Of a stretch of DNA of 64,000 nt, positions 1 to 64,000 are shown piece after piece. The notes below the pieces were generated by a model. It was not told where the DNA came from. It did no database searches and worked only from the letters and a program-made list of their open reading frames with translations. Position numbers and translations under genes: made by a program. Source of the DNA: Acidobacteria bacterium 28-9. GTDB taxonomy: Bacteria; Acidobacteriota; Blastocatellia; Pyrinomonadales; Pyrinomonadaceae. The stretch is from positions 32,933 through 96,932 of the forward strand of contig MWYY01000058.1 in the NCBI GenBank assembly GCA_002050355.1, given 5' to 3'. How positions within the stretch are numbered: the first letter of the stretch is position 1; the number at the start of each line of letters is the position of its first letter.

Positions 1-502
1 ACGCGGAATGCGCTGAAGCGCTCATAAATTCGAGATTTTCAGGACGATTGTCGGCTTCATCAAAATTCTTGTGATGAATCACCGTTTTGTCATTTTTAAA
101 TCGTGGAACTTCGCCGAGCAAGCTGCTTCGGGCGACAATCCAATGCGCTCTTTGCATTCTGCCCGAATAATTTTGCTGAACGAGAACGTAGCCGTCTTTG
201 TCCGTTTCACGATAAAGCGGCATTAATGACTCGCCAGCTTTCAACTTTTCGGCTTTAAGAAAACTTCCGTCTCGCAGCATAAATTTATGGTCTGGCGTGC
301 AGCAAATTTCTGCGCCGTTGTCCAAAAAAACTTTGACGAGTTTGGCGTTTGCGCGTGTTTTCTTCGCCGTCGCTTTCGCCGCGACAACTTTTCCGCTTTC
401 AGTGCAAGCGTAAACGACAATCTCTTTATCGTTTTCCGCCAATTCACGAAGCGAATAAGAATTTCCGTCAAGCGTCGGAACGAGCGTGTTGCCTGAAAAG
501 CA
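1..502 (-). mobile_element. Intein (Hint domain plus HNH homing endonuclease region), C-terminal part outside window
   Basis: Starts with Cys (CFSGNTLV), block-B-like GAEICCTPDHKFML, then HNH-like VIHHKNFDEADNRPENLEFMS. Confidence 0.85.
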
Positions 503-736
503 ACCGATGTCAACGCCGACAGTTGCGGGAATTACCGCGTCTTTCGTCGCAATGACTGAACCGACCATAGAGCCGATGCCGAGATGGGCGTCCGGCATCA
601 GCGCGACGTGTTTATAGAGACACGGCAGACGCGAGACGTTGCGAAGCATATTATGTTCGTCAGTCGAAAGGGCGTGGCTGACCCACGAAAAAATGTCGGC
701 TTTCGCCCCGCTGATATTAAGTTTGCTAAAGCTCAT
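1..736 (-). CDS. rtcB: RNA-splicing ligase RtcB, N-terminal extein plus in-frame intein with HNH motif (truncated by window edge)
   Basis: Reverse-strand translation from ATG at 734-736: MSFSKLNISGAKADIFSW...HVALMPDAHLGIGSMVGSVIATKDAVIPATVGVDIG|CFSGNTLVPTLDGN...; RtcB motif VGVDIGC is interrupted at Cys (codon 500-502); ORF stays open to base 1. Confidence 0.88.
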   Translation of the reverse strand, partial: MSFSKLNISGAKADIFSWVSHALSTDEHNMLRNVSRLPCLYKHVALMPDAHLGIGSMVGSVIATKDAVIPATVGVDIGCFSGNTLVPTLDGNSYSLRELAENDKEIVVYACTESGKVVAAKATAKKTRANAKLVKVFLDNGAEICCTPDHKFMLRDGSFLKAEKLKAGESLMPLYRETDKDGYVLVQQNYSGRMQRAHWIVARSSLLGEVPRFKNDKTVIHHKNFDEADNRPENLEFMSASAHSA

Positions 737-915
737 ATTTCCTCCAATAAAATTATAATAAGACAATAAATAAATGTGGTAAGCAAGAATTAAAATAAAA
801 CAATTAATTTACTGTAAAAATTTTCAGTTTTTTGAGATGCTGAAACTAATGTATCTTCAGCTCTATTTTTTGTATAAACTAAACAGACGGGTTTGGCATC
901 AAAATCGCCGACTGT

Positions 916-2688
916 TTGATTGGTAAAAAAATGATTGAAACCGGAACACTTTTACAGGATCGCTACTTAATCGAGAGGCAAATCGGCTCAGGCGGAATGG
1001 GCGCGGTTTACCGTGCCATTGACCAGCGTTTCGGAAGTCACGTAGCGATAAAAGAAACTTTTTATAAAGATGAAGAATTGGGTCACGCTTTCGAGCGCGA
1101 GGCGCATCTTCTCAACAGCCTGCATCATCCGGTTTTGCCTCACGTCTCGGATTATTTCACCGAAAGTAACGGACATTTTCTGGTGATGCAGTTCATAGAG
1201 GGAGAAGATTTGTTCGAGATTTTAAAGCGGAAAGGCGCATTTCCCGTCTCGGATGTTTTGCGCTGGACAACCAGTCTGCTCGACGCGCTCGATTATCTGC
1301 ATTCGCAGACGCCGCCGATTATTCACCGCGATATCAAACCGCAAAACTTAAAAATAACCACGCGCAGCGATATTGTTTTGCTAGATTTCGGATTGGCGAA
1401 ACTCAACTCCGATGACACTCAGGCACAATTAAGCGTATTCGGCTATTCGCGTAAATACTCGCCCCTCGAACAAATTCAAGGCACGGGAACAGACGCTCGC
1501 TCCGACATTTTTGCTCTCGGAGCAACTATTTATCATCTTTTGACCGGCAAACCGCCGATTGATGTTCTCGCCCGCGCCTCCGAAATCGTTGCCGGTAACC
1601 GCGACCCGCTTCTAATGGCAAACGAAATCAACGCCCAAATTCCGCTTGACGTGGCAAATGTTCTGAATTCGGCGCTGGCGCTCAATGCCGCCGGACGTTT
1701 TGTTTCGGCAAAAGCGATGCAGCAGGCATTGGATCACACCATTAATGTGACCTCTGCCGAAAACGCTGAAGAGTTACCAGAAACAGTATTAGCTGCTGTT
1801 CCTTTCAATAACGGAGTAACAATTTCCGCGGAAACCGAAAGTTTTCCGGCACTTGAAGCATTTGCCGCAGAAGTGGCAAGCGGCTCTCCGCAAACGCATG
1901 CTAACGACAAATTGTCGGCAGTTGAGATTTCGAATCAGAATCGTCAAACGCCTTTAACAATTCCGGAATTTTTACCGCATACCACTACAATTATAGAAGA
2001 AGCGACGAGGGTTTCTGCGCCGATAAAGCGCTCAAGGTTTCCTGTTGCAGCTTTGACGGCTGTGCTAATTTGCGTCGGTTTGTCGGCGGGTTACTTTATT
2101 AACAAGACGAATTCATCAAACGAGCCGAATCAAACTCCGATTGTTCAGTCAACTTCAGAAACGAATACAATTCCGGAAGAATCCGCAACAGTTTTAGAAA
2201 CACCGATGCCGGAAGTTTCTAATTCGTCTTCAGCGGAAAACGTTCCGCAAACCGAAGCCGCACCAATTTTAGTTAAAACATCCGCCGAAAAGCGGGAAAT
2301 TCCTGAAAAGAGGGAAACTGTCGAAAAGAAAAAAACTGTCGATGAGCCTTCTGTGCAAGTAGAGACAACGCAAGTCGAGACAACAGAAAAGCCGAAACCG
2401 GCACCGGCTCAAAGCGAAACTTCGCGTTCGGCTTCGAAACCCATTCCGCGCCGCAGCGAATCTCAGCGAAACGGCGAAACACGCACTCGTGTCATCGAAC
2501 CTCCCGTCCCAGACATCGAATCAATTTTTACCGGTCGCCCGTCGGGTGAACGCGATGAAAAACTTCGCCGCCAGGAAGAACGCCGCCACCAGCGCGAGCA
2601 AATGAGCGACCAAGAGTTGAGAGAAAATCGCCGCCAACGCAGGGAAGAACGAAAGCGACGCCAAAACGGAAACAATTTTCCCTTTTAA
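916..2688 (+). CDS. Serine/threonine protein kinase with C-terminal TM and charged tail
   Basis: IGSGGMGAVYRA, HRDIKPQNL, LLDFGLAK kinase motifs; TM segment FPVAALTAVLICVGLSAGYFI. Confidence 0.95.
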   Translation: MIGKKMIETGTLLQDRYLIERQIGSGGMGAVYRAIDQRFGSHVAIKETFYKDEELGHAFEREAHLLNSLHHPVLPHVSDYFTESNGHFLVMQFIEGEDLFEILKRKGAFPVSDVLRWTTSLLDALDYLHSQTPPIIHRDIKPQNLKITTRSDIVLLDFGLAKLNSDDTQAQLSVFGYSRKYSPLEQIQGTGTDARSDIFALGATIYHLLTGKPPIDVLARASEIVAGNRDPLLMANEINAQIPLDVANVLNSALALNAAGRFVSAKAMQQALDHTINVTSAENAEELPETVLAAVPFNNGVTISAETESFPALEAFAAEVASGSPQTHANDKLSAVEISNQNRQTPLTIPEFLPHTTTIIEEATRVSAPIKRSRFPVAALTAVLICVGLSAGYFINKTNSSNEPNQTPIVQSTSETNTIPEESATVLETPMPEVSNSSSAENVPQTEAAPILVKTSAEKREIPEKRETVEKKKTVDEPSVQVETTQVETTEKPKPAPAQSETSRSASKPIPRRSESQRNGETRTRVIEPPVPDIESIFTGRPSGERDEKLRRQEERRHQREQMSDQELRENRRQRREERKRRQNGNNFPF

Positions 2689-2692
2689 GCCT

Positions 2693-3754
2693 TTAACTTA
2701 TAACTTTTATATCGCGCTCGCTGAAAATTCTCCAGCCGCCGGTTGTTCGCTGCCACCTCAATTCCTGAACGACTTCGCCGCGACGGATTTTTGATTTGAC
2801 TTCGACATTATACTTTTTACGGAAACGCATTATCGCCGTCCGACCGCCGCCTTGAAATATAATTTCCGGCTCTTCGGCTCGTATATCAATTGATTTAGCT
2901 GTGGCGAAACGAATCTTTTCAACACGAACAGAATTGCGCGAAGTATTGCGGGCGAGATAAAAAGACTTTAATTCCGGCATATAAAACGACATTTGTTTTT
3001 CGATGTTGCGACGGTTGGTCGCCTGAATCCATTGACCCAATGCTTCACGGATTGTAACGGCTTCATCGCTCTCGATTCGAGAGGAACGCGCGCTAGTCGC
3101 AGCAGAAGGTGAAGCGGTTCTATTGTCCTGTCTGGCAACCTGCCTGTCAGCCTGCGTTTCGCCATAGATGTCCCAGCGCGCGACATCGGCGATTTTATTA
3201 TAGACGGTTTGAATAACAACCGGCTCGACAAGTTCCTTGGCGGCAATGCGGCGCGTTACCCGCAAACGCTGACCGTTTTCGAGAGACGTAAAGGTAAAAC
3301 TCAAATTGTCATTACTGCCGCCGCTCGAATTGAAAATCAAACTGTTTCGCTCAAGCCCGATGCGCGAGCGAACAATCTGACCGCCCGGAGCGCGAGCGTT
3401 GCGCGTAACGCCGTCGGCTTGAAACGTAACCCGCGGAGCGCGAGAAGAACCGAGCGTAATGCGATTTCCGCGACACTCGATAGCTAGCAAATCGGGCGGT
3501 GTCAGTCGAACCGCCAAATCCATAAAAAACTGCTGTTGTTCGCCGTACGGAACATTGCTCGACGCGCCTTCGATAACCGAATAAAGTTTATCGCTGTCAT
3601 TCGGGTCAATCCGATAAACACCCGACAAACCCGCTGCCGCGCTGCAAACATTTTGCGTCGCCCTTTCCCGCATCGTTTGTGCGTAGAGTGTTCCGCAGGA
3701 ATACGCAAGTAATAGTGACAAAATTATTAATGTCCGATTGTTTATTCGCAACAT
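2693..3754 (-). CDS. Secreted hypothetical protein, NTF2/SnoaL-like C-terminal region
   Basis: Signal peptide at N-terminus; C-terminal QWIQATNRRNIEKQMSFYMPEL...GGWRIFSERDIKVI. Confidence 0.65.
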   Translation of the reverse strand: MLRINNRTLIILSLLLAYSCGTLYAQTMRERATQNVCSAAAGLSGVYRIDPNDSDKLYSVIEGASSNVPYGEQQQFFMDLAVRLTPPDLLAIECRGNRITLGSSRAPRVTFQADGVTRNARAPGGQIVRSRIGLERNSLIFNSSGGSNDNLSFTFTSLENGQRLRVTRRIAAKELVEPVVIQTVYNKIADVARWDIYGETQADRQVARQDNRTASPSAATSARSSRIESDEAVTIREALGQWIQATNRRNIEKQMSFYMPELKSFYLARNTSRNSVRVEKIRFATAKSIDIRAEEPEIIFQGGGRTAIMRFRKKYNVEVKSKIRRGEVVQELRWQRTTGGWRIFSERDIKVIS

Positions 3755-3976
3755 CTCATCTTCCTCCGTTCAATTTCAAACCCCGCGTTAGATGGCAAAA
3801 TCATTAGCCAAGTTTAACAAAATTAATTCGGAAAACGGAAAGGGAATTATAAATAGTTTTTCGTTTTTATTCATTCATTGTTCACTTTTAAATCGTCGAT
3901 AAATTCGCGTAAAGTTAAACCGCGCAACTTTTCGAGCTGGTTTGCGTAAAATTTTGGTTAAGCAAACAAAGATTTT

Positions 3977-4486
3977 ATGAACATTTCAATCAAACAATTA
4001 ACGGAAAATGATTGGCGAGAATTTTCTCTAATTCGTCTGAAAGCTCTACAGACAGACCCATTTGTCTTCGGCTCAAATTACGAAAAAGAATCACAAATGA
4101 CCGAAGCCGGTTGGCGAAGCCGTCTGCAAGCGAAAGACAACGCGATATTTTTGATTTACGCGGGCGATACGCCCATCGGGATGACTTGCGTTTCGGTTGA
4201 CCGCGACGACCCGACAAGGAAAACCGCGCTTCTTTGGGGTTCGTGGCTCGCGCCCCACGCTCGCGGGAAAGGTTTGTCGGAGTTGATGTATCAAACCAGA
4301 ATCAATTGGGCGAAAAAGCAACCGACGGTTGAGAAAATCATCGTTTCGCATCGCGCCTCAAATGTTTCGTCAAAATATGCCAATCAAAAACATGGATTTG
4401 TTTTCACGCACAAAACCGAAAAAGTCTGGACGGACGGTATAACGGAAGACGAAATCTTTTACGAACTCGAAATCAAAAACGCATAA
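3977..4486 (+). CDS. GNAT family N-acetyltransferase
   Basis: GNAT pattern: ENDWREFSLIRLKAL..., WLAPHARGKGLSELM. Confidence 0.85.
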   Translation: MNISIKQLTENDWREFSLIRLKALQTDPFVFGSNYEKESQMTEAGWRSRLQAKDNAIFLIYAGDTPIGMTCVSVDRDDPTRKTALLWGSWLAPHARGKGLSELMYQTRINWAKKQPTVEKIIVSHRASNVSSKYANQKHGFVFTHKTEKVWTDGITEDEIFYELEIKNA

Positions 4487-4612
4487 CAAAACATCTTACA
4501 AATCAAAAATTGGCGACGAAATTGCCGAGAATTTCGCCCCGTAAATTTTAATTGAGCGGGAAAGAGTCGAACTTTCTAATCCAATATATTCCCGACGGCA
4601 TCCGCCAAAATT

Positions 4613-5812
4613 TCAATTTTTATAAGGAACTATTTTTCTTATAGCTTCTTCACTCTTTTCAGCTTTAGCTTTTAATGCTTTTTGATACCTTTCTTCCAAA
4701 GGTTGGGTAATGGCAAAAATATCCGAGCCAACGTATTCAGCCCAAACTTTTTTATCAATTACATACTCAACAAGAAGTTTTTCTCCAAAAAACATCATGT
4801 TTGCTTTGTTACCTTTTACGCTAATACATCTTGTGTGATTTCCGTCGCCGCCAACATAATATTTATTTGGAATTAAGGTTACATCACCCTTCGACCTCAT
4901 ATTAGTAAAAATTTGTTTCGCAACTCCTAGACAAATATCTAGGCAGGCTTGATGAGCTTGAATTGACTCAACCAAACTTACTTTTGGGTCACCGTATCTT
5001 ACACCAGCAGGGCATTGAATAAGGCTCAAAACTATTTCTGGAATTTCACGAAGCCCGGAATTTTTAGCTTGCTCTGCGAGCATTTTCAAGTCATGTCCAA
5101 AGGGAAATTTATCATTCCTTTCCTCAATATAAGCCTTGATAATTTTTTCGGTTGCTTGTAAAGATGACCATTTTGAAAGACCATATTGAGGCGGATTAGT
5201 AAAAATGTGGCTTACTGCCGCATCTATATCTCCCTTTGCTTGTTGAATCAGAACATTATCAGTCAATGCTTCCAATTCGCATCTAGCATCATTCCCAAGT
5301 CTGAAACTGTCAAAGATACTTTTTAATTCTTCATTTTTGAGATTTTTAATATATTCTTTCGTAATATCATCAATCAAATTAAGGATATTTACCTCTGGAA
5401 GTTTTCTATTTGTGCCTATTGTCGGTGATTTTAATTTGCCAAAATTCTTAATCGAACATGTTGCTACAACTGCGCCGAGAATAAGTGGAAGCCGCATTCT
5501 GTAAGCGTCACCACGAATTAAAATTGCCATCTTCCAAGTTGGATCAAATTTTAATTTGTCGCCATATTTATTATCAAACCATTGACGAATCCTATTAGTA
5601 AGGTCATCGCCTTTGTAGCTTCCTTCAGTTATAGTTTTTTTGAATGGCGGAGCAACAAGATTTAATCCAAAACGAGAAGAAATATTGAGCCAAGCGTGTA
5701 ACGGTCTTTGAAAAATTAAAAGACCTTTTTTGCATAATTCTTCGTCAACGGATTCCATCAATTCTTGAAAGTCTTCTTCATTCTTTACGTCATATTTTTC
5801 TGTTGCTTTCAT
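4613..5812 (-). CDS. Hypothetical protein with possible HEPN-like segment
   Basis: 399 aa ORF; segment LSKWSSLQATEKIIKAYIEERNDKFPFGHDLKMLAEQAKNSG resembles HEPN pattern; flanked by hairpin. Confidence 0.6.
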   Translation of the reverse strand: MKATEKYDVKNEEDFQELMESVDEELCKKGLLIFQRPLHAWLNISSRFGLNLVAPPFKKTITEGSYKGDDLTNRIRQWFDNKYGDKLKFDPTWKMAILIRGDAYRMRLPLILGAVVATCSIKNFGKLKSPTIGTNRKLPEVNILNLIDDITKEYIKNLKNEELKSIFDSFRLGNDARCELEALTDNVLIQQAKGDIDAAVSHIFTNPPQYGLSKWSSLQATEKIIKAYIEERNDKFPFGHDLKMLAEQAKNSGLREIPEIVLSLIQCPAGVRYGDPKVSLVESIQAHQACLDICLGVAKQIFTNMRSKGDVTLIPNKYYVGGDGNHTRCISVKGNKANMMFFGEKLLVEYVIDKKVWAEYVGSDIFAITQPLEERYQKALKAKAEKSEEAIRKIVPYKN

Positions 5813-5832
5813 AGGAGTTTTGAATAGTGCCT

Positions 5833-5862
5833 AGAGTGGATATTTGTTTTAAATATCCACTC
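5833..5862. terminator. Terminator-like hairpin
   Basis: AGAGTGGATATTT-gtttt-AAATATCCACTCTTTT. Confidence 0.5.
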
Positions 5863-5869
5863 TTTTATA

Positions 5870-6094
5870 TTAAATCTCAACCTTCTCAATCACACCAACC
5901 CAATGTTCCGCCGTCAGATTGTTACGGGCGAATTCCGCAATCAAGTTAAAAACCTGGTCGGAAAATCCGCCGACGTTCAAAATGTCGGCTCGTTCTTTGG
6001 CTTTCGTGTGCGCGTAAGGCTGGATGTCAATGCAGACGAGTTTCGCGTCTTTGTTTCGAGATTTGAACTCGTTCCACTGTTTTATCGTTTTCGT
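5870..6094 (-). pseudogene. C-terminal remnant of TROVE/Ro60 (Rsr-type) protein
   Basis: Reverse-strand translation TKTIKQWNEFKSRNKDAKLVCIDIQPYAHTKAKERADILNVGGFSDQVFNLIAEFARNNLTAEHWVGVIEKVEI*; matches the VWA-like end of bacterial TROVE proteins; N-terminal part absent, thiL follows. Confidence 0.72.
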
Positions 6095-6143
6095 TTAGCT
6101 GAACACTTGTTTTGTGAAAAATTTTATTGGATTGAAAATTTGC

Positions 6144-7133
6144 TCAAAAATGTCGAAAGCCTTTTGGCTGTAAAATCGTTGATTCATTTCCTGAAACAAG
6201 CTCAACGGTTTCAACATTTGTCGTTACTTCTCCGATGAGAGTAAAGGAATGATTTTTTAATTCTTTTTCGAGGTAGAAATTATTTTCTGGATTTGCCGTA
6301 AACAACAGTTCAAAATCTTCGCCACCGTCGAAAGCGTGTGAAAATTTTTCTTTTTCTGATTTTGATAGTGAAATCAGATTTTTATGAAAGGGAATTTTAC
6401 CGGCAAAGATTTTTGCGCCGACTTTGCTTGCTTGGCAAAGATGTGCCAAATCGCTCGAAAGACCGTCGCTTAAATCAATCATCGCGGTCGCCAGGTTTTT
6501 TACGCCTAAAACTTGTCCGATTTTTGTTTGCGGGTTCGGTTGTAACTGGCGCAAAAGCAAGTTTTTGTGTTCGGTTTTTTCAAATCTTTCGCCGCTTTCC
6601 AAAAGTTTTAATCCGCACGCCGCGCCGCCGAGTTCGCCCGTAACATAAATTAAATCATCGGGTTGCGCGCCTGAACGCAAAATGGCTTTTCCTTTTTTTA
6701 CTTCTCCCGCAACAATTGAATCAACTACAATTTTATCCGTTGTTCGAGAAACGTCGCCGCCGATTAATTCGACATTGTATTTTTTCGCCAGATCAAACCA
6801 GCCGTCATAAAATCTCTCGACAAAATCAGTTTTCCAAGCCTTTTCGGGAATGCCGATTGAAACCAACGCCCATACAGGTTTTGCGCCCATCGCCGCGACA
6901 TCAGAGAGCGAAACGGCTAACGCTTTATGTCCCAAGAATTCAGGAGTTGTCCAATCAGCCCGAAAATCAACGTCTTCAATCAGCAAATCAGTTGTAATTA
7001 CTAGGTCGGTTCTTTCGTTTTTTGGAATTACCGCGCAATCGTCGCCAATCCCAATTCTGACTGCTGACGGCTGACAACTGAGTGCTAACGACTTGCTTTT
7101 AATGTATTGAATTAACTCGAATTCGGATTTCAT
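6144..7133 (-). CDS. thiL: Thiamine-monophosphate kinase
   Basis: IGDDCAVI, TDLLIEDVDF, VSLSDVAAMGAKP, DLSDGLSSDL. Confidence 0.93.
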   Translation of the reverse strand: MKSEFELIQYIKSKSLALSCQPSAVRIGIGDDCAVIPKNERTDLVITTDLLIEDVDFRADWTTPEFLGHKALAVSLSDVAAMGAKPVWALVSIGIPEKAWKTDFVERFYDGWFDLAKKYNVELIGGDVSRTTDKIVVDSIVAGEVKKGKAILRSGAQPDDLIYVTGELGGAACGLKLLESGERFEKTEHKNLLLRQLQPNPQTKIGQVLGVKNLATAMIDLSDGLSSDLAHLCQASKVGAKIFAGKIPFHKNLISLSKSEKEKFSHAFDGGEDFELLFTANPENNFYLEKELKNHSFTLIGEVTTNVETVELVSGNESTILQPKGFRHF

Positions 7134-7218
7134 AAAAAATTCATTGACACAAATTTATTAAATACATACAATAACGGCGGCAGAATTTATAAAAAACATT
7201 AACATATCAGAGGTTCAA

Positions 7219-7776
7219 ATGGGACAATTTGCAACTGCAATACCGGAAAAAATATTCTTTAAAATTGGTGAAGTATGTGATTTAGTTGGCGTGCAGGCGC
7301 ACGTTTTACGCTATTGGGAAACCGAGTTTCCGATGCTTTCACCGCAAAAAAATCGTTCCGGTCAGAGAAGTTACCGGCGACGCGATGTCGAAATTGCCCT
7401 GCGCGTTAAAGAACTTCTTTATGAAGACCTTTATACAATCGCCGGGGCGAAGAAAAAACTGCAAACCGAATTGCGCGAATCAAATCGCTTGAAAATCGTT
7501 CATTCCGAATCGGTGCCGAAAGAAAGTTTTATAAAAGAAGTTAAGATGCCCGACACGCAAGAAGAACAGTTCGTTGGAGGAGAATCGGTTAAAGCAGAAG
7601 GCGTCTTGGAGTTTGAAGATATTGAAGATTTTCAGGAAAGTAAACCTATCGAAATGAACGAAGATCGACGTGAGGCTTTAACACATCTTGCCGCGCAACT
7701 GCTCGAACTCAGGGAAATGTTAAAGACGAAAAATTCCGAAGACCAGAGCAGTCAGCAAAGAAATTATCGAGTTTGA
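7219..7776 (+). CDS. MerR family transcriptional regulator
   Basis: [45 protein letters not shown]. Confidence 0.92.
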
Positions 7777-7815
7777 CAAAAATTCAATTCATTTCTAAGC
7801 TGAATAAATCCGTAA

Positions 7816-7889
7816 CGGAACGTAGCGCAGCCTGGTAGCGCGCTTCCTTGGGGTGGAAGAGGTCGTGAGTTCGAATCTCGCCGTTCCGA
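7816..7889 (+). tRNA. tRNA-Pro(GGG)
   Basis: CGGAACG acceptor, anticodon arm CTTCC-TTGGGGT-GGAAG, TPsiC GTTCGAATC, closing CGTTCCG. Confidence 0.95.
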
Positions 7890-7964
7890 CGCCTTTTAAT
7901 AAATAAAATAAAAAGATGGTTGCAATCCGGCGGCGCAGCTCCGGTTTTTGCAGCCATTTCCCCC

Positions 7965-8208
7965 TCAGTTCACCCCGTTTGATTCCTGCACTTTTTCGTC
8001 CAGAGAATTTACCGCCTCAAACATTCCTTCCAAATCCGACTGCGCGTAAATTTTAGTTATTGCCAAATCCGAATGCGCGAACAAATCCTGTATGATTAGC
8101 GGATTAACATTTCGCCGTATAAGCTCGGATGCCATTTCGCGGCGCAAATCGTGAAAATGAAAATTTGCTTCGCGCGTATCATCTTTTTTATTTATTTTCG
8201 CGTTGATT
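7965..8208 (-). pseudogene. Tyrosine recombinase/integrase C-terminal remnant next to tRNA-Pro
   Basis: FHFHDLRREMASELIRRNVNPLIIQDLFAHSDLAITKIYAQ retains HxLR, H and Tyr boxes; N-terminal catalytic region absent. Confidence 0.78.
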
Positions 8209-8691
8209 TTAGAGAACGTCCTCGCTTGGCAATTCGACTTGTTCGGGCGTTATGCCGAACATTTTCTTGTGCAGACGACTTACAAGAAATTGGTCGAAGA
8301 AAATAATAATTGCTCCGATAACGACACAAATTACGCCGAAAAACGGTCCAACCGAAAAACTTTCACTGCCGAGACCGCCACGATTCTTAAAGGACGAAAA
8401 CGCCTCGTCAAACCAAAATGTTTGAAGGATTATAAAAATTGCAAAATACAAAAATGTCGTCCATAAAGCCCACGATTGTTGAACTCTCCAATACAAAACA
8501 TTTGCTAAAACCAGCAGAAGTATCGAGGAAAGCCAGAGAAACAACCAAGCCAAATTCGAATAGTATTCATAGTTTTGAACAACATTTACCGGCGCGTCAA
8601 TGCTGGTTAACCAGTTGTAGGAATAAAAACTCAGAGAAGTTATAACTAACAACGCGATTGCCAAGGCAACTAGATATATTTTGCTCCACAT
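8209..8691 (-). CDS. Hypothetical membrane protein (about 4 TM)
   Basis: Hydrophobic segments across 160 aa. Confidence 0.7.
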   Translation of the reverse strand: MWSKIYLVALAIALLVITSLSFYSYNWLTSIDAPVNVVQNYEYYSNLAWLFLWLSSILLLVLANVLYWRVQQSWALWTTFLYFAIFIILQTFWFDEAFSSFKNRGGLGSESFSVGPFFGVICVVIGAIIIFFDQFLVSRLHKKMFGITPEQVELPSEDVL

Positions 8692-8733
8692 ATCAGTGTT
8701 TGTATCACAGAGTCATAAATAAAACAAAAAAAT

Positions 8734-8767
8734 TTGGCAATTATCGAAAGTTTTTCGATAATTGCCA
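8734..8767. terminator. Terminator-like hairpin downstream of HtrA gene
   Basis: TTGGCAATTATCGAAA...TTTTCGATAATTGCCAA. Confidence 0.55.
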
Positions 8768-8784
8768 AGGTCAAATTTAGCTTG

Positions 8785-10320
8785 TTATTTGCCCGGCGCA
8801 ATCGTTAAATAAATAGTTTGACCTCTACGATTTAGCAGAAGTAAAACAGGTCTATCATCCGATTTTTCAAGAGCGGACTGCACGTCTTCAATTGTAGCGA
8901 CGGGATTTCGGTTGATTTCCAAAATAACATCGCCGCGACTGATGCCTTCTGCCGCTGCCGCGCCATTCGGGTCAACCTCCGTTACAACTAAACCTTTTGT
9001 ATCCGTCGGAACTCCCAATTGTTTTAGAATTTCCGGCGTTGCGGGCTGCAGGGAAAGATCGAGTTTGCCGTTTTCCGATGAATTGTCCGTATCATTTTTT
9101 TCTTCGTTAGATTCACTTTTTTGCGCTTTATAGGTTTCAAGTTCATCGAGCTTTACGGTAAATTCCTTATTTTCACCGTCGCGCAAAACCGTCACTTTTA
9201 TTTCAGTGCCGGGAAGCGTTCCTGCAACCTTATTGCGAAGCGTATTCGGGTCTTCAATCTTTTCACCATTTATTGCAACGATAACATCATCTCGCTTGAT
9301 TCCGGCTTTTTCAGCCGCGCTGCCTTTTTTGACATCATTGATGAGGACGCCCTTTTTATCTTTAACATTAAAGTTTTCGGCGAGAGCTTCGGTAATCGGC
9401 TGAATTCCGACGCCGAGCATTCCGCGCCGGACTTGTCCGTTTTCGACGAGCTGTTCCATAACGGATTTTGCCATATTAGAGGGAATCGAAAAACCGATGC
9501 CGATATTTCCGCCGCCTTGCGAATTAGATAAAATCTGCGAATTAATGCCGATAAGCTCGCCATTTAAATTAACCAGCGCGCCGCCGGAGTTTCCCTGATT
9601 TATCGGCGCATCGGTTTGCAGAAAATCTTCAAAGCTGCCGCCATCGCTTAAACCCGTGCGCCGACCTTTAGCGGAAATAATTCCGGCTGTAACGGTTTGA
9701 CCGATTCCGAGCGGGTTGCCGATTGCCAAAACGATGTCACCGATGCGAACGTTGTCGGAATTGCCCAAATTTAAAAAAGGAAGATTTCCCCCTTCAATTT
9801 TCAAAACCGCCAAATCCGACGCCTGGTCGGAGCCGATGATTTTCGCTGGAAAACTGTCGTTGTTGTTCATGGTAACGACAATTTTCTCCGAACCCTCAAC
9901 AACGTGAAAATTTGTCAGAATCGTTCCGTCTGCGCTGATGATTACGCCCGAACCGACGCCGCGCTGAAGTTGCGGACGCTGCTGTTGAGGTTGCTGCGGC
10001 ATATTTCTAAAAAAATCACGCAGTTGCGGGTCATCAAGAAAAGGGTTTTTCTGCATCGAATCCACTGCTCTGTTTTTGTGTTCGGCGTCGATCTGAACAA
10101 CCGCCGTAGAAGTTTTTTCAACCACGTCCGAATAAGACGCACGAACGCCGTCCACCACAATCGGAGCAGGCGGCGCCGAAGAAGACGATTGATTTTGAGC
10201 GGTAGAAGAAGTGTCTTGAACAGGCAGAAAGTTTGTTTTACATCCGTTAAAAAAACAAACAAATAAAAGGAGAACAAAAAAAGACGGTAATTTTACTTTG
10301 AATAACATATTTTTGAACAT
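8785..10320 (-). CDS. HtrA/Deg family serine endoprotease with two PDZ domains
   Basis: NFHVVEGSE, SDLAVLKIE, NQGNSGGALVNL; two PDZ segments. Confidence 0.95.
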   Translation of the reverse strand: MFKNMLFKVKLPSFFVLLLFVCFFNGCKTNFLPVQDTSSTAQNQSSSSAPPAPIVVDGVRASYSDVVEKTSTAVVQIDAEHKNRAVDSMQKNPFLDDPQLRDFFRNMPQQPQQQRPQLQRGVGSGVIISADGTILTNFHVVEGSEKIVVTMNNNDSFPAKIIGSDQASDLAVLKIEGGNLPFLNLGNSDNVRIGDIVLAIGNPLGIGQTVTAGIISAKGRRTGLSDGGSFEDFLQTDAPINQGNSGGALVNLNGELIGINSQILSNSQGGGNIGIGFSIPSNMAKSVMEQLVENGQVRRGMLGVGIQPITEALAENFNVKDKKGVLINDVKKGSAAEKAGIKRDDVIVAINGEKIEDPNTLRNKVAGTLPGTEIKVTVLRDGENKEFTVKLDELETYKAQKSESNEEKNDTDNSSENGKLDLSLQPATPEILKQLGVPTDTKGLVVTEVDPNGAAAAEGISRGDVILEINRNPVATIEDVQSALEKSDDRPVLLLLNRRGQTIYLTIAPGK

Positions 10321-10518
10321 CTAAAATTTCTAATTTTTACAACTTGTAATTGACAGCCTTAATTTTACCTTATGTCGTCACTGTTTGAAAAATTAAGTTT
10401 AAATCGCGCAACAAAAAATGTGTTACGAGAAAATCATAATTTAAGTTCAAAATAATCAGTTAAAAATTTTGAAAATATCATTTACATTTTCTGCGAAAAA
10501 ATAAAAGATAAACGAACA

Positions 10519-11634
10519 ATGAAACGCGGTTATATTAAAATTTTGCTGCCTTACGCTCTCGCCATCGTTGGCACGGCAACTTTGTCGACAGTAATGCTCG
10601 CGCTGGGAAATCATTTTAATCCGACGACGGCGGCGCTTATTTTTTTACTTTTCGTTTTATTTCTAGCCGCCGTTTTTTCGAGTAAGCCTGCGCTGGTCGC
10701 ATCCGTTCTGGCGATGCTTTGTTTCAATTATTTTTTTCTGCCGCCGGTTGGAACTTTCCGCGTTGCCGAACCGCAAAACTGGATTGCACTTTTCGTTTTT
10801 TTAGTCGTCGCCGTAACTGCTGGGCAACTCTCTGCTAAGGCTCGTCAGCGCGCCGAGGAAGCCGAGCGCCTTTACCGCGAATTGCAGACGGCTTTTGAAA
10901 AAGCGAGCCAAGCCGAAGCGCTCAAACAAAGCGAGAAATTGAAATCTGCGCTGCTCGATGCCGTAACGCACGACCTTCGCACACCGCTGACTTCTATAAA
11001 AGCCTCGATTACAATGCTTATCGAAGAACACGAACAGCAACAAGAAAAAGACTCTATACATTTGACGCTCGAAACGGAGGGGCGCGGTGAACTACTCGAA
11101 GTCATTAATGAAGAAACCGACCGCCTTAATGATTTTGTCCAATCAATGGTCGAACTTGCACGTATTGAAGCGGGCGAATTCAATTTACGAAAAACGCGCG
11201 CTGAAGTCGAAGAAATTGTTTCTAACGCCGTGCAGCGAGCAGGAAGTTTAACGGCGAAATACTGGTTGAAAGTCAACCTGGCAGAAAATTTGCCGCCGCT
11301 TTCGGTTGATTCGAAAGCGATTGCCGAAGTCATTTATAATCTGCTCGACAACTCCGCGAAATATTCACCGGAAGATTCGACGATTGAAATCGCCGCCGAA
11401 CGAATAGGCAGCAAAATCCGATTTTCTGTTGAAGACGAAGGCATAGGCATTGCCGACACCGATCGTGAAAAGGTTTTTCAAAAATTTTACCGCGGCGACA
11501 AAAGTAAGAAAGGTTTTGGGATGGGTTTGGCAATTGTGCGCGGCATAATTGAAGCGCACGCCGGAGAAATTTGGATTGAAAACGGCAAAAAAAAAGGAAG
11601 TCGGTTCATTTTCGATTTACCGATTGAGATTTAA
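10519..11634 (+). CDS. KdpD-like sensor histidine kinase (DUF4118 plus HisKA/HATPase; lacks N-terminal KdpD/Usp part)
   Basis: FLPPVGTFRVAEPQNWIAL, DAVTHDLRTPLTSIKASITM, GMGLAIVRGIIEAHAG. Confidence 0.88.
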   Translation: MKRGYIKILLPYALAIVGTATLSTVMLALGNHFNPTTAALIFLLFVLFLAAVFSSKPALVASVLAMLCFNYFFLPPVGTFRVAEPQNWIALFVFLVVAVTAGQLSAKARQRAEEAERLYRELQTAFEKASQAEALKQSEKLKSALLDAVTHDLRTPLTSIKASITMLIEEHEQQQEKDSIHLTLETEGRGELLEVINEETDRLNDFVQSMVELARIEAGEFNLRKTRAEVEEIVSNAVQRAGSLTAKYWLKVNLAENLPPLSVDSKAIAEVIYNLLDNSAKYSPEDSTIEIAAERIGSKIRFSVEDEGIGIADTDREKVFQKFYRGDKSKKGFGMGLAIVRGIIEAHAGEIWIENGKKKGSRFIFDLPIEI

Positions 11635-11762
11635 GAGGAATTACATAGGTAGATGCAGAGAAACCAAGTCAAAAACAAAAACAGGGAAGTTAAAAGAATT
11701 TTTTTTGTTATTAATCTTTCGTTATTAATCTTTCGTTTTTCTATGCTTTATGAAAGACAGGA

Positions 11763-12458
11763 AAAAAAATTTTAGTCGTTGACGACGAGGCGCAGATAAT
11801 TCGCGTATTGCGGCATATTTTGGCGTCGCACAGTTACGAGGTTCGCACGGCGAGCGACGGCGAAGCGGCATTTGAATTGTTTCTTGACTGGCAGCCTGAT
11901 TTGGTCGTTACCGATTTGCAGATGCCAAACGTTGGCGGGTTGGACTTATGCCGCCGGTTGCGCGAGATTTCGCAAGTTCCGATTGTTATCTTGTCCGTGC
12001 GCGATGAAGAAAAAACGATTGTCGAAGCTCTGGACGCGGGGGCGGACGATTACGTCACAAAGCCTTTCGGAACAAACGAACTGCTTGCCCGCATGCGCGC
12101 GAATTTGCGGTATTTGCCGGAAAAAACAACCGAGTTTGTTGACGCCGGAGATTTTCACGTTGATTTTTCGGCACACAAAGTTTCGGTCGCGGGTGAGGAA
12201 ATTCATCTGACGCCGAAAGAGTTCGACCTGCTCGCCTTTTTAGTTTAAAATCCCGACAAAGTTTTGACGCACACTGTTTTGCTGAAAAAAATCTGGGGCG
12301 CGTATTATGTCGAATCGCCCGAAGCATTGCGCGTTCTCGTCGGCTCGCTCCGCAAAAAAATCGAGAAGGATTTTTCCAAACCAAAATATCTTTTGACCGA
12401 GCCTTGGAGTGGCTATCGCTTCATTCCAAATCCACAAATCTTTATAAAATCTTTATAA
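11763..12458 (+). pseudogene. KdpE-like response regulator with in-frame TAA and no in-frame start
   Basis: Frame KKILVVDDEAQIIRVLRHIL...DLLAFLV*NPDKVLTHTVLLKKIWGAYYVESPEALRVLVGSLRKKIEKD; TAA at 12246-12248; the ATG at 11743 would be in frame with one more A in the A8 run. Confidence 0.82.
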
Positions 12459-12510
12459 CTTCTTCACGCCTTTTTTATATCTTTTTTTGTAACCTAATTG
12501 CTTGATAATT

Positions 12511-12642
12511 TGTCGCCGAAGATCTTGTGAAAAAAATCACGGGTGGGAACCAATCGTTTGGGGCTAAACGTTTTTGAGAAAAACGCGGAAGACTTCTTTG
12601 CTTCCAGCACGTCAGCTAACCTCGCAGGCAAGAAAGGAAGGA
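12511..12642 (+). promoter_or_regulatory. c-di-AMP (ydaO/yuaA-type) riboswitch
   Basis: Family-like conserved blocks CACGGGTGGGAACCAA, TTTGGGGCTAAA, CGTCAGCTAACCTCGCAGGC...GGAAGG. Confidence 0.82.
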
Positions 12643-12656
12643 CAGGGAATTTTACC

Positions 12657-12697
12657 ATAAAAGGTGCGTTGCCGCTTGTGCTTCGCGCCTTTTTTGT
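12657..12697 (+). terminator. Intrinsic-terminator-like hairpin after riboswitch
   Basis: AAAAGGTGCG...CGCGCCTTTTTT. Confidence 0.5.
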
Positions 12698-12711
12698 TTG
12701 GAGAAAAATTT

Positions 12712-12996
12712 ATGTGTGTAGCAGTTATGGAAAACAAAAAAGTCAAAACAAATGAAGCTAAAAATTTTTCATTTGTAAATTTTGTCGGTGCAATGGGCGG
12801 ACTCGTCAGCGGTTTTGTCTTGATTTTGTCCGGTTTTATTCTTTCGGCGGTTTCGCTTTTTACCCGAACAAATTTTAACGGTTGGGAAGTGATTTTGATT
12901 GTGACAGGTTTTATATTTTTAGCAATGGGAGCGCATTTTTTGGATTTAATTGATAGAAAAAATAAGGTGAAAAGAAAACAAAAATTAAATTTATGA
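12712..12996 (+). CDS. Small two-TM membrane protein
   Basis: ORF 12664..12996 with more plausible internal starts at 12712 or 12727; two hydrophobic segments. Confidence 0.6.
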   Translation: MCVAVMENKKVKTNEAKNFSFVNFVGAMGGLVSGFVLILSGFILSAVSLFTRTNFNGWEVILIVTGFIFLAMGAHFLDLIDRKNKVKRKQKLNL

Positions 12997-13688
12997 AATT
13001 ACTAATTTTCATTTTTCTGCTTTTATCGGTGATTGAAACTCGCGCGCAGCAGACGGTATTTAATGTTCCGTCGGCGGACGTTTTGGACAAAGGAAAAGTT
13101 TATCTCGAACTTGATGCGAGCTTTAAGCCGAACAATCAAGCGGCTCTGCGGAGATTTTCGTCATTCGTTCCTCGCGGCGTGGTCGGAATCGGGAACAATG
13201 TGGAAGTCGGTTTGAATTTAATCGGCAATCTTAGTCCCGGAACAGACGTAACGACGCTTGTTCCAGCGGTTAAATATCGTTTCTATCAAAACAAAAAGAA
13301 AGACCTGACACTATTTGCCGGGACTAATTTCTATATTCCGGTGCAAAACAAGTCTTACAATTTCGGAACTTACACTTACGCAGCGGTCGCCAAAAGTTTC
13401 AAAACAAACACCCGATTGACCGCGGGCGCGTTTGTCTTTTCCAAGAACGTCGTTGCGCCGAAAGCGGCTCGCGGCGGCGGACAATTCGCCGTCGAGCAAA
13501 CAATAAATTCAAAACTGACGATTTCGGCGGATTGGCTCACAGGTAAACATTCAAATGGATATTTCACGCCGGGCTTCAGCTACAAACCGACGGCTAAGAT
13601 AACGACTTATTTCGCCTACTCTGTCGGCAACGCAGACGCAAATAAAGGCAATCACTTTTTCCTGCTGGAACTCGGATATAACTTTTAA
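12993..13688 (+). CDS. Putative outer-membrane beta-barrel protein
   Basis: Signal peptide, alternating pattern, terminal LELGYNF. Confidence 0.65.
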   Translation: MKLLIFIFLLLSVIETRAQQTVFNVPSADVLDKGKVYLELDASFKPNNQAALRRFSSFVPRGVVGIGNNVEVGLNLIGNLSPGTDVTTLVPAVKYRFYQNKKKDLTLFAGTNFYIPVQNKSYNFGTYTYAAVAKSFKTNTRLTAGAFVFSKNVVAPKAARGGGQFAVEQTINSKLTISADWLTGKHSNGYFTPGFSYKPTAKITTYFAYSVGNADANKGNHFFLLELGYNF

Positions 13689-13697
13689 AAAAATAAT

Positions 13698-15716
13698 ATG
13701 TTGAAATCACTTAAGCGTTACTTGGTTGGAAATCCAATTTCGACCGAGCAGGCGCAGCACGAAAGGTTAAATAATAAAACAGCTTTAGCTGTATTTTCAT
13801 CAGACCCGTTGTCATCCGTCGCTTATTCGACCGAAGCGATTCTGTTTGTTCTGCTCGCGGCGGGAACGATTGCGACCAGCTATCTTGTGCCAATCGTCAT
13901 CGGCATTACGGTTTTGCTGGGCATTCTTGTTTTATCTTACCGGCAAACGATTCATGCATATCCGTCGGGCGGCGGCGCGTATATCGTCGCCAAAGATAAT
14001 TTAGGAACTACACCGGGTCTGGTGGCGGGCGCGTCCCTTTTGGTTGATTACATTCTGACGGTTGCCGTTTCAATTTCCGCCGGTGTCGCGGCTCTTACGT
14101 CGGCAGTGCAGGGAACAAGGTTCGAGTTTTTGCAAGACCACCGGGTGGCAACCTGTATCAGCCTGGTTGTTTTAATTACGCTGGTTAATTTACGCGGCGT
14201 GCGCGAATCGGGCGCGGTCTTCGCCGGTCCGACTTATCTCTTTATTTTTTCAATGCTCGCGCTCGTCGTCGTCGGATTCTTTGATTATTTCACGACCGGA
14301 GACGTGATACCGACACCGGCAGCCGACCAACTTCATTTTGATGAATCGGTAGGCGGCATAGCCGAAGGCGGTTTGACGGGCTTCGCGCTCGTTTGGCTGC
14401 TGATGCGCGCTTTTGCCGCCGGATGCACGGCTCTGACAGGTGTCGAGGCAATCTCAAACGGTATTCCGGCTTTCAAAACACCAGAATCGAAAAATGCCGC
14501 CAAAACATTAACCTGAATGGCGACAATTATGGGGGTTCTGGTACTCGGAACAGGATTTCTCGCCTATAAAATCAACGCGCATCCGTCGCCGGATGAAACT
14601 TTGGTTTCCCTAATGACCCGTCATACATTCGGCACGGGCGTTTTTTATTATTTTGTACAGGCGGCGACGGCAGCGATTTTAATTTTAGCGGCGAACACCG
14701 CATATGCGGATTTTCCGCGATTGGCAAGTTTGCTGGCGGCAGACCGCTTTCTGCCGCGCCAGTTTGCCAATCGCGGCGACAAACTCGTTTATTCAAACGG
14801 CATCGTTATCCTTGCCATTCTTTCAATCGTTCTCATCGTCATCTTCGGCGGACACGAACAGGCGATGCTGCAGCTTTACGCGCTCGGCGTTTTTCTTTCT
14901 TTCACGCTTTCGCAATCGGGAATGATTGTTCACTGGCTGCGAGCGAGAAAGGTAGAAGAAGCAAAGGAACGCATCATCAAGCAGGAAGAAGCCGAACAAT
15001 TGCACCGCACCGAAGACCCGAGCGCAGCGAGTCACCGGCAGGAACGACTCAAAGCAATTGAACGCGACGAAGGCGGCAACTGGGTTTTCTCCATAATCAT
15101 CAACAGTTTGGGCGCAATCGTTACATTCGCCGTGCCGATAGTAATCGGCACAACGAAATTTACGCACGGCGCGTGGGCAGTTATTGTTCTAATCCCGCTG
15201 ATTGTTCTGATGTTCCGCGCCATAAACGGGCATTACAAATTAGTCGCGGCTCAATTATCGCTCGATAAATTAACAAAGCCGCTCGACGTTGAAACGATGG
15301 GACATCGGGTGATCGTTCCGGTTTCAGGCATTCATCGCGGTGTGCTTCCGGCGCTGAAATACGCAAAAAGTATCAGCGGGAAAAACGGTCAGATGAAAGT
15401 AACAGCTGTTTATGTCGAGATAAATCCGCAAAACACTGTAGAACTCAAAAAGCAGTGGGAAACGTGGGGCGAAGGAATTCCTCTGCAAGTACTTGATTCG
15501 CCGTTTCGCTCGGTAACCGCGCCACTCTTTAAATTTATCAATGACGAATCTGAACAACATAAAAATTCGATTACAACCGTCGTGCTTCCTGAATTTGTCC
15601 CATGCGCTTGGTGGCAGCTGCTGCTGCACAATCAAACAACGCTAATAATAAAGGGAAGATTATTGTTTTCGCGTAATATAGTTGTAACAAGCGTTCCGCA
15701 TCATTTGCGAAGGTAG
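13698..15716 (+). pseudogene. APC-superfamily permease, KimA-like K+ importer, interrupted by in-frame TGA
   Basis: 13698..14516 and 14517..15716 are in the same frame: ...KNAAKTLT*MATIMGVLVLG...; single TGA at 14514-14516 where Trp is plausible. Confidence 0.8.
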
Positions 15717-15798
15717 CCAAAGGATAAGCCGCGAATTCACTAGAAAAGATACAAAAACCAAATAATGATTTTTGCTTTCTTGCAAAATTTTTTCGTAG

Positions 15799-16713
15799 CT
15801 AATTCAATTTTCCGCGAACTTTTGGCGTGTCGTTTTGAAAAATATAAGCAAGCGATTTATAGACGAGTTTGGCGCAGAGAAAAGCGGGAGCATCAGAATT
15901 TTCTGTTTTTGAAAATTCGACCAAATCCATTCCGACGACGCGACGTTTTTCCGCCAGTTTGCGAATTAAAGTTAAGACTTCATACCAACCGAGACCGCCC
16001 GGTTCGGGAGTTCCGGTAGTGGAAACTAAACTCGGGTCGAGTCCGTCAATATCAATTGTCAGATAAACGTTTTCGGTTAAAGAATTTATTGCCTCGTCAA
16101 TCCAATCTGTTCGTCCGACAATATCTTTCGCCCAAAAGATTTTCGTGGGCAATCCCGAATCGAGCGAGCGCGCTTCTTCCGCCGAAATCGAACGAATGCC
16201 GACTTGAACCGACGGGATTCGCAAATCTTTGACGACGCGCGCCATAATCGAAGCGTGCGAGTGCAGCGTTCCGTCGTATTCGTCACGAAGGTCGGCGTGC
16301 GCGTCAATTTGCAGAATCGAAAGGTTGTGAAATTTTTCAGCGTGAGCGCGAATGACCGGCGCGCTGAGCGAGTGTTCGCCGCCGAGCATACAAAGGAATT
16401 TTTCGACTTTGAGAATTTCCTTCGAGCGTTCAAACAAACCATCCATCATCGCTTCGGGCGTATGGCGCGGCGCAAATTCTTCAAGCGTGTGAATACCGAT
16501 TTTATAAACTTCGGCGTCGGTTTCCTCGTCGTAAAGTTCCATGTTGCGCGAAGCGTTAATAATTGCCATCGCGCCGGCACCCGTTCCCGCGCCGTAAGAA
16601 ACCGTACCTTCATAAGAAACCGGCAGAACCAGAACGCGAGCCGCCTCGAAAGAAGAATATTCCGCTTCATCAATGCCACCGAAATTTATTGGAAGATTGG
16701 CTGAGTAAGACAT
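15799..16713 (-). CDS. speB: Agmatinase/ureohydrolase
   Basis: GGEHSLSAPV, IDAHADLRDEYDGTLHSHAS, DIDGLDPSLV. Confidence 0.92.
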   Translation of the reverse strand: MSYSANLPINFGGIDEAEYSSFEAARVLVLPVSYEGTVSYGAGTGAGAMAIINASRNMELYDEETDAEVYKIGIHTLEEFAPRHTPEAMMDGLFERSKEILKVEKFLCMLGGEHSLSAPVIRAHAEKFHNLSILQIDAHADLRDEYDGTLHSHASIMARVVKDLRIPSVQVGIRSISAEEARSLDSGLPTKIFWAKDIVGRTDWIDEAINSLTENVYLTIDIDGLDPSLVSTTGTPEPGGLGWYEVLTLIRKLAEKRRVVGMDLVEFSKTENSDAPAFLCAKLVYKSLAYIFQNDTPKVRGKLN

Positions 16714-16788
16714 ATTTCATTTATCATTCATCATTTAACATTTATCGATTGGAATTACTGGTAAATGTTAAATGATAAATGTTGAATG

Positions 16789-17850
16789 TTAGGGAATATC
16801 AACTCCCAATTCTTTTCCTGAAAATGTAAAACTCGGACGTTTTCTGCCTTTCATAAATTTGGCAGCGGTTTGCGACAGCGCGGTTACCAGCAGCGGCAAG
16901 GCGATTGACGGGTCGCAGGCAACGTAAGAAGTGGTTGCGTTTTTCAGAAGTTTGCCGAAAAGCTGCGTGTGGTTGCCGCCGATTGAAGGAGTTCTGACAT
17001 CGAGCGGCACGGAATCGGTCGTAATTGAAACGGCGTATTTATGACCGCGCGGCGTCGTTCTGGTAATGTACGATGAAACTTCTGCCATATTAACCATACT
17101 TTGGCTGCAAATGCTTCCCAAAGTGATAATGCCGGAATTGCGCGTTTTTTGCGAAATCGTCATCATTTCCATCGTGTCCTGCGTGATGTCGAAATTAAAC
17201 TGAACTTTCTTTTCAAACCGAGCACGCGCTATGCCTATTGAAAGCTGACTCTGTAGTAAATCGGGGCAATAAACAGGAACGCGCGATTTAAAAGCCGCCG
17301 TCAAAATGCCGTCTTCGTGAGCGATTTCAGCTAGTTCGCGTCCTAGAAGATGGAGAAACTCGCGGATTGAATACGAACGCGAAAGCTCCAATTGATTGAT
17401 AACACTGCCAATCCATTCATCGGCTTCGCGGTATTCTTCCTGATTGGCAAGCAAGTCGCCCATTCGCATAACCTCAGACGCTTCCAGTTCGTCGTCACCC
17501 ATCGAAGGATGCGCTTGATAATGATTACGACCGAGAATTTCGTGAATATCGTGAAACAAAACCGTGCCGGATAACACCAAAACATCGACAAAGCGATTTT
17601 TGATAACATACGCCAGCAGACGGCGCATACCAGAAGGAATCAAATTTCCGGAACCGCATAGGTAAATAGTCGCGTTATCATCGAGCATATCTAGCCAGAT
17701 GCGATGCGCTTCGGCAAGCTGTTTTGCTCCAAAACCCGCGCCTTCCATCTTCTCCAGAAGTCCTGCAACCGAACGGTCGCGGTCAACCGGAATCGGTCTG
17801 GTCGGAACGGTTAAAAATTTTGAAGCCTTCGATTTCTTTTGAGTAGCCAT
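16789..17850 (-). CDS. Deoxyhypusine synthase-like protein
   Basis: FVDVLVLSGTVLFHDIHEILGRNHYQ, SITTDSVPLDVRTPSIGGNHTQLFGKL resemble DHS family. Confidence 0.8.
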   Translation of the reverse strand: MATQKKSKASKFLTVPTRPIPVDRDRSVAGLLEKMEGAGFGAKQLAEAHRIWLDMLDDNATIYLCGSGNLIPSGMRRLLAYVIKNRFVDVLVLSGTVLFHDIHEILGRNHYQAHPSMGDDELEASEVMRMGDLLANQEEYREADEWIGSVINQLELSRSYSIREFLHLLGRELAEIAHEDGILTAAFKSRVPVYCPDLLQSQLSIGIARARFEKKVQFNFDITQDTMEMMTISQKTRNSGIITLGSICSQSMVNMAEVSSYITRTTPRGHKYAVSITTDSVPLDVRTPSIGGNHTQLFGKLLKNATTSYVACDPSIALPLLVTALSQTAAKFMKGRKRPSFTFSGKELGVDIP

Positions 17851-17889
17851 ACTTTCTCCAAATAAACTTTCTTAAAATAAAACTCTATA

Positions 17890-18123
17890 TTACTTAACAT
17901 CAACTTCTTCGGTCGTGTAAAATTCTAAATAACTACACACAACGCAGCGAAACACTTGAACATTAAAAGTTGTTCTGCCCGATGTTTTAAGCACTGTCCA
18001 GACAGATTTTTCAGGCTGACCCTCAACCCAGGTTTGCTGATATTTTCCGCCGTAACTGCGGTCTAAAATAAATCCCTGTAACATTATGCCTTCGCATTTT
18101 GAGCATTTAATTTCGGTTTGCAT
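17890..18123 (-). CDS. Small zinc-ribbon-like hypothetical protein
   Basis: CSKCEG...CVVC. Confidence 0.55.
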   Translation of the reverse strand: MQTEIKCSKCEGIMLQGFILDRSYGGKYQQTWVEGQPEKSVWTVLKTSGRTTFNVQVFRCVVCSYLEFYTTEEVDVK

Positions 18124-18204
18124 AAATTAAATTTAATTAAGAATTTCAAATTATGAATGAACGGAATGATCCTCTTTAATTCCTAATTTGAAATTCGTAA
18201 TTTT

Positions 18205-20130
18205 CTACTCGCTTCCGTTCGGCGAAAGATATGTGTAACCGTCAACCTGTTTTTCGTAGAATTCGATTAGTTTATCGCCTTCTTTTACGGAAAGTTCGCC
18301 TTCCTTTATTTGCTGCATCACGTTGCGCCTAAACTGGTCGTGCAGTTGCGCGGCGTCGTACCGCACAACCGATAAAGAATCACCGATTGTTCCGCCTTGT
18401 ATAACTTTTTTTATAATATAACCGTCTTCGCCAATATGAATGTGCGCTTCGTGCGGCACGCCGAACAAGTTGTGATTGTTTCCCATTACTTCCTGGTATG
18501 CGCCGACGAGCATCATCGCCAGATAATACGGCTCGCCTTTTTCCAATTTGTGCAGTTCTAGAACAGATTTAACGTCGTGTAAATCAACGAATTTATCAAC
18601 AATTCCGTCCGAATCGCAGGTAATATCACACAATGTAGCATATTCTGTCGGTTTTTTGTTGAGTTTGTGAATTGGAACAATCGGAAAAAGCTGCTCTAAA
18701 GCCCAATTGTCCGGCATTGAACGGAAGACGGAAAAGTTTGTTAAATACTTAGCGCAGAGCAGACGGCGCAACTCGTCAAACTCTTCTGCCACATACTTTT
18801 TCTGTTGTGCAAACTCGTCGGCGCGCTCGCAGACATCCCAAAAAAGAACTTCGCCCTTACCACGGTCTTCGAGCGAAATCAAGCCGAGGTTAAACATCGT
18901 AAAAAGTTCTTCGCGCTGTTCGAGCGCGTCGTGATAGTATTCGCGATAATTTTTTGCCGAGATGCTTTCGCGCAAATCGTGAAGCTCTTTGACCACTTGC
19001 GGGTCGTCCTCGTCGAGCTTAAGTTCGGTCAAATCTTCAACGACGGTTTCGATTTCGTCCTGCACGTTAGTAACTAAAAGCGCGTGATAAGCGGAAAGAT
19101 AGCGCCCGCTTTCCTGTATAATCGTCGGATGAGGCACGTCTTCGTCATCGCAAACCGTTTTTATAACGTAAATTACGTCGTTGGCAAATTCCTGCGCGTT
19201 GTAGTTTGCGGACGATTCGTAAGAAGTGCGCGAGCCGTCATAATCGACCGCCATTCCGCCGCCGACATCCAGGAATTGAATCGGTATCTGCATCTGACGG
19301 ATTTTCGCATAAGTGCGCGCCGCTTCCTTCATCGCATTTTTGATGCGCTTTATATCTGTGAGCTGCGAGCCGATATGAAAATGCAGAAGTTTGAACATAT
19401 CAATTCGTCCGGCTTCATTCAGACGGCGAATGCATTCCAAAATCTCCGTCGTCGTCAAACCGAACTTGGCTGCTTCGCCGCCGCTCTTTTCCCACTTTCC
19501 CGAACCTTTCGAGTAAAGTTTGACGCGCAAACCAATCATCGGAAGTGCTGTTACGGGATTTTCCGCCGTAACTTCTTCGGCGAGTTTTATAGTGTTTTCA
19601 AGCTCGCTCAGTTTTTCGATAACAATAACGACGTTTTTCCCCGCCTGTGCGCCGGCAAACGCGAGACGAATAAAATCCCTGTCCTTAAAGCCGTTTAAAA
19701 CAAGCAAGCTATCAGGCGATTGTTCAAGCGCAAGCGCGGCGTAAAGTTCCGCTTTGGAACCGGCTTCCAAACCGAAATTGTAACGTTTGCCTTCGCGCAG
19801 GTATTCTTCGACGACGGCGCGATTTTGATTGACCTTCATCGGATAGACACACATATGTCCGCCGCGGTAGTCGAATTCCCGTATGGAATTTTTAAAGGCT
19901 TTCTGGAGTTTGCGAACTTGTCCGGCGAGAAGTTGCGGAAACCGAAGCAGAACCGGCGTTTTAATGCCCCGTTTGCTCAAATCATCAATAATTTCTTTAA
20001 CGTCCGCCGTTAGATTATCGTTTTCAGCGGCGCGGACAATCAAATTTCCCTTACGATTTACGCCGAAATAATTTGCGCCCCAATTTTCAATGCCGTAAGT
20101 TTCGGTAGTCTGCTCAATAATTGCGCTCAA
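18205..20130 (-). CDS. speA: Biosynthetic arginine decarboxylase
   Basis: YPMKVNQNRAVVEE, FHIGSQLTDI, LDVGGGMAVDYDGS, QESGRYLSAYHALLV. Confidence 0.95.
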   Translation of the reverse strand: MSAIIEQTTETYGIENWGANYFGVNRKGNLIVRAAENDNLTADVKEIIDDLSKRGIKTPVLLRFPQLLAGQVRKLQKAFKNSIREFDYRGGHMCVYPMKVNQNRAVVEEYLREGKRYNFGLEAGSKAELYAALALEQSPDSLLVLNGFKDRDFIRLAFAGAQAGKNVVIVIEKLSELENTIKLAEEVTAENPVTALPMIGLRVKLYSKGSGKWEKSGGEAAKFGLTTTEILECIRRLNEAGRIDMFKLLHFHIGSQLTDIKRIKNAMKEAARTYAKIRQMQIPIQFLDVGGGMAVDYDGSRTSYESSANYNAQEFANDVIYVIKTVCDDEDVPHPTIIQESGRYLSAYHALLVTNVQDEIETVVEDLTELKLDEDDPQVVKELHDLRESISAKNYREYYHDALEQREELFTMFNLGLISLEDRGKGEVLFWDVCERADEFAQQKKYVAEEFDELRRLLCAKYLTNFSVFRSMPDNWALEQLFPIVPIHKLNKKPTEYATLCDITCDSDGIVDKFVDLHDVKSVLELHKLEKGEPYYLAMMLVGAYQEVMGNNHNLFGVPHEAHIHIGEDGYIIKKVIQGGTIGDSLSVVRYDAAQLHDQFRRNVMQQIKEGELSVKEGDKLIEFYEKQVDGYTYLSPNGSE

Positions 20131-20433
20131 ATACGTTTCTCCAAAAATATAAGTACCGAATAGAAATTTCCGGCAGGTAAGATGAAAACTTATAAGTTAT
20201 AAGAAATTTAACAAAAAACAAAACTGAGAACAACAACTTTTTTTACACGAAGTATTTAAGAAGTATTTATAACGAATTATTTAATCGAAGTTTCAAGTTT
20301 TGAGGTTGCATTTCGGTGCTGCAAACAAAAACACACAAAAAAAAATATCAAAAAGAGCGTTTTGAACTTGTCCGTGTCTGTTGTAAAATCGCTCCATATT
20401 TGCCTGTGAAAAAATTCGCAAAATCAATTTAAT

Positions 20434-21885
20434 TTGTTTTCTCAAGGCACAACAGGAGATTTAATGAACTCAAAAAACGTATTGAACTATGTTGCAGAAC
20501 AGGGCGCAAAATTTGTTTCCGTGCGCTTTACTGATTTAATCGGTTCCTGGCATCACCTAACTTACCCGATTGACCAGTTGACGGAAGATTCTTTTGAAGA
20601 AGGTTTCGGTTTCGACGCTTCCAGTTTGAGAGGTTGGGCGGCAATCAACGAATCGGATATGCTGCTCGTGCCTGACCCTTCGCGTTTCTGGCTTGACCCG
20701 TTCACCGAAGAGACGACCGTGTGTCTGATTGCTAACGTGGTTGACCCGATTACAAAAGAAGGTTACGGTCTCGACCCACGTTCGATTGCCATTCGAGCGG
20801 AAAGTTATCTGAAATTTACCGGTATTGCCGACACGATTTACATCGGACCGGAAGCCGAATTCTTCGTTTTCGACGAAGTTTTTTATCAAAACGACCCGCA
20901 AGGCGCGAGATATTCGATAAATTCCGAAGAAGGGCATTGGAATACGGGGCGCAACGGAAACGAAAATCAACCGAACTTCGGCAATCACATTCGACCGAAA
21001 GAAGGATATGTTCCGGTTTCGCCCGCCGATACCTTGATTGATTTGCGTAATGCCATCTCGCTCGTTTTAGCCGAATGCGGCATTGTCGTTGAATGTCATC
21101 ACCACGAAGTTGCCACTGCCGGACAATGCGAAATTGATTTTCGGTTTTCCAATCTTCTGCACACGGCTGACAACTTGATGCTTTTCAAATATGTCGTCAA
21201 AAACACGGCTTACGCACACGGCAAAACCGCGACTTTTATGCCAAAGCCGCTTTACGGCGACAACGGTTCGGGAATGCACGTCCACCAGTCGCTTTGGAAA
21301 GACGGATATCCATTGTTCGGCGGTGACCAATATGCCGGATTGTCAGAAATGGCAAAATTTTACATCGGCGGTCTTCTTAAACACGCGCCCGCGCTCGTTG
21401 CCTTCGCCGCGCCGACGACAAACAGTTATAAACGGCTCGTTCCGGGTTTTGAAGCGCCCGTAAATCTTGCTTATTCGGCTCGGAATCGTTCAGCCGCCGT
21501 AAGAATTCCGATGTTTTCTCAATCACCGAAAGCCAAACGTCTTGAATTTCGCCCGCCCGACCCGGCGTGCAACCCGTATATCACATTTGCCGCGCTGATG
21601 ATGGCTGGACTCGACGGCGTGCAGAACCGCATTGACCCGGGCGAGCCTCTCGACAAAGACATTTACGATTTGTCGCCCGAAGAATTAAAGAACGTTCCGA
21701 ATCTTCCGGGAACATTGGACGAAGCTTTGACAGAACTTGAAAACGACCACGAATTTCTACTCAAAGGTGATGTTTTTACAACCGACATCATCGAACGTTG
21801 GATAAACTACAAACGCGAAAAGGAAATAAAACCGCTTCGACTGCGCCCGCATCCGCTTGAGTTTTCGATGTATTACGACATTTAA
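20434..21885 (+). CDS. glnA: Glutamine synthetase (type I)
   Basis: [53 protein letters not shown]; internal start at 20464 also possible. Confidence 0.95.
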
Positions 21886-21960
21886 TTGACAACAAAACAA
21901 ATTAGCCACGCCTTTAAACGAATAAAAAAATAAAAATTCGTGTAAGCGCGTGGCTAAAAC

Positions 21961-22551
21961 TTGTTTATGAAAATCAAACCGTTAATTTTAGAAGGCAAAT
22001 TCGTGCGCCTCGAACCTTTGCGTCTGGAACATTTTGATAGTTTGACTGAAGTCGGGCTTGACGAATCGCTCTGGCTCTGGACGGCAGCAATTGTAAGGAA
22101 TAAAGAAGATATGTGGCGGTATGTCGAAACCGCGCTCGATGAGTTCAAGCGAAAAATTTCTTTGCCGTTTGTAACTGTCGAGAAATCTTCCGGTAACATT
22201 ATCGGCTCGACTCGTTTTGGAAATATTAATGTTCAAAGTCGCCGGGCGGAAATTGGCTGGACGTGGATAAATCCGCAATGGCAAAGGACGCAAATCAATA
22301 CCGAAGCGAAATTGTTGATGCTCTCCCACGCCTTTGAGACCTGGAACTGCATTCGCGTCGAACTAAAAACCGACGTGTTAAATGAAAAATCCAGAAACGC
22401 AATCAAACGTCTCGGCGCGCGGGAAGAAGGCATTTTGCGCCGCCATACAATTACCGAATCGGGACGAATTCGTGATACGGTTTATTACAGCATTCTCGAT
22501 ACGGAATGGCAGAACGTTAAAAATAATCTTCAAACAAAACTCGAAGTATAA
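21961..22551 (+). CDS. GNAT family N-acetyltransferase (RimJ/RimL-like)
   Basis: LEGKFVRLEPLRLEHF, RRAEIGWTWINPQWQRTQINTEAKLLMLSHAFE. Confidence 0.88.
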   Translation: MFMKIKPLILEGKFVRLEPLRLEHFDSLTEVGLDESLWLWTAAIVRNKEDMWRYVETALDEFKRKISLPFVTVEKSSGNIIGSTRFGNINVQSRRAEIGWTWINPQWQRTQINTEAKLLMLSHAFETWNCIRVELKTDVLNEKSRNAIKRLGAREEGILRRHTITESGRIRDTVYYSILDTEWQNVKNNLQTKLEV

Positions 22552-22714
22552 TTGCAGGAAGTACATATAGTTTTCACAAAATTTCGGTCATTTTATACAA
22601 TTGCAATAATCAATTGGATTTTATTGTGAATGGAATTCTCAATAAATTAAAACTTTCCATAACTAACTTTAGGTATCCGAAAACTTTACAACATAAGTTA
22701 TAATAAAAATCGTT

Positions 22715-23002
22715 ATGGATAAATTTAGTGTAATTTGCCCTTGCTGCGAAATGACTTTGACGATAGACGCTGTCACTGGCGCGCTTCTCGCATCGGAAGA
22801 AAAAACCAAGACACACGGCACGTTTGAAGATTTAAAGGGCGAACTCGACAAACAGAAAAACTTGCGCGAACAGCTTTTCGTTCAGGAAAGTCAGGCGCAA
22901 AAAGACCGCTCGCGGATTCTGGAAGAAAAATTTCAGGAAGCGAAAAAGCGAGCAGAAGGTGATATTGGAAAACCGTTTAAGAATCCCTTGGACTTGGATT
23001 AA
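22715..23002 (+). CDS. Conserved hypothetical protein with N-terminal CPCC
   Basis: 95 aa ORF MDKFSVICPCCEMTLTID. Confidence 0.6.
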   Translation: MDKFSVICPCCEMTLTIDAVTGALLASEEKTKTHGTFEDLKGELDKQKNLREQLFVQESQAQKDRSRILEEKFQEAKKRAEGDIGKPFKNPLDLD

Positions 23003-23009
23003 CTGAAAA

Positions 23010-24224
23010 TTGAAGACGATTTCACATTATTGTCAGAAATGCCGAGCTGCAAATCAAGCGGGTGAAAAAAATTGTCACGCCTGCGGGACGCGCTTGATGC
23101 TCGTCGTATTTCCGGCTTCGATTCGTCACGATGAGGGAATTATTCCGTCTTATTACGAAGACCATTTGCTTGAAAGAGTTTCGCTGCTCGAACTACAACT
23201 GGCGCAGGCGATTGAAAAAATCGGTATGATGACCGCGTTTTTTGCCCGCGAAGCTAAAGAACTCAAAAAAGACCAAAAATTTATCCGTGAGTTCTCCGAT
23301 GCATTAAAAAAGTTTAACCCGCAGATTGCCGACGAAATTAATAAAAAGCACAACGATGATTATCTCCAAAAAGTTGAAAAGTTTGAGTTTGCTGACAAAC
23401 AGAAACGTTTTTTAAAAGATGTTCTACTACACCACGATAAGCCGAATGCACAGCTTTTTATACATCTTTTGAAAGAAGGAGTTCGACTGCTTGAGCAAAA
23501 AGAAGAAAGGCAAGCCTTTCAAATGCTCGAACGCGCCGCGCTGCTTTCGGCGCAAAATGTTCCTCTGCTGGTTTTTATTGCCGAAAATTTTTACCGTGCG
23601 GACAAATTTGAAGAATCGAAATTTTATCTTGAAAAAGCGTTTGAACTCGCGCCGGAAAATGAAAAAATACTGTTATTGCTTGGCGCAATTTATGCAGATG
23701 CGGGTGAAACGGAAAAGGCTAGAAAATTTTTGAGCGTTTTGGCAAACAATGAAAAAACTTTAGTTTTCGTTCACTTTGTCTGGGGAATGATGGCGGCATT
23801 CGAGGAAAATTGGACTGAAGCCCTCGTCGCATTTAAACAATCTTTGAGTAACGTCAACCTTCCCGAATTGAACTATTTAATCGGCTGCGTTTATTTTCAA
23901 CTTGAGCGATTTGACGCTGCTTTGCAGTTTTTCCAAAATTCCGCTTCACTTGATTCCAATTTTTCAGATGCGTGGTTTATGCAAAGCGTAATTTATAAAA
24001 TTTGGAACGAGAGCGAGAACGAGAAAATAACCTTAAAGACGATTTCAGAAAAAAGGGAAGCGGGCGCGCAATGTCTCGAATACTTGAGCGGCAAAAAACC
24101 GACGAATGTGCAAATCGCTCTGCCGTTTCTTCATTTCAAAAAAACAAAAAAGAATTTAATGTCGGGCGGCTCACCGCGCTTGAACAGATTTTTCCGCGAG
24201 CAGATTTACAAAGTTATCGAATAA
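23010..24224 (+). CDS. Zinc-ribbon plus TPR protein
   Basis: CQKCRAANQAGEKNCHACG and TPR-like helices. Confidence 0.75.
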   Translation: MKTISHYCQKCRAANQAGEKNCHACGTRLMLVVFPASIRHDEGIIPSYYEDHLLERVSLLELQLAQAIEKIGMMTAFFAREAKELKKDQKFIREFSDALKKFNPQIADEINKKHNDDYLQKVEKFEFADKQKRFLKDVLLHHDKPNAQLFIHLLKEGVRLLEQKEERQAFQMLERAALLSAQNVPLLVFIAENFYRADKFEESKFYLEKAFELAPENEKILLLLGAIYADAGETEKARKFLSVLANNEKTLVFVHFVWGMMAAFEENWTEALVAFKQSLSNVNLPELNYLIGCVYFQLERFDAALQFFQNSASLDSNFSDAWFMQSVIYKIWNESENEKITLKTISEKREAGAQCLEYLSGKKPTNVQIALPFLHFKKTKKNLMSGGSPRLNRFFREQIYKVIE

Positions 24225-24228
24225 AACC

Positions 24229-24996
24229 GTGAACAAAAATCCGATAATCGTTGCGCTGGACGTGGAAACTGCCGCCGAAGCGCGGGAAATCATCAATGAA
24301 TTGCGCGAAAATGTCGGCGCTTTCAAAATCGGCTTGCAACTTTTTTCGGCGGCAGGCGCATCTTTCGTGCGTGAGGTTGTGGAATCGGGCGTCAAAATTT
24401 TTCTCGACTTGAAATTCCACGATATACCGACTACGGTGGCGAAAGCGTCAATCGAAGTTGCGAGAATGGGTGTTTGGATGTTTAATGTCCACGCGCTCGG
24501 CGGTGGCGAAATGATGCGTAGAGCCGTCGAAGCCGTGAGCGAAGTTTGCGCGAAAGAAAATCTAACCAAACCGAAAATAATCGGAGTAACCGTTTTGACA
24601 AGCTCAAACGAAGAAACTTTGCGTGAAGTAGGAATTGAAAACCCCTCTAATACACAGGTTGTAAATCTGGCGCGGCTTTCGGCAAAATGCGGCTTAGACG
24701 GCGTAGTCGCCTCGCCGCACGAAGTCGCCGCGATTAGAAAAAATGTCAAAAACGAAAAATTTTTAATCGTTACGCCCGGAATAAGAAGTCAGGCGGCAAA
24801 AACTGAAGAACGAAGACCAGGAAATAAAGACCAATTTGAAACTTATGAAGACCAAAAGCGTGTAATGACTGCGGTCAAAGCCCTTAAAGCCGGTTCTGAT
24901 TTTCTTGTCATCGGACGTCCGATTTTACAGGCGAAAGACAAAATTAGCGCAGTGTCGAAAATTTTAGAAGAAATTAGTTTTAAGAAAGATTTTTAA
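24229..24996 (+). CDS. pyrF: Orotidine 5'-phosphate decarboxylase
   Basis: IVALDVETAAEA, FLDLKFHDIPTTV, VTPGIRSQ, IGRPIL. Confidence 0.94.
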   Translation: MNKNPIIVALDVETAAEAREIINELRENVGAFKIGLQLFSAAGASFVREVVESGVKIFLDLKFHDIPTTVAKASIEVARMGVWMFNVHALGGGEMMRRAVEAVSEVCAKENLTKPKIIGVTVLTSSNEETLREVGIENPSNTQVVNLARLSAKCGLDGVVASPHEVAAIRKNVKNEKFLIVTPGIRSQAAKTEERRPGNKDQFETYEDQKRVMTAVKALKAGSDFLVIGRPILQAKDKISAVSKILEEISFKKDF

Positions 24997-26573
24997 TGCT
25001 CAGCTTAAAAGATTCAAATATCAGACCGGAAAAGCTTTTTGCGTTTTTAAGCCTCAACCTGCGCCTTGTTTTTGTGGTTTTTTTGTCTTGTGCATCTATT
25101 GTCGTAACTTTTTTAGTCTTGCACCCTGCCTCATCGGCGCAAAACGTTATCAGTAGGCAAAATCATCTCCCGACGACGATACCGTTTCGCGTCGGGGAAA
25201 AACTGACTTACAACATTTCTTTTAATAAAATTAACAATGCTGCCTATGCGGAAATTTACGCTGTCTCGCGCGGTAAGTTGGGCGAAAAAGACGCCGTCGA
25301 GTTGCGCTCGAAAATAAAGACGATGGATTTGACCAGTTCGGCTTTTTATTTTTTAGACGAGGCGCGCACAACTTATGCTTCGCCTGCAACCTCTTTGCCG
25401 CTCTACATCAGGAAAATTTCAAATGCGGGAGTTTTGCCCAGAGAAACCGTCTATAATTATTTGGTAAATCCGACGGCGACCAACGATTTGCTGACACTTA
25501 TCTATCAAGTGCGAAAGGCGGGCGGCGTTGGAACTTTTTCTTTTCAGGAAAACGAAAAAAATTATGACATTAGTTTGCAAAACACCGTTGGCGAGCGAGT
25601 TAGAACCGGTGCGGGTGAGTTCGATACAAGCGTCTCAATCGTTCTGAGTCATTATCTGATTGATAACGGAATAACGGATTTACGCATCAATTTCAGCGCA
25701 GACGAAGCGCGTATTCCGGTTTTATTTCGTTTCAAAACCGCAAAAGGTGATTTCCGCGCCGAACTAGCAAGTCTGCAAACGGTTGAACCGGAAATTGCAC
25801 CTGTTACGACACCGATGGCAGTAGTGATACAACCGCAAAAAACACCGAAACCGATTGTGACGCCGAAGCCATATATCGAAAACGAACCGCTATCAGCCGA
25901 TTTGCCTTTTGCACTCGGCGAAACTTTGGAATACCAAGTGTCTATGCTGGGCAAGTATCTTGGCAATGTAACGCTGCAGGCTAAAGAACGCAAGCAGTTT
26001 TCAGGACAAGATAGCCTTTTATTAACTGCGACGGCAACCGAAACTCAAGCCGGAAATCCCCTTTTTAACTTAAACGACGGAATTCACGCGCAGGTTAATC
26101 CCGATTCGCTCACGCCGCAACGGATCGAATTAAAATTCACCGGAGCTTTTAATACGTATAATCAAATCGCACAGTTCGACCAGAAAAGCAGTTCTGTAAT
26201 TTTCAACGGCGCAAACTCGGTAGAAATTCCTGTTGGCACGCACAGCATTTTGTCACTGGCTTACGCTATTCGCTCTTTTAACTTGAAACCGAGCAAAGAC
26301 CCGAATAATCCGGTCAATGATACACGCGTTGCCGTCTTTTTAGGTTCGCAAGCCTTTGTTTTCACGCTGCGTCCGTCTAATGCCGAAATTATTAATTTGA
26401 AAGGCGAGAAAATATCAGCGCAGTTAATTTCAATTTCGACCGGAAATCCTGAGATAGACCAATTAGGTTTGCGCCTGTGGCTCGGCAACGACGAGAAGCG
26501 TTTGCCGCTTCGCTTAACCGTCGGAAATTATCAAGCCGACCTGATTTCCGAAACAAAAATTTCACCTAAATAA
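24996..26573 (+). CDS. Secreted protein with two DUF3108-like repeats
   Basis: FRVGEKLTYNISF and FALGETLEYQVSM repeat starts. Confidence 0.75.
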   Translation: MLSLKDSNIRPEKLFAFLSLNLRLVFVVFLSCASIVVTFLVLHPASSAQNVISRQNHLPTTIPFRVGEKLTYNISFNKINNAAYAEIYAVSRGKLGEKDAVELRSKIKTMDLTSSAFYFLDEARTTYASPATSLPLYIRKISNAGVLPRETVYNYLVNPTATNDLLTLIYQVRKAGGVGTFSFQENEKNYDISLQNTVGERVRTGAGEFDTSVSIVLSHYLIDNGITDLRINFSADEARIPVLFRFKTAKGDFRAELASLQTVEPEIAPVTTPMAVVIQPQKTPKPIVTPKPYIENEPLSADLPFALGETLEYQVSMLGKYLGNVTLQAKERKQFSGQDSLLLTATATETQAGNPLFNLNDGIHAQVNPDSLTPQRIELKFTGAFNTYNQIAQFDQKSSSVIFNGANSVEIPVGTHSILSLAYAIRSFNLKPSKDPNNPVNDTRVAVFLGSQAFVFTLRPSNAEIINLKGEKISAQLISISTGNPEIDQLGLRLWLGNDEKRLPLRLTVGNYQADLISETKISPK

Positions 26574-26692
26574 TTTTCAAACGATTTATTGTTTTCAAAA
26601 CTATTGAATAAACGTTTGTTGAAATTGAAAGCGAATTTCAATTAAGTTACAATTAAATCTCGAAAATAATTTTACGAATCTCAACAGAAATT

Positions 26693-26914
26693 ATGAAACT
26701 GACGAATATACCGATTGGTCAAAGCGCAAGGGTTTTAGCATTCAACGGAAATAGTCCGATAACAAAACGTCTGATGGAAATGGGCGTCGTTCCGGGCGTT
26801 TCCATCAGAGTCGTAAAGAGTGCACCGTTCGGAGACCCGTTGGAAATTCGTGTTCGCGGCTATAATTTGGCGATGCGAAAAAGTGAAGCGCAAACAATCG
26901 AAGTCGAGCTGTAG
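26693..26914 (+). CDS. feoA: Ferrous iron transport protein A
   Basis: KLTNIPIGQSARVLAF, KRLMEMGVVPGVSI. Confidence 0.9.
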   Translation: MKLTNIPIGQSARVLAFNGNSPITKRLMEMGVVPGVSIRVVKSAPFGDPLEIRVRGYNLAMRKSEAQTIEVEL

Positions 26915-27314
26915 TAGTAAAAATTAGTGAAAACCACAACCGCAGTAAAACCTCCGACCAAGACGCTCAACACCCAGCATATTACGGTTGCTCTGGCGGG
27001 AAATCCTAACGCCGGAAAGACCACGCTTTTTAACGCTTTGACCGGTATGCGGCAAAAGGTCGCCAATTATCCGGGTGTAACGGTCGAGCGAAAAGAAGGT
27101 TTCTGGCGTTTGGACAGCGGAAAAAAAAACTTGCATTTAATAGACATTCCGGGTCTTTACAGTCTCGATGCAACTTCTCTGGACGAGCAAATCGCGCGTG
27201 ATGTTTTGACGGGGAAAATTGCCGGTTTGCAAAAACCCGATATCATCATTGCAGTCGTTGACGCGACCAATCTCGAACGAAATCTGTATCTCGTAACCCA
27301 GCTTCTCGAATATA

Positions 27315-27919
27315 AAATTCCCGTTGTTATTGCATTGACAATGATTGACGCGGCAGAAAAACAAAGTATTGAAATAGACACGAAAAAACTTGCCTCGCTA
27401 CTGCGAGTTCCTGTCGTTAGTATCAACGCCAAACACAAAATTGGTACCAGAAAGCTTGCCGAAGTTGTATTAAAAGCTGTTGACACCGCACAAATTCCTC
27501 ATCCGGCATGGCTATCGGAGACTGGTTTCGATGATGTAATTCACTTGAGTTTAACGGACGACGCCAAAGTTAACCGCCCGATTTTCGCGCGCTATAATTT
27601 TATTTCCGACGTTTATCAGGAGACAGTCAAACCGAAAGACACACAGGAGAGAAGCATTTCTGAAAAAATTGACCGCATTTTAACGCACAAATTTTTCGGT
27701 CTCGTGATTTTAATTGGAATTTTGCTGCTCGTTTTCCAGACGATTTTTTCGTGGGCGAGTTTGCCGATGGATTTGCTGGAACAAGGTTTCGGCTCGCTCG
27801 GCAATTTTTTACACGCACAAATGTCCGAAGGCATTTTGACCGATTTGATTGTTGACGGCGTAATTGCGGGAGTCGGCGGCGTACTGGTCTTTCTGCCTCA
27901 AATCCTGCTGCTGTTTTTG
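27315..27919. repeat. 605 bp tandem repeat, copy 1
   Basis: Same sequence as 27920..28524; offset 605 at both boundaries. Confidence 0.93.
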
Positions 27920-28524
27920 AAATTCCCGTTGTTATTGCATTGACAATGATTGACGCGGCAGAAAAACAAAGTATTGAAATAGACACGAAAAAACTTGCCT
28001 CGCTACTGCGAGTTCCTGTCGTTAGTATCAACGCCAAACACAAAATTGGTACCAGAAAGCTTGCCGAAGTTGTATTAAAAGCTGTTGACACCGCACAAAT
28101 TCCTCATCCGGCATGGCTATCGGAGACTGGTTTCGATGATGTAATTCACTTGAGTTTAACGGACGACGCCAAAGTTAACCGCCCGATTTTCGCGCGCTAT
28201 AATTTTATTTCCGACGTTTATCAGGAGACAGTCAAACCGAAAGACACACAGGAGAGAAGCATTTCTGAAAAAATTGACCGCATTTTAACGCACAAATTTT
28301 TCGGTCTCGTGATTTTAATTGGAATTTTGCTGCTCGTTTTCCAGACGATTTTTTCGTGGGCGAGTTTGCCGATGGATTTGCTGGAACAAGGTTTCGGCTC
28401 GCTCGGCAATTTTTTACACGCACAAATGTCCGAAGGCATTTTGACCGATTTGATTGTTGACGGCGTAATTGCGGGAGTCGGCGGCGTACTGGTCTTTCTG
28501 CCTCAAATCCTGCTGCTGTTTTTG
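27920..28524. repeat. 605 bp tandem repeat, copy 2
   Basis: Same sequence as 27315..27919. Confidence 0.93.
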
Positions 28525-29637
28525 TTTATTTCGATTCTCGAAGATACGGGTTATATGGCGCGCGCAGCTTTTTTGCTCGACAAACTGATGAGCCGCGTCG
28601 GGCTGCACGGCAAAGCGTTTCTGCCGCTGATGTCGAGTTTCGCCTGCGCGATTCCAGGCATTATGGCAGCGCGCACTATTGAAAATCCTAAAGACAGACT
28701 GGCGACGATACTTATTGCTCCGTTTATGAGTTGTTCGGCGCGTCTGCCGGTTTATACGTTGATGATTGCGACGTTTTTCGCAGGTCAAACCGTTTTTGGC
28801 TTCATTTCGCTCGGTGCAATTTTGGTCTTGGCGATGTATGCGCTCGGAATTGTCGTGGCGGTCGGAGTTGCTTTTATCCTGAAACGCACTCTTTTAAAGT
28901 CGCCGCCGCCGCCCTTCGTAATGGAATTGCCGCCGTATCGCCTGCCAAATTTCCGCGCTGTTTTTCAAAATATGTTCGTTCGCGCCGGTTTATTTTTAAA
29001 ACGCGCCGGTACGGTAATTTTGGCGATTTCGATTTTGCTCTGGGCATTGACTTATTTTCCGCGAAGCGCTGATGTTAAAAGTTCAGCGTCGATTGTCCAA
29101 AACCAGGAACAATCTGAAACTTCAAATCTGAACCCGGAAATCGTTCAGGAAGGAGCGCAAATTCAAAACAGCTACGCCGGAATGCTGGGACACGCCATTG
29201 AACCCGTCATTCGCCCGCTCGGTTTTGACTGGAAAATTGGCGTCGCTTTAATCGCTTCGTTCGCGGCGCGCGAAGTTCTTGTTTCGACTCTAAGCATTAT
29301 TTACAACGTCGGGAAAGACGCCGACGCTGAAAACGAAACTTTAATTCAGGCTGTTAAAGAAGCAGAGCGAGACGACGGAACTCCTGCCTGGACGCCTTTG
29401 ACCGCACTGACATTAATGGTCTTTTTTGTTCTGGCGATGCAGTGTATGTCAACGGTCGCCGTCGTCCGACGCGAAACCAATTCGTGGGCGTGGGCGCTTT
29501 TTATGGTCGGTTATATGACCGGTTTAGCGTATTTGGCGGCGTTTTTAACGTATCAGGGCGGAAAATTTTTAGGTTTCGGATAATTAGTCGGTTAGCATTA
29601 CGCGGCAAAACTTGCGGCGATTGCTGCAGATAAAATT

Positions 29638-29799
29638 ATGGAAATTCAAAATATCATTACTGGTTTTATCGTTTTGTTTGCCAGTCTTTACGTCGGCAAA
29701 ATTGTCTGGCAAAAAGTAAAATCATTTTCGCCCAAACAGTCGTGCGGCTCTGATTGCGGCTGCGGTGTAAAGGATAAAAAACTCGTTCAGAAACTTTAG
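29638..29799 (+). CDS. FeoB-associated Cys-rich membrane protein
   Basis: MEIQNIITGFIVLFASLYVGKIVWQKVKSFSPKQSCGSDCGCGVKDKKLVQKL, downstream of feoB. Confidence 0.78.
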   Translation: MEIQNIITGFIVLFASLYVGKIVWQKVKSFSPKQSCGSDCGCGVKDKKLVQKL

Positions 29800-29822
29800 C
29801 TTTTATTTTTTCAAACGATTTA

Positions 29823-29936
29823 GTCTAACGGCACAGTTGACACGGGGCGAAACCAGCTACACGCAATTCTGAGTTTAACGTAGGACGTTTTTAAGAAAAT
29901 AGCTGTCTCGCGCTCACGTCCAATGATTTGTTCGAC
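29823..29936 (-). repeat. attC-like site C1
   Basis: GTCTAAC...GTTCGAC ends; imperfect palindrome with TTGAC versus TTGGAC extrahelical base; shared core with C2 and C3. Confidence 0.78.
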
Positions 29937-29945
29937 AGCCCGTGA

Positions 29946-30611
29946 TTAGAAGAAATCGTTTTCACGGTCAAAACTATCTCTGTCGGGCGCACAACAATCG
30001 TCTTTGCCTAACTCGACTTGCGGACTTGTTATATTTACTCCGTCTTTTAATGTAATTTCAAATTGATTTGCTTTCTTTCCCTCTGGCATTGTGGCTTTGC
30101 TTCCAAAGCGTTCTTTTGATTCTGCAAACTCACCCTGACACGAAAGCCACCAAATAAAAGGAAAACGCAAATCGATAGAAGCGTTTGGTTCTACGTCAAA
30201 CAATACAATTTTGTTATCGGTAGTTTCGATTAGCAGATAGCTTATTCGGTTAGCCGAGTTGTTTGTAACTTTAATACTGCCAAAAATGTTTTCTGCATCT
30301 TTGGCGTTTCTGCCTATTCTCAAGATTGAATCCGAACTCCAAGAGTTATCAGGATACCGACTTTTAAAGTCACCGTCGAACCAATCGCCTGTGTAAAGCA
30401 GTTTCTGATTTACAAATTGCTTCTCGTTTTGATAAGCGTTCAAATATACACGACGTTCGATAAGATAATTCTCCTGAACAATTTCGACTTTAGTTTGGTT
30501 AGCTGGCGATTCGGTTGAATAAAGTTTTTCACTCCAATAAGCGCAAGCCGAATTTAGAGCAATAAAGGCGATAATTGAAAAAGCAATAATGGTGCGGTTT
30601 TTATTACTCAT
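29946..30611 (-). CDS. Cassette-borne putative lipoprotein, unknown function
   Basis: Hydrophobic N-terminus ending LNSAC; stop abuts C1. Confidence 0.7.
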   Translation of the reverse strand: MSNKNRTIIAFSIIAFIALNSACAYWSEKLYSTESPANQTKVEIVQENYLIERRVYLNAYQNEKQFVNQKLLYTGDWFDGDFKSRYPDNSWSSDSILRIGRNAKDAENIFGSIKVTNNSANRISYLLIETTDNKIVLFDVEPNASIDLRFPFIWWLSCQGEFAESKERFGSKATMPEGKKANQFEITLKDGVNITSPQVELGKDDCCAPDRDSFDRENDFF

Positions 30612-30641
30612 AATTTCAAGCGTTTGAGTTAAAAGAAAGCT

Positions 30642-30724
30642 GTCGAACTTTGTATTCTAATGAATTACGGCTTTCTTATACAGAATTTTTATACTGTAAT
30701 TCCAAAGTCAAAGTCAATAAAAAT
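30642..30724 (-). promoter_or_regulatory. attI/Pc-like boundary B1
   Basis: Minus strand TTGACT-18-TATAAA ... AATACAAAGTTCGAC; highly similar to B2. Confidence 0.68.
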
Positions 30725-30889
30725 TCTAATTATCACTTTACTCCAGGATCGGAAATAATTCAGTGTAAATTTTTACGCTTAATAATTTCCGCAAAGTTTT
30801 TCCGGTTCATATTCTTGACGCTGCGGCGCGTTTGCTCTAACTTGATTCAAGTCTTTTACAAATTTTTCCTGAAATAATAAAATTCATCA

Positions 30890-31744
30890 ATGACAAATCG
30901 TATTCACCGCGAAGTAATCGGCGGTCATCTTCTGGTTATCGGCGGCGCGGAAGATAAATATAACGAGCGGCGAATCTTGAAAAAATTTCTTTCTCTGGCG
31001 GGCGAAGAAAATGCAGAGGTTTTAATTGTACCGGTAGCTTCGGATTTTCCCGAGTTTTCGGCGGACGTTTATGTTCAAGCCTTTCGCAATCTCGGCGTTA
31101 AACATCCGCGCGTATTGCGCGCTACTTCGCGGCAGGACGTTTTTGAAGCTGACGCCGAAGCCTTACTCGACGGCGTTACCGGTGTTTTCATAACCGGCGG
31201 CGACCAGATGCGGCTGGTGTCGGTTCTCGGCGGCACGAATTTCGCGCAGATATTAAGCGAGATGGTTTCTGAAACGAATATCGTCGTCGCCGGAACGAGC
31301 GCGGGTGCTGCCGGAATGAGCGCTTCGATGATTGTGCGCGGCGAATCTACTCCGCACCCGCACAAAAATTCCGTGCGTCTCTCGCCGGGTTTGAGTTTCT
31401 TGAAAAACATCATTATCGACCAGCATTTTACGGAACGCGGGCGCATCAGCCGGTTGATTACGGCGGTTTCTTACAATCCGTATAATCTCGGCATCGGGAT
31501 TGACGAAAACACGGCAATAATTCTCGACAATGAAGGAATTTTAGAAGTTTTCGGCAAAGGCACGGTTACAATAGTCGACGGCTCGCAGATAACTTATAAC
31601 GAAATTGCTGAAGTAAGCGAATATCAACCGTTTAGCGTATGCGGCGTGCAGCTTCATATCCTGGGCGACGGATTAAATTACGATTACTTTGCACGGAATC
31701 CCATACGAATAACCAATGAATTTTTACTGCCTGACATAGAATAA
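30890..31744 (+). CDS. cphB: Cyanophycinase
   Basis: GGHLLVIGGAEDK, FITGGDQMRLV, VVAGTSAGAAGMS. Confidence 0.93.
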   Translation: MTNRIHREVIGGHLLVIGGAEDKYNERRILKKFLSLAGEENAEVLIVPVASDFPEFSADVYVQAFRNLGVKHPRVLRATSRQDVFEADAEALLDGVTGVFITGGDQMRLVSVLGGTNFAQILSEMVSETNIVVAGTSAGAAGMSASMIVRGESTPHPHKNSVRLSPGLSFLKNIIIDQHFTERGRISRLITAVSYNPYNLGIGIDENTAIILDNEGILEVFGKGTVTIVDGSQITYNEIAEVSEYQPFSVCGVQLHILGDGLNYDYFARNPIRITNEFLLPDIE

Positions 31745-31806
31745 TGGTGATTGATTAATGGAAAATCAGTAATTCACCATTTATCAATCACCATTTACCA
31801 TTAAAT

Positions 31807-34443
31807 ATGAAAATTCTCGAAATCAGAACGCTTCGCGGTCCGAATTATTGGAGCGGTTACTGGAAAAAGCTGATAATAATGCGGCTCGACATTGAAGACT
31901 ACGAGCAGAAGCCGACCGACAAAATCGAAGGTTTTTACGAGCGAATGACGGAGGTTTTGCCGTCGCTCGCTTCGCACGGATGCAGCTATCAGGAAGCCGG
32001 CGGATTTATGCGGCGCGTCGAAGAAGGAACTTGGGCGGGACACGCCATCGAGCATTTTGCGCTGGAAATGCAGTCGCTCGCCGGAATGGATGTCGGTTAC
32101 GGCAGAACGCGCGAAACATCCGAGCCGGGAATTTACAACGTCGTTTTTGCTTATCAGGAAGAAGAAGTAGGACGATTTACGGCTCGCGCCGCAGTTGAAT
32201 TTTTTCTCGATTTAGCCGAAGGAAAATCGGTCAAAGAAATAAAAAAACGCCTCGCCGAAGACATCCAGCGAATGCGCGAAATCCGCGAGGAAGTTCGCTT
32301 CGGACCAAGCACGGCTTCGATTGTCGAAGAATCCGAATCGCGCAATATTCCGTTTATACGGCTCAATAACCAATCGCTCGTCCAGCTCGGTTACGGCATT
32401 CACCAGCAGAGAATTCAAGCGACGACAACCGGCAAAACCAATATGATTGCGGTTGACATCGCGGCAAACAAACACGCAGCTAAAAAGCTTCTGAGTGAAA
32501 TGGGCGTTCCGGTTCCGATAGGCTTCAGCATCCGCGACGAAGACGAACTGGAAAGAACAATCGAATCAATCAGCTTTCCCGTCGTAATAAAACCGCTCGA
32601 CGGCAATCACGGCAAGGGCGCAACCGTGGGCATCGAAACTTTGGAAGAAGCGCTCACGGCATTTCAAAAAGCGAAGGAATATTCGCGCAATGTCATTGTC
32701 GAAAAAATGCTTGTCGGAGGCGATTTTCGCGCGCTTGTTGTCAATAATGATTTGATTGCCGTTGCCGAGCGGATTCCGGCGCACGTAATCGGCGACGGCA
32801 AAAATACCATCGAACAATTGATTGACGAAACAAACGCCGACCCGCGGCGCGGCTACGGACACGAAAATGTGCTGACGTTAATTGACGTTGACGAGCAAAC
32901 GGAGAGACTATTACGGGCGAAAAATTACACGCTCGAAACAATTTTGCCGGCAGGCGAAATGCTGCATTTGAAAACGACGGCTAACATTTCAACCGGTGGC
33001 ACGGCGATTGACCGCACGGATGAAGTTCATCCCGAAAACATTTTTCTGTTTGAACGTATTGCAAAAATCGTCGGCTTGGATGTCGCCGGAATTGACGTTA
33101 TCGCGCCGAATGTTTCCGAACCTTTGAGCGAAAACGGCGGCGGAATTATCGAAATAAATGCCGCGCCCGGTTTTCGTATGCACCTCGCGCCCAGCGAAGG
33201 CATCGGCAGAAACGTCGCCGAGCATGTCGTCAATATGCTGTTTCCGCCCGGAAAACCGGCTCGCATTCCGATTATCGCCATCACGGGAACAAACGGCAAA
33301 ACGACGACGACACGCCTGGTCGCGCACATCTTGCGCGGCAGCGGTTTGACCGTCGGTTTTACGACGACCGACGGCACTTATATTCAAAACAATCAAATCA
33401 CGGCGGGCGACAACACTGGACCTGTTTCGGCGCAATTGGTTTTAAAAGACCCTTCGGTTCAAGTCGCGGTTTTGGAAACGGCACGCGGCGGAATCATTCG
33501 CTCGGGTTTGGGATTTGACCATTGCGACATCGGAATTGTAACAAACATCGCCGCCGACCATTTAGGCTTGAAAGACATCAACACTCTGGAAGATCTTGCG
33601 CGAGTCAAATCGGTTATTCCGCGCTCGGTTTCGTCGAAAGGTTTTGCCGTCCTTAATGCCGAAGACGAAAATGTTTTCTGGATGCGAAAATATGTTGACG
33701 GTGAAGTCGTGTATTTTTCGATGGATGAAACGAATAAAAATATTCAAAAACACGCGCGGCGCGGTGGTGTTTCCTGCATTTTTGAAAACGGTTATGTAAC
33801 GATCTTAAAAGGCAAATGGAAAGTGCGCGTTGAAAAGGCGATAAACATTCCGCTCACTTACGGCGGGCGGGCGGAATTTATGATTCAAAACGTTTTGGCG
33901 GCGACTTTGGCGTGTTTCGTTCACAAAGTTTCGCTCGAAGACATCCGCGTCGGTTTAACGACCTTTACGCCTTCGACGGCACAAACGCCCGGACGAATGA
34001 ATTTTATCGAGATAAAAGATTTTACCGTTTTGATGGATTTCGCCCACAATCCGGCGGGAATAAAAGGCTTGCAAAAGTTCATCAACCAACTTTCATACAA
34101 AACGAGAACCGGAATTTTAAGCGGCGTCGGCGACCGGCGCGACGAAGATTTACGCGAAATGGGCAAACTCGCTGCGGAAACCTTCGATACTTTAATTATC
34201 CGTCGCGGCGATTACCTGCGCGGACGCACGGAAGAAAACGTTATTAATCTTCTGCAAGAGGGAATAAAAGAAAGCGGTAAAAACGTTCCGGTAAAAATTG
34301 TCCACGAATCGAAAGAAGCAATTGATTACGCTTTTGAAAACGCCGAAGCAGGCGATTTGATTGTAATATTAGCCGACACGGTGAGCAAAGATATTGAATA
34401 CGTTAATAAATATAGAGACGGACTAAACGAAAATAAAAATTGA
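31807..34443 (+). CDS. cphA: Cyanophycin synthetase
   Basis: ATP-grasp and Mur-ligase-like regions; ITGTNGKTTTTRLVAHIL. Confidence 0.95.
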   Translation: MKILEIRTLRGPNYWSGYWKKLIIMRLDIEDYEQKPTDKIEGFYERMTEVLPSLASHGCSYQEAGGFMRRVEEGTWAGHAIEHFALEMQSLAGMDVGYGRTRETSEPGIYNVVFAYQEEEVGRFTARAAVEFFLDLAEGKSVKEIKKRLAEDIQRMREIREEVRFGPSTASIVEESESRNIPFIRLNNQSLVQLGYGIHQQRIQATTTGKTNMIAVDIAANKHAAKKLLSEMGVPVPIGFSIRDEDELERTIESISFPVVIKPLDGNHGKGATVGIETLEEALTAFQKAKEYSRNVIVEKMLVGGDFRALVVNNDLIAVAERIPAHVIGDGKNTIEQLIDETNADPRRGYGHENVLTLIDVDEQTERLLRAKNYTLETILPAGEMLHLKTTANISTGGTAIDRTDEVHPENIFLFERIAKIVGLDVAGIDVIAPNVSEPLSENGGGIIEINAAPGFRMHLAPSEGIGRNVAEHVVNMLFPPGKPARIPIIAITGTNGKTTTTRLVAHILRGSGLTVGFTTTDGTYIQNNQITAGDNTGPVSAQLVLKDPSVQVAVLETARGGIIRSGLGFDHCDIGIVTNIAADHLGLKDINTLEDLARVKSVIPRSVSSKGFAVLNAEDENVFWMRKYVDGEVVYFSMDETNKNIQKHARRGGVSCIFENGYVTILKGKWKVRVEKAINIPLTYGGRAEFMIQNVLAATLACFVHKVSLEDIRVGLTTFTPSTAQTPGRMNFIEIKDFTVLMDFAHNPAGIKGLQKFINQLSYKTRTGILSGVGDRRDEDLREMGKLAAETFDTLIIRRGDYLRGRTEENVINLLQEGIKESGKNVPVKIVHESKEAIDYAFENAEAGDLIVILADTVSKDIEYVNKYRDGLNENKN

Positions 34444-34551
34444 ACGGCGGAGTTGACGTGGCGCGAAACCATCTACACGCCAGCAAAGTATAACAGACAA
34501 ACTAAATAACAAAGTAGATATTTCTGCTTCACGTCCAATAAATTGTTAGAC
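34439..34551 (-). repeat. attC-like site C2
   Basis: TTGAACGGCGGAGTTGACGTGGCGCGAAACC...CACGTCCAATAAATTGTTAGAC. Confidence 0.75.
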
Positions 34552-34579
34552 AGTGTTTCACTTACAATAATTACTTGAA

Positions 34580-34607
34580 TTGACGTCCATTGAGTTGTTC
34601 GACAGCG
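34580..34607 (-). repeat. Extra attC-like half site (R''/L'')
   Basis: TTGACGTCCATTGAGTTGTTCGACAGCG matches right arms of C1-C3. Confidence 0.65.
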
Positions 34608-34661
34608 CATTGTCAGTAATGACTTCCAAAATCTGATACGCACTTCAAATGTAATTCTTAC

Positions 34662-35180
34662 TTACTGCAAAATGGATAAATATTCTTTCCAAACACCAAC
34701 ATTTTCGGAATACTTTTTCGCCAGAACGATGACGATTTGCCTAAGATGAGTTAAATCGTGAACAACCCAAGTTGAGAGAAGTTGTTCGAGATTTACTTCG
34801 CCCAATTCGGGATGAATTCCTTTCAGTTTTAATTGTTCTTCGGTGAGGCTCATCTGTTGAAGTTTTTCAAGATTTTCCTTTCTTAACCCAGCAAAAGTTT
34901 CAAGCAATTCGCTCAAAGATTTTCCCTCCGATTTTTCAAATTGCGCGAAGCGGTCAAACGGCAGGAATGTCCGATTTTCGCCCTGAGCGAGAATCATTTC
35001 GGCTCGCGGAATCCAGTCTGTTTCCTCGCCGTGTATAAAATGCCCAACGATGTCAAACGGATTCCAGTTTTCCGAATCTTCTTTTTCTGTCCAATCATCG
35101 GAAAGATTTCCGAGCAATAAATTTAAGGCTTCGGGCGTTTGACGCAAAATTTCGATGGCTTGTTCGATTTGAAATTTCAT
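34662..35180 (-). CDS. DinB-superfamily protein (cassette)
   Basis: NPFDIVGHFIHGEE, WVVHDLTHLRQI. Confidence 0.82.
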   Translation of the reverse strand: MKFQIEQAIEILRQTPEALNLLLGNLSDDWTEKEDSENWNPFDIVGHFIHGEETDWIPRAEMILAQGENRTFLPFDRFAQFEKSEGKSLSELLETFAGLRKENLEKLQQMSLTEEQLKLKGIHPELGEVNLEQLLSTWVVHDLTHLRQIVIVLAKKYSENVGVWKEYLSILQ

Positions 35181-35219
35181 CGTTTAATCTCCAAACAAGT
35201 ATAACAAACAATCGAAGCT

Positions 35220-35332
35220 GTCGAACGGTTGAGATGACGTGGGGCGAAACCGAATACACGCAACGTCGAGTTAAAAAGACAACGTAATAAAAGAGTCGCT
35301 GTTTCGTCCTCACGTCCAATGACTTGTTCGGC
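35220..35332 (-). repeat. attC-like site C3
   Basis: GTCGAACGG...GATGACGTGGGGCGAAACC...CTCACGTCCAATGACTTGTTCGGC. Confidence 0.78.
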
Positions 35333-35338
35333 TCGGCG

Positions 35339-35860
35339 TTATTTTCCATACGCCATTTCTGCCACAACTACGGGCAAGTTTGTTTCAATCAAAATGCGTT
35401 TATCAAGACCGCGCAAATACGCGCCTTCACCTTGTAGGGTTACTCCACAATCCGACAATGCCGCTTGTGCTTCTGTCGGAATACGCTCAACTGCCATTTT
35501 TATTTCGCCTAGAATTATTTCAACTTCCTTTGAAATTGCCGCGCTAATTTCGGCTTCCGTGACAGTCACGATTCGTGGAACTCTGGCTTCCGTATCGCGT
35601 CCGCGCACTTCCATTGAAAGCGTGTCGTCTTCGGGAAACGCGCTGCCAGCAGCGATTGTGATGGCTTCGGCTGTTCGCTCGCCAATGAGCAAGTTGAGAT
35701 TCCGACGAAAATGCTCGATAACCGCTTCGCCAAAAGTTTGAGTTCCAACGGGAAAACTGTGCGAATAAACAGTGCGTCCGTCAACTTCGGCGACAACTTC
35801 CGATTCTGTGATGCCGATGCTGGCTGTTACAAGCGTCGGTTTAAAGTTTTCAACTTTCAT
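35339..35860 (-). CDS. Truncated MreB-like (actin-fold domain II) protein (cassette)
   Basis: HFRRNLNLLIGERTAEAITIAAGSAFPEDDTLSMEVRGRDTEARVPRIVTVTEAEI...LQGEGAYLRGLDKRILIETNLPVVVAE resembles MreB C-terminal half. Confidence 0.75.
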   Translation of the reverse strand: MKVENFKPTLVTASIGITESEVVAEVDGRTVYSHSFPVGTQTFGEAVIEHFRRNLNLLIGERTAEAITIAAGSAFPEDDTLSMEVRGRDTEARVPRIVTVTEAEISAAISKEVEIILGEIKMAVERIPTEAQAALSDCGVTLQGEGAYLRGLDKRILIETNLPVVVAEMAYGK

Positions 35861-35890
35861 AACATCAACCGTCGAATTTTATAGGAAAGA

Positions 35891-35973
35891 GCCGAACTTT
35901 GTATTCTGCTGAATTAAAGTTTTCTTAGACCGAATTTTTTATAAGGCTTTTTTGGTCGAAAGTCAATAAAAAG
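35891..35973 (-). promoter_or_regulatory. attI/Pc-like boundary B2
   Basis: Minus strand TTGACT-17-TATAAA ... AATACAAAGTTCGGC; similar to B1. Confidence 0.68.
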
Positions 35974-36014
35974 CTTGATTTTGATTAGTGATTGAAGTAT
36001 CTTCGTGCGTAAAT

Positions 36015-36050
36015 AAAAAATTCCGCCTAAATTTTTAGGCGGAATTTTTT
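36015..36050. terminator. Terminator hairpin overlapping 3' end of iaaA
   Basis: AAAATTCCGCCTAAATTTTTAGGCGGAATTTTTTT. Confidence 0.65.
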
Positions 36051-37094
36051 TAGAAGCGGAAAATTCCGGTAAATATCAATAGCAGGTTTGTCGCCTGAAG
36101 CGATAAAGGCGCGGTACATTCCATCAGAATTAAACGGCAGCGCGAGGTTGCCGAGCGCGTCTACAGCAATCAAACCGCCTTCGCCGCCGCTGGCTTGAAG
36201 TTTCCCAACCACTTCGCGTGCCGCATCTTTTAGGCTCAAATTTCTATATTTCATTAGCGCCGCAACGTCATAAGCTGCAACCGCGCGCATAAAAAATTCG
36301 CCGTGTCCGGTGCAGGACACGGCGCACGTTTGGTTGTCGGCGTAGGTTCCCGCGCCGACAATCGGCGTGTCGCCGATGCGTCCGAATTTCTTGTTCGTCA
36401 TTCCGCCGGTGGAAGTCGCGGCGGCAATGTTTCCGGAAACATCGCAAGCCACCGCGCCGACAGTTCCGAGTGATTTACGATTTGTAATTTGCGTTTTGCG
36501 ATTTGCGTTTGGGTCTTCGGTCTTCGGTTTCTGATTTTTAGCTTTTGGAATTTTAATCTTTGACTTTGAGTTTTTGACTGTGGTTTTGGTGTGGTCGAGT
36601 TCGATAACGCCTTGTGCACGTGCTTTTAAAAATTGTTGGTAGCGCAAATCGGTGAAAAAATAATCGTCAGGTTCAAATTCAGCATTGATTGTTCGGGCGA
36701 ATTCGGTGGCGCCGTCGCCGGCAAGCAAAACGTGTTCGGTTTTTTCCATTACGGCGCGCGCCAGCTTTATCGGATTTTTTATGTTTCGCACAAAAGCGAC
36801 TGCGCCCGCTTTTCCCGTTTTTCCGTCCATCAAGCAGGCATCCATTTCGTTTTTTCCGTCGTGAGCGAAGACTGCGCCGCGTCCGGCATTGAACAGCGGA
36901 CAATTTTCTAATTCGACAACCGACGCTTCAACCGCATCGTTGGCACTTCCGCCGCTTTGCAAAATTTCCCAACCGCAGCCCAAAGCATTTTGCAGCCCCG
37001 TGCGGTATTCGCGCTCTAAATCTTCTGACATCGAACTGCGTTCAATCGTTCCAGCGCCGCCGTGAACAGCAAGGGCAATTTTATTTTTGTTCAT
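36027..37094 (-). CDS. iaaA: Isoaspartyl peptidase/L-asparaginase (Ntn hydrolase)
   Basis: ALAVHGGAGTIERS, autocleavage-type GTVGAVACD, TSTGGMTNKKFGRIGDTPIVGAGTYAD. Confidence 0.93.
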   Translation of the reverse strand: MNKNKIALAVHGGAGTIERSSMSEDLEREYRTGLQNALGCGWEILQSGGSANDAVEASVVELENCPLFNAGRGAVFAHDGKNEMDACLMDGKTGKAGAVAFVRNIKNPIKLARAVMEKTEHVLLAGDGATEFARTINAEFEPDDYFFTDLRYQQFLKARAQGVIELDHTKTTVKNSKSKIKIPKAKNQKPKTEDPNANRKTQITNRKSLGTVGAVACDVSGNIAAATSTGGMTNKKFGRIGDTPIVGAGTYADNQTCAVSCTGHGEFFMRAVAAYDVAALMKYRNLSLKDAAREVVGKLQASGGEGGLIAVDALGNLALPFNSDGMYRAFIASGDKPAIDIYRNFPLLKKFRLKI

Positions 37095-37266
37095 CTAACA
37101 ATTTAGTTTTCCAATTTTTTTGACCAAAATAAATTATCGGAATTAACACAAATATGGAAAAAGAAAGGGAAATTTTGGTATCAACAGCTTGGTTCCCGAG
37201 TTTGTATCGGGACGTTTACGTTTTTTGCTAAAACACAGCATTTCTCACTTGTTAAATTTCCCGAAT

Positions 37267-38490
37267 TTATTGCACCACAATCTTGCCTTTGAACATATTC
37301 ATTCCGCAGGCGAAGGAAAATTCACCTGCTGTGTCGGTCGGAATATCAACCAAAACGACTTTACCGACGGGAAGTTTTTTCGTGATGTGCAAATCCTTGA
37401 AAATAACTTCGCTTCCGCAGTTTTGCGCGTCGCCGCGATAAAAAGCGAGCTTTAACGGCAGACCCTGTTTGAAGGAAATCTCGCTCGGCGTAAAACCGTC
37501 TTTGCTGACGATAATCTTAAACGCTCCTGCGGGAAATTTTGCCTTCGATAAATCAATCGGTTTTTCTTCCACACCTTCTTTAACATTAACGGTAAATGGA
37601 ACAGTGATAACTTGTCCGGCGCGCTGAAACTGGGCAAAGATTTTGTGAAGACCGGCTTTCGGAAAGGTAACGTGCGCTGAAACTATAGATTCGCTGTCGA
37701 CACCATTTAATTTTTCGTTGGGCGATTGTAGTTTTTCATGCGGCATCGAATTCATTTCGTGTGAATGTTCCGCGCCTTTTACATTGTCAGTAGACATCGG
37801 ATGCGCGTGAACAAACTCCTGCAAATCCTGGCTGATAATGACAAAGTGAGCCTTTGCGCCGAGATAGTTTTCCAAATCTGTAACGGGTTTATTTGTGTTC
37901 GCGTCCGTAACTTGAAAATTAAGCCTCATTTCTTTATTCGCTGCCAAATCGCTGTCCGGCTTCATCGTAACACGCAACCCGTTAACGGTTTTTTGAAGTT
38001 TTTCATCGGCTTTGAGTTCGACCGGCGGTCTCTGATTGCCCGAAACCGTCAGCGGAAAATCCTGAACAATCTGCGCGCTGTTGTTTGCTGTAAAATCCGC
38101 ATAAAGGCGAAAGTTTCCGCCATTTGGAAAGGTAAAAGAAGTTTTGTAAACACCGTCGGTCTGCGCTTCGGGATGAAGATGATAAAACTCGTTTAGATCT
38201 TCGGAAACGACAAGCAAGTGGATCGGCTTTTCGTGAACGATTTGTAAATCCCTGATCGTTTCGTCCTTTTTATTTTTGACCGTAAACATTAATTCAGTCG
38301 GTTCGCCTGCGTTTGCCGTTTGCGGGTTTGTCATGAAACCAACCTTATAAATTCCCTCGCCGATTTTTACAGTTTCCTGTGCTCCCTGATTGTCTGTTTG
38401 ACGATTAGCCGTTTGCGTTTCGGGCATTGCTGTTTTACAGCCGCTAAAAGCTAAAGCGAGAAAAGTGGCGAAAATAATAAAATTTTTCAT
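37267..38490 (-). CDS. Lipoprotein with cupredoxin-like C-terminus
   Basis: N-terminal lipobox LAFSGC; C-terminal FKIIVSKDGFTPSEISF...FSFACGMNMFKGKIVVQ. Confidence 0.75.
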   Translation of the reverse strand: MKNFIIFATFLALAFSGCKTAMPETQTANRQTDNQGAQETVKIGEGIYKVGFMTNPQTANAGEPTELMFTVKNKKDETIRDLQIVHEKPIHLLVVSEDLNEFYHLHPEAQTDGVYKTSFTFPNGGNFRLYADFTANNSAQIVQDFPLTVSGNQRPPVELKADEKLQKTVNGLRVTMKPDSDLAANKEMRLNFQVTDANTNKPVTDLENYLGAKAHFVIISQDLQEFVHAHPMSTDNVKGAEHSHEMNSMPHEKLQSPNEKLNGVDSESIVSAHVTFPKAGLHKIFAQFQRAGQVITVPFTVNVKEGVEEKPIDLSKAKFPAGAFKIIVSKDGFTPSEISFKQGLPLKLAFYRGDAQNCGSEVIFKDLHITKKLPVGKVVLVDIPTDTAGEFSFACGMNMFKGKIVVQ

Positions 38491-38648
38491 AAGTTTATTC
38501 TAGATTATTCGGAGAAGTCTTGAAAGTCGAATAGATTTGAGGTGGAAAATACGTTTGTAGAACAAAAAAAGGCTTCAGTAGAAATTACTCTACTAAAGCC
38601 TTTTGATAAGAAGAAAACTAAAACAATTTCCGGCGTATTCCTCTGCAA

Positions 38649-40787
38649 TTATTCATCGTCGTCGTGCGTGCGGATTCTGCCCTCGAGACGCGCTTGCTCG
38701 ACGACTTTGCTCGACAGATTTCCCGGCAGCGGGTCATAATGCGAAAACTGCATATGGTATGAACCTCGCGCCTGTGTCATTGAGTTCAAACGCCCTTGAT
38801 AATCAAGCATTTCCGAGAGCGGAACTTGTGCTTTGATAACTTGCTGTTTGCCGCGAACCTCCATTCCGCCGACGCGCCCGCGTCGTGAGTTCAAATCGCC
38901 CATTATGTCGCCGGCAACTTCCTGCGGGCAGGAAACTTCGACATCCATTATCGGTTCTAAAAGCGTCGGCTTGGCTTTTTCAATCGCGTTGCGAAAGGCT
39001 TTTCTGCCCGCCGCGCGGAAACTGTGTTCGTCCGAGTCAACAGTGTGATAACTGCCGTCGACGAGCGTAACTTTGAAATCTACGAGCGGAAAACCGGCAA
39101 CCGCGCCGCCTGCCGCTGCTTCGACAATCCCTTTTTCAATTGCCGGACGAAAATTTTGCGGTATCGCGCCGCCGAAAATTTTGTCAACGAAAACAAAACC
39201 TTCGCCGCGACTCAAAGGCTCGAAAACGCATTTACAGTCACCGAACTGCCCGCGCCCGCCCGATTGTTTTTTGTGTCTGCCCTGCACTTCGACTTGTTCG
39301 GTAATCGTTTCTTTATAAGGCACTTTCGGCGGATGCAGCGCGACTTCGACGTGATAACGATTTTTCAGTTTATCGACAACCGTTTCGATATGAAGCTGTC
39401 CCGAGCCAGACAAAATAAATTCTTTAGTCTGTGCATCACGGTCGAAATGAAGGCTCGGGTCTTCTTCCAAAATTTTGTGCAGCGCCTGTGAGATTTTGTC
39501 TTCATCGGCGCGTGATTTCGGCTCGATGGCAAATGAAATTGCGGCTTCCGGGTAATTCACCGGCGGATAAACAATTGGTTTCGCCCGGTCGCACAGCGTG
39601 TCGCCCGTTTGCGTGTCTTTTAATTTAACGACAGCAATAATATCACCGGTTTGCGCCGCGTCTACTTTATCCAGAGTTTTTCCTTCAAGACTATGCAGCG
39701 CGCCGAGCCGTTCGGTCGTATCTCGCGTCGAATTATAAACGGTCGCGTCGCTTGAAATTTTACCCGAAACAACTTTCATGACGTTAATTCTGCCTGCAAA
39801 CGGGTCGGCAACAGTGCGAAAAACAAAAGCTGAGAACGGCTCATCGTTCGAATATTTGCGAAGCATTTTCTCGTCCGTCCTATCGGCTGATGCAAAACCG
39901 TATTCGGCTTCGTGCGCTGCCGGATTCGGCGCAAATTCGACAATGTGGTCGAGCAGAATCGAAAGACCGACTAACGTATTTGCAGATACTGCAAAGACCG
40001 GGCAAAGTTTGCTTTTGGCAATCGCATTAGAGAGATTAGGAATTATATCTTCTTCTTCCAAGGTGCCAGTTTCAAAATATTTTTCCAGCAATTCGTCATC
40101 CGATTCGGCGACAATCTCAATCAAGCGTTCGCGCGCCGCGTCAACGACTTCGCGTCCTTGTTCGGGTATCGGAATTTCCTTCGCTTTTCCATTTTCGTCG
40201 AATTCATAAGCCTTTTGATGGACGACATCAACTACGCCGCGAAAATCTGCTTCCTCTCCAATCGGCAGCGTGAAAGGCACAATCGAGCGCGCAAAAGTTT
40301 GCGTTGCCGTGTCGAGCGCGTGTCCGAAATCGGCGCGTTCTTTGTCGAGTTTGTTGATGACCATAAAACGCGGCAGCATAAATTCATTTGCAAAGCCCCA
40401 GGTTTTCTCCGTCTGTACTTCAATGCCGTTCACGCCGTCAACCACTACGACGGCGCAGTCGGCGACACGAAGCGCAGGACGCGCGTGTGAGATAAAAGCG
40501 GCGTAACCCGGCGTGTCTATCAAATTCATTTTTGTGTCTTTATATTCGAGATGCGCGAAATTATTGTTTAGCGAAACTTTTCGCTCGATGGAATCTTCAT
40601 CAAAATCCGTAACGGTCGTTCCTTCGTCAACTCGTCCCCAACGCGGCGTCGCGCCGGCAACGTAAAGAAGGGAACTGACAAACTGAGTTTTACCCGCGTC
40701 GCCGTGTCCAATGACAGCCAGATTGCGAATGTTTTCGGTTATAAATGCTTTCATTTTCGGCAAAATCTCCTTATTTTTAGAGTTCAA
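38649..40787 (-). CDS. Elongation factor G-like GTPase
   Basis: GHGDAGKTQF, DTPGYAAF, VINKLDKER; EF-G domain order. Confidence 0.92.
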   Translation of the reverse strand: MNSKNKEILPKMKAFITENIRNLAVIGHGDAGKTQFVSSLLYVAGATPRWGRVDEGTTVTDFDEDSIERKVSLNNNFAHLEYKDTKMNLIDTPGYAAFISHARPALRVADCAVVVVDGVNGIEVQTEKTWGFANEFMLPRFMVINKLDKERADFGHALDTATQTFARSIVPFTLPIGEEADFRGVVDVVHQKAYEFDENGKAKEIPIPEQGREVVDAARERLIEIVAESDDELLEKYFETGTLEEEDIIPNLSNAIAKSKLCPVFAVSANTLVGLSILLDHIVEFAPNPAAHEAEYGFASADRTDEKMLRKYSNDEPFSAFVFRTVADPFAGRINVMKVVSGKISSDATVYNSTRDTTERLGALHSLEGKTLDKVDAAQTGDIIAVVKLKDTQTGDTLCDRAKPIVYPPVNYPEAAISFAIEPKSRADEDKISQALHKILEEDPSLHFDRDAQTKEFILSGSGQLHIETVVDKLKNRYHVEVALHPPKVPYKETITEQVEVQGRHKKQSGGRGQFGDCKCVFEPLSRGEGFVFVDKIFGGAIPQNFRPAIEKGIVEAAAGGAVAGFPLVDFKVTLVDGSYHTVDSDEHSFRAAGRKAFRNAIEKAKPTLLEPIMDVEVSCPQEVAGDIMGDLNSRRGRVGGMEVRGKQQVIKAQVPLSEMLDYQGRLNSMTQARGSYHMQFSHYDPLPGNLSSKVVEQARLEGRIRTHDDDE

Positions 40788-40950
40788 AGCTCAGAGTTCA
40801 AGGTTCAAAGTTGAAGTTGCAAAAAACCTTTAACACTAAACTTTGAACTTTGAATTTTTGAAGTTTGGTAAGAATGTAATTTATCCGACAATAGCGAGTA
40901 AGGCAAGAGAATTTTGAAATGTGAAGAAATTGTGCAGAAATCTTGCTTTA

Positions 40951-41003
40951 AGAAGCGACAAAAAGCGAGTCTAAATTATTTAGACTCGCTTTTTGTCGCT
41001 TCT
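40951..41003. terminator. 53 nt near-perfect palindrome (26 bp arms), possible terminator
   Basis: AGAAGCGACAAAAAGCGAGTCTAAAT-t-ATTTAGACTCGCTTTTTGTCGCTTCT. Confidence 0.6.
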
Positions 41004-41035
41004 TTTCCGGTAGTTAAACCAGAAAGATTCAATTT

Positions 41036-42487
41036 TTACTGTTGGCTGAAATTCACCGGCGCGGGATAACCTTTGCCTTTGAGTTCGGCAATATCGAATG
41101 AAAGTTCTTTTTTACCTTTGACATTTCTGGTTACAGCTTCACCTTTCGAATTTTCATTTGTCTTTGAATTTCCGGCATTCTTCTGATTTGAATTGCCGTT
41201 GGAATTACTGTTTGAATTGCTGCTATTGTTGTTGCCAGTATTGCTGCCGTCCACCGGTTGACCGGTCGCGTCCAGCGCCATCTGTCTCAAACCGGCGAGA
41301 ATTTTCTGACGCTGCGGTGCATTTAAACTGTCGAGCGAAACGCCGTAAATATCCAAAACCGCGCGCAAATTTTCTTCCGTGTTCGTTCCTTTTTCATATA
41401 CGTCGCGGAAAATTTTCAGCTTACCGTTTTCAACCACGATTGTTTCATAGCGAAGTTCGACCGGAACAGCTTTTCCAAGCGAAACGTTTTTGGTTTCGGT
41501 TTTCTGTTTTTCGTAATTTTTTACGTCTTCGGGCATCAATTCGGTGCCGGAAAGTTTTGCAATATTCAATGCAAAATCCTGAACCTGTTTATTGGTCAAA
41601 CCGACGCAGCCGTGCGAAGCAAAACCGCCAAGTTTAGCCGCAGATTTTCCGCCATGAATCAGAGACGGCGAGCCGATTGGAATTTTAATCGGACCGAGCG
41701 GATTTAGTTTGTCTCCGGCTTTGACGGTTTCTCCGACTTTAACTTTGTTGGAAGATTCGACCCAAGGCTCATCCGGCGGCGTCCAAGTCGGGTTGAAAAT
41801 AATCGTGCTAGCTTTTCTGGTTCCGCTCGGCAAGGGAAATTCAGGATAGCCGATGCCGATTTTATAAGTTTTAACCAACTTACCGTCTTGAAATAAATCC
41901 ATACGATACGCCGGAGCATTGACGACGACGCGCGTGTCGCTCGGAACGACGTTTAACTTTGCTGAAGAATTATTGCCGGAATTGTCGGCAAAATTATTCG
42001 CGTTATCCTCGCCGCCATTCCAGCGTTGACCGACCAATGCAAATAACTGCCCGGCTTTTTCGTCGCCGAGAATTTCGCGTATCTGTGTGTTCGCGCGGTC
42101 GAGCGCGGCGCGCGTTGAACCTCCGCCGCCGTTATCGTCTTCTCTTAAATTTGCAACGGCTTGATGTGCCGCCATTTTCAATTTATCAATCTGATCGTCG
42201 GTCAGCTGTAATTTTGTCTTCAATTCGCCCGCGAAATTTTCGTCCGTAAACATCGCGTCCAGAACCGGCAAGGTAACGGGAAGTTTTGCCGTCGATTGAT
42301 TCGTCTCGACAGGCAAAGTCGCAGGCGTTGTCATCGGCGTTGCAGCGTTTGCCAAAGACGTATTTGCATTTGTGTTGATGTTTGTTGTCGTCTGAGGCAC
42401 TTCACAACCGAAGGAAAATAAAGCGAGCGCGAGCGGGAAAATAAAAAATAAATTATTAACTTGTAACTTGTTAAACTGAAATTTCAT
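41036..42487 (-). CDS. L,D-transpeptidase (YkuD) lipoprotein
   Basis: LIHGGKSAAKLGGFASHGCVGLTN; lipobox SFGC. Confidence 0.9.
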   Translation of the reverse strand: MKFQFNKLQVNNLFFIFPLALALFSFGCEVPQTTTNINTNANTSLANAATPMTTPATLPVETNQSTAKLPVTLPVLDAMFTDENFAGELKTKLQLTDDQIDKLKMAAHQAVANLREDDNGGGGSTRAALDRANTQIREILGDEKAGQLFALVGQRWNGGEDNANNFADNSGNNSSAKLNVVPSDTRVVVNAPAYRMDLFQDGKLVKTYKIGIGYPEFPLPSGTRKASTIIFNPTWTPPDEPWVESSNKVKVGETVKAGDKLNPLGPIKIPIGSPSLIHGGKSAAKLGGFASHGCVGLTNKQVQDFALNIAKLSGTELMPEDVKNYEKQKTETKNVSLGKAVPVELRYETIVVENGKLKIFRDVYEKGTNTEENLRAVLDIYGVSLDSLNAPQRQKILAGLRQMALDATGQPVDGSNTGNNNSSNSNSNSNGNSNQKNAGNSKTNENSKGEAVTRNVKGKKELSFDIAELKGKGYPAPVNFSQQ

Positions 42488-42628
42488 CGTAAATCTCCTT
42501 AAACGTTTTGCATCTCTTTAATGCAGTTTGATGGTCTGCATCGAAGCGATAGCAATAATTATGCCTTTAATAAAACAAAACAAAAAAGGAAATTTGCATG
42601 GCGGCAAGGAAAAATGCGGGTTAAAAAA

Positions 42629-43387
42629 TTAGTGAGCTTCGATGCCTCCTTTGAGCAGAGGATACGGATTGATGTCCGTTCCTTTGAAGATATTTTTCGG
42701 GTCGTCGAGAATGGTAACGGCAAAATGCAGGTGATAATTTCCCGTGCCTGAGTTTCCTGTGTCGCCGACGTAGCCGATAATTGTTCCCTGCTTGACATAA
42801 TCATGTTCCTTCAGGTTGTCGGCGCGTTTTTGCAAGTGCGCGTAGTAATAAACCATTCGTTTGTCGGGACTGTATTGATAAATCGTAATGCCGCCGCGCT
42901 CGCTGTCGAAAAACTTGGCGATTTCGCCGTCCGTTGCGGCGACGACCGGTGTTCCGGCAGCCGCCATTATATCGTTGGCGTTGTGAACCCGTCCCTGCGA
43001 ACGCGCGTCGCTGAAAGCATCACGCAGTTGTTCACGTTTTATTCCGACGACGGGAATCATAATTTTACCGGAAGCGTTTTCCGCTTGCTGTTGTTGCTGC
43101 GCGGTTGAGTCAGATGATTGAGAAAAATTACTATTGTCCGAATTTTGATTTGCGTCCGATGGCTCGGTTTGCTGCGTTGTTTCGGCAAAAATGGAAGGAA
43201 TCGGCAGCGGCGTCGGAACTTCCGCTTTTTCGGTCGGGTCTTTTATACTTTCTACCTGCGCCGTGTCCTGAACCAGATACTCTTTGAGAAGTTTTTCATA
43301 GATGAAAAGTCCGGCAAACAAGTGTATCGCTAATAAATAAACGACTAAAAATACTTTCCGTAAAAATAAACCGTGCTGCTTCATCAA
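42629..43387 (-). CDS. M23-family metallopeptidase
   Basis: GTPVVAATDGEIAKFF, GTGNYHLHFAVTI. Confidence 0.9.
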   Translation of the reverse strand: MMKQHGLFLRKVFLVVYLLAIHLFAGLFIYEKLLKEYLVQDTAQVESIKDPTEKAEVPTPLPIPSIFAETTQQTEPSDANQNSDNSNFSQSSDSTAQQQQQAENASGKIMIPVVGIKREQLRDAFSDARSQGRVHNANDIMAAAGTPVVAATDGEIAKFFDSERGGITIYQYSPDKRMVYYYAHLQKRADNLKEHDYVKQGTIIGYVGDTGNSGTGNYHLHFAVTILDDPKNIFKGTDINPYPLLKGGIEAH

Positions 43388-43466
43388 AGTTATCTTATGT
43401 TGATATTATAAATTCGACAAGATAAATCTTATCTAACTTAAGTTTTTTTGACTACTGCCGGAACAA

Positions 43467-44240
43467 ATGCGAAAAAAAGATTTTGACAAAGATTTAATCA
43501 TTAATTTTAGGACGCACTTACCAGAGAAATTTCAACTGCCGAAAAGCGTTGTCGGTAAAAAAATTCTCAAAGAATACGGAGCGTTATTCATCGCCGGACG
43601 CGGCGTGACTGTGCCGGATAGAGTGATTTTCAAAGACGAAGAAGAAGTCTCGGTTTGGCAATCAAGCGTTGAAACATCAAGAGTGAACATCGCCGGGTTT
43701 GAAATCGAACTGCAAACGGCGGCGATGAAACATTTGAAAAATGCCGTTGCCGAAGCCGAAGAAAATAACTTCTCAATCACGCCGCGCGGCGCGGATTCGG
43801 CGCGCAGAAGTTACGCGGAAACCGTCAATTTATGGGCAAGCCGCGTTTGTCCGGCTTTAATTTATTGGACAAATCAAGGGAAATTAACCGAAGCGAATGC
43901 GGAAAAAATTCACTCTCTCATGCCGTTTGAGCAGGTCGCAGAAATCTTCAAACTCGAAGAAAAAGGAGTTTTTTTCAGCAAAGATTTGTCAAAGTCAATC
44001 GTTTATTCGGTCGCGCCGCCCGGAACTTCTCAGCATCTCTCGATGCTCGCTCTCGACATTAACGAATATAAAAACTCTGAGACGCGCCGAATTCTTGCAA
44101 AATACGGCTGGTTTCAAACGGTCGTTTCGGATCTACCGCATTTTACCTTTCTCGGAAAAAGTGAAAATGAGCTTGCCGCGTCGGGTTTAAAAAAAATTAA
44201 CGACGAGGACGCGCGCGTTTTTTGGATTCCAAATCTCTGA
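43467..44240 (+). CDS. D-Ala-D-Ala carboxypeptidase-like (VanY/M15-like) protein
   Basis: PGTSQHLSMLALDIN...LPHFTFLG. Confidence 0.6.
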   Translation: MRKKDFDKDLIINFRTHLPEKFQLPKSVVGKKILKEYGALFIAGRGVTVPDRVIFKDEEEVSVWQSSVETSRVNIAGFEIELQTAAMKHLKNAVAEAEENNFSITPRGADSARRSYAETVNLWASRVCPALIYWTNQGKLTEANAEKIHSLMPFEQVAEIFKLEEKGVFFSKDLSKSIVYSVAPPGTSQHLSMLALDINEYKNSETRRILAKYGWFQTVVSDLPHFTFLGKSENELAASGLKKINDEDARVFWIPNL

Positions 44241-44325
44241 TTTTTATTTTTCAGGTTCAAAAAAGCGATTGCTGAGACACAAAAAAAATAACGGCAAACT
44301 AAAAAGAGTAAAATTGCTAAATAGA

Positions 44326-44366
44326 AAAACTCAAAGTTGATAATAAAATTCAACTTTGAGTTTTTT
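44326..44366 (+). terminator. Rho-independent terminator
   Basis: AAAAACTCAAAGTTG...CAACTTTGAGTTTTTT. Confidence 0.65.
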
Positions 44367-44625
44367 GTTGTAAAAATTGGAGGCTTCAGACTTTCCCGCA
44401 ACACACGCTGAAACTGCTGCCGTTGCTCTGTTCCCAGTCTAGCGGAGTTCACAACTCAAACGTTGTGCGGAGCCTGAAGCCATATTTCGATTTTGGATTT
44501 TAGATTTTGGTTTTTGGATTCAAGAAGCAGAACTCAAATTAACAAACGTTCAATAAACAATTTTCAAGTAACTGTATGTAAATTTAGCCAATCCAAAATC
44601 GCAAATCTAAAATCCAAAATCAATC

Positions 44626-44716
44626 TGGCGGAAAGGGTGGGATTCGAACCCACGGAACCCTTTTGAGGTTCACTACATTTCCAATGTAGCCAATTCAACC
44701 GCTCTTGCACCTTTCC
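44626..44716 (-). tRNA. tRNA-Ser(GGA), CCA encoded
   Basis: Reverse strand GGAAAGG...CTACA-TTGGAAA-TGTAG...CCTTTCCGCCA. Confidence 0.93.
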
Positions 44717-44794
44717 AAAAATTTAATTACCAATCAAAAATTACGATAATTTTGTGCCATTCCAAAATCACAAATCTAAAATCCAAAATTGACG

Positions 44795-44884
44795 TGGCGG
44801 AGAGGGTGGGATTTGAACCCACGGTACCCGTTAAGGCACTCCGATTTTCGAGACCGGTGCACTAAGCCACTATGCGACCTCTCC
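44795..44884 (-). tRNA. tRNA-Ser(CGA), CCA encoded
   Basis: Reverse strand GGAGAGG...CCGGT-CTCGAAA-ATCGG...CCTCTCCGCCA. Confidence 0.93.
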
Positions 44885-44909
44885 GCAAATAAAAGGCAAA
44901 AACATAAGA

Positions 44910-45398
44910 CTAAATTCCAAGCTTTCCTCTTTCCCTTTTTTCTCTTCTGCCTTTAAAAAATTCCTGAATCAGCCGTTTGCATTCGTCTGCCAAAACGCCT
45001 TTTGTAATTTCAATTCGATGATTCAAATAACTAGAGTCGCAAAGCTGAAAAACGCTTTCAACCGCACCAAATCGCTCGTCGTGAGCGCCGAAAACGAGCC
45101 GCTTTATACGAGCGTTGACTAGCGCACCGGCGCACATCGCGCAAGGTTCTATCGTCGTATAAAGAACAGTTTCCGTCAACCGATAATTGCCGATTTTAGC
45201 CGCTGATTCGCGTAAAGCCAAAACTTCAGCGTGCGCCGTCGGGTCATTACTTGTAATCGTACGATTTCCGGCAATTGCCAAAACTTCGCCGTTTGAGTTA
45301 ATCAAACACGCGCCAACCGGAACTTCACCCAATTCTCGCGCATCTTGAGCTGCCTGCAAAGCCATTCGCATCCAGTATTCGTCCGTCTCAAACATCAA
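44910..45398 (-). CDS. tadA: tRNA-specific adenosine deaminase
   Basis: DPTAHAEVLALRE, TIEPCAMCAGALVNARIKRLVFGA. Confidence 0.92.
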   Translation of the reverse strand: MMFETDEYWMRMALQAAQDARELGEVPVGACLINSNGEVLAIAGNRTITSNDPTAHAEVLALRESAAKIGNYRLTETVLYTTIEPCAMCAGALVNARIKRLVFGAHDERFGAVESVFQLCDSSYLNHRIEITKGVLADECKRLIQEFFKGRREKRERGKLGI

Positions 45399-45648
45399 AA
45401 GATTTTAGCTTAACCGACCGGCAAACAAAAAATATAGATTTATGAAATTCACCTGTCAAGCCTGTAAAAGATGTCAGATATCACAGGTTAGAAGTTAGTT
45501 ATTCGGTAAAAAGTCTAAACTACTGACATCCAGACTCCGGCATCCGACACCTGATTTCTGTCTTTTTCTTGCATCGAAACAATTTAGGTGGTAAAAATTG
45601 GAGTTGGAAGAAATCGAAACGTTTTCTTCCGCCGCCCGACCGCAAAGT

Positions 45649-46618
45649 TATGAAAAACAAAGTTCGGTTTGAAAGAGACTTTACTCTTGCGTCAGCCGAA
45701 GAACAAATAAGCACGGAAAACGGAAATACAGACGACGGAAACACGGATTTTTTATCTCTTGCCGAAGAAGTCCGCGCCCGTAGTCAAAAACCGAAAAATA
45801 CGCCGCTTTCATTACCGCAGAAATTAGCTCCGGCAGAGTTTAACACTGCTCTGGCGCATTTTTATCGCGGTGAAGTCCAGCGCTCGAACGTCTGGCGCAC
45901 TCGGCTTGACGCGACGACGAATTGGGCTGTTATTACGGCGGGTGCAACGCTCTCTTTCGTTTTCAGCTCGCCCGACAACCCGCATTTTGCCATTCCGATA
46001 AATTCGATACTGGTTTCGATTTTCCTTTTTATGGAAGCGCGGCGTTATCGCTATTACGAAGTCTGGGCAAATCGCGTGCGAGTGCTTGAAACCGGCTATT
46101 TCGCGCCGATGCTTTCGCACCAGACGATGCCGCCCGATAAAGAATGGGCTGACCATATATCGGCGGATTTGTTAACACCGCATTTTACAATCAGCGAATG
46201 GGAAGCCATCGGCAGACGCCTTCGCAGCAATTACATCTGGATTTTTATGTTGCTGGCTTTAAGCTGGGGACTAAAAATATATATTCATCCGTTTCCGATT
46301 CCGGCTGTCTCGCCCGACGAAAGAGCAAAATTCTGGCAGGTTTTTCTCAACCGCGCGCAGGTCGGACTCGCTCCTGGGTGGCTAACTATCGGTTTCGGCT
46401 TTCTTTTCAATGCCGTAATATTTGCCATTGCCATCGGAACTATGAAATTGAAAGACGCTTCGAGCGAAGTTCTGCCGCTTGAAAATTTTGAATGGCATCC
46501 GCTCAAACAAGTTTCTACTTGGGCAGGAACAAATCTCAAACGCCGTAACCCGATTCGCCGCGCCAAAAAAGCACGCCAGCGCGTCCGTTCGATTCACACT
46601 ACGGAAGCAACAAAATAA
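45649..46618 (+). CDS. DUF2270-like membrane protein
   Basis: HFYRGEVQRSNVWRTRLDATTNWAVI; start chosen at MKNKVRF inside ORF 45569..46618. Confidence 0.75.
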
Positions 46619-46731
46619 ATATTTTTTGATATTTCGGTTTTCAAAACGGCTGTTTGGAAGATAGCGGTTTGTTTGCTATTTTTCTAATAGCTTTTATAAC
46701 TTTTTTGTTTATACAATGGAGAAAAACTTTT

Positions 46732-47022
46732 ATGTCAGTTGAACTGGAAGACCGCGGGAGAGCTTTGGAAAATGAATATTTTAGGCAGAGAGAACAGGAA
46801 TTGATAGCAAAAATGAAATCGAAATTGGCAGTCGAGAATCAAAATGCAACAAACCTCGACTGCCCGAGATGCGACGGAAAACTTGGTGAAACCGATTACG
46901 AAAATATCAAAATTGATGTGTGCAACAATTGTCACGGCGTTTGGCTCGACCCGGGCGAAATGGCGCAGATTCTGCAAAGTGATGAAGGCAACGACAGCTG
47001 GTTTGGAAGATTGTTCAGCTAA
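46732..47022 (+). CDS. Zinc-ribbon protein (TFIIB-type)
   Basis: CPRCDGKLGETDYENIKIDVCNNCHGVWLDPGEM. Confidence 0.75.
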   Translation: MSVELEDRGRALENEYFRQREQELIAKMKSKLAVENQNATNLDCPRCDGKLGETDYENIKIDVCNNCHGVWLDPGEMAQILQSDEGNDSWFGRLFS

Positions 47023-47037
47023 AAGAAAAATTGGAAA

Positions 47038-47950
47038 TATGAAAAAACGGGTTTTGCGGCAAATTTTATGGCTGGCTCTGGCTTTGACCACGGTTTTTTC
47101 AGTTCAGGCGCAACAGCCAAAAACCGAAATTGAAAAGTCCAGAGCCAGTATTCAAACTGCTGTCCCTTCGACGCAGGATTTTCAATTAAACAGCAAACTA
47201 ATGTCGAAGCAAATGCCGTATCGCGTCCTTTTGCCCGTAAATTATTCAAGTTCAAACGAAAAAACTTTTTATCCGGTAGTTTATCTGCTGCACGGATTAA
47301 CCGGACATTTCGACAATTGGGCGGACAAAACAAAGCTCAAAGATTATGCCAAAAATTACAATTATATAATCGTAATGCCGGAAGGTAATAACGGCTGGTA
47401 TACCGATAGCGCAACCGTTTCTAACGATAAATACGAAAGCTACATAATTCAGGAATTAATACCCGAAATCGAAAAAAAATTACGCTCCAAAACAGGACGT
47501 GAAAACCGCGCCGTTGCCGGTCTTTCAATGGGCGGTTACGGCTCAATCAAATTCGGTTTGAAATACCCGGAAATGTTTTCTCTCGTCGGTTCGTTTAGCG
47601 GCGCGCTCGGCGCGGCGTCCTGGACAAAAGAAAATCTTGGTCAAAATCAATGGGTCCCGCCGTCCATAATGGCTGTCTACGGAAACGCTGAAACCACAAC
47701 GCGCAAAGAAAACGATATTTTCAATCTCGTATCAAAAATACCTTCCGATAAAATCAAAAATCTTCCGTTCGTCTATCTCGATTGCGGAACGGAAGATTTT
47801 CTATACAAAAGTAACCGCGAATTTGCCAATCTCTTGCAGGAAAAGCGAATTCCGCACGAATTCCGTGAGCTTCCCGGCGTTCACAATTGGGTTTTTTGGG
47901 ATTCGCAAATTAGTGAATTTCTTGAATTAACCGCTAAATTTTTGAAATAA
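47038..47950 (+). CDS. Putative esterase (alpha/beta hydrolase, esterase D/S-formylglutathione hydrolase-like)
   Basis: YPVVYLLHGLTGHFDNW, AVAGLSMGGYGSIKFGLKYP; start chosen at MKKRVLRQ. Confidence 0.88.
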
Positions 47951-48144
47951 GGCAGACGAGATTTCCAAAGTGAAAAGATGTTAAATTTTGCTATCGAAAC
48001 CGCCCGGGAAGCCGGACAAATTCTGCTTGAAAAATTTGGGCGGAAAATCAATGTTTCAAAAAAGGGGGTAGTGTCCTAATAGTGTGTTGCTAGAAAATAA
48101 TAATTCTGGCAACACATTTTTCTTTGTGCTAGTCTAATTTCGTT

Positions 48145-48351
48145 ATGGCAAAAAGGAAAGATGAAAACGAGTTAGCCAAATCTTTGATTGACGATATTAT
48201 TGCGGAAACCGAAAGCGAAGATTGGAATAAACCTGTAAGTAAAATCGCTCAACAAGGCGGCAAAGCGAGAGCCGCTAAATTAACGCCTGCCGAACGGTCA
48301 GCAATCGCTAAAAAAGCGGCTCAAAGTAGGTGGAAAAACGCCGAAAGCTAG
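48145..48351 (+). CDS. Small basic hypothetical protein (cargo)
   Basis: GGKARAAKLTPAERSAIAKKAAQSRW. Confidence 0.65.
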   Translation: MAKRKDENELAKSLIDDIIAETESEDWNKPVSKIAQQGGKARAAKLTPAERSAIAKKAAQSRWKNAES

Positions 48352-48848
48352 TCTAAATCTTCAACATCATCATCAAAATTATCATCATATTCGCCGGACA
48401 TTCTAGCGTCTTCGGCGTGTTGATTGAAGTCGTAATCAAAAGAATCAAGCGTTGCGCCGAAATGGTTGTTGTTATCATAAGATTGCTTGTCAATACTATG
48501 ACGTTTAACATCATTTCCAATTCGTTCCCAGTTTTGACTAAACGATTTTTGCATTATATCCGGCTTTGAATCTCGAATATCAATGTAAAGTCGAAGCTGT
48601 TCGCCTTTAATTTCTATTTTAACGGCGTGTTTTGTTTTAACTTTATTACCTTGTGGGTCAATATAATGAGATTGTTGCAACGCTCGCCTCATATCCTGCT
48701 TACACATTTGTTCCATTGTCGGCGGTTTCCGTTGATAACGTTTTGTTTCGACAGCCCAAGCTGATGCGGCATCAATATCAACAGCATCAAAGCCGTGTTC
48801 GATTTGCCATTCCCGCATAATATCATTCATTCTTGCGTTAAATTCCAT
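48348..48848 (-). CDS. Hypothetical acidic-tail protein (cargo)
   Basis: 166 aa ORF, likely operonic with the ImmA/IrrE gene. Confidence 0.65.
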   Translation of the reverse strand: MEFNARMNDIMREWQIEHGFDAVDIDAASAWAVETKRYQRKPPTMEQMCKQDMRRALQQSHYIDPQGNKVKTKHAVKIEIKGEQLRLYIDIRDSKPDIMQKSFSQNWERIGNDVKRHSIDKQSYDNNNHFGATLDSFDYDFNQHAEDARMSGEYDDNFDDDVEDLD

Positions 48849-48859
48849 TTACTTTCTCC

Positions 48860-49993
48860 TTAAAATCTTACTTGAGGAACAGGATGCCCCCAGCCGTCCG
48901 TAAAAGCCGTAGTTGTAACCAACTCACGAACTTTCGCCATTATTTTTTGGTGTGCGTTATAACCAACTTCCTTTCGGTGTTGTAATTGACCAACGATGAT
49001 GCCGGGATGAACTTTTAATTGAGTAGCTAAATTATTTATTCGAGCCTCTGAATAAAACGGCGAATACATTTTGATAAAGTTTTCAAGCCGTTCTTTTGGC
49101 ACAAGTGAATCAGCGGCTTCTTCGTTTGCTCTAACTTCATTATCATCTGTTGGTGATGATTCTAAATCGTCAAACGAAAAACGGTCTTTGTGTTTGATAT
49201 GTATAATTTCGTGAAGTAATGCAAAGTAAAAAGAGCCGATGTTATCAAACCGAAGCGACATTGCAACCACAGGCGAAATTTCATCTAACCAAAATGCCGC
49301 GCCGTCAATTTTTGCTTTAGGCAATGGCTCAACTACCACATAACGAAGACCAAAACTAGCAAGCAATTCGGGAACTCGGACAACAGCTTTTGATTTTGCG
49401 GAAAACTTGCGTAATTGGTCTATCAGTTTATCAACACTGTCTTCGTCATATTCAGCAACAGATAAGGCTCTAGCCAGATGTTTGGCTCTATACAACCAAG
49501 CCTTTTCTGCGGCGTTCAAATTCGCTTCTTTTATTGTTCGCTTGAAAGAAACTTTTGATTCAAAATCATTTTCCGAATCATCTATTTCAAAAAATTTTCT
49601 TAATTCAGGCTCAAGGTATTCGATTTTTTCAGCATCGCTAACCCAACCTCTCTTTTGCATATCTTTAAGAGGGAAACTCTTAAATAATTCACTACGTTTT
49701 ATAATTGATTCGCCAACTTCCGGCGCGTTAAAAAGGCGATATTTATTTTCTAAGCCAAGCCAAAACTCTGCCGATTTTCCAAATACAACAGCTAATTCTT
49801 TAGCAAACTCTACATTGATTCTTTCTTTTGCTAAGAACTGGCTGATTTCGGCTGGATTGCGTCCTAAAACCAAACCCAAATCCGTTTGCGTCCAGCTACG
49901 CTCTATTAGAGCGTCTTTAATATATTTGCTTGGCGGGAAAACTTTTTCATTTTCATTCATATTTTGTTTCCTTAAAAGAGATGAATAAGACAT
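48860..49993 (-). CDS. HigA-like HTH plus ImmA/IrrE metallopeptidase-domain protein (cargo)
   Basis: HTH WTQTDLGLVLGRNPAEISQFLAKERI and HEIIHIKHKD. Confidence 0.88.
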   Translation of the reverse strand: MSYSSLLRKQNMNENEKVFPPSKYIKDALIERSWTQTDLGLVLGRNPAEISQFLAKERINVEFAKELAVVFGKSAEFWLGLENKYRLFNAPEVGESIIKRSELFKSFPLKDMQKRGWVSDAEKIEYLEPELRKFFEIDDSENDFESKVSFKRTIKEANLNAAEKAWLYRAKHLARALSVAEYDEDSVDKLIDQLRKFSAKSKAVVRVPELLASFGLRYVVVEPLPKAKIDGAAFWLDEISPVVAMSLRFDNIGSFYFALLHEIIHIKHKDRFSFDDLESSPTDDNEVRANEEAADSLVPKERLENFIKMYSPFYSEARINNLATQLKVHPGIIVGQLQHRKEVGYNAHQKIMAKVRELVTTTAFTDGWGHPVPQVRF

Positions 49994-50141
49994 TTTTGAT
50001 TTTACTTTTCTATTTGTGGTATGTCAATCTTAAAGTTATAAATTTAATGATTTCTTATTTCTGTGTTGTTTTATACTTGTTTTATGCTTGCTTATTTAGC
50101 ATAATAATTCTTGTAAGATTTCGATAGGAAAGGTTTTAACT

Positions 50142-51107
50142 ATGAATTGTCCAGAATGTAACTCATTATCAAAAAAGCACGGAAAAGACCGAAACGGCAA
50201 CCAACGATTTAGATGTTTGGCTTGCGGCAAAACTTATATTGAGCCGAAAAATAAACCGCTCAATGAAATGCGACTTGCCGAAGATAAAGCCGTCCTTTGT
50301 CTGCAATTATTAGTTGAAGGAAATTCAATTCGTTCAATCGAAAGAATCACGAATGTTCACAGAGATACGATTATCAGATTATTAGAAACGGTTGGCGAAA
50401 AATGCCTGTGGATTCAAGAAAATCTAATTAAAAATGTAAAAGTTACCGACGTTCAAGCTGATGAAATTTGGGCTTTTATCGGTATGAAACAAAAGACTGC
50501 CAATAATAACGGTTTAGGTGATGATGATAAACTCGGTTCTGCTTACACTTTCACCGCGATTGAAAGCAATTCTAAATTGATTGTGGCGTGGCATCTCGGA
50601 AAACGAACCGAGCAAGATACGCTGATTTTCTTGGAAAAGCTGTATGCGGCAACCGAGCCGACAAAACGTTTCCAGATGTCCACAGACGGTTTTCGAGGCT
50701 ATGACCACACCGTTAATGAAGTTCTCGGAACAAAAGCCGATTACGGACAAGTTGTAAAAATTTACGGCAAACCAAATCCAGATGAAATCAGATATTCGGC
50801 GGCTGACTGTATCGGAATAAAGAAACGAGCTATTTGCGGCAATCCAGATATGGACAAAGTTTCAACTTCTTACGTCGAAAGAAGCAATATGACAATGAGA
50901 ATGTCAATTCGCAGATTCACGCGCCTTACAAACGGCTTTTCTAAAAAGTGGGAAAATCATAATTACGCTTTGGCTCTGCATTTCGCTTATTATAATTTTT
51001 GCCGGATTCACAAAACAATCCGTTGCACGCCTGCAATGGAAGCAGGCATTACAAAGACACTTTGGGAATTGAAAGATTTAATTGGAATGGAAATAAAAAT
51101 GTCTTAG
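50142..51107 (+). CDS. IS1-family transposase
   Basis: N-terminal zinc-finger-like CPECNSLSKKHGKDRNGNQRFRCLACGKTY; DVQADEIWAFIG, STDGFRGY, YVERSNMTMRMSIRRFTRLTNGFSKK. Confidence 0.88.
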   Translation: MNCPECNSLSKKHGKDRNGNQRFRCLACGKTYIEPKNKPLNEMRLAEDKAVLCLQLLVEGNSIRSIERITNVHRDTIIRLLETVGEKCLWIQENLIKNVKVTDVQADEIWAFIGMKQKTANNNGLGDDDKLGSAYTFTAIESNSKLIVAWHLGKRTEQDTLIFLEKLYAATEPTKRFQMSTDGFRGYDHTVNEVLGTKADYGQVVKIYGKPNPDEIRYSAADCIGIKKRAICGNPDMDKVSTSYVERSNMTMRMSIRRFTRLTNGFSKKWENHNYALALHFAYYNFCRIHKTIRCTPAMEAGITKTLWELKDLIGMEIKMS

Positions 51108-51153
51108 TTTTAAGCATTGATTATCACGGTTCAATTATGGTATTTAAGACGCT

Positions 51154-52752
51154 ATGACTTGGAAAAATAAACTCTACTTCGGTGATAATTTAGACGTTTT
51201 ACGTGAATCAATTCCATCTGAATCAGTTGACCTTGTTTATCTTGACCCGCCATTTAACAGCAAAGCTAATTACAATGTTTTATTCAGAACGCCGAAGGGT
51301 TTGGAATCGTCCGCGCAGATTACAGCCTTTGAAGATTCCTGGCACTGGACAGAACAAGCCGAAAAAGAGTTTGGCGAGTTAGTTCATCAGTCAAATACGG
51401 ATGTTTCCGAAATGATACAGGCATTACGTCGTTTTTTGGGTGAAAACGATATGATGGCTTATCTAACGATGATGGCTAACAGATTATTAGAATTGCACCG
51501 AGTTCTAAAAGATACAGGAAGCCTTTATTTGCATTGCGACGTAACCGCCAGCCACTACTTGAAAATTGTTTTAGACGGAGTGTTCGGTAAAGAAAAGTTT
51601 CGTAATGAAATAACTTGGAAACGAACAACGGCTCATAACGATTCTTCAAGATACGGAGCAAATACCGACATTATTTTCTTCTATACCAAGAGCGATACAT
51701 ATACATTTAACCCGGCTTACCAACCTTACACCGAAGAATACAAAACTCGATTCAGCCACGCCGACCCGGACGGTAGATTGTGGGCGGATGGAGATATTAC
51801 AGCAAAAGGTTTGAGCGGCGGCGGGTATGAATACGAATACAAAGGATTTACTTCTTTGTGGCGTTGTCCATTGTCCACAATGGAGCGACTAGACGCAGAA
51901 GGTAAATTGCACTTCACCAGAACCGGCGGAATCAGACTTAAAAAATACTTAGACGAGCTTCCGGGCATTCCGTCGCAAGCCCTTTGGGATGATATTTTCC
52001 CAATCAACTCACAATCAGCCGAGCGGTTAGGTTATCCAACACAAAAGCCACTTCAATTATTAGAACGTATCGTCAAAGTATCGAGTAACGAAAACGATAT
52101 TGTCCTAGACCCTTTTTGCGGATGCGGAACGGCAGTTCACGGCGCAGAAAAGCTAAAACGCCGATGGATTGGAATTGACATAACGCATCTTGCAATTACG
52201 TTAATCGAAAAGCGGTTAAAACACGCTTTCCCCGATATTCAATTCGATGTTGAAGGAACTCCAAAAGATTTAGACAGCGCACAGAATTTAGCAGACCGGG
52301 ATAAGTATCAATTTCAGTGGTGGGCGTGTTCACTGGTTAATGCTCAACCGTATCAAGGCAAAAAGAAAGGCGCGGATAGTGGAATTGACGGACTGATTTA
52401 TTTTCAAGATGAAAGAACAACTCCAAAGAAAATAGTTGTATCGGTCAAAGGTGGAAACAATGTCAACGTGGCAATGGTTAGAGATTTAGCTCACGTCGTT
52501 GACCGGGAAAAGGCATCTATCGGAATTTTTATAACGATGGTTGAACCGACTAGACCGATGAAAGAGGAAGCTATTAAAGCCGGGTATTATGAAAGCCCAA
52601 TCGGAGCGAACTTTCCAAAAATTCAAATTCTTACAATTAAAGGTTTGTTAGAAGGAACTGAACGAGCCAAATACCCGGATTTAATGCAAGGCGGATTAAC
52701 TTTCAAAAAGGCGAGTGTTGACACTAAAACGACGCAAGAACCTTTGTTTTAA
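51154..52752 (+). CDS. Beta-class DNA methyltransferase fused to Mrr-like (PD-(D/E)XK-type) C-terminal domain
   Basis: VYLDPPFNS then DPFCGCGTAVHGAEKL; C-terminal GADSGIDGLIYF...KKIVVSVKGG...ASIGIFITMVEPTRPMKEEA. Confidence 0.87.
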   Translation: MTWKNKLYFGDNLDVLRESIPSESVDLVYLDPPFNSKANYNVLFRTPKGLESSAQITAFEDSWHWTEQAEKEFGELVHQSNTDVSEMIQALRRFLGENDMMAYLTMMANRLLELHRVLKDTGSLYLHCDVTASHYLKIVLDGVFGKEKFRNEITWKRTTAHNDSSRYGANTDIIFFYTKSDTYTFNPAYQPYTEEYKTRFSHADPDGRLWADGDITAKGLSGGGYEYEYKGFTSLWRCPLSTMERLDAEGKLHFTRTGGIRLKKYLDELPGIPSQALWDDIFPINSQSAERLGYPTQKPLQLLERIVKVSSNENDIVLDPFCGCGTAVHGAEKLKRRWIGIDITHLAITLIEKRLKHAFPDIQFDVEGTPKDLDSAQNLADRDKYQFQWWACSLVNAQPYQGKKKGADSGIDGLIYFQDERTTPKKIVVSVKGGNNVNVAMVRDLAHVVDREKASIGIFITMVEPTRPMKEEAIKAGYYESPIGANFPKIQILTIKGLLEGTERAKYPDLMQGGLTFKKASVDTKTTQEPLF

Positions 52753-53662
52753 CCCACATTCAATTTGTCGTAATTAAATCTGTTTCGGTTAATTATTTTC
52801 TAGCAACACACTATTAGGACACTACCAAAAAGGGCAATACAAATCTTGTAACCGAAGCCGATTTAGCTTCGGAGAAATATATTATCGAAAAAATAAAATC
52901 GTATTACCCGAAACATTCGATTTTAGCCGAAGAATCCGGCGCATCTGACGAGAGGAACGGAAACGCCTGGAAATGGATAATTGACCCGCTCGACGGAACG
53001 ACAAATTTCGCGCACGGTTATCCGTGCTGGTGCGTAACCTTAGCCGTCGAATATAAAGATGAAATAGTCTTCGGCGTTACATTTGACCCAACGCGCGACG
53101 AAATCTTTGCCGCTGAAAAAGGGCAGGGCGCAACTTTGAACGGAAGGAAAATTCAGGTTTCGGAGACAGAAAAACTCGGCGAAGCGCTGCTGGTTACAGG
53201 CTTTCCATACGACGCTTCGGAGCGTGAAAATTTTGCGCGCCACTTTACCGAATTTACACATAAAGCTCGCGGAATCAGGCGCGACGGTTCGGCGGCGATT
53301 GATATGGCATATGTCGCCTGCGGGCGTTTTGACGGTTTCTGGGAAGAAGGTTTGAATGCATGGGACGTTGCTGCCGGAGTTTTGCTAATCGAAGAAGCAG
53401 GCGGGCGCGTTTCTTATTACGACGATTCGCCGTTCAGCATTTACGCGCCGCCGATTTGTGCCGATAACGGCTTGATACATGCGGAAATGCTGGTTATTTT
53501 AGATTGAATTTTAACCGATAATTTTCCGCCCTTTTAGTCTTCTTTGTCCGTGTGATAACCTATTTTTATCAAATTAAAAAATTAAAATTTAGTATCTGAA
53601 ATTCAAGATTTGTGGTTGACGATTTGTAATCTAGAATCCAAAATCCAAAATCCAAAATCGAA

Positions 53663-54532
53663 ATGAGTTGGTTTAGCCGAAACAAGCCGAAGCTGGAAGA
53701 GCAAAACGACGAAGAAAAGCGCGTCAAAACCGAAGGCATTTTCGTTAAATGTCTCGAATGCGAAAACCCGCTTTATAAACGTGAACTGAAAGAATCTCTG
53801 CAAGTCTGCACGCATTGCGGCTATCATTTTCGGCTTGACGCGCGAAGCCGTCTGAACTCGATTTTTGACGAAGGAGAATACGAAAAGCTCGACGAAGAAA
53901 TAACGTCCACCGACCCGCTCGGATTCGTTGACACAAAACCATATATCGAGAGAATAGAACAGGCGAAGAAAGCGTCAGGTTTGCCTGAAGCGATTGTTTC
54001 CGGGAAGGGAAAAGTCGGCGGGCATCTCGCCTACGCAGGTGCGATGGATATGAGTTTTATCGGCGGTTCGATGGGTTCGGCGGTCGGCGAAAAAATCACG
54101 CGCCTGATTGAAAGAGCAATTGAAACACGCGGAGCAGTGATAATTTTTGCAGCTTCGGGTGGCGCGCGGATGCAGGAAGGAACTTTGTCTCTAATGCAGA
54201 TGGCGAAAATCTCCGCCGCACTCTCGCAGTTTCACGACGCTCGTCTGCCGTTTATATCGGTTTTAACCGACCCGACAACCGGCGGCGTTACGGCGAGTTT
54301 TGCAATGCTCGGAGATGTGATTATCGGCGAACCGAAAGCATTAATCGGTTTTGCCGGACCGCGCGTTATCGAGCAGACGATTCGCCAAAAACTACCGAAA
54401 GGCTTTCAGCGTTCCGAATTTCTTCTCGAACACGGAATGCTCGATATGGTCGTTGACCGCCGCGAAATGCGCGACACGATTATTCGTCTGCTAAATTTTA
54501 TGATGAATGCGAAAATAAAGGCAAACAGTTAA
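53663..54532 (+). CDS. accD: Acetyl-CoA carboxylase carboxyltransferase beta subunit
   Basis: KCLECENPLYKRELKESLQVCTHCGYHF; FAASGGARMQEGTLSLMQMAK. Confidence 0.95.
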   Translation: MSWFSRNKPKLEEQNDEEKRVKTEGIFVKCLECENPLYKRELKESLQVCTHCGYHFRLDARSRLNSIFDEGEYEKLDEEITSTDPLGFVDTKPYIERIEQAKKASGLPEAIVSGKGKVGGHLAYAGAMDMSFIGGSMGSAVGEKITRLIERAIETRGAVIIFAASGGARMQEGTLSLMQMAKISAALSQFHDARLPFISVLTDPTTGGVTASFAMLGDVIIGEPKALIGFAGPRVIEQTIRQKLPKGFQRSEFLLEHGMLDMVVDRREMRDTIIRLLNFMMNAKIKANS

Positions 54533-54562
54533 TGGTGATCGAGGAATAGTTTTATTTGATAA

Positions 54563-55870
54563 ATGAATTTTCAAGAATCTCTCGATTATCTTTATGGTCT
54601 TGGAAATGAAGTTTCGACAATGAAACTCGGTCTGGAGAATATCGCCAAACTTCTCGCCGCGCTAGGAAATCCAGAAAAAAAGTATTTCAAAGTTCAAGTT
54701 GCCGGAACAAACGGTAAGGGTTCGACGTGCGCATTTCTGGAAGCGATTTGCGTTTCCGCCGGCATCGAAATTGGTTTGACGACTTCGCCACATCTGGTTT
54801 CAATCACTGAGCGAATAAAAATCAATGGCAAAGAAATAAACAAAGAAAATTTTGCCCGGCATGCGACGAAAATCAGGGAAACATCCAAATATTTAGTTTT
54901 AGAAAAAAAACTTGAAACAGTTCCGACGTTTTTTGAGCAAATAACTGCAAGTGCCTTGCTCGCTTTTGCCGAAGCAAAAATTGAGCTTGCGATTTTGGAA
55001 ACAGGTTTGGGCGGAAGATTTGATGCGACCACGGCGGCGCTAGCTGAAATCATAGCCATAACGCCGATTGATTTTGATCATCAGCAAGTTTTAGGCAACT
55101 CACTCGATAAAATTGCAGCAGAAAAGGCGGCGATTATTCGTAAAGACACAAAGCTAATTGTCGCGGCGCAAGGAAAAGAAGTTGAAAAAGTGGTTTTTGA
55201 GCGTTGCGCTATCTTTGGCGTTAAACCAAACATAGCAAATTTTGCATGCGAAATTGTCGGAAAGAGAAAAGGAAAGTTTATCGTTGATTTTCTAACTGAA
55301 GAGGCAAAATATGAAAACGTAAAATTGAATCTTCCCGGCAGGCATCAAATCGAAAACGCCAAAATCGCAATTTTATTGGCTGAAGCTTTGCAGGAAAACT
55401 TCAAAATTACAAAAGAAAATATAATCGACGGCTTGCAAACGGCGGTTCACAAGGGAAGGTTGGAGTTTTCGGAAAATATTTTGTACGACGGCGCGCATAA
55501 CATTTCGGGTGCAAGGGCTTTGCGGGAATTTCTCGACGAATTTGTTGAACAACCGTTAACGATTGTTTTCGGCGCGATGAAAGACAAGGATTTGCGTGAA
55601 ATTGCGGATATACTTTTTCCTATAGCCGATAAATTGATTTTTACGAAAATTGATAATTCTCGTTCGATGGAAACAACGGAATTGTTAAATTTTTTGCCGG
55701 AAAACTTTGATATTGCAAATGTATTTCAAACTGAAACCGTAAAAGAAGCACTAGAGTTGGCAAGGAAGACTGCTTCAGAAAAAGATTTGATTTGCGTTAC
55801 CGGCTCGCTCTACCTTGTCGGCGAAATGCAGAAACATTTAGCAGATAACAGTAAGTTGAATGCGGTTTGA
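54563..55870 (+). CDS. folC: Folylpolyglutamate/dihydrofolate synthase
   Basis: VAGTNGKGSTCAFLEAI, TSPHLVSITERI, ILETGLGGRFDATTA. Confidence 0.93.
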   Translation: MNFQESLDYLYGLGNEVSTMKLGLENIAKLLAALGNPEKKYFKVQVAGTNGKGSTCAFLEAICVSAGIEIGLTTSPHLVSITERIKINGKEINKENFARHATKIRETSKYLVLEKKLETVPTFFEQITASALLAFAEAKIELAILETGLGGRFDATTAALAEIIAITPIDFDHQQVLGNSLDKIAAEKAAIIRKDTKLIVAAQGKEVEKVVFERCAIFGVKPNIANFACEIVGKRKGKFIVDFLTEEAKYENVKLNLPGRHQIENAKIAILLAEALQENFKITKENIIDGLQTAVHKGRLEFSENILYDGAHNISGARALREFLDEFVEQPLTIVFGAMKDKDLREIADILFPIADKLIFTKIDNSRSMETTELLNFLPENFDIANVFQTETVKEALELARKTASEKDLICVTGSLYLVGEMQKHLADNSKLNAV

Positions 55871-56105
55871 GATTCTCGACCGCCCGCTTTTCTTTTGGCG
55901 GGAATTCAAGTTTAATAATTTAAACAAATAAACTTGAGAAATTAACCTGAAAATTTGAACTTAAATTTATGTATAAATTGGTAATAAATCCTTTGCTCCA
56001 CTAATTACATAAGTTGTCTATTTTCAATACTTACCTATGAATTCAAGAACCCTTAAATTCCTGCTGTACCCGATAGTGTAGCCATTCGCTGCTAAACTTA
56101 CCTTT

Positions 56106-57155
56106 TTAGACTGCTTTTGCTAAAGACATTTTCTTGATTGCCTCTGTTTTGAGAGTTTCAGACGGGTGGGCATATCGAGTAACCATTTGTAGGTTTGAAT
56201 GACCTAGAAGGGAAGCCAACACAACTAAATCAACTCCGCTTTCAATTGCCCGCGTTGCGAATGTATGACGGCAATCATAAAGTCGGAAATCAAATTTTAA
56301 CTTCTTGATAACTTCCCGGTGTAAAACATTCAGAGTTGTAACGGGTGGGTTGCCGTCAATGTCATTTAAGGGGAAAAGAAATTCGTTCCTAAAAAAACCA
56401 AATCTTTTTTCCAGAATATTTATTGCCGTGTCGGTTAAATGAATTTGTCTAATTGAAGATTTCGTTTTGCCTTTTGCGACTTTCAAAAACCCTTTCTCGA
56501 TTGAGACATCCTGCTTTTGGAGATTATAAACTTCGCCACATCTTAGCCCGGTTTCAAGCATTAAGGTTGCTACATCACGGAGAGGCTGCGCGGCGGCAAG
56601 CAAATATCGAATCTGTTCTTCTTTTGAAATAACGTGGAAGCTTCGGGCATTTGCTTTTAATTGTTTGATTTTTCTGGTTGAATTCTCTAGCAGCACATTA
56701 GCATCGAACAATCTTCTAAAAATCATTTTCAAAGCCGTCAAATCTCTATTTACTGTTTCTCTGGTTATTTTCTCCTTTGTCTTACGAGACGTTTGATTAC
56801 ATCTCCAGACAAGGAAGTTCTCGACATCTTTTGCCGTTATACGGTCAACCCTTACGGTTCCAAAATACTTTTCAAGTGCCTTGCACGAAAACTCATATCG
56901 GTAGAAAGTGCCTTTCGCGCCCGAGTGTTTTATTGCTAGCCACTTTAGAAAGTCCTGTACGGCTTCTCTAAATGTTGGTGCCTTTTCTTTTGGCTTAATG
57001 CCAATCTTGCCAAGCGCAAGCTGTGTTCTATAAGCAGATTCGACAGTTGCCGCATCGCGTTTGTTTGCGACCTTTGTTGATTTTTGGATAAGCTCGCCGT
57101 CAAAGACGAACTTCATCCACCAGTATTTTGAGTTTGGGCGTTTATAAAGTGCCAT
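56106..57155 (-). CDS. Tyrosine recombinase/phage integrase
   Basis: LMLETGLRCGEVYNLQ, LYDCRHTFATRAIESGVDLVVLASLLGHSNLQMVTRYAH. Confidence 0.93.
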   Translation of the reverse strand: MALYKRPNSKYWWMKFVFDGELIQKSTKVANKRDAATVESAYRTQLALGKIGIKPKEKAPTFREAVQDFLKWLAIKHSGAKGTFYRYEFSCKALEKYFGTVRVDRITAKDVENFLVWRCNQTSRKTKEKITRETVNRDLTALKMIFRRLFDANVLLENSTRKIKQLKANARSFHVISKEEQIRYLLAAAQPLRDVATLMLETGLRCGEVYNLQKQDVSIEKGFLKVAKGKTKSSIRQIHLTDTAINILEKRFGFFRNEFLFPLNDIDGNPPVTTLNVLHREVIKKLKFDFRLYDCRHTFATRAIESGVDLVVLASLLGHSNLQMVTRYAHPSETLKTEAIKKMSLAKAV

Positions 57156-57158
57156 TTT

Positions 57159-57896
57159 TTACTCCTGATTTTTGTATTTATCAAGCAATGCCTCTTGTCT
57201 TGATTTGCGTTCTAATTCTTTCTCTTGCTTTCTTTGTTGGTATCTTTCTTGGCGTTTGGCGTTTATCGTTTCTTTATTTTTTTTACGGGATCTTCGTTGG
57301 CGTAAAGCATTTAGACAACGATCAGAACAAGTGAACGAGTTTTTATATTTCGCCCAAAAGACGCACTTACAAATTGCACATCTTCGCAAGCGGCTGTCAT
57401 CAAATTCGCCGATTAGTGTCCCTAAGCCAGTTTTTTGAAGTTTTCCGTTTACATCTCTATAAACCAATGTTCTAAGAGGTAAAGGGCAACCTATCCAATC
57501 AAAAAAATCATTTGGATGCTCACGCTCTATTTCTAAGCGACCCAAAAGGGTAAGCATTGAGTCTCTCATTTCAAAGTATTCAAAATATTCATCAGCCATT
57601 TTTTGTAGATAAAAATTGCGAGTTCGTTCATCTGTTTCCGATGACACTTTGTCGAAGCCGCTTATAAATTCTAAATGCTTCTTAAACTTGGGGGGGGTAT
57701 ATTTCAGACAGTCTCTTAAAGCATCTGTTTTAGTTAAACCGCGTTCTGTTAGGAACTGTAATGACTGCATTTGAAAATCTGGCGGAATTAAGTTGACTTG
57801 ATAAATTAAATCTTCAAGTTTATTGGGGCATCGGTATTTCGCTCGCGATTGTTTTTCTTTCCGCTCACCCTCTTTGTTACTCTTCTTTTTTCGCAT
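57159..57896 (-). CDS. Hypothetical protein with C-terminal CGNR-like zinc finger
   Basis: RRCAICKCVFWAKYKNSFTCSDRCLNALRQRRSR. Confidence 0.65.
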   Translation of the reverse strand: MRKKKSNKEGERKEKQSRAKYRCPNKLEDLIYQVNLIPPDFQMQSLQFLTERGLTKTDALRDCLKYTPPKFKKHLEFISGFDKVSSETDERTRNFYLQKMADEYFEYFEMRDSMLTLLGRLEIEREHPNDFFDWIGCPLPLRTLVYRDVNGKLQKTGLGTLIGEFDDSRLRRCAICKCVFWAKYKNSFTCSDRCLNALRQRRSRKKNKETINAKRQERYQQRKQEKELERKSRQEALLDKYKNQE

Positions 57897-58054
57897 ACAC
57901 GGTTTTGTGCGTCTTTTTTACTTAAAAATGTGTGACGAGATTAAGTTGTGTTTTAGTTAAAATACCCTTGATTTGCGCTATCCTAGAGAGTAACATAACT
58001 GCATCACTTGTTACAAGTTGAAAACAAAAATACGTTACTATGAGGAGTTTATAA

Positions 58055-58279
58055 ATGAATCTGGGAGTGTTAGAAAAAACTGAAACGGTAACGGCAAAAC
58101 GACTTGCCTACGGACTAGACGAACTGGCGGAAATGACCGGGCTTAGCGTGGCATTTTTGCGAAAACTTGCCCGCGCCGGAACTTTGAAAACTCGGAAGTT
58201 TGGGGCGCGGCGGATGGTATTAGACGCCGACTTGCAGGAATTTTTAAAAGGAGAAACAACAGAAGTCAAAACTAATTAA
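58055..58279 (+). CDS. Excisionase-like HTH protein
   Basis: YGLDELAEMTGLSVAFLRKLARAGTLKTRKFGARRMVLDADLQEFL. Confidence 0.78.
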   Translation: MNLGVLEKTETVTAKRLAYGLDELAEMTGLSVAFLRKLARAGTLKTRKFGARRMVLDADLQEFLKGETTEVKTN

Positions 58280-58290
58280 CGAGGTGAAAA

Positions 58291-58590
58291 ATGACAAATA
58301 CAAACAAAAACGCGCCAATCCCGGCAAGGAATGACGCGCTTACTAAAAAAAGTGACGAACCAAATCAACAACCTAACCTTAACCTAAACGTGTGCGATTT
58401 TCAATACAAAACCTACGGGCAATCCAAATTGTCGCACACCACTGCTTTCGCGTGTGATGAATGCTCGGCACCGCTGCACCTGTATGGCGCGAACTTCATT
58501 GAGTCCTGCACTAGCGGACAGGTAAACATTTTGCGCGTACTCTGCGACCTGCACGCAGAAGAGTTCGGTTTTTTGGAGGGTTCAGCATGA
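58291..58590 (+). CDS. Hypothetical protein
   Basis: 99 aa ORF overlapping next start. Confidence 0.55.
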   Translation: MTNTNKNAPIPARNDALTKKSDEPNQQPNLNLNVCDFQYKTYGQSKLSHTTAFACDECSAPLHLYGANFIESCTSGQVNILRVLCDLHAEEFGFLEGSA

Positions 58591-61500
58591 CACTTCAAAA
58601 AATCAAAGACGCGCTAGACTCTTTAGAGCTGACATACCGAACCGAGAGGGACGGTTCACTAATCACAGACTGCCCAGTTTGCGAACTCGAAAACAAAGGC
58701 GCAGGCAAGCTCAAGGTATTTTCTGACGGGCGAGTCGCCTGCTATCGTTTCGCAGGAATCGACCGAGGCGAACACCGAAAAGAAATTCTCGACTCGTTTC
58801 GCGCCGAACACGAGAAAACTTCGAGCGAGCGGAGCGCGTTTATCACAGAAACGCTTTTCGACGGCTCTCTGACTATTGAAATCGAGCGCGCGGCGCGTGA
58901 CCGTCAAACCATTACGGCTCGCAACTGCGATTCCGTGCTGCACGTCGACGCCTTCAACTTAGCGGACGCTGGACGGCGCTCGAAGTTTATTCGTGCTCTC
59001 TCTCTCGACCCAGACAAGGTGTCGGTCCTTACAACAACTCTCGTGCAGCTGGCGGACAGATTCGCCAGCGCCGAAAAAGCGCTCGACAAGGGCGAAGGTC
59101 CGCAAAAAAAGAAAGTTCTGTTTGCCGCGCTTGCCGACGGACGGCGAGCCGAGCTGACTTCTCAAGGATTTGCCGTCTACGACCCGTCGCGCGGCGAGAC
59201 TACTTACGAGCATACATTGACGGACGATGACGGCACGGTTTACGAGGCAGGGCTTACGGCATCAGAAGCTGAAAAAATGGGCATCTATATGCCGTCCGGC
59301 GTTGAGGAATACGGAGACCTGGCATCGCTTAACGCTTCGATTATCCAGTACATTGACCGCTATGTGGATTTGAAGGAACTCGACTTGCAAATTGCCGCGA
59401 AATATCCGCTCATCTCGTATCAGACAGAAAAATTGTTTGAGATTTGCTATTTGCGAGCCGTAGGAAAGTCCGGCAACGGAAAGTCCCGCTTCGCTCAGAC
59501 AATCGGCTTGATCTGCCGCTATCCGATCGCATGTGTCGGCATCAGCGCGGCGGCACTGTTTCGCACAATCGATTTATATAGACCGACGCTGATTGTCGAC
59601 GAGTTTAACGTCGCGGCGGAAGGCGAAGACTCCGAGCTTTTGATGAAAATCCTTAATGCCGGAGTATCACGCTTCGCTAAAGTCCTGCGAGCCGGAACGA
59701 AAGAGACGAACTTCGCCCCTGTCGGGTTTGACCCGTTCGGCGCGAAAATTCTCGCCGGATTGAATTATACCAACTCTCCGGCGTTTGAAAGCAGGACGCA
59801 TCCTGTCCGGCTCGAAGAAACGCGGCGCAACGACATCAGTTTGCAGATGCTGCCCGAAATGCTCGCTGAAGCCGAAAGCATCCGCAACAAGCTGACGCTA
59901 TGGCGTCTGCGGACCTTTGATGAAAGCAATCTGGACCGCTCGAAACAGTCCGAGCAGGAGCTTAAGGACGCCGGAGGCATCCGCAAGCGGCTCATTCAAC
60001 TCGCCATACCTATTTACTCGGTTCTCGACTCCGACGAAATCAAAGCCGACTTTATCCGCCGTCTGCAGTCTCGAACCGAAGACGCTGCGAGCCAGTCAGC
60101 AGAGACCATCGAGGGGCAACTAGCTCGCGCTGTTCATTCGAGATTGTTCACGGAGACGGGCACGGGCGAAAATGTCGTGACGGTAATGCGCGAATACTCG
60201 CCGGAGATTTTCTGCGGAGTCGAAGGCAAACCAGACGAGAGATTGACTACATCGTCGATTTCCGAAGAGGTCAACAAGGGACTAACGGACAAAGAGAGTC
60301 ACGACGCTCGATATATCGGAAAAGTTCTCTCGAATATGGATTTGAAGTCTGCGCGCGTCAGCAGGCGGGCAAGCCCGGCATACAAGCAGCGCGCTCTGAA
60401 TTTTAACTCTCAGAGGCTCATTTCGATGTTCGCGGAGTACAGATTGCCATTCCCGCCAGATTTTGATGGGGGCAATGGGGGCAGTGACGCAAATCCTTCA
60501 GAGACAACAATTATCCTGCCCCCATCAGATTCGAATAACGCCCCTGACGCAGTCTCATGGGGGCAAGATAACTACAAGAATACAAACGACTTACACGACT
60601 GCCCCCGTTGCCCCCATCAAAAACCGGACGAAACAGGAAACGGTGAAACACACACCTCTTTTTCGACTGATTTAGTAGCACTCGATACTGAGACTGAAGT
60701 GTTCAATAAAAAACTAGGTATTGACCACAGAAACGCAAAAATGATCGGTATGAGTTTGTCCTACGACGGACAACTTGCAGACTACTCGACCGACAAAGAT
60801 TCGTGGAATTTCTTAATGCCGGACATTGAACAAACAGTCATCTTTCATAACGCCAAGTTTGATTTTGGAGTTTTGCAGCGTGCCGGACTGCCAGTGCCGC
60901 GCTTATTTGAAGACACGCTTGTTGCCGCTCACCTTTTAGATGAGAACAATGCACACGGATTAAAGCCTCTGTCAAAAAAACATCTTGGAATTGATGACCC
61001 TATAACATTTGAAGAAGCCGATAGGATGCGGCTGCTTGACCCTGAAGTTTTTGCTAAATACGCACGCAACGACGCCCGCTATACTTTCCGGCTTTGGGAG
61101 CAATTCCAAAAGGAATTGGGCGACCAGGAATTACGAACCGTCTATGAAATGGAAAAGCATCTGCTTCCCGTCGTAATGCGGATGGAAGATCGCGGAATGA
61201 AGCTAGATATAAAATCTTTGGCTGCGATTGAACGCGAAGTTAAAGCAGAATCAGCACGGTTAAAAACTGAAATTTTCGACCTTGCCGGAATGGAGTTTGA
61301 ACTAAACAAACCACTATCGGTTGGAGTTGTTCTCTTTGATAAACTTGGTTTGAAATGTCCGAAACAGACTGCCAAAGGCGCACGCAGCGTTGACAGCGAA
61401 TCATTAAAAGAAATCGCGCATCCTCTTGCAGTAAAGATTCTGGAATACCGCTCGATAGACAAGCTCGCCAATACATTTATTAAAGTCTTGCCAAAATTCG

Positions 61501-62330
61501 CTGATGAAAACGGACGCATCCATCCTGAGTTTAAGCCACTCGGAGCGGCAACCGGACGTTTTTCTTGCGCTTCGCCAAACGTGCAGCAGATTCCAGGCAG
61601 AAGCGAACTCGGACGTGCCATCCGGCGTGCCTTCATTTGCGAACCAGGAAACAAGTTGATTGTCGCTGATTTCTCGCAGATGGAGTTAAGAGTACTTGCG
61701 CATTACAGCCAGGACGAAACACTGCTCAAAGCCTATTGCAACGGCGAAGAAACGGACTTGCACACCATCACGGCGCAAAAGATATTCGGCAGGACGGATG
61801 TCGATAAAAACGAGCGCGGCATTGCCAAGATGATTAACTTCGGAATCGCTTACGGCATAACCGATGTCGGTCTTTACAGACGTTTGACGACAACCGGAAT
61901 AGATACCACGCCGAAAGACTGCAAGCGGTACATTTCGGATTATTTCAAAACCTATAAGGGCGTCAAAAGTTTTTTAACTAAAGTTGATAAAACCATCCGA
62001 ACTCGCGGTTATGTCAAAAATCTGTTTGGCAGAAGACGCCGATTAAAAGGAAACAACGCACGCGAAATCCGTCAAGCGCAAAACTTCATCATTCAAGCCA
62101 CGTCCGCCGATTTAGTGAAACGGTCGATGGTTGCGCTCGATAGCAAACTTCCAGACGGCGCACAACTAATCTCAATGGTTCACGACGAACTGATTATTGA
62201 ATGCCGCAGCGATAACGCCGAAGACGTTCTAGGCATTGTCGTTGAAGTAATGCAGGACACGCCCGAAGGATTCAACGTGCCTATGCCAGTTGACGCTCAC
62301 ATTGTTGATTGCTGGGCAGATGCTAAATAA
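58587..62330 (+). CDS. Fusion: Zn-binding N-terminus, AAA+/DUF927-like ATPase, DnaQ-like exonuclease, family A DNA polymerase
   Basis: CPVCELENKGAGKLKVFSDGRVACYRF; GKSGNGKSRFAQ and PTLIVDEFNV; VALDTETEVF...HNAKFDFGVL; VADFSQMELRVLAHYS, KMINFGIAYGI, MVHDELIIEC. Confidence 0.9.
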   Translation: MTLQKIKDALDSLELTYRTERDGSLITDCPVCELENKGAGKLKVFSDGRVACYRFAGIDRGEHRKEILDSFRAEHEKTSSERSAFITETLFDGSLTIEIERAARDRQTITARNCDSVLHVDAFNLADAGRRSKFIRALSLDPDKVSVLTTTLVQLADRFASAEKALDKGEGPQKKKVLFAALADGRRAELTSQGFAVYDPSRGETTYEHTLTDDDGTVYEAGLTASEAEKMGIYMPSGVEEYGDLASLNASIIQYIDRYVDLKELDLQIAAKYPLISYQTEKLFEICYLRAVGKSGNGKSRFAQTIGLICRYPIACVGISAAALFRTIDLYRPTLIVDEFNVAAEGEDSELLMKILNAGVSRFAKVLRAGTKETNFAPVGFDPFGAKILAGLNYTNSPAFESRTHPVRLEETRRNDISLQMLPEMLAEAESIRNKLTLWRLRTFDESNLDRSKQSEQELKDAGGIRKRLIQLAIPIYSVLDSDEIKADFIRRLQSRTEDAASQSAETIEGQLARAVHSRLFTETGTGENVVTVMREYSPEIFCGVEGKPDERLTTSSISEEVNKGLTDKESHDARYIGKVLSNMDLKSARVSRRASPAYKQRALNFNSQRLISMFAEYRLPFPPDFDGGNGGSDANPSETTIILPPSDSNNAPDAVSWGQDNYKNTNDLHDCPRCPHQKPDETGNGETHTSFSTDLVALDTETEVFNKKLGIDHRNAKMIGMSLSYDGQLADYSTDKDSWNFLMPDIEQTVIFHNAKFDFGVLQRAGLPVPRLFEDTLVAAHLLDENNAHGLKPLSKKHLGIDDPITFEEADRMRLLDPEVFAKYARNDARYTFRLWEQFQKELGDQELRTVYEMEKHLLPVVMRMEDRGMKLDIKSLAAIEREVKAESARLKTEIFDLAGMEFELNKPLSVGVVLFDKLGLKCPKQTAKGARSVDSESLKEIAHPLAVKILEYRSIDKLANTFIKVLPKFADENGRIHPEFKPLGAATGRFSCASPNVQQIPGRSELGRAIRRAFICEPGNKLIVADFSQMELRVLAHYSQDETLLKAYCNGEETDLHTITAQKIFGRTDVDKNERGIAKMINFGIAYGITDVGLYRRLTTTGIDTTPKDCKRYISDYFKTYKGVKSFLTKVDKTIRTRGYVKNLFGRRRRLKGNNAREIRQAQNFIIQATSADLVKRSMVALDSKLPDGAQLISMVHDELIIECRSDNAEDVLGIVVEVMQDTPEGFNVPMPVDAHIVDCWADAK
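60461..60622. repeat. Inverted iteron array of TGGGGGCA motifs inside polymerase gene linker
   Basis: TTTTGATGGGGGCAATGGGGGCAG (60461-60484) and CTGCCCCCGTTGCCCCCATCAAAA (60599-60622) are inverted with one mismatch; extra copies at 60517 and 60557. Confidence 0.85.
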
Positions 62331-62393
62331 AAGGAATGGTAAGTATAGGCTCGACCAATAAAAGACGCTCACAGAGCAAGGAAAAAACTAACA

Positions 62394-62666
62394 ATGAATG
62401 AAGAAAATAACGAAATGGAATTGCCTTTACAAGCAATAAAAAACCAGCCGGAACTTTACGCGCAGATTCCGGCGGCAACAAAAATATCGCTTGGAATTTA
62501 TCAAAACGACAAGCAAAACGCCGTACACACCGGCTTGACGGCAGACGAACATTTGAGGTTGCGCGGCTTAAAGCTAAGCGTCGCCAAAGACAATTTACCC
62601 CCGAGCGAAAGGATATCCAAATCACTCGAAATCCAAAACTTTGAAAAAAAATTAACAGGAGAATAA
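62394..62666 (+). CDS. Hypothetical phage-element protein
   Basis: 90 aa ORF in operon context. Confidence 0.55.
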   Translation: MNEENNEMELPLQAIKNQPELYAQIPAATKISLGIYQNDKQNAVHTGLTADEHLRLRGLKLSVAKDNLPPSERISKSLEIQNFEKKLTGE

Positions 62667-62671
62667 ATAAA

Positions 62672-63007
62672 ATGAAAATACTTGAATCAGTAGCACGAAC
62701 AATAAACGGCAATAGCGGCGATACGATTGCACGCGGCTCAGGCGAATCGCTTCGCTGTCAATTGAACGTCGTCGGCGTGTCAGGCACGAGTCCAGCGTTG
62801 AACGTCGTGATAGAGGACAGCCTTGACTCCGGCGCAACCTGGAATACAATCGGAACTTTCGCGCAAAAAACGACGTCGACGCGCGAAGTTATAAACATCA
62901 CACAACCGTTTTCCGAAAACCTGAGGGTGAGCTGGACAATCGCCGGAACTTCCGCAGTTTTCACGTTTAGCGTCGATTGGCACATTTCAACACGGAGGGG
63001 AAGCTAA
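62672..63007 (+). CDS. Hypothetical phage-element protein
   Basis: 111 aa ORF in operon context. Confidence 0.6.
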   Translation: MKILESVARTINGNSGDTIARGSGESLRCQLNVVGVSGTSPALNVVIEDSLDSGATWNTIGTFAQKTTSTREVINITQPFSENLRVSWTIAGTSAVFTFSVDWHISTRRGS

Positions 63008-63566
63008 TGACACAGACACAAACAAAAGAAACGTCCGCCGTCGAATCGGCACAGGCAAAAATTGAATCAATTCAACAAGCGGTTGCCGCTGGAAACACAA
63101 AACTAAACGCGCAGGATTTAGCAAACGCACGGGCTGGCTCGAATTTGCGGAATTACAGCAACAAGCGGCGGAGATAGTCAAACAGACAAACATTGAAGCC
63201 GACCGAAAGGCGCACCTGCTCGACCTGCAAAAGCGACTGGAAGTAGTCGCCGGTTCGCGCAAAGTAGTTAATTCAAAATTCGCAGAGTTTGAGAAATCTT
63301 TGGCGAATTATCTGACAGCCGCAACGACTTATCAAAACAACCTGGACTCTATCAGAGGCGCGCTGCGAGAGGCGGGAATGCATCCGGGCGAGCAAATCGC
63401 AATCATCAATGGAGTTGGACCGGGTCAAACCTTCTTCGGCATCCAGATAACGGACATTCGGCGAAAACTTGAAATCGGCGAAGTTTCAGCCGAAAACATA
63501 TTGCCAAACGACGTAGTAAAACCAATCGTCGAACAGGCTTTGGGCGAATATAACCGTAACTTCTAA
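63007..63566 (+). CDS. Hypothetical coiled-coil phage-element protein read in two frames (-1 shift near 63140)
   Basis: MTQTQTKETSAVESAQAKIESIQQAVAAGNTKLNAQDLANAR in frame 1, then TGWLEFAELQQQAAEIVKQTNIEADRKAHLLDL...LGEYNRNF in frame -1. Confidence 0.55.
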
Positions 63567-63580
63567 AGGTGAGTAAATAT

Positions 63581-64000
63581 GTCAAAAACAAATGGCAAAC
63601 AAATGGCAGGAAAGCGCGAAGACGGCACATTCGCGCCCGGTCATAAATTAGGCAATCGCTTTTCCAAAGGCGTTAGCGGCAATCCGAACGGACGACCGAA
63701 AATTACGAAATTAACCGATGCGCTCCGGCAACAAATCGCCGAAACTAACCCGGATGCTGATGACCAAACCGTTGCCGAAACGATTGCTAAAACCTTAATC
63801 ACACTAGCACTTTCGGGCGATGTGCAGGCGATTAAAGAAATCGCGAATAGAACTGAAGGCTTGCCAAAGCAATCGATTGATTTAGATATTCAGGCGACCA
63901 ATTGGCGCGAAGAGGCACGAAGATATGGAATTACAGAGGCAGAAGTTGCCGCCGAAGCACGACTATTACTCACAGAATTTGATGATGTCGGCAGCGACGA
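63581..64000 (+). CDS. DUF5681-like / small-terminase-like protein (truncated by window)
   Basis: MSKTNGKQMAGKREDGTFAPGHKLGNRFSKGVSGNPNGRPKITKLTDAL. Confidence 0.72.

Follow-up and report, generated by a model that had tools for sequence, protein, structure and literature searches.

The window analyzed here is a 64-kb stretch of DNA from a Pyrinomonadaceae-type acidobacterium. It carries two small arrays of gene cassettes on the minus strand, with the host genes cphB and cphA lying between them. Each array ends in attC sites and begins at a short module comprising a palindrome, a promoter-like sequence and a putative attI core. An earlier note, made from the letters of the sequence, had described three attC-like sites of ~113 bp (C1–C3) beside single-gene cassettes around cyanophycin genes, with no integrase in view. 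Its coordinates and lengths are right, as are the single-gene cassettes and their position. The range it covered (29823–35332), however, ends before the attI/promoter module at 35897–36049, which is the most informative part. The features are as follows.

29823..29936, minus: C1, attC of cassette 1; match to covariance model R2, E 1.5e-19
29829..30647, minus: cassette 1, 819 bp between the attI-1 and C1 crossovers, from its G|TT boundaries and end complementarity
29946..30611, minus: gene of cassette 1, 221 aa, lipoprotein-like by eye
30648..30788, minus: module 1; palindrome, promoter-like sequence and attI core AGAATACAAAG, homologous to the intI-adjacent region of relatives
30753–30788: palindrome of module 1
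30712–30717 and 30688–30693: promoter-like TTGACT and TATAAA of module 1, 18-nt spacer
30648/30647: attI crossover of module 1
30890..31744, plus: cphB (cyanophycinase), host gene beside platform 1, named from sequence and genus orthologues
31807..34443, plus: cphA (cyanophycin synthetase), host gene between the two arrays, from its ORF and orthologues
34439..34551, minus: C2, attC at the distal end of array 2, adjoining the cphA stop codon; R2 match, E 1.9e-16
~34572–34606, minus: collapsed attC remnant, R'' GCTGTCGAAC plus L'' fused to L'-like sequence
34662..35180, minus: DinB_2 superfamily cassette gene, 172 aa; PF12867, E 8.9e-14
35220..35332, minus: C3, attC of the MreB-half cassette; R2 match, E 2.8e-26
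35226..35896, minus: MreB-half cassette; end complementarity 9/10
35339..35860, minus: cassette gene for an MreB-like C-terminal half, 173 aa; PF06723, E 1.9e-32
35897..36049, minus: module 2; palindrome, promoter-like sequence and attI core, no intI
about 36015–36049: palindrome of module 2
35961–35966 and 35938–35943: promoter-like TTGACT and TATAAA of module 2, 17-nt spacer
35897/35896: attI crossover of module 2

The product of the cassette 1 gene has no Pfam or NCBIfam family match. The MreB-like protein covers positions 146–306 of the 327 in PF06723 and is in frame from its own ATG. Elsewhere in the window, feoB (27315–28219) is split into two overlapping ORFs by an exact direct repeat (reported length 300 nt, copies 605 bp apart), which could reflect either a true tandem duplication or a misassembly.

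attC sites and cassette boundaries

attC sites are imperfect palindromes of 57–142 nt in which the R''-L'' arm has at least two extrahelical bases, as a rule six nucleotides apart. C1, C2 and C3 fall inside this size range at 113–114 nt, and all three show the canonical R''-L''-L'-R' order on the minus strand. An attC carries an inverse core, RYYYAAC, at one end and a core, GTTRRRY, at the other (PMC3053210). The core pairs (R''/R') in the window are GTCGAAC/GTTAGAC for C1, GTCTAAC/GTTCAAT for C2 and GCCGAAC/GTTCGAC for C3. AAC and GTT are invariant in all 28 sites of alignment A1, and the base after GTT is often C and not R.

Covariance model R1 was made from 28 sites. Since these include the window sites, a second model (R2) was built from 22 attC sites taken entirely from other genomes. 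On the 64-kb window, R2 matches C1, C2, C3 and the reverse strand of C3 (E 0.0014), and its next match has an E-value of 0.79. Six stem pairs have changed on both sides, a figure reached in none of 500 shuffles, and 99.8% of cells in the stem are paired versus 32–47% when slid. The attC hallmarks pointed out in the earlier note are borne out, including the imperfect palindrome formed by the arms. The single conserved unpaired base it described is in fact two, top-strand G16 and A23 on the R''-L'' arm, which are separated by six paired columns and are invariant in 28 of 28 A1 sites. On the bottom strand these extrahelical bases read T-N6-C, as they do throughout the whole attC family (alignments A1 and A2). 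This falls within the known geometry of extrahelical bases in attC, which is most often T-N6-G; in 2011, blaVIM-2 was named as the only known cassette with C at the second position (PMC3053210). The structural evidence is comparative, since single-sequence DNA folding energies of the sites are unexceptional (z −1.05 to +0.29). Rfam at the gathering threshold returned tRNAs, SRP RNA and a c-di-AMP riboswitch, with no match at the attC sites.

The sites have many relatives in the source genome (G000). A 131-nt query around C3 gave at least 40 matches there. The attC covariance model and genome-wide count proposed in the earlier note gave 76 sites (R1, E ≤ 1e-6), spread across ~30 contigs with clusters on C43, C37, C68, C36, C81 and C82. 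Contig C36 (L057) also holds an identical attC pair (45918–46030 and 46328–46440, 410 bp apart) close to a tyrosine recombinase fragment (45660–45845), representing either a duplicated cassette or an assembly repeat.

If each cassette once was a circle closed at its attC, high agreement between its two ends is expected. For 48 cassettes lying between consecutive attC sites in the source genome and its genus relatives, the ten R'' bases were checked against the reverse-complemented first ten bases of the same cassette. Mean agreement was 9.1/10 versus 6.2 (sd 0.18) for shuffled pairs, and R'' and R' of the same site agreed at only 6.1/10. In the window, R'' of cassette 1 is complementary to its own cassette start at ten of ten positions.

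The start of the DinB cassette is complementary to R'' of C2 at 8/10 positions. Between C2 and its gene lies the collapsed attC remnant, with an R'' that complements the DinB cassette start, GTTCGACAGC, exactly. Because of this exact match, C2 probably ends another cassette, one whose gene was lost, and the remnant is probably the original attC of the DinB cassette. The suggestion that each site lies just 3′ of a minus-strand gene holds for C1 and C3 (7–10 bp) and fails for C2 (111 bp). Taken as a whole, C1, C2 and C3 are almost certainly genuine attC sites of an acidobacterium.

Putative Pc-attI modules and their distribution in the genus

Both window arrays start at a module of 140–155 bp that contains the palindrome, the TTGACT/TATAAA pair and AGAATACAAAG|TT. 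The consensus of the module family is a ~30-bp palindrome, TTGACT, 17–18 nt, TATAAA and ATTCAGTAGAATACAAAG|TT. In five genus genomes (G001, G002, G003:C17, G004 and G005), the same module sits immediately upstream of intI and is divergent from it, and it is on this ground that it is taken to be the Pc-attI region. Module 2, for example, is 95% identical over 91 bp to the intI-adjacent module of G003:C17, and 87% identical over 163 bp to the module of G003:C23. Curated attI models cover class 1 only, so the attI identity rests on homology and position. A promoter/terminator consensus scanner flags neither window module, because the −10 hexamer ends in A; the TTGACT/TATAAA pair is conserved among the modules and may act as the Pc promoter. 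The palindrome at the 5′ edge varies between copies yet stays palindromic, as its arms change together. In copies that adjoin intI it lies ~12 nt from the intI start, on the upstream side, and it may be an operator, a terminator or an mRNA hairpin.

Module matches (E ≤ 1e-3) number seven in the source genome and up to 13 per genus relative, and most copies sit at unrelated loci without intI. The copies of G005 are on contigs of 0.77 to 2.0 Mb and are therefore not assembly fragments in that genome. Of the modules without intI, 26 have an intact core and 600 bp or more of sequence downstream, and 19 of these were counted as followed by an attC in the same orientation. The first cassettes at 23 attI platforms start at G|TT, with an end agreement of 8.4/10 versus 5.9 (sd 0.26) when shuffled. 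In this test the contexts were entered by hand, the crossovers were set from aligned module contexts, and TATAAAAATT was not taken as a crossover. Two of the 23 platforms use a second attI type, GGGTTTATGCCGC...ATAACTAG|TT, which occurs beside a second kind of intI at G000:C43 (L056) and G003:C72 (L155). Outside the genus, G021 has the same layout adjoining intI, and a search of its genome found no further copies of its attI. Together, these results make it very likely that the window holds Pc-attI platforms devoid of intI.

Platform 1 is found at an orthologous place in three relatives. The module lies upstream of cphB in the source genome, G003, G004 and G005, with host flank in common; that of G004 is broken by an insertion, and G005 has a transposase-like insertion between cphB and the module. 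Nucleotide homology between the window and G003 spans cphA, cphB and the module, and ends no more than 3 bp from the attI crossover. Beyond this point, the number of attC sites matched by R1 is one in the window, six in G003 and three in G005, and these three arrays have no cassette in common. Different genes at an orthologous, intI-less entry site suggest many landing sites served by an integrase elsewhere. These cassettes could also predate intI loss, provided that each lineage lost intI on its own. In a search for a clean empty site, G009 proved to have the cphB-proximal flank without a module, and no exact pre-insertion site is readable there because its far flank is a different gene.

Additional orthologous platforms without intI are G004:C250/G001:C242, G005:C1:172/G003:C63 and G004:C287/G000:C72. 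Related cassettes are also found at platforms that are not orthologous. The pairs are G000:C30 and G003:C23 (79% over 667 bp), G002:C150 and G003:C23 (80% over 677 bp), and G004:C300 and the cphB platform of G005 (72% over 344 bp). These similarities fit movement between platforms, and repeated acquisition is possible too.

Two junctions bear on how the modules themselves may have spread. G002:C150 has a 146-nt copy that matches the Pc-attI of the intI-bearing G002:C184 at 100% identity and abuts another module precisely at the attI crossover of the latter (AAAG|TTCGGC...CAAAG|TT), and in G009:C615 a module directly follows an attC crossover. Both fit IntI moving the Pc-attI region as a gene-less unit, an idea that the sequences raise as a tentative possibility. 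In most other copies, the 5′ edge coincides with the outer end of the palindrome and not with TT; these may have arisen in another way, for example by deletion of intI beside a conserved promoter-attI region.

Integrase genes, remnants and losses

No intI occurs within the window, as the earlier note had stated. The closest match (56166–56774) was rejected as an integron integrase, being a generic tyrosine recombinase with 22% identity to IntI of the genus. The search for intI that the note had also proposed found only broken pieces in the source genome, with no intact gene above the TIGR02249 cut-off. The best piece scores 262.8 bits, with two stops, against a cut-off of 265. An N-terminal part at C43:16116–16774, frameshifted and missing its C-terminus, heads an array of ten attC sites in the usual divergent layout. 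A C-terminal half with two stops is found at C47:35311–35907, and further scraps lie on C21 and C49. The source genome is a draft (86.6% complete, 117 contigs) and may lack an intact intI for that reason; its relatives are metagenome-assembled.

In a search of 80 genomes, the source genome included, TIGR02249 has matches in 45 at E ≤ 1e-40; the cut-off is passed by 41, including all nine other members of the genus searched (324–459 bits). The gene is full-length and free of stops in eight of the nine, and the G005 copy is split by a frameshift. Genus genomes carry one to two recognizable intI copies, as compared to up to 13 modules. In G003, an intact intI of the second kind (C72) coexists with a broken copy of the other kind. 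The earlier note had tied its attC reading to matches by an attC model, integrases in related genomes and variable genes beside the sites. The models match, relatives have intI, and the cassette genes vary.

Comparison of orthologous loci shows that intI has been lost at two places in the source genome where relatives have it. G000:C22 has 2.3 kb of flank in common with the intI loci of G005, G006, G007 and G009, and what is left of intI there is its final ~15 codons (AQNNRLGVKSQIDL*), fused to the module. The flank of the G004 intI locus recurs at G000:C62 and at part of G005:C1:556, both of which are without intI. A deletion intermediate is seen at G003:C73, where only the start of intI is left. 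A different kind of change is apparent between G002:C184 (L154) and G008:C367 (L161). The flank downstream of intI is 91% identical, intI itself only 69%, and the attI type differs, as if an intI-attI unit had been exchanged at a conserved locus.

Possible origin and significance of the integrase-less platforms

The reading that best explains these observations, and one that is considered likely, is that the two small arrays in the window belong to a distributed chromosomal integron in which attI platforms occur without intI. In each array, one or two attC-terminated cassettes come after a Pc-attI platform, and intI is absent. An integrase encoded elsewhere in the genome would serve these attI sites in trans, and cassettes would have been exchanged after intI was gone from the locus. 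Judged on sequence comparison, service by IntI in trans probably took place at some time. Since all intI copies in the assembly are broken, the system could by now be frozen in this species, and its present activity here is improbable.

An alternative is that the ancestor of the genus had many complete integrons, each of which lost intI independently to leave frozen relics with no traffic in trans. This is rather unlikely, and nevertheless has direct observations in its favor, namely the losses at G000:C22 and C62, losses in progress at C43 and G003:C17, and the intermediate at G003:C73. It would, however, require many intI-bearing integrons where genus genomes show one or two intI copies beside their numerous modules. 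Moreover, most modules stop at the same palindrome with no trace of intI past it, related cassettes occur at non-orthologous platforms, and relatives retain intact IntI that is in principle able to act in trans. Insertion of cassettes by IntI at random attG-like sites, giving clusters of attC sites lacking integron-integrases (CALINs) without attI, is very improbable for the window. attG sites are known in principle (cited in PMC12444791), and off-target insertion may hold for some other arrays of the source genome, where many attC-bearing contigs have no established attI module. Both window arrays nonetheless begin at a module homologous to the intI-adjacent Pc-attI region, and the window platform is conserved across species. 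Random insertion is not supported at these two loci, since the first cassette starts exactly at the attI crossover. The idea that the repeats are other dispersed palindromes (REP/MITE-like sequences or terminators) can practically be dismissed. Similar ~113-nt repeats do occur across the genome and their folding energies are ordinary, but this idea was rejected given the mutual complementarity of cassette ends, the arrays that adjoin integron integrases in relatives, the two invariant extrahelical positions and the covariation.

Sedentary chromosomal integrons have been defined, and Acidobacteriota are among the phyla with integrons (PMC8618304, PMC8352920). The present system resembles them in its integrase family, in an attI upstream of and divergent from intI, and in cassette arrays whose attC sites are related; contig C43 carries one copy of this layout, which is broken. 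It differs in that the window arrays have attI and a promoter-like sequence at the array head and lack the adjacent intI of a complete integron, and in having several platforms per genome rather than one. CALINs are defined by default in IntegronFinder 2.0 as at least two attC sites without an integrase nearby, regardless of attI, which the program does not detect outside class 1, where it is poorly described (PMC9024848). Array 2 has two attC sites (C2 and C3), while array 1 has one (C1) and falls below this threshold. The "CALIN-like" label of the earlier note fits insofar as the attC clusters have no nearby intI, and is incomplete insofar as both retain an attI and promoter-like module.

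Proposed origins of CALINs are off-target insertion, intI loss and rearrangement (PMC8618304). CALINs of Xanthomonas are found at conserved loci, and the portion of that report consulted (PMC12444791) likewise describes intI-less arrays at the same chromosomal places across species, progressive intI loss and a single home locus of intI. That portion reports no attI, whereas attI-promoter modules are present here, and cassette content here differs between species at one platform. ΔattI gene cassettes of mobile integrons are alike in that attI travels inside a cassette-like unit (PMC12901181), as in the 146-nt Pc-attI unit lying exactly between two crossovers in G002:C150. In ΔattI cassettes, however, attI replaces attC behind a resistance gene (PMC12901181), whereas the G002:C150 unit is gene-less and comprises a promoter-like sequence and attI. 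In the open-access literature, no report was found of multiple or integrase-less attI sites served in trans, or of several intI-less attI-promoter platforms per genome.

An integron is generally portrayed as a single integrase with a single attI and a single array. Genomes of the present genus carry several attI-promoter platforms each, the majority lacking an integrase, and some platforms occupy one chromosomal position in different species while holding different cassettes. If these are served in trans, a single IntI could insert genes downstream of several promoters. If the Pc-attI region is itself mobile, an integron could also seed new promoter-equipped landing platforms around its own chromosome. 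Current tools ignore attI outside class 1, and such platforms would therefore be counted as debris. They offer a candidate, testable route by which CALINs arise and could stay usable. The genus supplies natural experiments, with intI present or absent at the same locus and different cassettes at the same platform, that make service in trans directly testable.

Follow-up and report, generated by a model that had tools for sequence, protein, structure and literature searches.

Within the 64,000-nucleotide window (the whole stretch of DNA that was analysed), we find two strongly similar boundaries on the minus strand, B1 and B2, each lying upstream of a gene that is followed by an attC-like recombination site. 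The features are as follows, with a caret marking the crossover point:

30646..30736, minus strand: B1, probable attI/Pc platform lacking an adjacent intI (own-genome profile E=2.4e-19; orthologous copies in G003 and G005)
30712-30717, minus strand: putative -35 of B1, TTGACT
30688-30693, minus strand: putative -10 of B1, TATAAA
30676-30686 and 30653-30665, minus strand: direct-repeat-like sequences of B1, ATTCTGTATAA and ATTCATTAGAATA
30646-30651, minus strand: putative crossover of B1, AAAG^TT
30756..30785, minus strand: degenerate upstream dyad of B1, TTATTAAGCGTAAAAATTTACACTGAATTA (11/14 pairs)
29946..30611, minus strand: cassette gene of B1, 221 aa, without any match in Pfam or NCBIfam
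29823..29936, minus strand: attC of the B1 cassette (R'' GTCGAAC, R' GTTAGAC; 108 bits), forming the right end of the platform, beyond which lies the feoB-side chromosome
35895..35985, minus strand: B2, probable attI/Pc platform lacking an adjacent intI (own-genome profile E=1.5e-19)
35961-35966, minus strand: putative -35 of B2, TTGACT
35938-35943, minus strand: putative -10 of B2, TATAAA
35925-35935 and 35902-35914, minus strand: direct-repeat-like sequences of B2, ATTCGGTCTAA and ATTCAGCAGAATA
35895-35900, minus strand: putative crossover of B2, AAAG^TT
36018..36047, minus strand: 30-bp upstream dyad of B2, AAATTCCGCCTAAAAATTTAGGCGGAATTT, overlapping the 3' end of an isoaspartyl-peptidase-like gene
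35339..35860, minus strand: first cassette gene of B2, 173 aa, resembling the C-terminal half of MreB/Mbl (PF06723, E=1.9e-32)
35220..35332, minus strand: attC 1 of B2 (R'' GCCGAAC, R' GTTCGAC; 124 bits), whose bottom strand forms a long hairpin
34662..35180, minus strand: second cassette gene of B2, 172 aa, DinB_2 superfamily (PF12867, E=8.9e-14)
34439..34551, minus strand: attC 2 of B2 (R' GTTCAAT; 104 bits)

Both boundaries are copies of a single ~90-bp element that terminates in AATACAAAG^TT, with the terminus AGAATACAAAGTTCG(A/G)C abutting the gene and then the attC-like site; the spacer between TTGACT and TATAAA measures 18 bp in B1 but 17 bp in B2. The initial annotation had proposed this pair of boundaries, this spacing and a placement immediately 5' of the first cassette, all of which held; only the extent of the element needed slight correction. 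Alignment of 210-bp regions showed that the likeness continues both upstream and downstream, yet the few alike bases beyond GTT are peculiar to this pair and unlike the rest of the family, and the upstream dyad also belongs to the family. The sequence AATACAAAGTTCG occurs exactly twice in the window, compared to 0.21 occurrences expected (one mismatch allowed), and exactly twice genome-wide.

The sites behind B1 and B2 satisfy the attC criterion (R'' RYYYAAC, R' GTTRRRY, inverted L boxes and a bottom strand able to fold), a 17-pair model structure is common to nine sites, and the attC model has ~85 matches in the genome. The folding energies of the attCs in the window are not exceptional relative to shuffled sequences (weak z-scores) and thus provide no thermodynamic proof of folding. 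The R' box of attC 2 extends into the cyanophycin synthetase stop codon, so that the B2 array ends exactly at cphA. With two attCs and no adjacent intI, B2 meets the definition of a CALIN (at least two attCs), while B1, with a single attC, falls below this two-site threshold. Neither locus qualifies as a complete integron, as no intI is present in the flanks of the platforms in the window.

The element is the attI of an integron, as shown by its position beside intI in seven related genomes. It lies divergent from and ~80 bp away from intI in G002, G004, G005, G021 and G027, it adjoins a broken intI in G003, and a partial element adjoins intI in G001. Full-length integrases from relatives score above the TIGR02249 cut-off and contain the IntI patch RKYPNAxxEWxWQYxFP along with the catalytic motifs. 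For B1 and B2 themselves, attI status rests on homology to these copies and not on a position beside intI. No full-length IntI was found in the metagenome-assembled genome (MAG) analysed here, which is 86.6% complete and holds only two broken intI sequences, so its platforms may be inactive now. The attI of its own C43 array was considered as the source of B1 and B2 and rejected, because the intI piece there is of a second intI type that lacks the element.

A profile search revealed nine copies of the element in this genome, seven of them at E <= 1e-14, and 16 copies in each of two relatives from the same genus, G004 and G005. Across the family, the element is present in 17/120 genomes and 7/29 genera, with one Pyrinomonadaceae genus carrying many copies and six other genera fewer. 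In these soil Acidobacteria, copies number up to about sixteen per chromosome, and all but about one are without an integrase gene. Among intI-less copies with enough downstream sequence to be testable, 39/50 are followed by an attC no more than 1.8 kb away (median distance 612 bp; chance 0.02 per copy), and no attC was detected behind the remaining 11. Most copies, albeit not all, thus head a cassette set of their own. In G005, the best assembly, the element starts 13/19 attC clusters that cover 33 of the 42 attCs. These data support the proposal, made initially from the window alone, that a promoter-plus-crossover platform is dispersed without an adjacent integrase, and they extend it to many more than two intI-less copies, although transcription and recombination remain inferred. 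Copies that lack cassettes and are unrelated to any attI would have refuted this proposal, an outcome that was not met.

Conservation among the intI-less copies is block-wise: the -35, the -10 and AATTCAGTAGAATACAAAGTT are kept, while the intervening spacers vary. The -35 and -10 remain at a spacing of 17-18 bp in the dispersed copies, but their assignment as Pc is made from sequence, without expression data. An attI is expected to have two upstream direct repeats (DR1/DR2 in attI1) and an L box; the conserved repeats ATTCGGTATAA and ATTCAGTAGAATA, ~21 bp apart, might correspond to such sites, judged from sequence alone. In nearly all copies AAAG^TT is followed by variable cassette starts (AGACGC, CGGCTC, GGGCGG). 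The junction with the first cassette satisfies the crossover box GTTRRRY, with the Y/R positions varying as they do in the R' boxes of the cassettes themselves.

We identified thirteen sets of loci with a common left flank, mostly between species. Both flanks could be matched at three of these (G000:C62/G005:550k, G003:C23/G005:471k and G001:C242/G005:1932k), where attI and the sequence to its left are preserved, homology returns with the right flank just past the last attC, and the intervening cassettes do not align. Within G005, one cassette of ~750 bp is found at three dispersed platforms with ~95.6% identity. G021 provides an empty site, as the flanking genes of one platform are directly adjacent there, 27 bp apart. 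This genome also has the gene pairs of both B1 and B2 with no platform between them, although its divergence prevents the insertion junctions from being placed to the exact base. Flanks have also been swapped: G003:C67 combines the cphB left flank with the right flank of G001:C242, and G005:494k has the feoB flank of B1. With an element identity of 68% at orthologous loci versus 67% among paralogs, orthologs are no more alike than paralogs, and sequence comparison cannot date the dispersal.

The dyad upstream of B2 is a perfect hairpin (z=-6.3), and the same dyad is found at -151 or -141 in 43/60 element copies, making it a part of the family. The covariation expected of an RNA structure is only modest (473 pairs versus a shuffle maximum of 466), and the occurrence of two distinct spacings that differ by one helical turn is more in keeping with a DNA site bound by protein than with an RNA structure, an assignment that we regard as a possibility only.

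Taken together, we consider it likely (probability ~0.82) that B1 and B2 are members of a dispersed set of attI/Pc platforms that lack intI, have undergone cassette exchange and are acted on in trans by an integrase whose gene lies elsewhere. The attI position beside intI, the intI-less dispersal, the conserved -35, -10 and crossover, the cassette differences at orthologous loci and the sharing of a cassette within a genome are shown by sequence, whereas service in trans, promoter activity and recombination are inferred. In this view, at least one platform in each lineage would be, or would have been, adjacent to intI, and the IntI from that platform would act in trans at all others, inserting circular cassettes by recombination of their attC with AAAG^TT at any platform, for which the cassette differences and sharing offer indirect support. 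The first cassette would then be expressed from Pc, whose activity is untested. The platforms would hold their chromosomal place between species as the cassettes behind them change, and the platform module may itself spread by the action of IntI.

The strongest rival, which we nonetheless deem unlikely, is a broken-up integron: complete integrons (intI, attI and array) were copied or relocated to several loci, or rearrangement scattered a single array, and intI was subsequently lost from most sites, leaving passive attI relics with fossil cassettes, i.e. CALINs that keep an attI. In its favour, G000:C22 retains 16 codons from the 3' end of intI, next to the gene that neighbours intI in G005, G004:C17 retains an intI 5' piece, the flank swaps (G003:C67, G005:494k) attest to rearrangement, and both intI sequences of this genome are broken. 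However, convincing intI pieces are kept by only two intI-less copies, and fossil relics are not expected to differ in cassettes at orthologous platforms, to carry nearly identical cassettes at three platforms within a single genome or to keep the -35, -10 and crossover block-wise. Its simplest form, in which the platforms are fragments of one array, is opposed by the cassette turnover at orthologous loci and was rejected. Even less probable is a dispersed promoter repeat (MITE-like, or the promoter of a regulon) with a crossover-like end, which cassettes entered as secondary attG sites and whose copy beside intI is incidental. The conserved upstream dyad, operator-like in its two spacings one helical turn apart, and the few copies without a cassette behind them speak for it, but the sole context common to the copies is that of an integron, with either intI to one side or attC to the other, and a homologous element of ~90 bp with a fixed crossover is at odds with the divergence of attG sites (PMC12901181, PMC12444791). 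Chance likeness of two AT-rich promoters near cassettes, conceivable given AT-rich sequence and common sigma-70 hexamers, is all but excluded by profile E-values down to 1e-19 in the genome itself and by cross-species conservation at orthologous loci.

An extension of the preferred reading of dispersed platforms, which we advance tentatively and would not bet on, is that the platform itself is mobile: IntI would also cut at the upstream dyad (^TTCGGC or ^TTAGGC), such that Pc-attI would move as cassettes do and create landing sites at new positions. The 148 bp that extend from the dyad to GTT beside intI in G002 have a second, mismatch-free copy on another contig, where the left end is fused to a different attI as AAAG^TTCGGC and the right end lies at G^TT. 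Such a perfect copy of the attI module, with both ends at a crossover-like TT, suggests that the integrase can move the platform. Moreover, a second module comes after an attC as G^TTAGGCGGAATT in G004, and an attI is also located inside an array in G009.

Integrons are usually described as one platform that expresses only the first few cassettes. If the preferred reading is correct, a single integrase could simultaneously hold numerous cassettes in the first, expressed position, genome-wide and beside ordinary genes, and the platforms would be recombination points that link distant chromosomal regions. Such platforms also allow a direct test of whether IntI works in trans on multiple attIs. 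Beyond a few well-known integron classes, attI sites are not routinely searched for, so dispersed attIs could account for part of the intI-less attC clusters filed as CALINs. In the literature searched, we found no description of dispersed homologous attI sites or of multiple or orphan attIs.

The arrangement shares with sedentary chromosomal integrons of the Vibrio or Xanthomonas type, in which intI and attI precede a long array of similar attCs, an attC family that is homogeneous and host-specific (45-92 sites in the better-sampled genomes of the genus), an intI divergent from attI, a Pc (putative here) in the attI region and cassettes in one orientation; however, those integrons have one attI beside intI according to reviews, whereas up to ~15 further intI-less attI/Pc copies head separate arrays here. 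As with CALINs, cassette arrays without an adjacent intI reside at conserved chromosomal loci, as in Xanthomonas (PMC12444791), but CALINs are defined only by attC and the missing intI, while the intI-less arrays described here start with an attI and promoter homologous to the intI-proximal copy. At attG sites, which are reported to serve as secondary sites of integration (Loot et al. 2024, Nat Microbiol, as cited in later papers), an integrase likewise works in trans to insert cassettes across the genome, as is inferred for our platforms; attG sites are divergent from classical att sites and dispersed over many loci (PMC12901181, PMC12444791), in contrast to homologous attI/Pc copies of ~90 bp with a fixed crossover. 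Finally, in the DeltaattI-type cassettes of class 1/2 mobile integrons, pieces of attI join mobile cassettes and recombine under IntI1 (PMC12901181). There, an attI piece replaces the attC at the end of a resistance cassette, whereas here a complete Pc-attI module heads chromosomal arrays, once as an exact 148-bp copy.

The initial annotation had described two attI/Pc-like boundaries, B1 and B2, and both held as described on the minus strand, including the spacing of TTGACT from TATAAA (18 bp in B1, 17 bp in B2), with AATTC..AGAATACAAAGTT following downstream of TATAAA. The claim that the first cassette immediately adjoins held as well, since a gene and an attC-like site (cassette recombination site) directly follow each platform:

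35895-35985, minus strand, B2 core, attI/Pc platform
35339-35860, first B2 cassette gene, MreB-like fragment
35220-35332, attC after the MreB-like fragment
34662-35180, second B2 cassette gene, DinB_2
34439-34551, attC after the DinB_2 gene
30646-30736, minus strand, B1 core, attI/Pc platform
29946-30611, gene of B1's sole cassette, without family match
29823-29936, attC of the B1 cassette

Between the two arrays, on the opposite strand, lies a cyanophycinase/cyanophycin synthetase gene pair, and the stop codon of the synthetase gene is the exact end of B2's last attC. Elsewhere in the window, feoB carries a perfect 605-bp tandem duplication at 27315-28524 (27315-27919 = 27920-28524) that causes a frameshift and leaves the gene as two ORFs, 26927-27943 and 27940-29583; the duplication may be real or an assembly artefact. 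Neighbouring tRNA-Ser genes GGA and CGA (44626-44716 and 44795-44884) have similar flanking spacer repeats.

A profile built from six copies revealed nine elements on six contigs of this MAG (G000; 3.65 Mb, 86.6% complete), seven of which head a cassette with an attC, and about 85 attCs, in arrays and as singletons across many contigs, were detected with a covariance model derived from nine sites. We also observed a sequence of about 345 bp without a long ORF (positions 1874-2218 of query locus L107) at about ten places in G000 and the relative G004, 82-91% identical (e.g. G000:C84:44418-44761, G000:C36:22253-22594 and G004:C12:2182-2523); some copies adjoin attC sites, and it is perhaps an ORF-less cassette.

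Searched against 60 relatives, the element profile matched 8 of the 9 other genomes of the genus and four further genera, but no genome outside the family. When integron integrase genes (intI) were located in relatives independently of the element, by family TIGR02249, the two proved to be neighbours:

G002:C184, element 7225-7310 (minus), intI 7392-8330 (plus)
G004:C253, element 4898-4982 (minus), intI 5066-6004 (plus)
G005:C1, element 1882224-1882311 (minus), intI 1882391-1883164 (plus)
G021:C15, element 93137-93224 (plus), intI 92112-93053 (minus)
G003:C17, element adjoining a broken intI
G027:C44, element adjoining intI
G001, partial element adjoining intI

These integrases possess the IntI-specific patch and the catalytic motifs, and homology to the intI-proximal copies shows that the element is an attI. 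Its two ATTC(G/A)GTA repeats have a spacing of about 21 bp and are arranged similarly to DR1/DR2 in attI1, a resemblance unsupported by integrase-binding data. A second integrase type, intact in G003:C72 (L149) and truncated in G000:C43 (L150, L038), adjoins an array of the same attC family without the attI element.

With a wider profile, the element was found in 17 of 120 family genomes from 7 genera, with 16 matches each in G004 and G005 and four in G070, which belongs to another genus. Of the intI-less copies, 50 have sufficient sequence downstream, and 39 of these are followed by an attC within 1.8 kb, against a chance expectation of 0.02 per copy. In G005, where three contigs hold most of the genome, the element stands at the start of 13 of the 19 attC clusters and of 33 of the 42 attCs. 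Conservation in the intI-less copies is blockwise: the -35, the extended -10 and AATTCAGTAGAATACAAAGTT are conserved and the spacers between them vary, as expected if promoter and crossover are maintained. Dispersal, attC association and conserved blocks are thereby established at the sequence level. Only broken intI pieces were found in this MAG, so the platforms it carries may be frozen, unless the missing part of the genome contains intI.

Thirteen sets of loci share a left flank, most of them spanning species and two spanning genera; orthologues of B1 occur at G003:C67 and G005:C37:806k, and at the equivalent place in G004 the platform copy is interrupted by foreign sequence. G004:C154 (L163) and G005:C37 (L177) share a sequence that opens with GTGAATCAGTAGTAGAAAAC and is probably an insertion sequence; it lies inside or beside the B1-orthologous platform. 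At three loci both flanks match, the right one picking up just past the last attC, and the intervening cassettes cannot be aligned:

G000:C62 / G005:550k, with a diverged attC discernible in G005
G003:C23 / G005:471k
G001:C242 / G005:1932k

The genes flanking the first of these stand 27 bp apart at an empty site in G021, and three different platforms of G005 carry one cassette of about 750 bp (95.6-96.1% identical). Platforms thus stay put while cassettes turn over. Flanks have also been swapped between platforms across species (G003:C67, G005:494k), and platforms therefore act as rearrangement points.

Some platforms are integrons that lost intI, since G000:C22 retains the last intI codons next to a gene that in G005 borders intI, and G004:C17 retains an intI 5' piece; convincing remnants were found at only these two intI-less copies. 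Other copies hint at movement. In G002 a second copy of the intI-adjacent module, identical over exactly 148 bp, occurs elsewhere. It starts at TTCGGC within an upstream dyad, where it is joined to another attI as AAAG|TTCGGC, and ends at GTT, beyond which the cassettes differ. In G004 an attC runs directly into a second module, as G|TTAGGCGGAATT; in G009 an attI is located inside an array. As the module ends in G002 and G004 look like integrase crossovers, the platform itself may move in the manner of a cassette, although IntI-mediated spread is an inference, and for most dispersed copies such movement is not shown, because they have the full dyad with A, not G, preceding TTC. This dyad (TAATTCGGCATAAATTTTTATGCGGAATTA, about 30 bp; window copy 36018-36047) is conserved upstream of most copies, even without intI; 43 of 60 copies have it at -151 or -141 relative to the crossover, positions one helical turn apart. 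It could be an operator or an integrase site; its role is unknown.

In the mechanism that we propose, each chromosome would hold several attI/Pc landing sites, all served by integrase that no more than one or two intI genes encode; the attC of circular cassettes would be recombined with a platform at AAAG|TT, and each platform's Pc would express its own first cassette. Both integrase activity in trans and transcription from Pc are inferred.

Reviews describe an integron platform as intI, one attI and Pc. Clusters of attCs lacking an integrase (CALINs) are ascribed to off-target insertion, intI loss or rearrangement, and in Xanthomonas they occupy conserved loci. Our literature search turned up no account of attI/Pc sites that are both homologous and dispersed; it excluded subscription papers, which limits any claim of novelty. 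Among known systems, the secondary integration sites termed attG are divergent targets, and in DeltaattI cassettes pieces of attI are able to move.

Follow-up and report, generated by a model that had tools for sequence, protein, structure and literature searches.

Within the window, the 64,000-nucleotide stretch of DNA analysed here from the soil-type bacterium Acidobacteria bacterium 28-9, a minus-strand open reading frame that runs from ATG to stop encodes a protein of 173 residues (P1) corresponding to domain II of the bacterial actin MreB; the plus strand is interrupted by stops in that frame. The gene occupies an integron cassette spanning about 35896 to 35226 (671 bp). Since only 35 bp lie ahead of the ATG and 6 bp separate the stop codon from the recombination site attC, the cassette has no room for MreB domain I. 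The coordinates of the features are collected in the following table.

Table: Features of the P1 locus, integrase gene remnants of the same genome (G000) and related cassettes of a congeneric genome (G002)
Feature	Position	Strand	Remarks
P1 gene, standalone MreB domain II (IIA+IIB), 173 aa	35339..35860	minus	ORF, Pfam, NCBIfam, phmmer, AlphaFold2, Foldseek
attC of the P1 cassette, 113 nt	35220..35332	minus	R'' GCCGAAC, R' GTTCGAC
attI-like site ending at crossover G^TT (35897-35895)	35895..35930	minus	8 loci in 4 genomes of the genus carry it exactly or nearly so
Promoter-like TTGACT-17-TATAAA before the cassette	35931..35970 (approximate)	minus	read in the sequence; conserved in the 8-copy alignment
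Second cassette, DinB_2 superfamily protein, 172 aa	34662..35180	minus	downstream of the P1 cassette
attC of the second (DinB_2) cassette	34439..34551	minus	overlaps at its end with the final bases of the cyanophycin-synthetase-like gene
Broken or partial integron integrase genes, G000	C43:16116-16774, C47:35311-35907, C21:86775-86987		L059, L058, L060
P2 cassette, G002	between attC L062 14516-14624 and 15183-15295
P3 cassette, G002:C151	L063:2094-4094		attCs 1928-2040 and 3982-4094; P3 is the third of three genes

The attC of the P1 cassette carries both R'' and R' boxes, and its bottom strand, folded as DNA, gave a long hairpin of the anticipated form, with additional bases left unpaired, the stability of which was not above that of shuffled sequence (z -1.05). 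A 31-nt pattern from the core of that attC, with at most 3 mismatches allowed, occurred at 56 sites in this genome and was present in nine of the ten genomes of the genus; the reversed control of the pattern gave 0 matches. The alignment of 20 attC sites had a mean column identity of 79% and showed a common stem, with changes on both sides in four pairs. On the opposite side of the P1 gene, the sequence leading up to the crossover point G^TT (TTTATTGACTT ... TATAAAAATTCGGTCTAAGAAAACTTTAATTCAGCAGAATACAAAG), 35 bp upstream of the ATG, is common to eight loci in four genomes, and the copies diverge immediately past GTT. The element was read as attI plus a promoter because, at one of the copies (G003:C17), a divergent intI pseudogene is located at a distance of about 137 bp. 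The promoter-like sequence was not listed by a mechanical promoter consensus scan. The P1 gene is the first, promoter-proximal cassette behind the attI-like site.

Two attI-like sites with built-in promoters, at 30646-30740 and 35895-35990 on the minus strand, were found in the window, neither of them adjoining intI. With one to three copies in each of the four genomes, such dispersed landing sites look unusual. The first cassette behind the site at 30646-30740 (window positions 29824-30611, minus strand) holds a lipoprotein-like ORF of 221 residues (29946-30611), for which no Pfam match was obtained, and an attC from 29936. Just before the attC of the DinB_2 cassette there is a remnant of another attC left half (GTCGAACAACTCAATGGACGTCA) at 34552-34603 on the minus strand. 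The cassettes are flanked by genes named, from reading the sequence only, cyanophycinase-like (30890-31744), cyanophycin-synthetase-like (31807-34443) and isoaspartyl-peptidase-like (36027-37094). Elsewhere in the window, a c-di-AMP riboswitch lies at 12504-12645 on the plus strand (Rfam RF00379, 60.4 bits).

One short gene followed by an attC and preceded by a promoter-bearing attI-like site is the arrangement found in chromosomal integron cassettes, and the genomes of the genus carry intI together with dozens of attCs, the integrase being above the family cut-off in nine of ten. The P1 array differs from these integrons in that no intI, and hence no integrase of the same integron, was found next to it, and only broken or partial copies were found in its own genome, a metagenome-assembled genome (MAG) 87% complete in which an intact copy could lie in the missing part. 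Integron cassettes are known to occur in arrays that lack intI.

As judged by profile and pairwise comparison, the similarity of P1 to MreB is far beyond chance. The Pfam profile MreB_Mbl matched with E=1.9e-32, residues 8-169 of P1 corresponding to positions 146-306 only, of 327, and NCBIfam PRK13927 gave 1.5e-35; phmmer against solved MreBs gave values down to 1.4e-26, the alignments extending from residue 14-16 to residue 168-169. The TIGR00904 score, 113.9 bits, was far under the curated cut-off of 365.75 bits. In MreB, the chain runs through domain II (IIA, IIB) without interruption, domain I being split into a part before and a part after it, and this, together with the profile range, makes P1 precisely domain II. 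Of the two-domain layout of MreB (IA, IB, IIA and IIB around a nucleotide cleft), P1 has IIA and IIB alone. The initial annotation had described a cassette-borne protein matching the second half of MreB; the peptides on which it relied were found in the 173-residue product, the cassette is bounded by the two recombination sites, and the missing parts proved to be all of domain I (IA+IB). The host's own MreB shares 44% identity with P1 over domain II; its gene lies on a different contig and adjoins mreC- and mreD-like genes. A frameshift remnant or contig-edge piece of mreB was rejected on the grounds of the separate cassette and of the host mreB being located elsewhere. A RodZ-like protein is also encoded by the host (HTH_25, 82.6 bits), and therefore candidate targets in the elongation machinery exist.

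The structure predicted with AlphaFold2 for P1, from an alignment of four sequences only, had a pLDDT of 88.4 and a pTM of 0.82, with pLDDT values below 50 at both termini only. In the Foldseek comparison of this model with the PDB the first 25 entries were all of the MreB family, with TM values of 0.85-0.90 on query length, followed by FtsA, Hsp70/DnaK, PilM, MamK and others; a viral library gave weaker matches only, mostly Hsp70-like. The IIA/IIB fold is confidently predicted to be kept in P1, in agreement with the structural match to MreB domain II proposed earlier as a check.

Two more standalone domain-II proteins, P2 and P3, were found on separate contigs of one congeneric genome (G002, a MAG 79% complete), the P2 contig matching the public record MWZA01000170.1, 'Acidobacteria bacterium 5-1'. 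P2 is 57% identical to P1, with an alignment from end to end, and its predicted model had a pLDDT of 85.9. P3 is 30% identical to P1 and matched MreB_Mbl with E=8e-19 over profile positions 147-304. Both genes lie in cassettes with attCs on both sides, and for the other two proteins of the P3 cassette, whose N termini are signal-like, Pfam gave no significant match. The three proteins formed one clade relative to the MreBs (branch support 95/94) and share the changes A190G, G191T, I202F, Y206L, L260I and N302G, which are nearly absent from MreBs. As far as these sequences indicate, P1, P2 and P3 are a small cassette-only family within the genomes searched, probably of single origin; the latter is favoured and not proven, the branch of P3 being long. 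Over 168 codons P1 and P2 have no stops or frameshifts and differ at 52, 31 and 85 first, second and third codon positions, respectively. The resulting dN of 0.31 and dS of 1.10 give a dN/dS of about 0.28, an estimate from this one pair according to which P1 and P2 are under purifying selection.

The standalone domain occurred in two of the ten genomes of the genus, all other matches there being full-length MreB or contig-edge MreB (the C114 copy of the host). The full match list of 40 related genomes contained no other standalone domain-II gene, the rest being full-length, contig-edge or broken. Profile searches of 120 genomes of the family and 396 of the phylum gave no further close member, although a divergence like that of P3 would escape them. 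A scan of genome contigs with only two peptide patterns found P2 and two full-length MreBs. This extent of the family is that seen in genomes, and members beyond the genus may be missed. Among the candidates, the short frames G032:C508, G036:C466, G137:C663 and G050:C85 were rejected because they run off contig ends, and G038:C5 (L053) because it represents the 3' half of an mreB, with GGGA and the C-terminal part still present. A phage or plasmid origin was likewise rejected, as the matches in those collections did not reach 60% identity and those with an annotation, among the ones listed, were ordinary mreB. The IMG/VR scans gave no relative, and a search of viral contigs with the host MreB, meant to deepen the alignment, found nothing.

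The residues of the three proteins were compared with those of 32 MreBs in E. coli numbering. D165, a Mg ligand of MreB, is S, R and Y in P1, P2 and P3, respectively; positions 168-170, GGT in MreB, read ITE, KAA and ENL; and GGGA (295-298) reads GEGA, GEGA and GKGS, with G296 changed to E, E and K. All these positions are invariant or nearly so in the 32 MreBs, and the nucleotide-binding residues are accordingly lacking in the cassette proteins. Position 170, occupied by E, A and L, corresponds to T167 of Caulobacter MreB, the catalytic Thr (PMC4051119). The DIGGGTT phosphate motif was indeed found replaced, by SIGITES in P1, and the suggestion of a nucleotide-independent protein made in the initial annotation is supported by the sequences, as D165, G168-G169, T170 and G296 are lost in all three. 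Of the columns conserved in MreB, P1 and P2 keep 2/17 in the phosphate-loop hairpin versus 23/50 elsewhere (Fisher p 0.019).

The contact surfaces are altered as well. P280 is T, S and L, and D285, invariant in MreBs and reported to be important for the MreB-FtsZ interaction (PMC5624674), is A, A and T. Replacement of its neighbour S284 by Asp disrupts the longitudinal contacts as well as rod shape, and S283D/S284D breaks MreB filaments (PMC4051119). On the flat side, E262 is K, N and G. ATP hydrolysis and MreB-like polymerisation would therefore not be expected of P1, since the residues for nucleotide binding and for longitudinal contacts are lost. The positions kept are mainly structural-looking, e.g., N207, I210, G211, T214, G223, R239, G295, G297, L300, L303 and D304. 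E319, the marker of the face to which RodZ binds on E. coli MreB (PMC5624674), corresponds to E in P1 and to D in P2, and P3 stops short of this position; RodZ binds subdomain IIA (PMC4929429). Because this acidic residue is kept in two of the three members, a partner in the elongasome may still be the target.

Our preferred guess on these grounds is that P1 is a monomeric, nucleotide-free binding module recruited from MreB, a decoy or adaptor that would engage a protein normally docking on MreB domain II, e.g., RodZ or another elongasome partner, and would thereby modulate cell elongation. We assign this reading a probability of roughly 0.38. It is suggested by the domain-exact boundaries of P1 and P3, and the alignment of P2 over its whole length, by the RodZ-like protein of the host and by the acidic residue at 319; the attCs that flank both P2 and P3, the confident folds, the dN/dS value, the single clade and the lost motifs also count for it. 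It is weakened by the end of P3 before E319, by the fact that D or E at this position could be kept by chance, and by the family comprising three sequences from two MAGs. The boldest reading, a mobile half-actin excised from the bacterial cytoskeleton, without ATP binding or polymerisation, that integrons pass around and that acts in trans to regulate the machinery of cell elongation or serves as its decoy, must be regarded as rather doubtful.

It is also possible, if tentatively so, that domain II, once taken over from MreB, has come to bind a partner unrelated to cell shape, only its fold being conserved. The MreB surfaces known from the literature (nucleotide, longitudinal and flat side) are changed and the retained invariant residues look structural, the family has the six shared changes of its own, and P3 is encoded in one cassette with the two signal-like proteins; the retention of the RodZ-contact acid in two of the three members speaks against this explanation. 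The initial annotation had also considered an inhibitor of host MreB. A free domain II could insert into or cap the host MreB filaments as a dominant negative and block elongation, and P1 is itself an MreB domain with 44% identity to that of the host, subdomain IIA being one side of the MreB longitudinal contact (PMC9195046). Inhibition by copied MreB-MreB contacts is nevertheless not supported, because no member retains P280 or the invariant D285 of the contact helix and E262 is K, N or G; nor does the P1 cassette hold an antitoxin-like partner gene. We consider this explanation unlikely, and a filament poison of this kind appears, from the residues concerned, less likely than a domain whose fold has been retained and which acts on a different partner. 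A non-functional mreB fragment captured as a cassette and drifting, for which one may cite that silent cassettes can sit in integron arrays and that the family is rare, is very improbable and already disfavoured by the selection on the intact P1 and P2 frames, the confident fold, the domain-exact boundaries in three members and the promoter-proximal position.

Compared with the MreB/Mbl bacterial actins (PF06723, TIGR00904), P1 is homologous in sequence and fold over domain II, but it has no domain I and, like P2 and P3, has lost the residues for nucleotide binding and for the longitudinal and FtsZ contacts. The toxins CbtA/YeeV, YkfI and YpjF, which target MreB, are likewise small, separately encoded proteins, and P1 could similarly act on the Rod system; they differ in that they bind the flat side of MreB (PMC5624674), whereas P1 is a piece of MreB. 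CbtA-like toxins have a paired antitoxin, and the P1 cassette holds one gene. To our knowledge, none of these toxins is actin-derived. Text searches of the literature, for MreB in integron cassettes and for fragments of MreB, gave nothing relevant, and no cassette-encoded piece of MreB was seen to be described there.

Proteins of the actin fold are ATP machines built of two domains. A standalone domain II that is under selection and has no cleft would mean that one half of an actin can survive as an independent protein, and that parts of the bacterial cytoskeleton are spread by integrons. With the domain apparently kept intact by selection and the residues for ATP and filaments lost, P1 probably does something other than filament building, and as a small protein it lends itself to finding out which of the contacts made by MreB domain II function independently.
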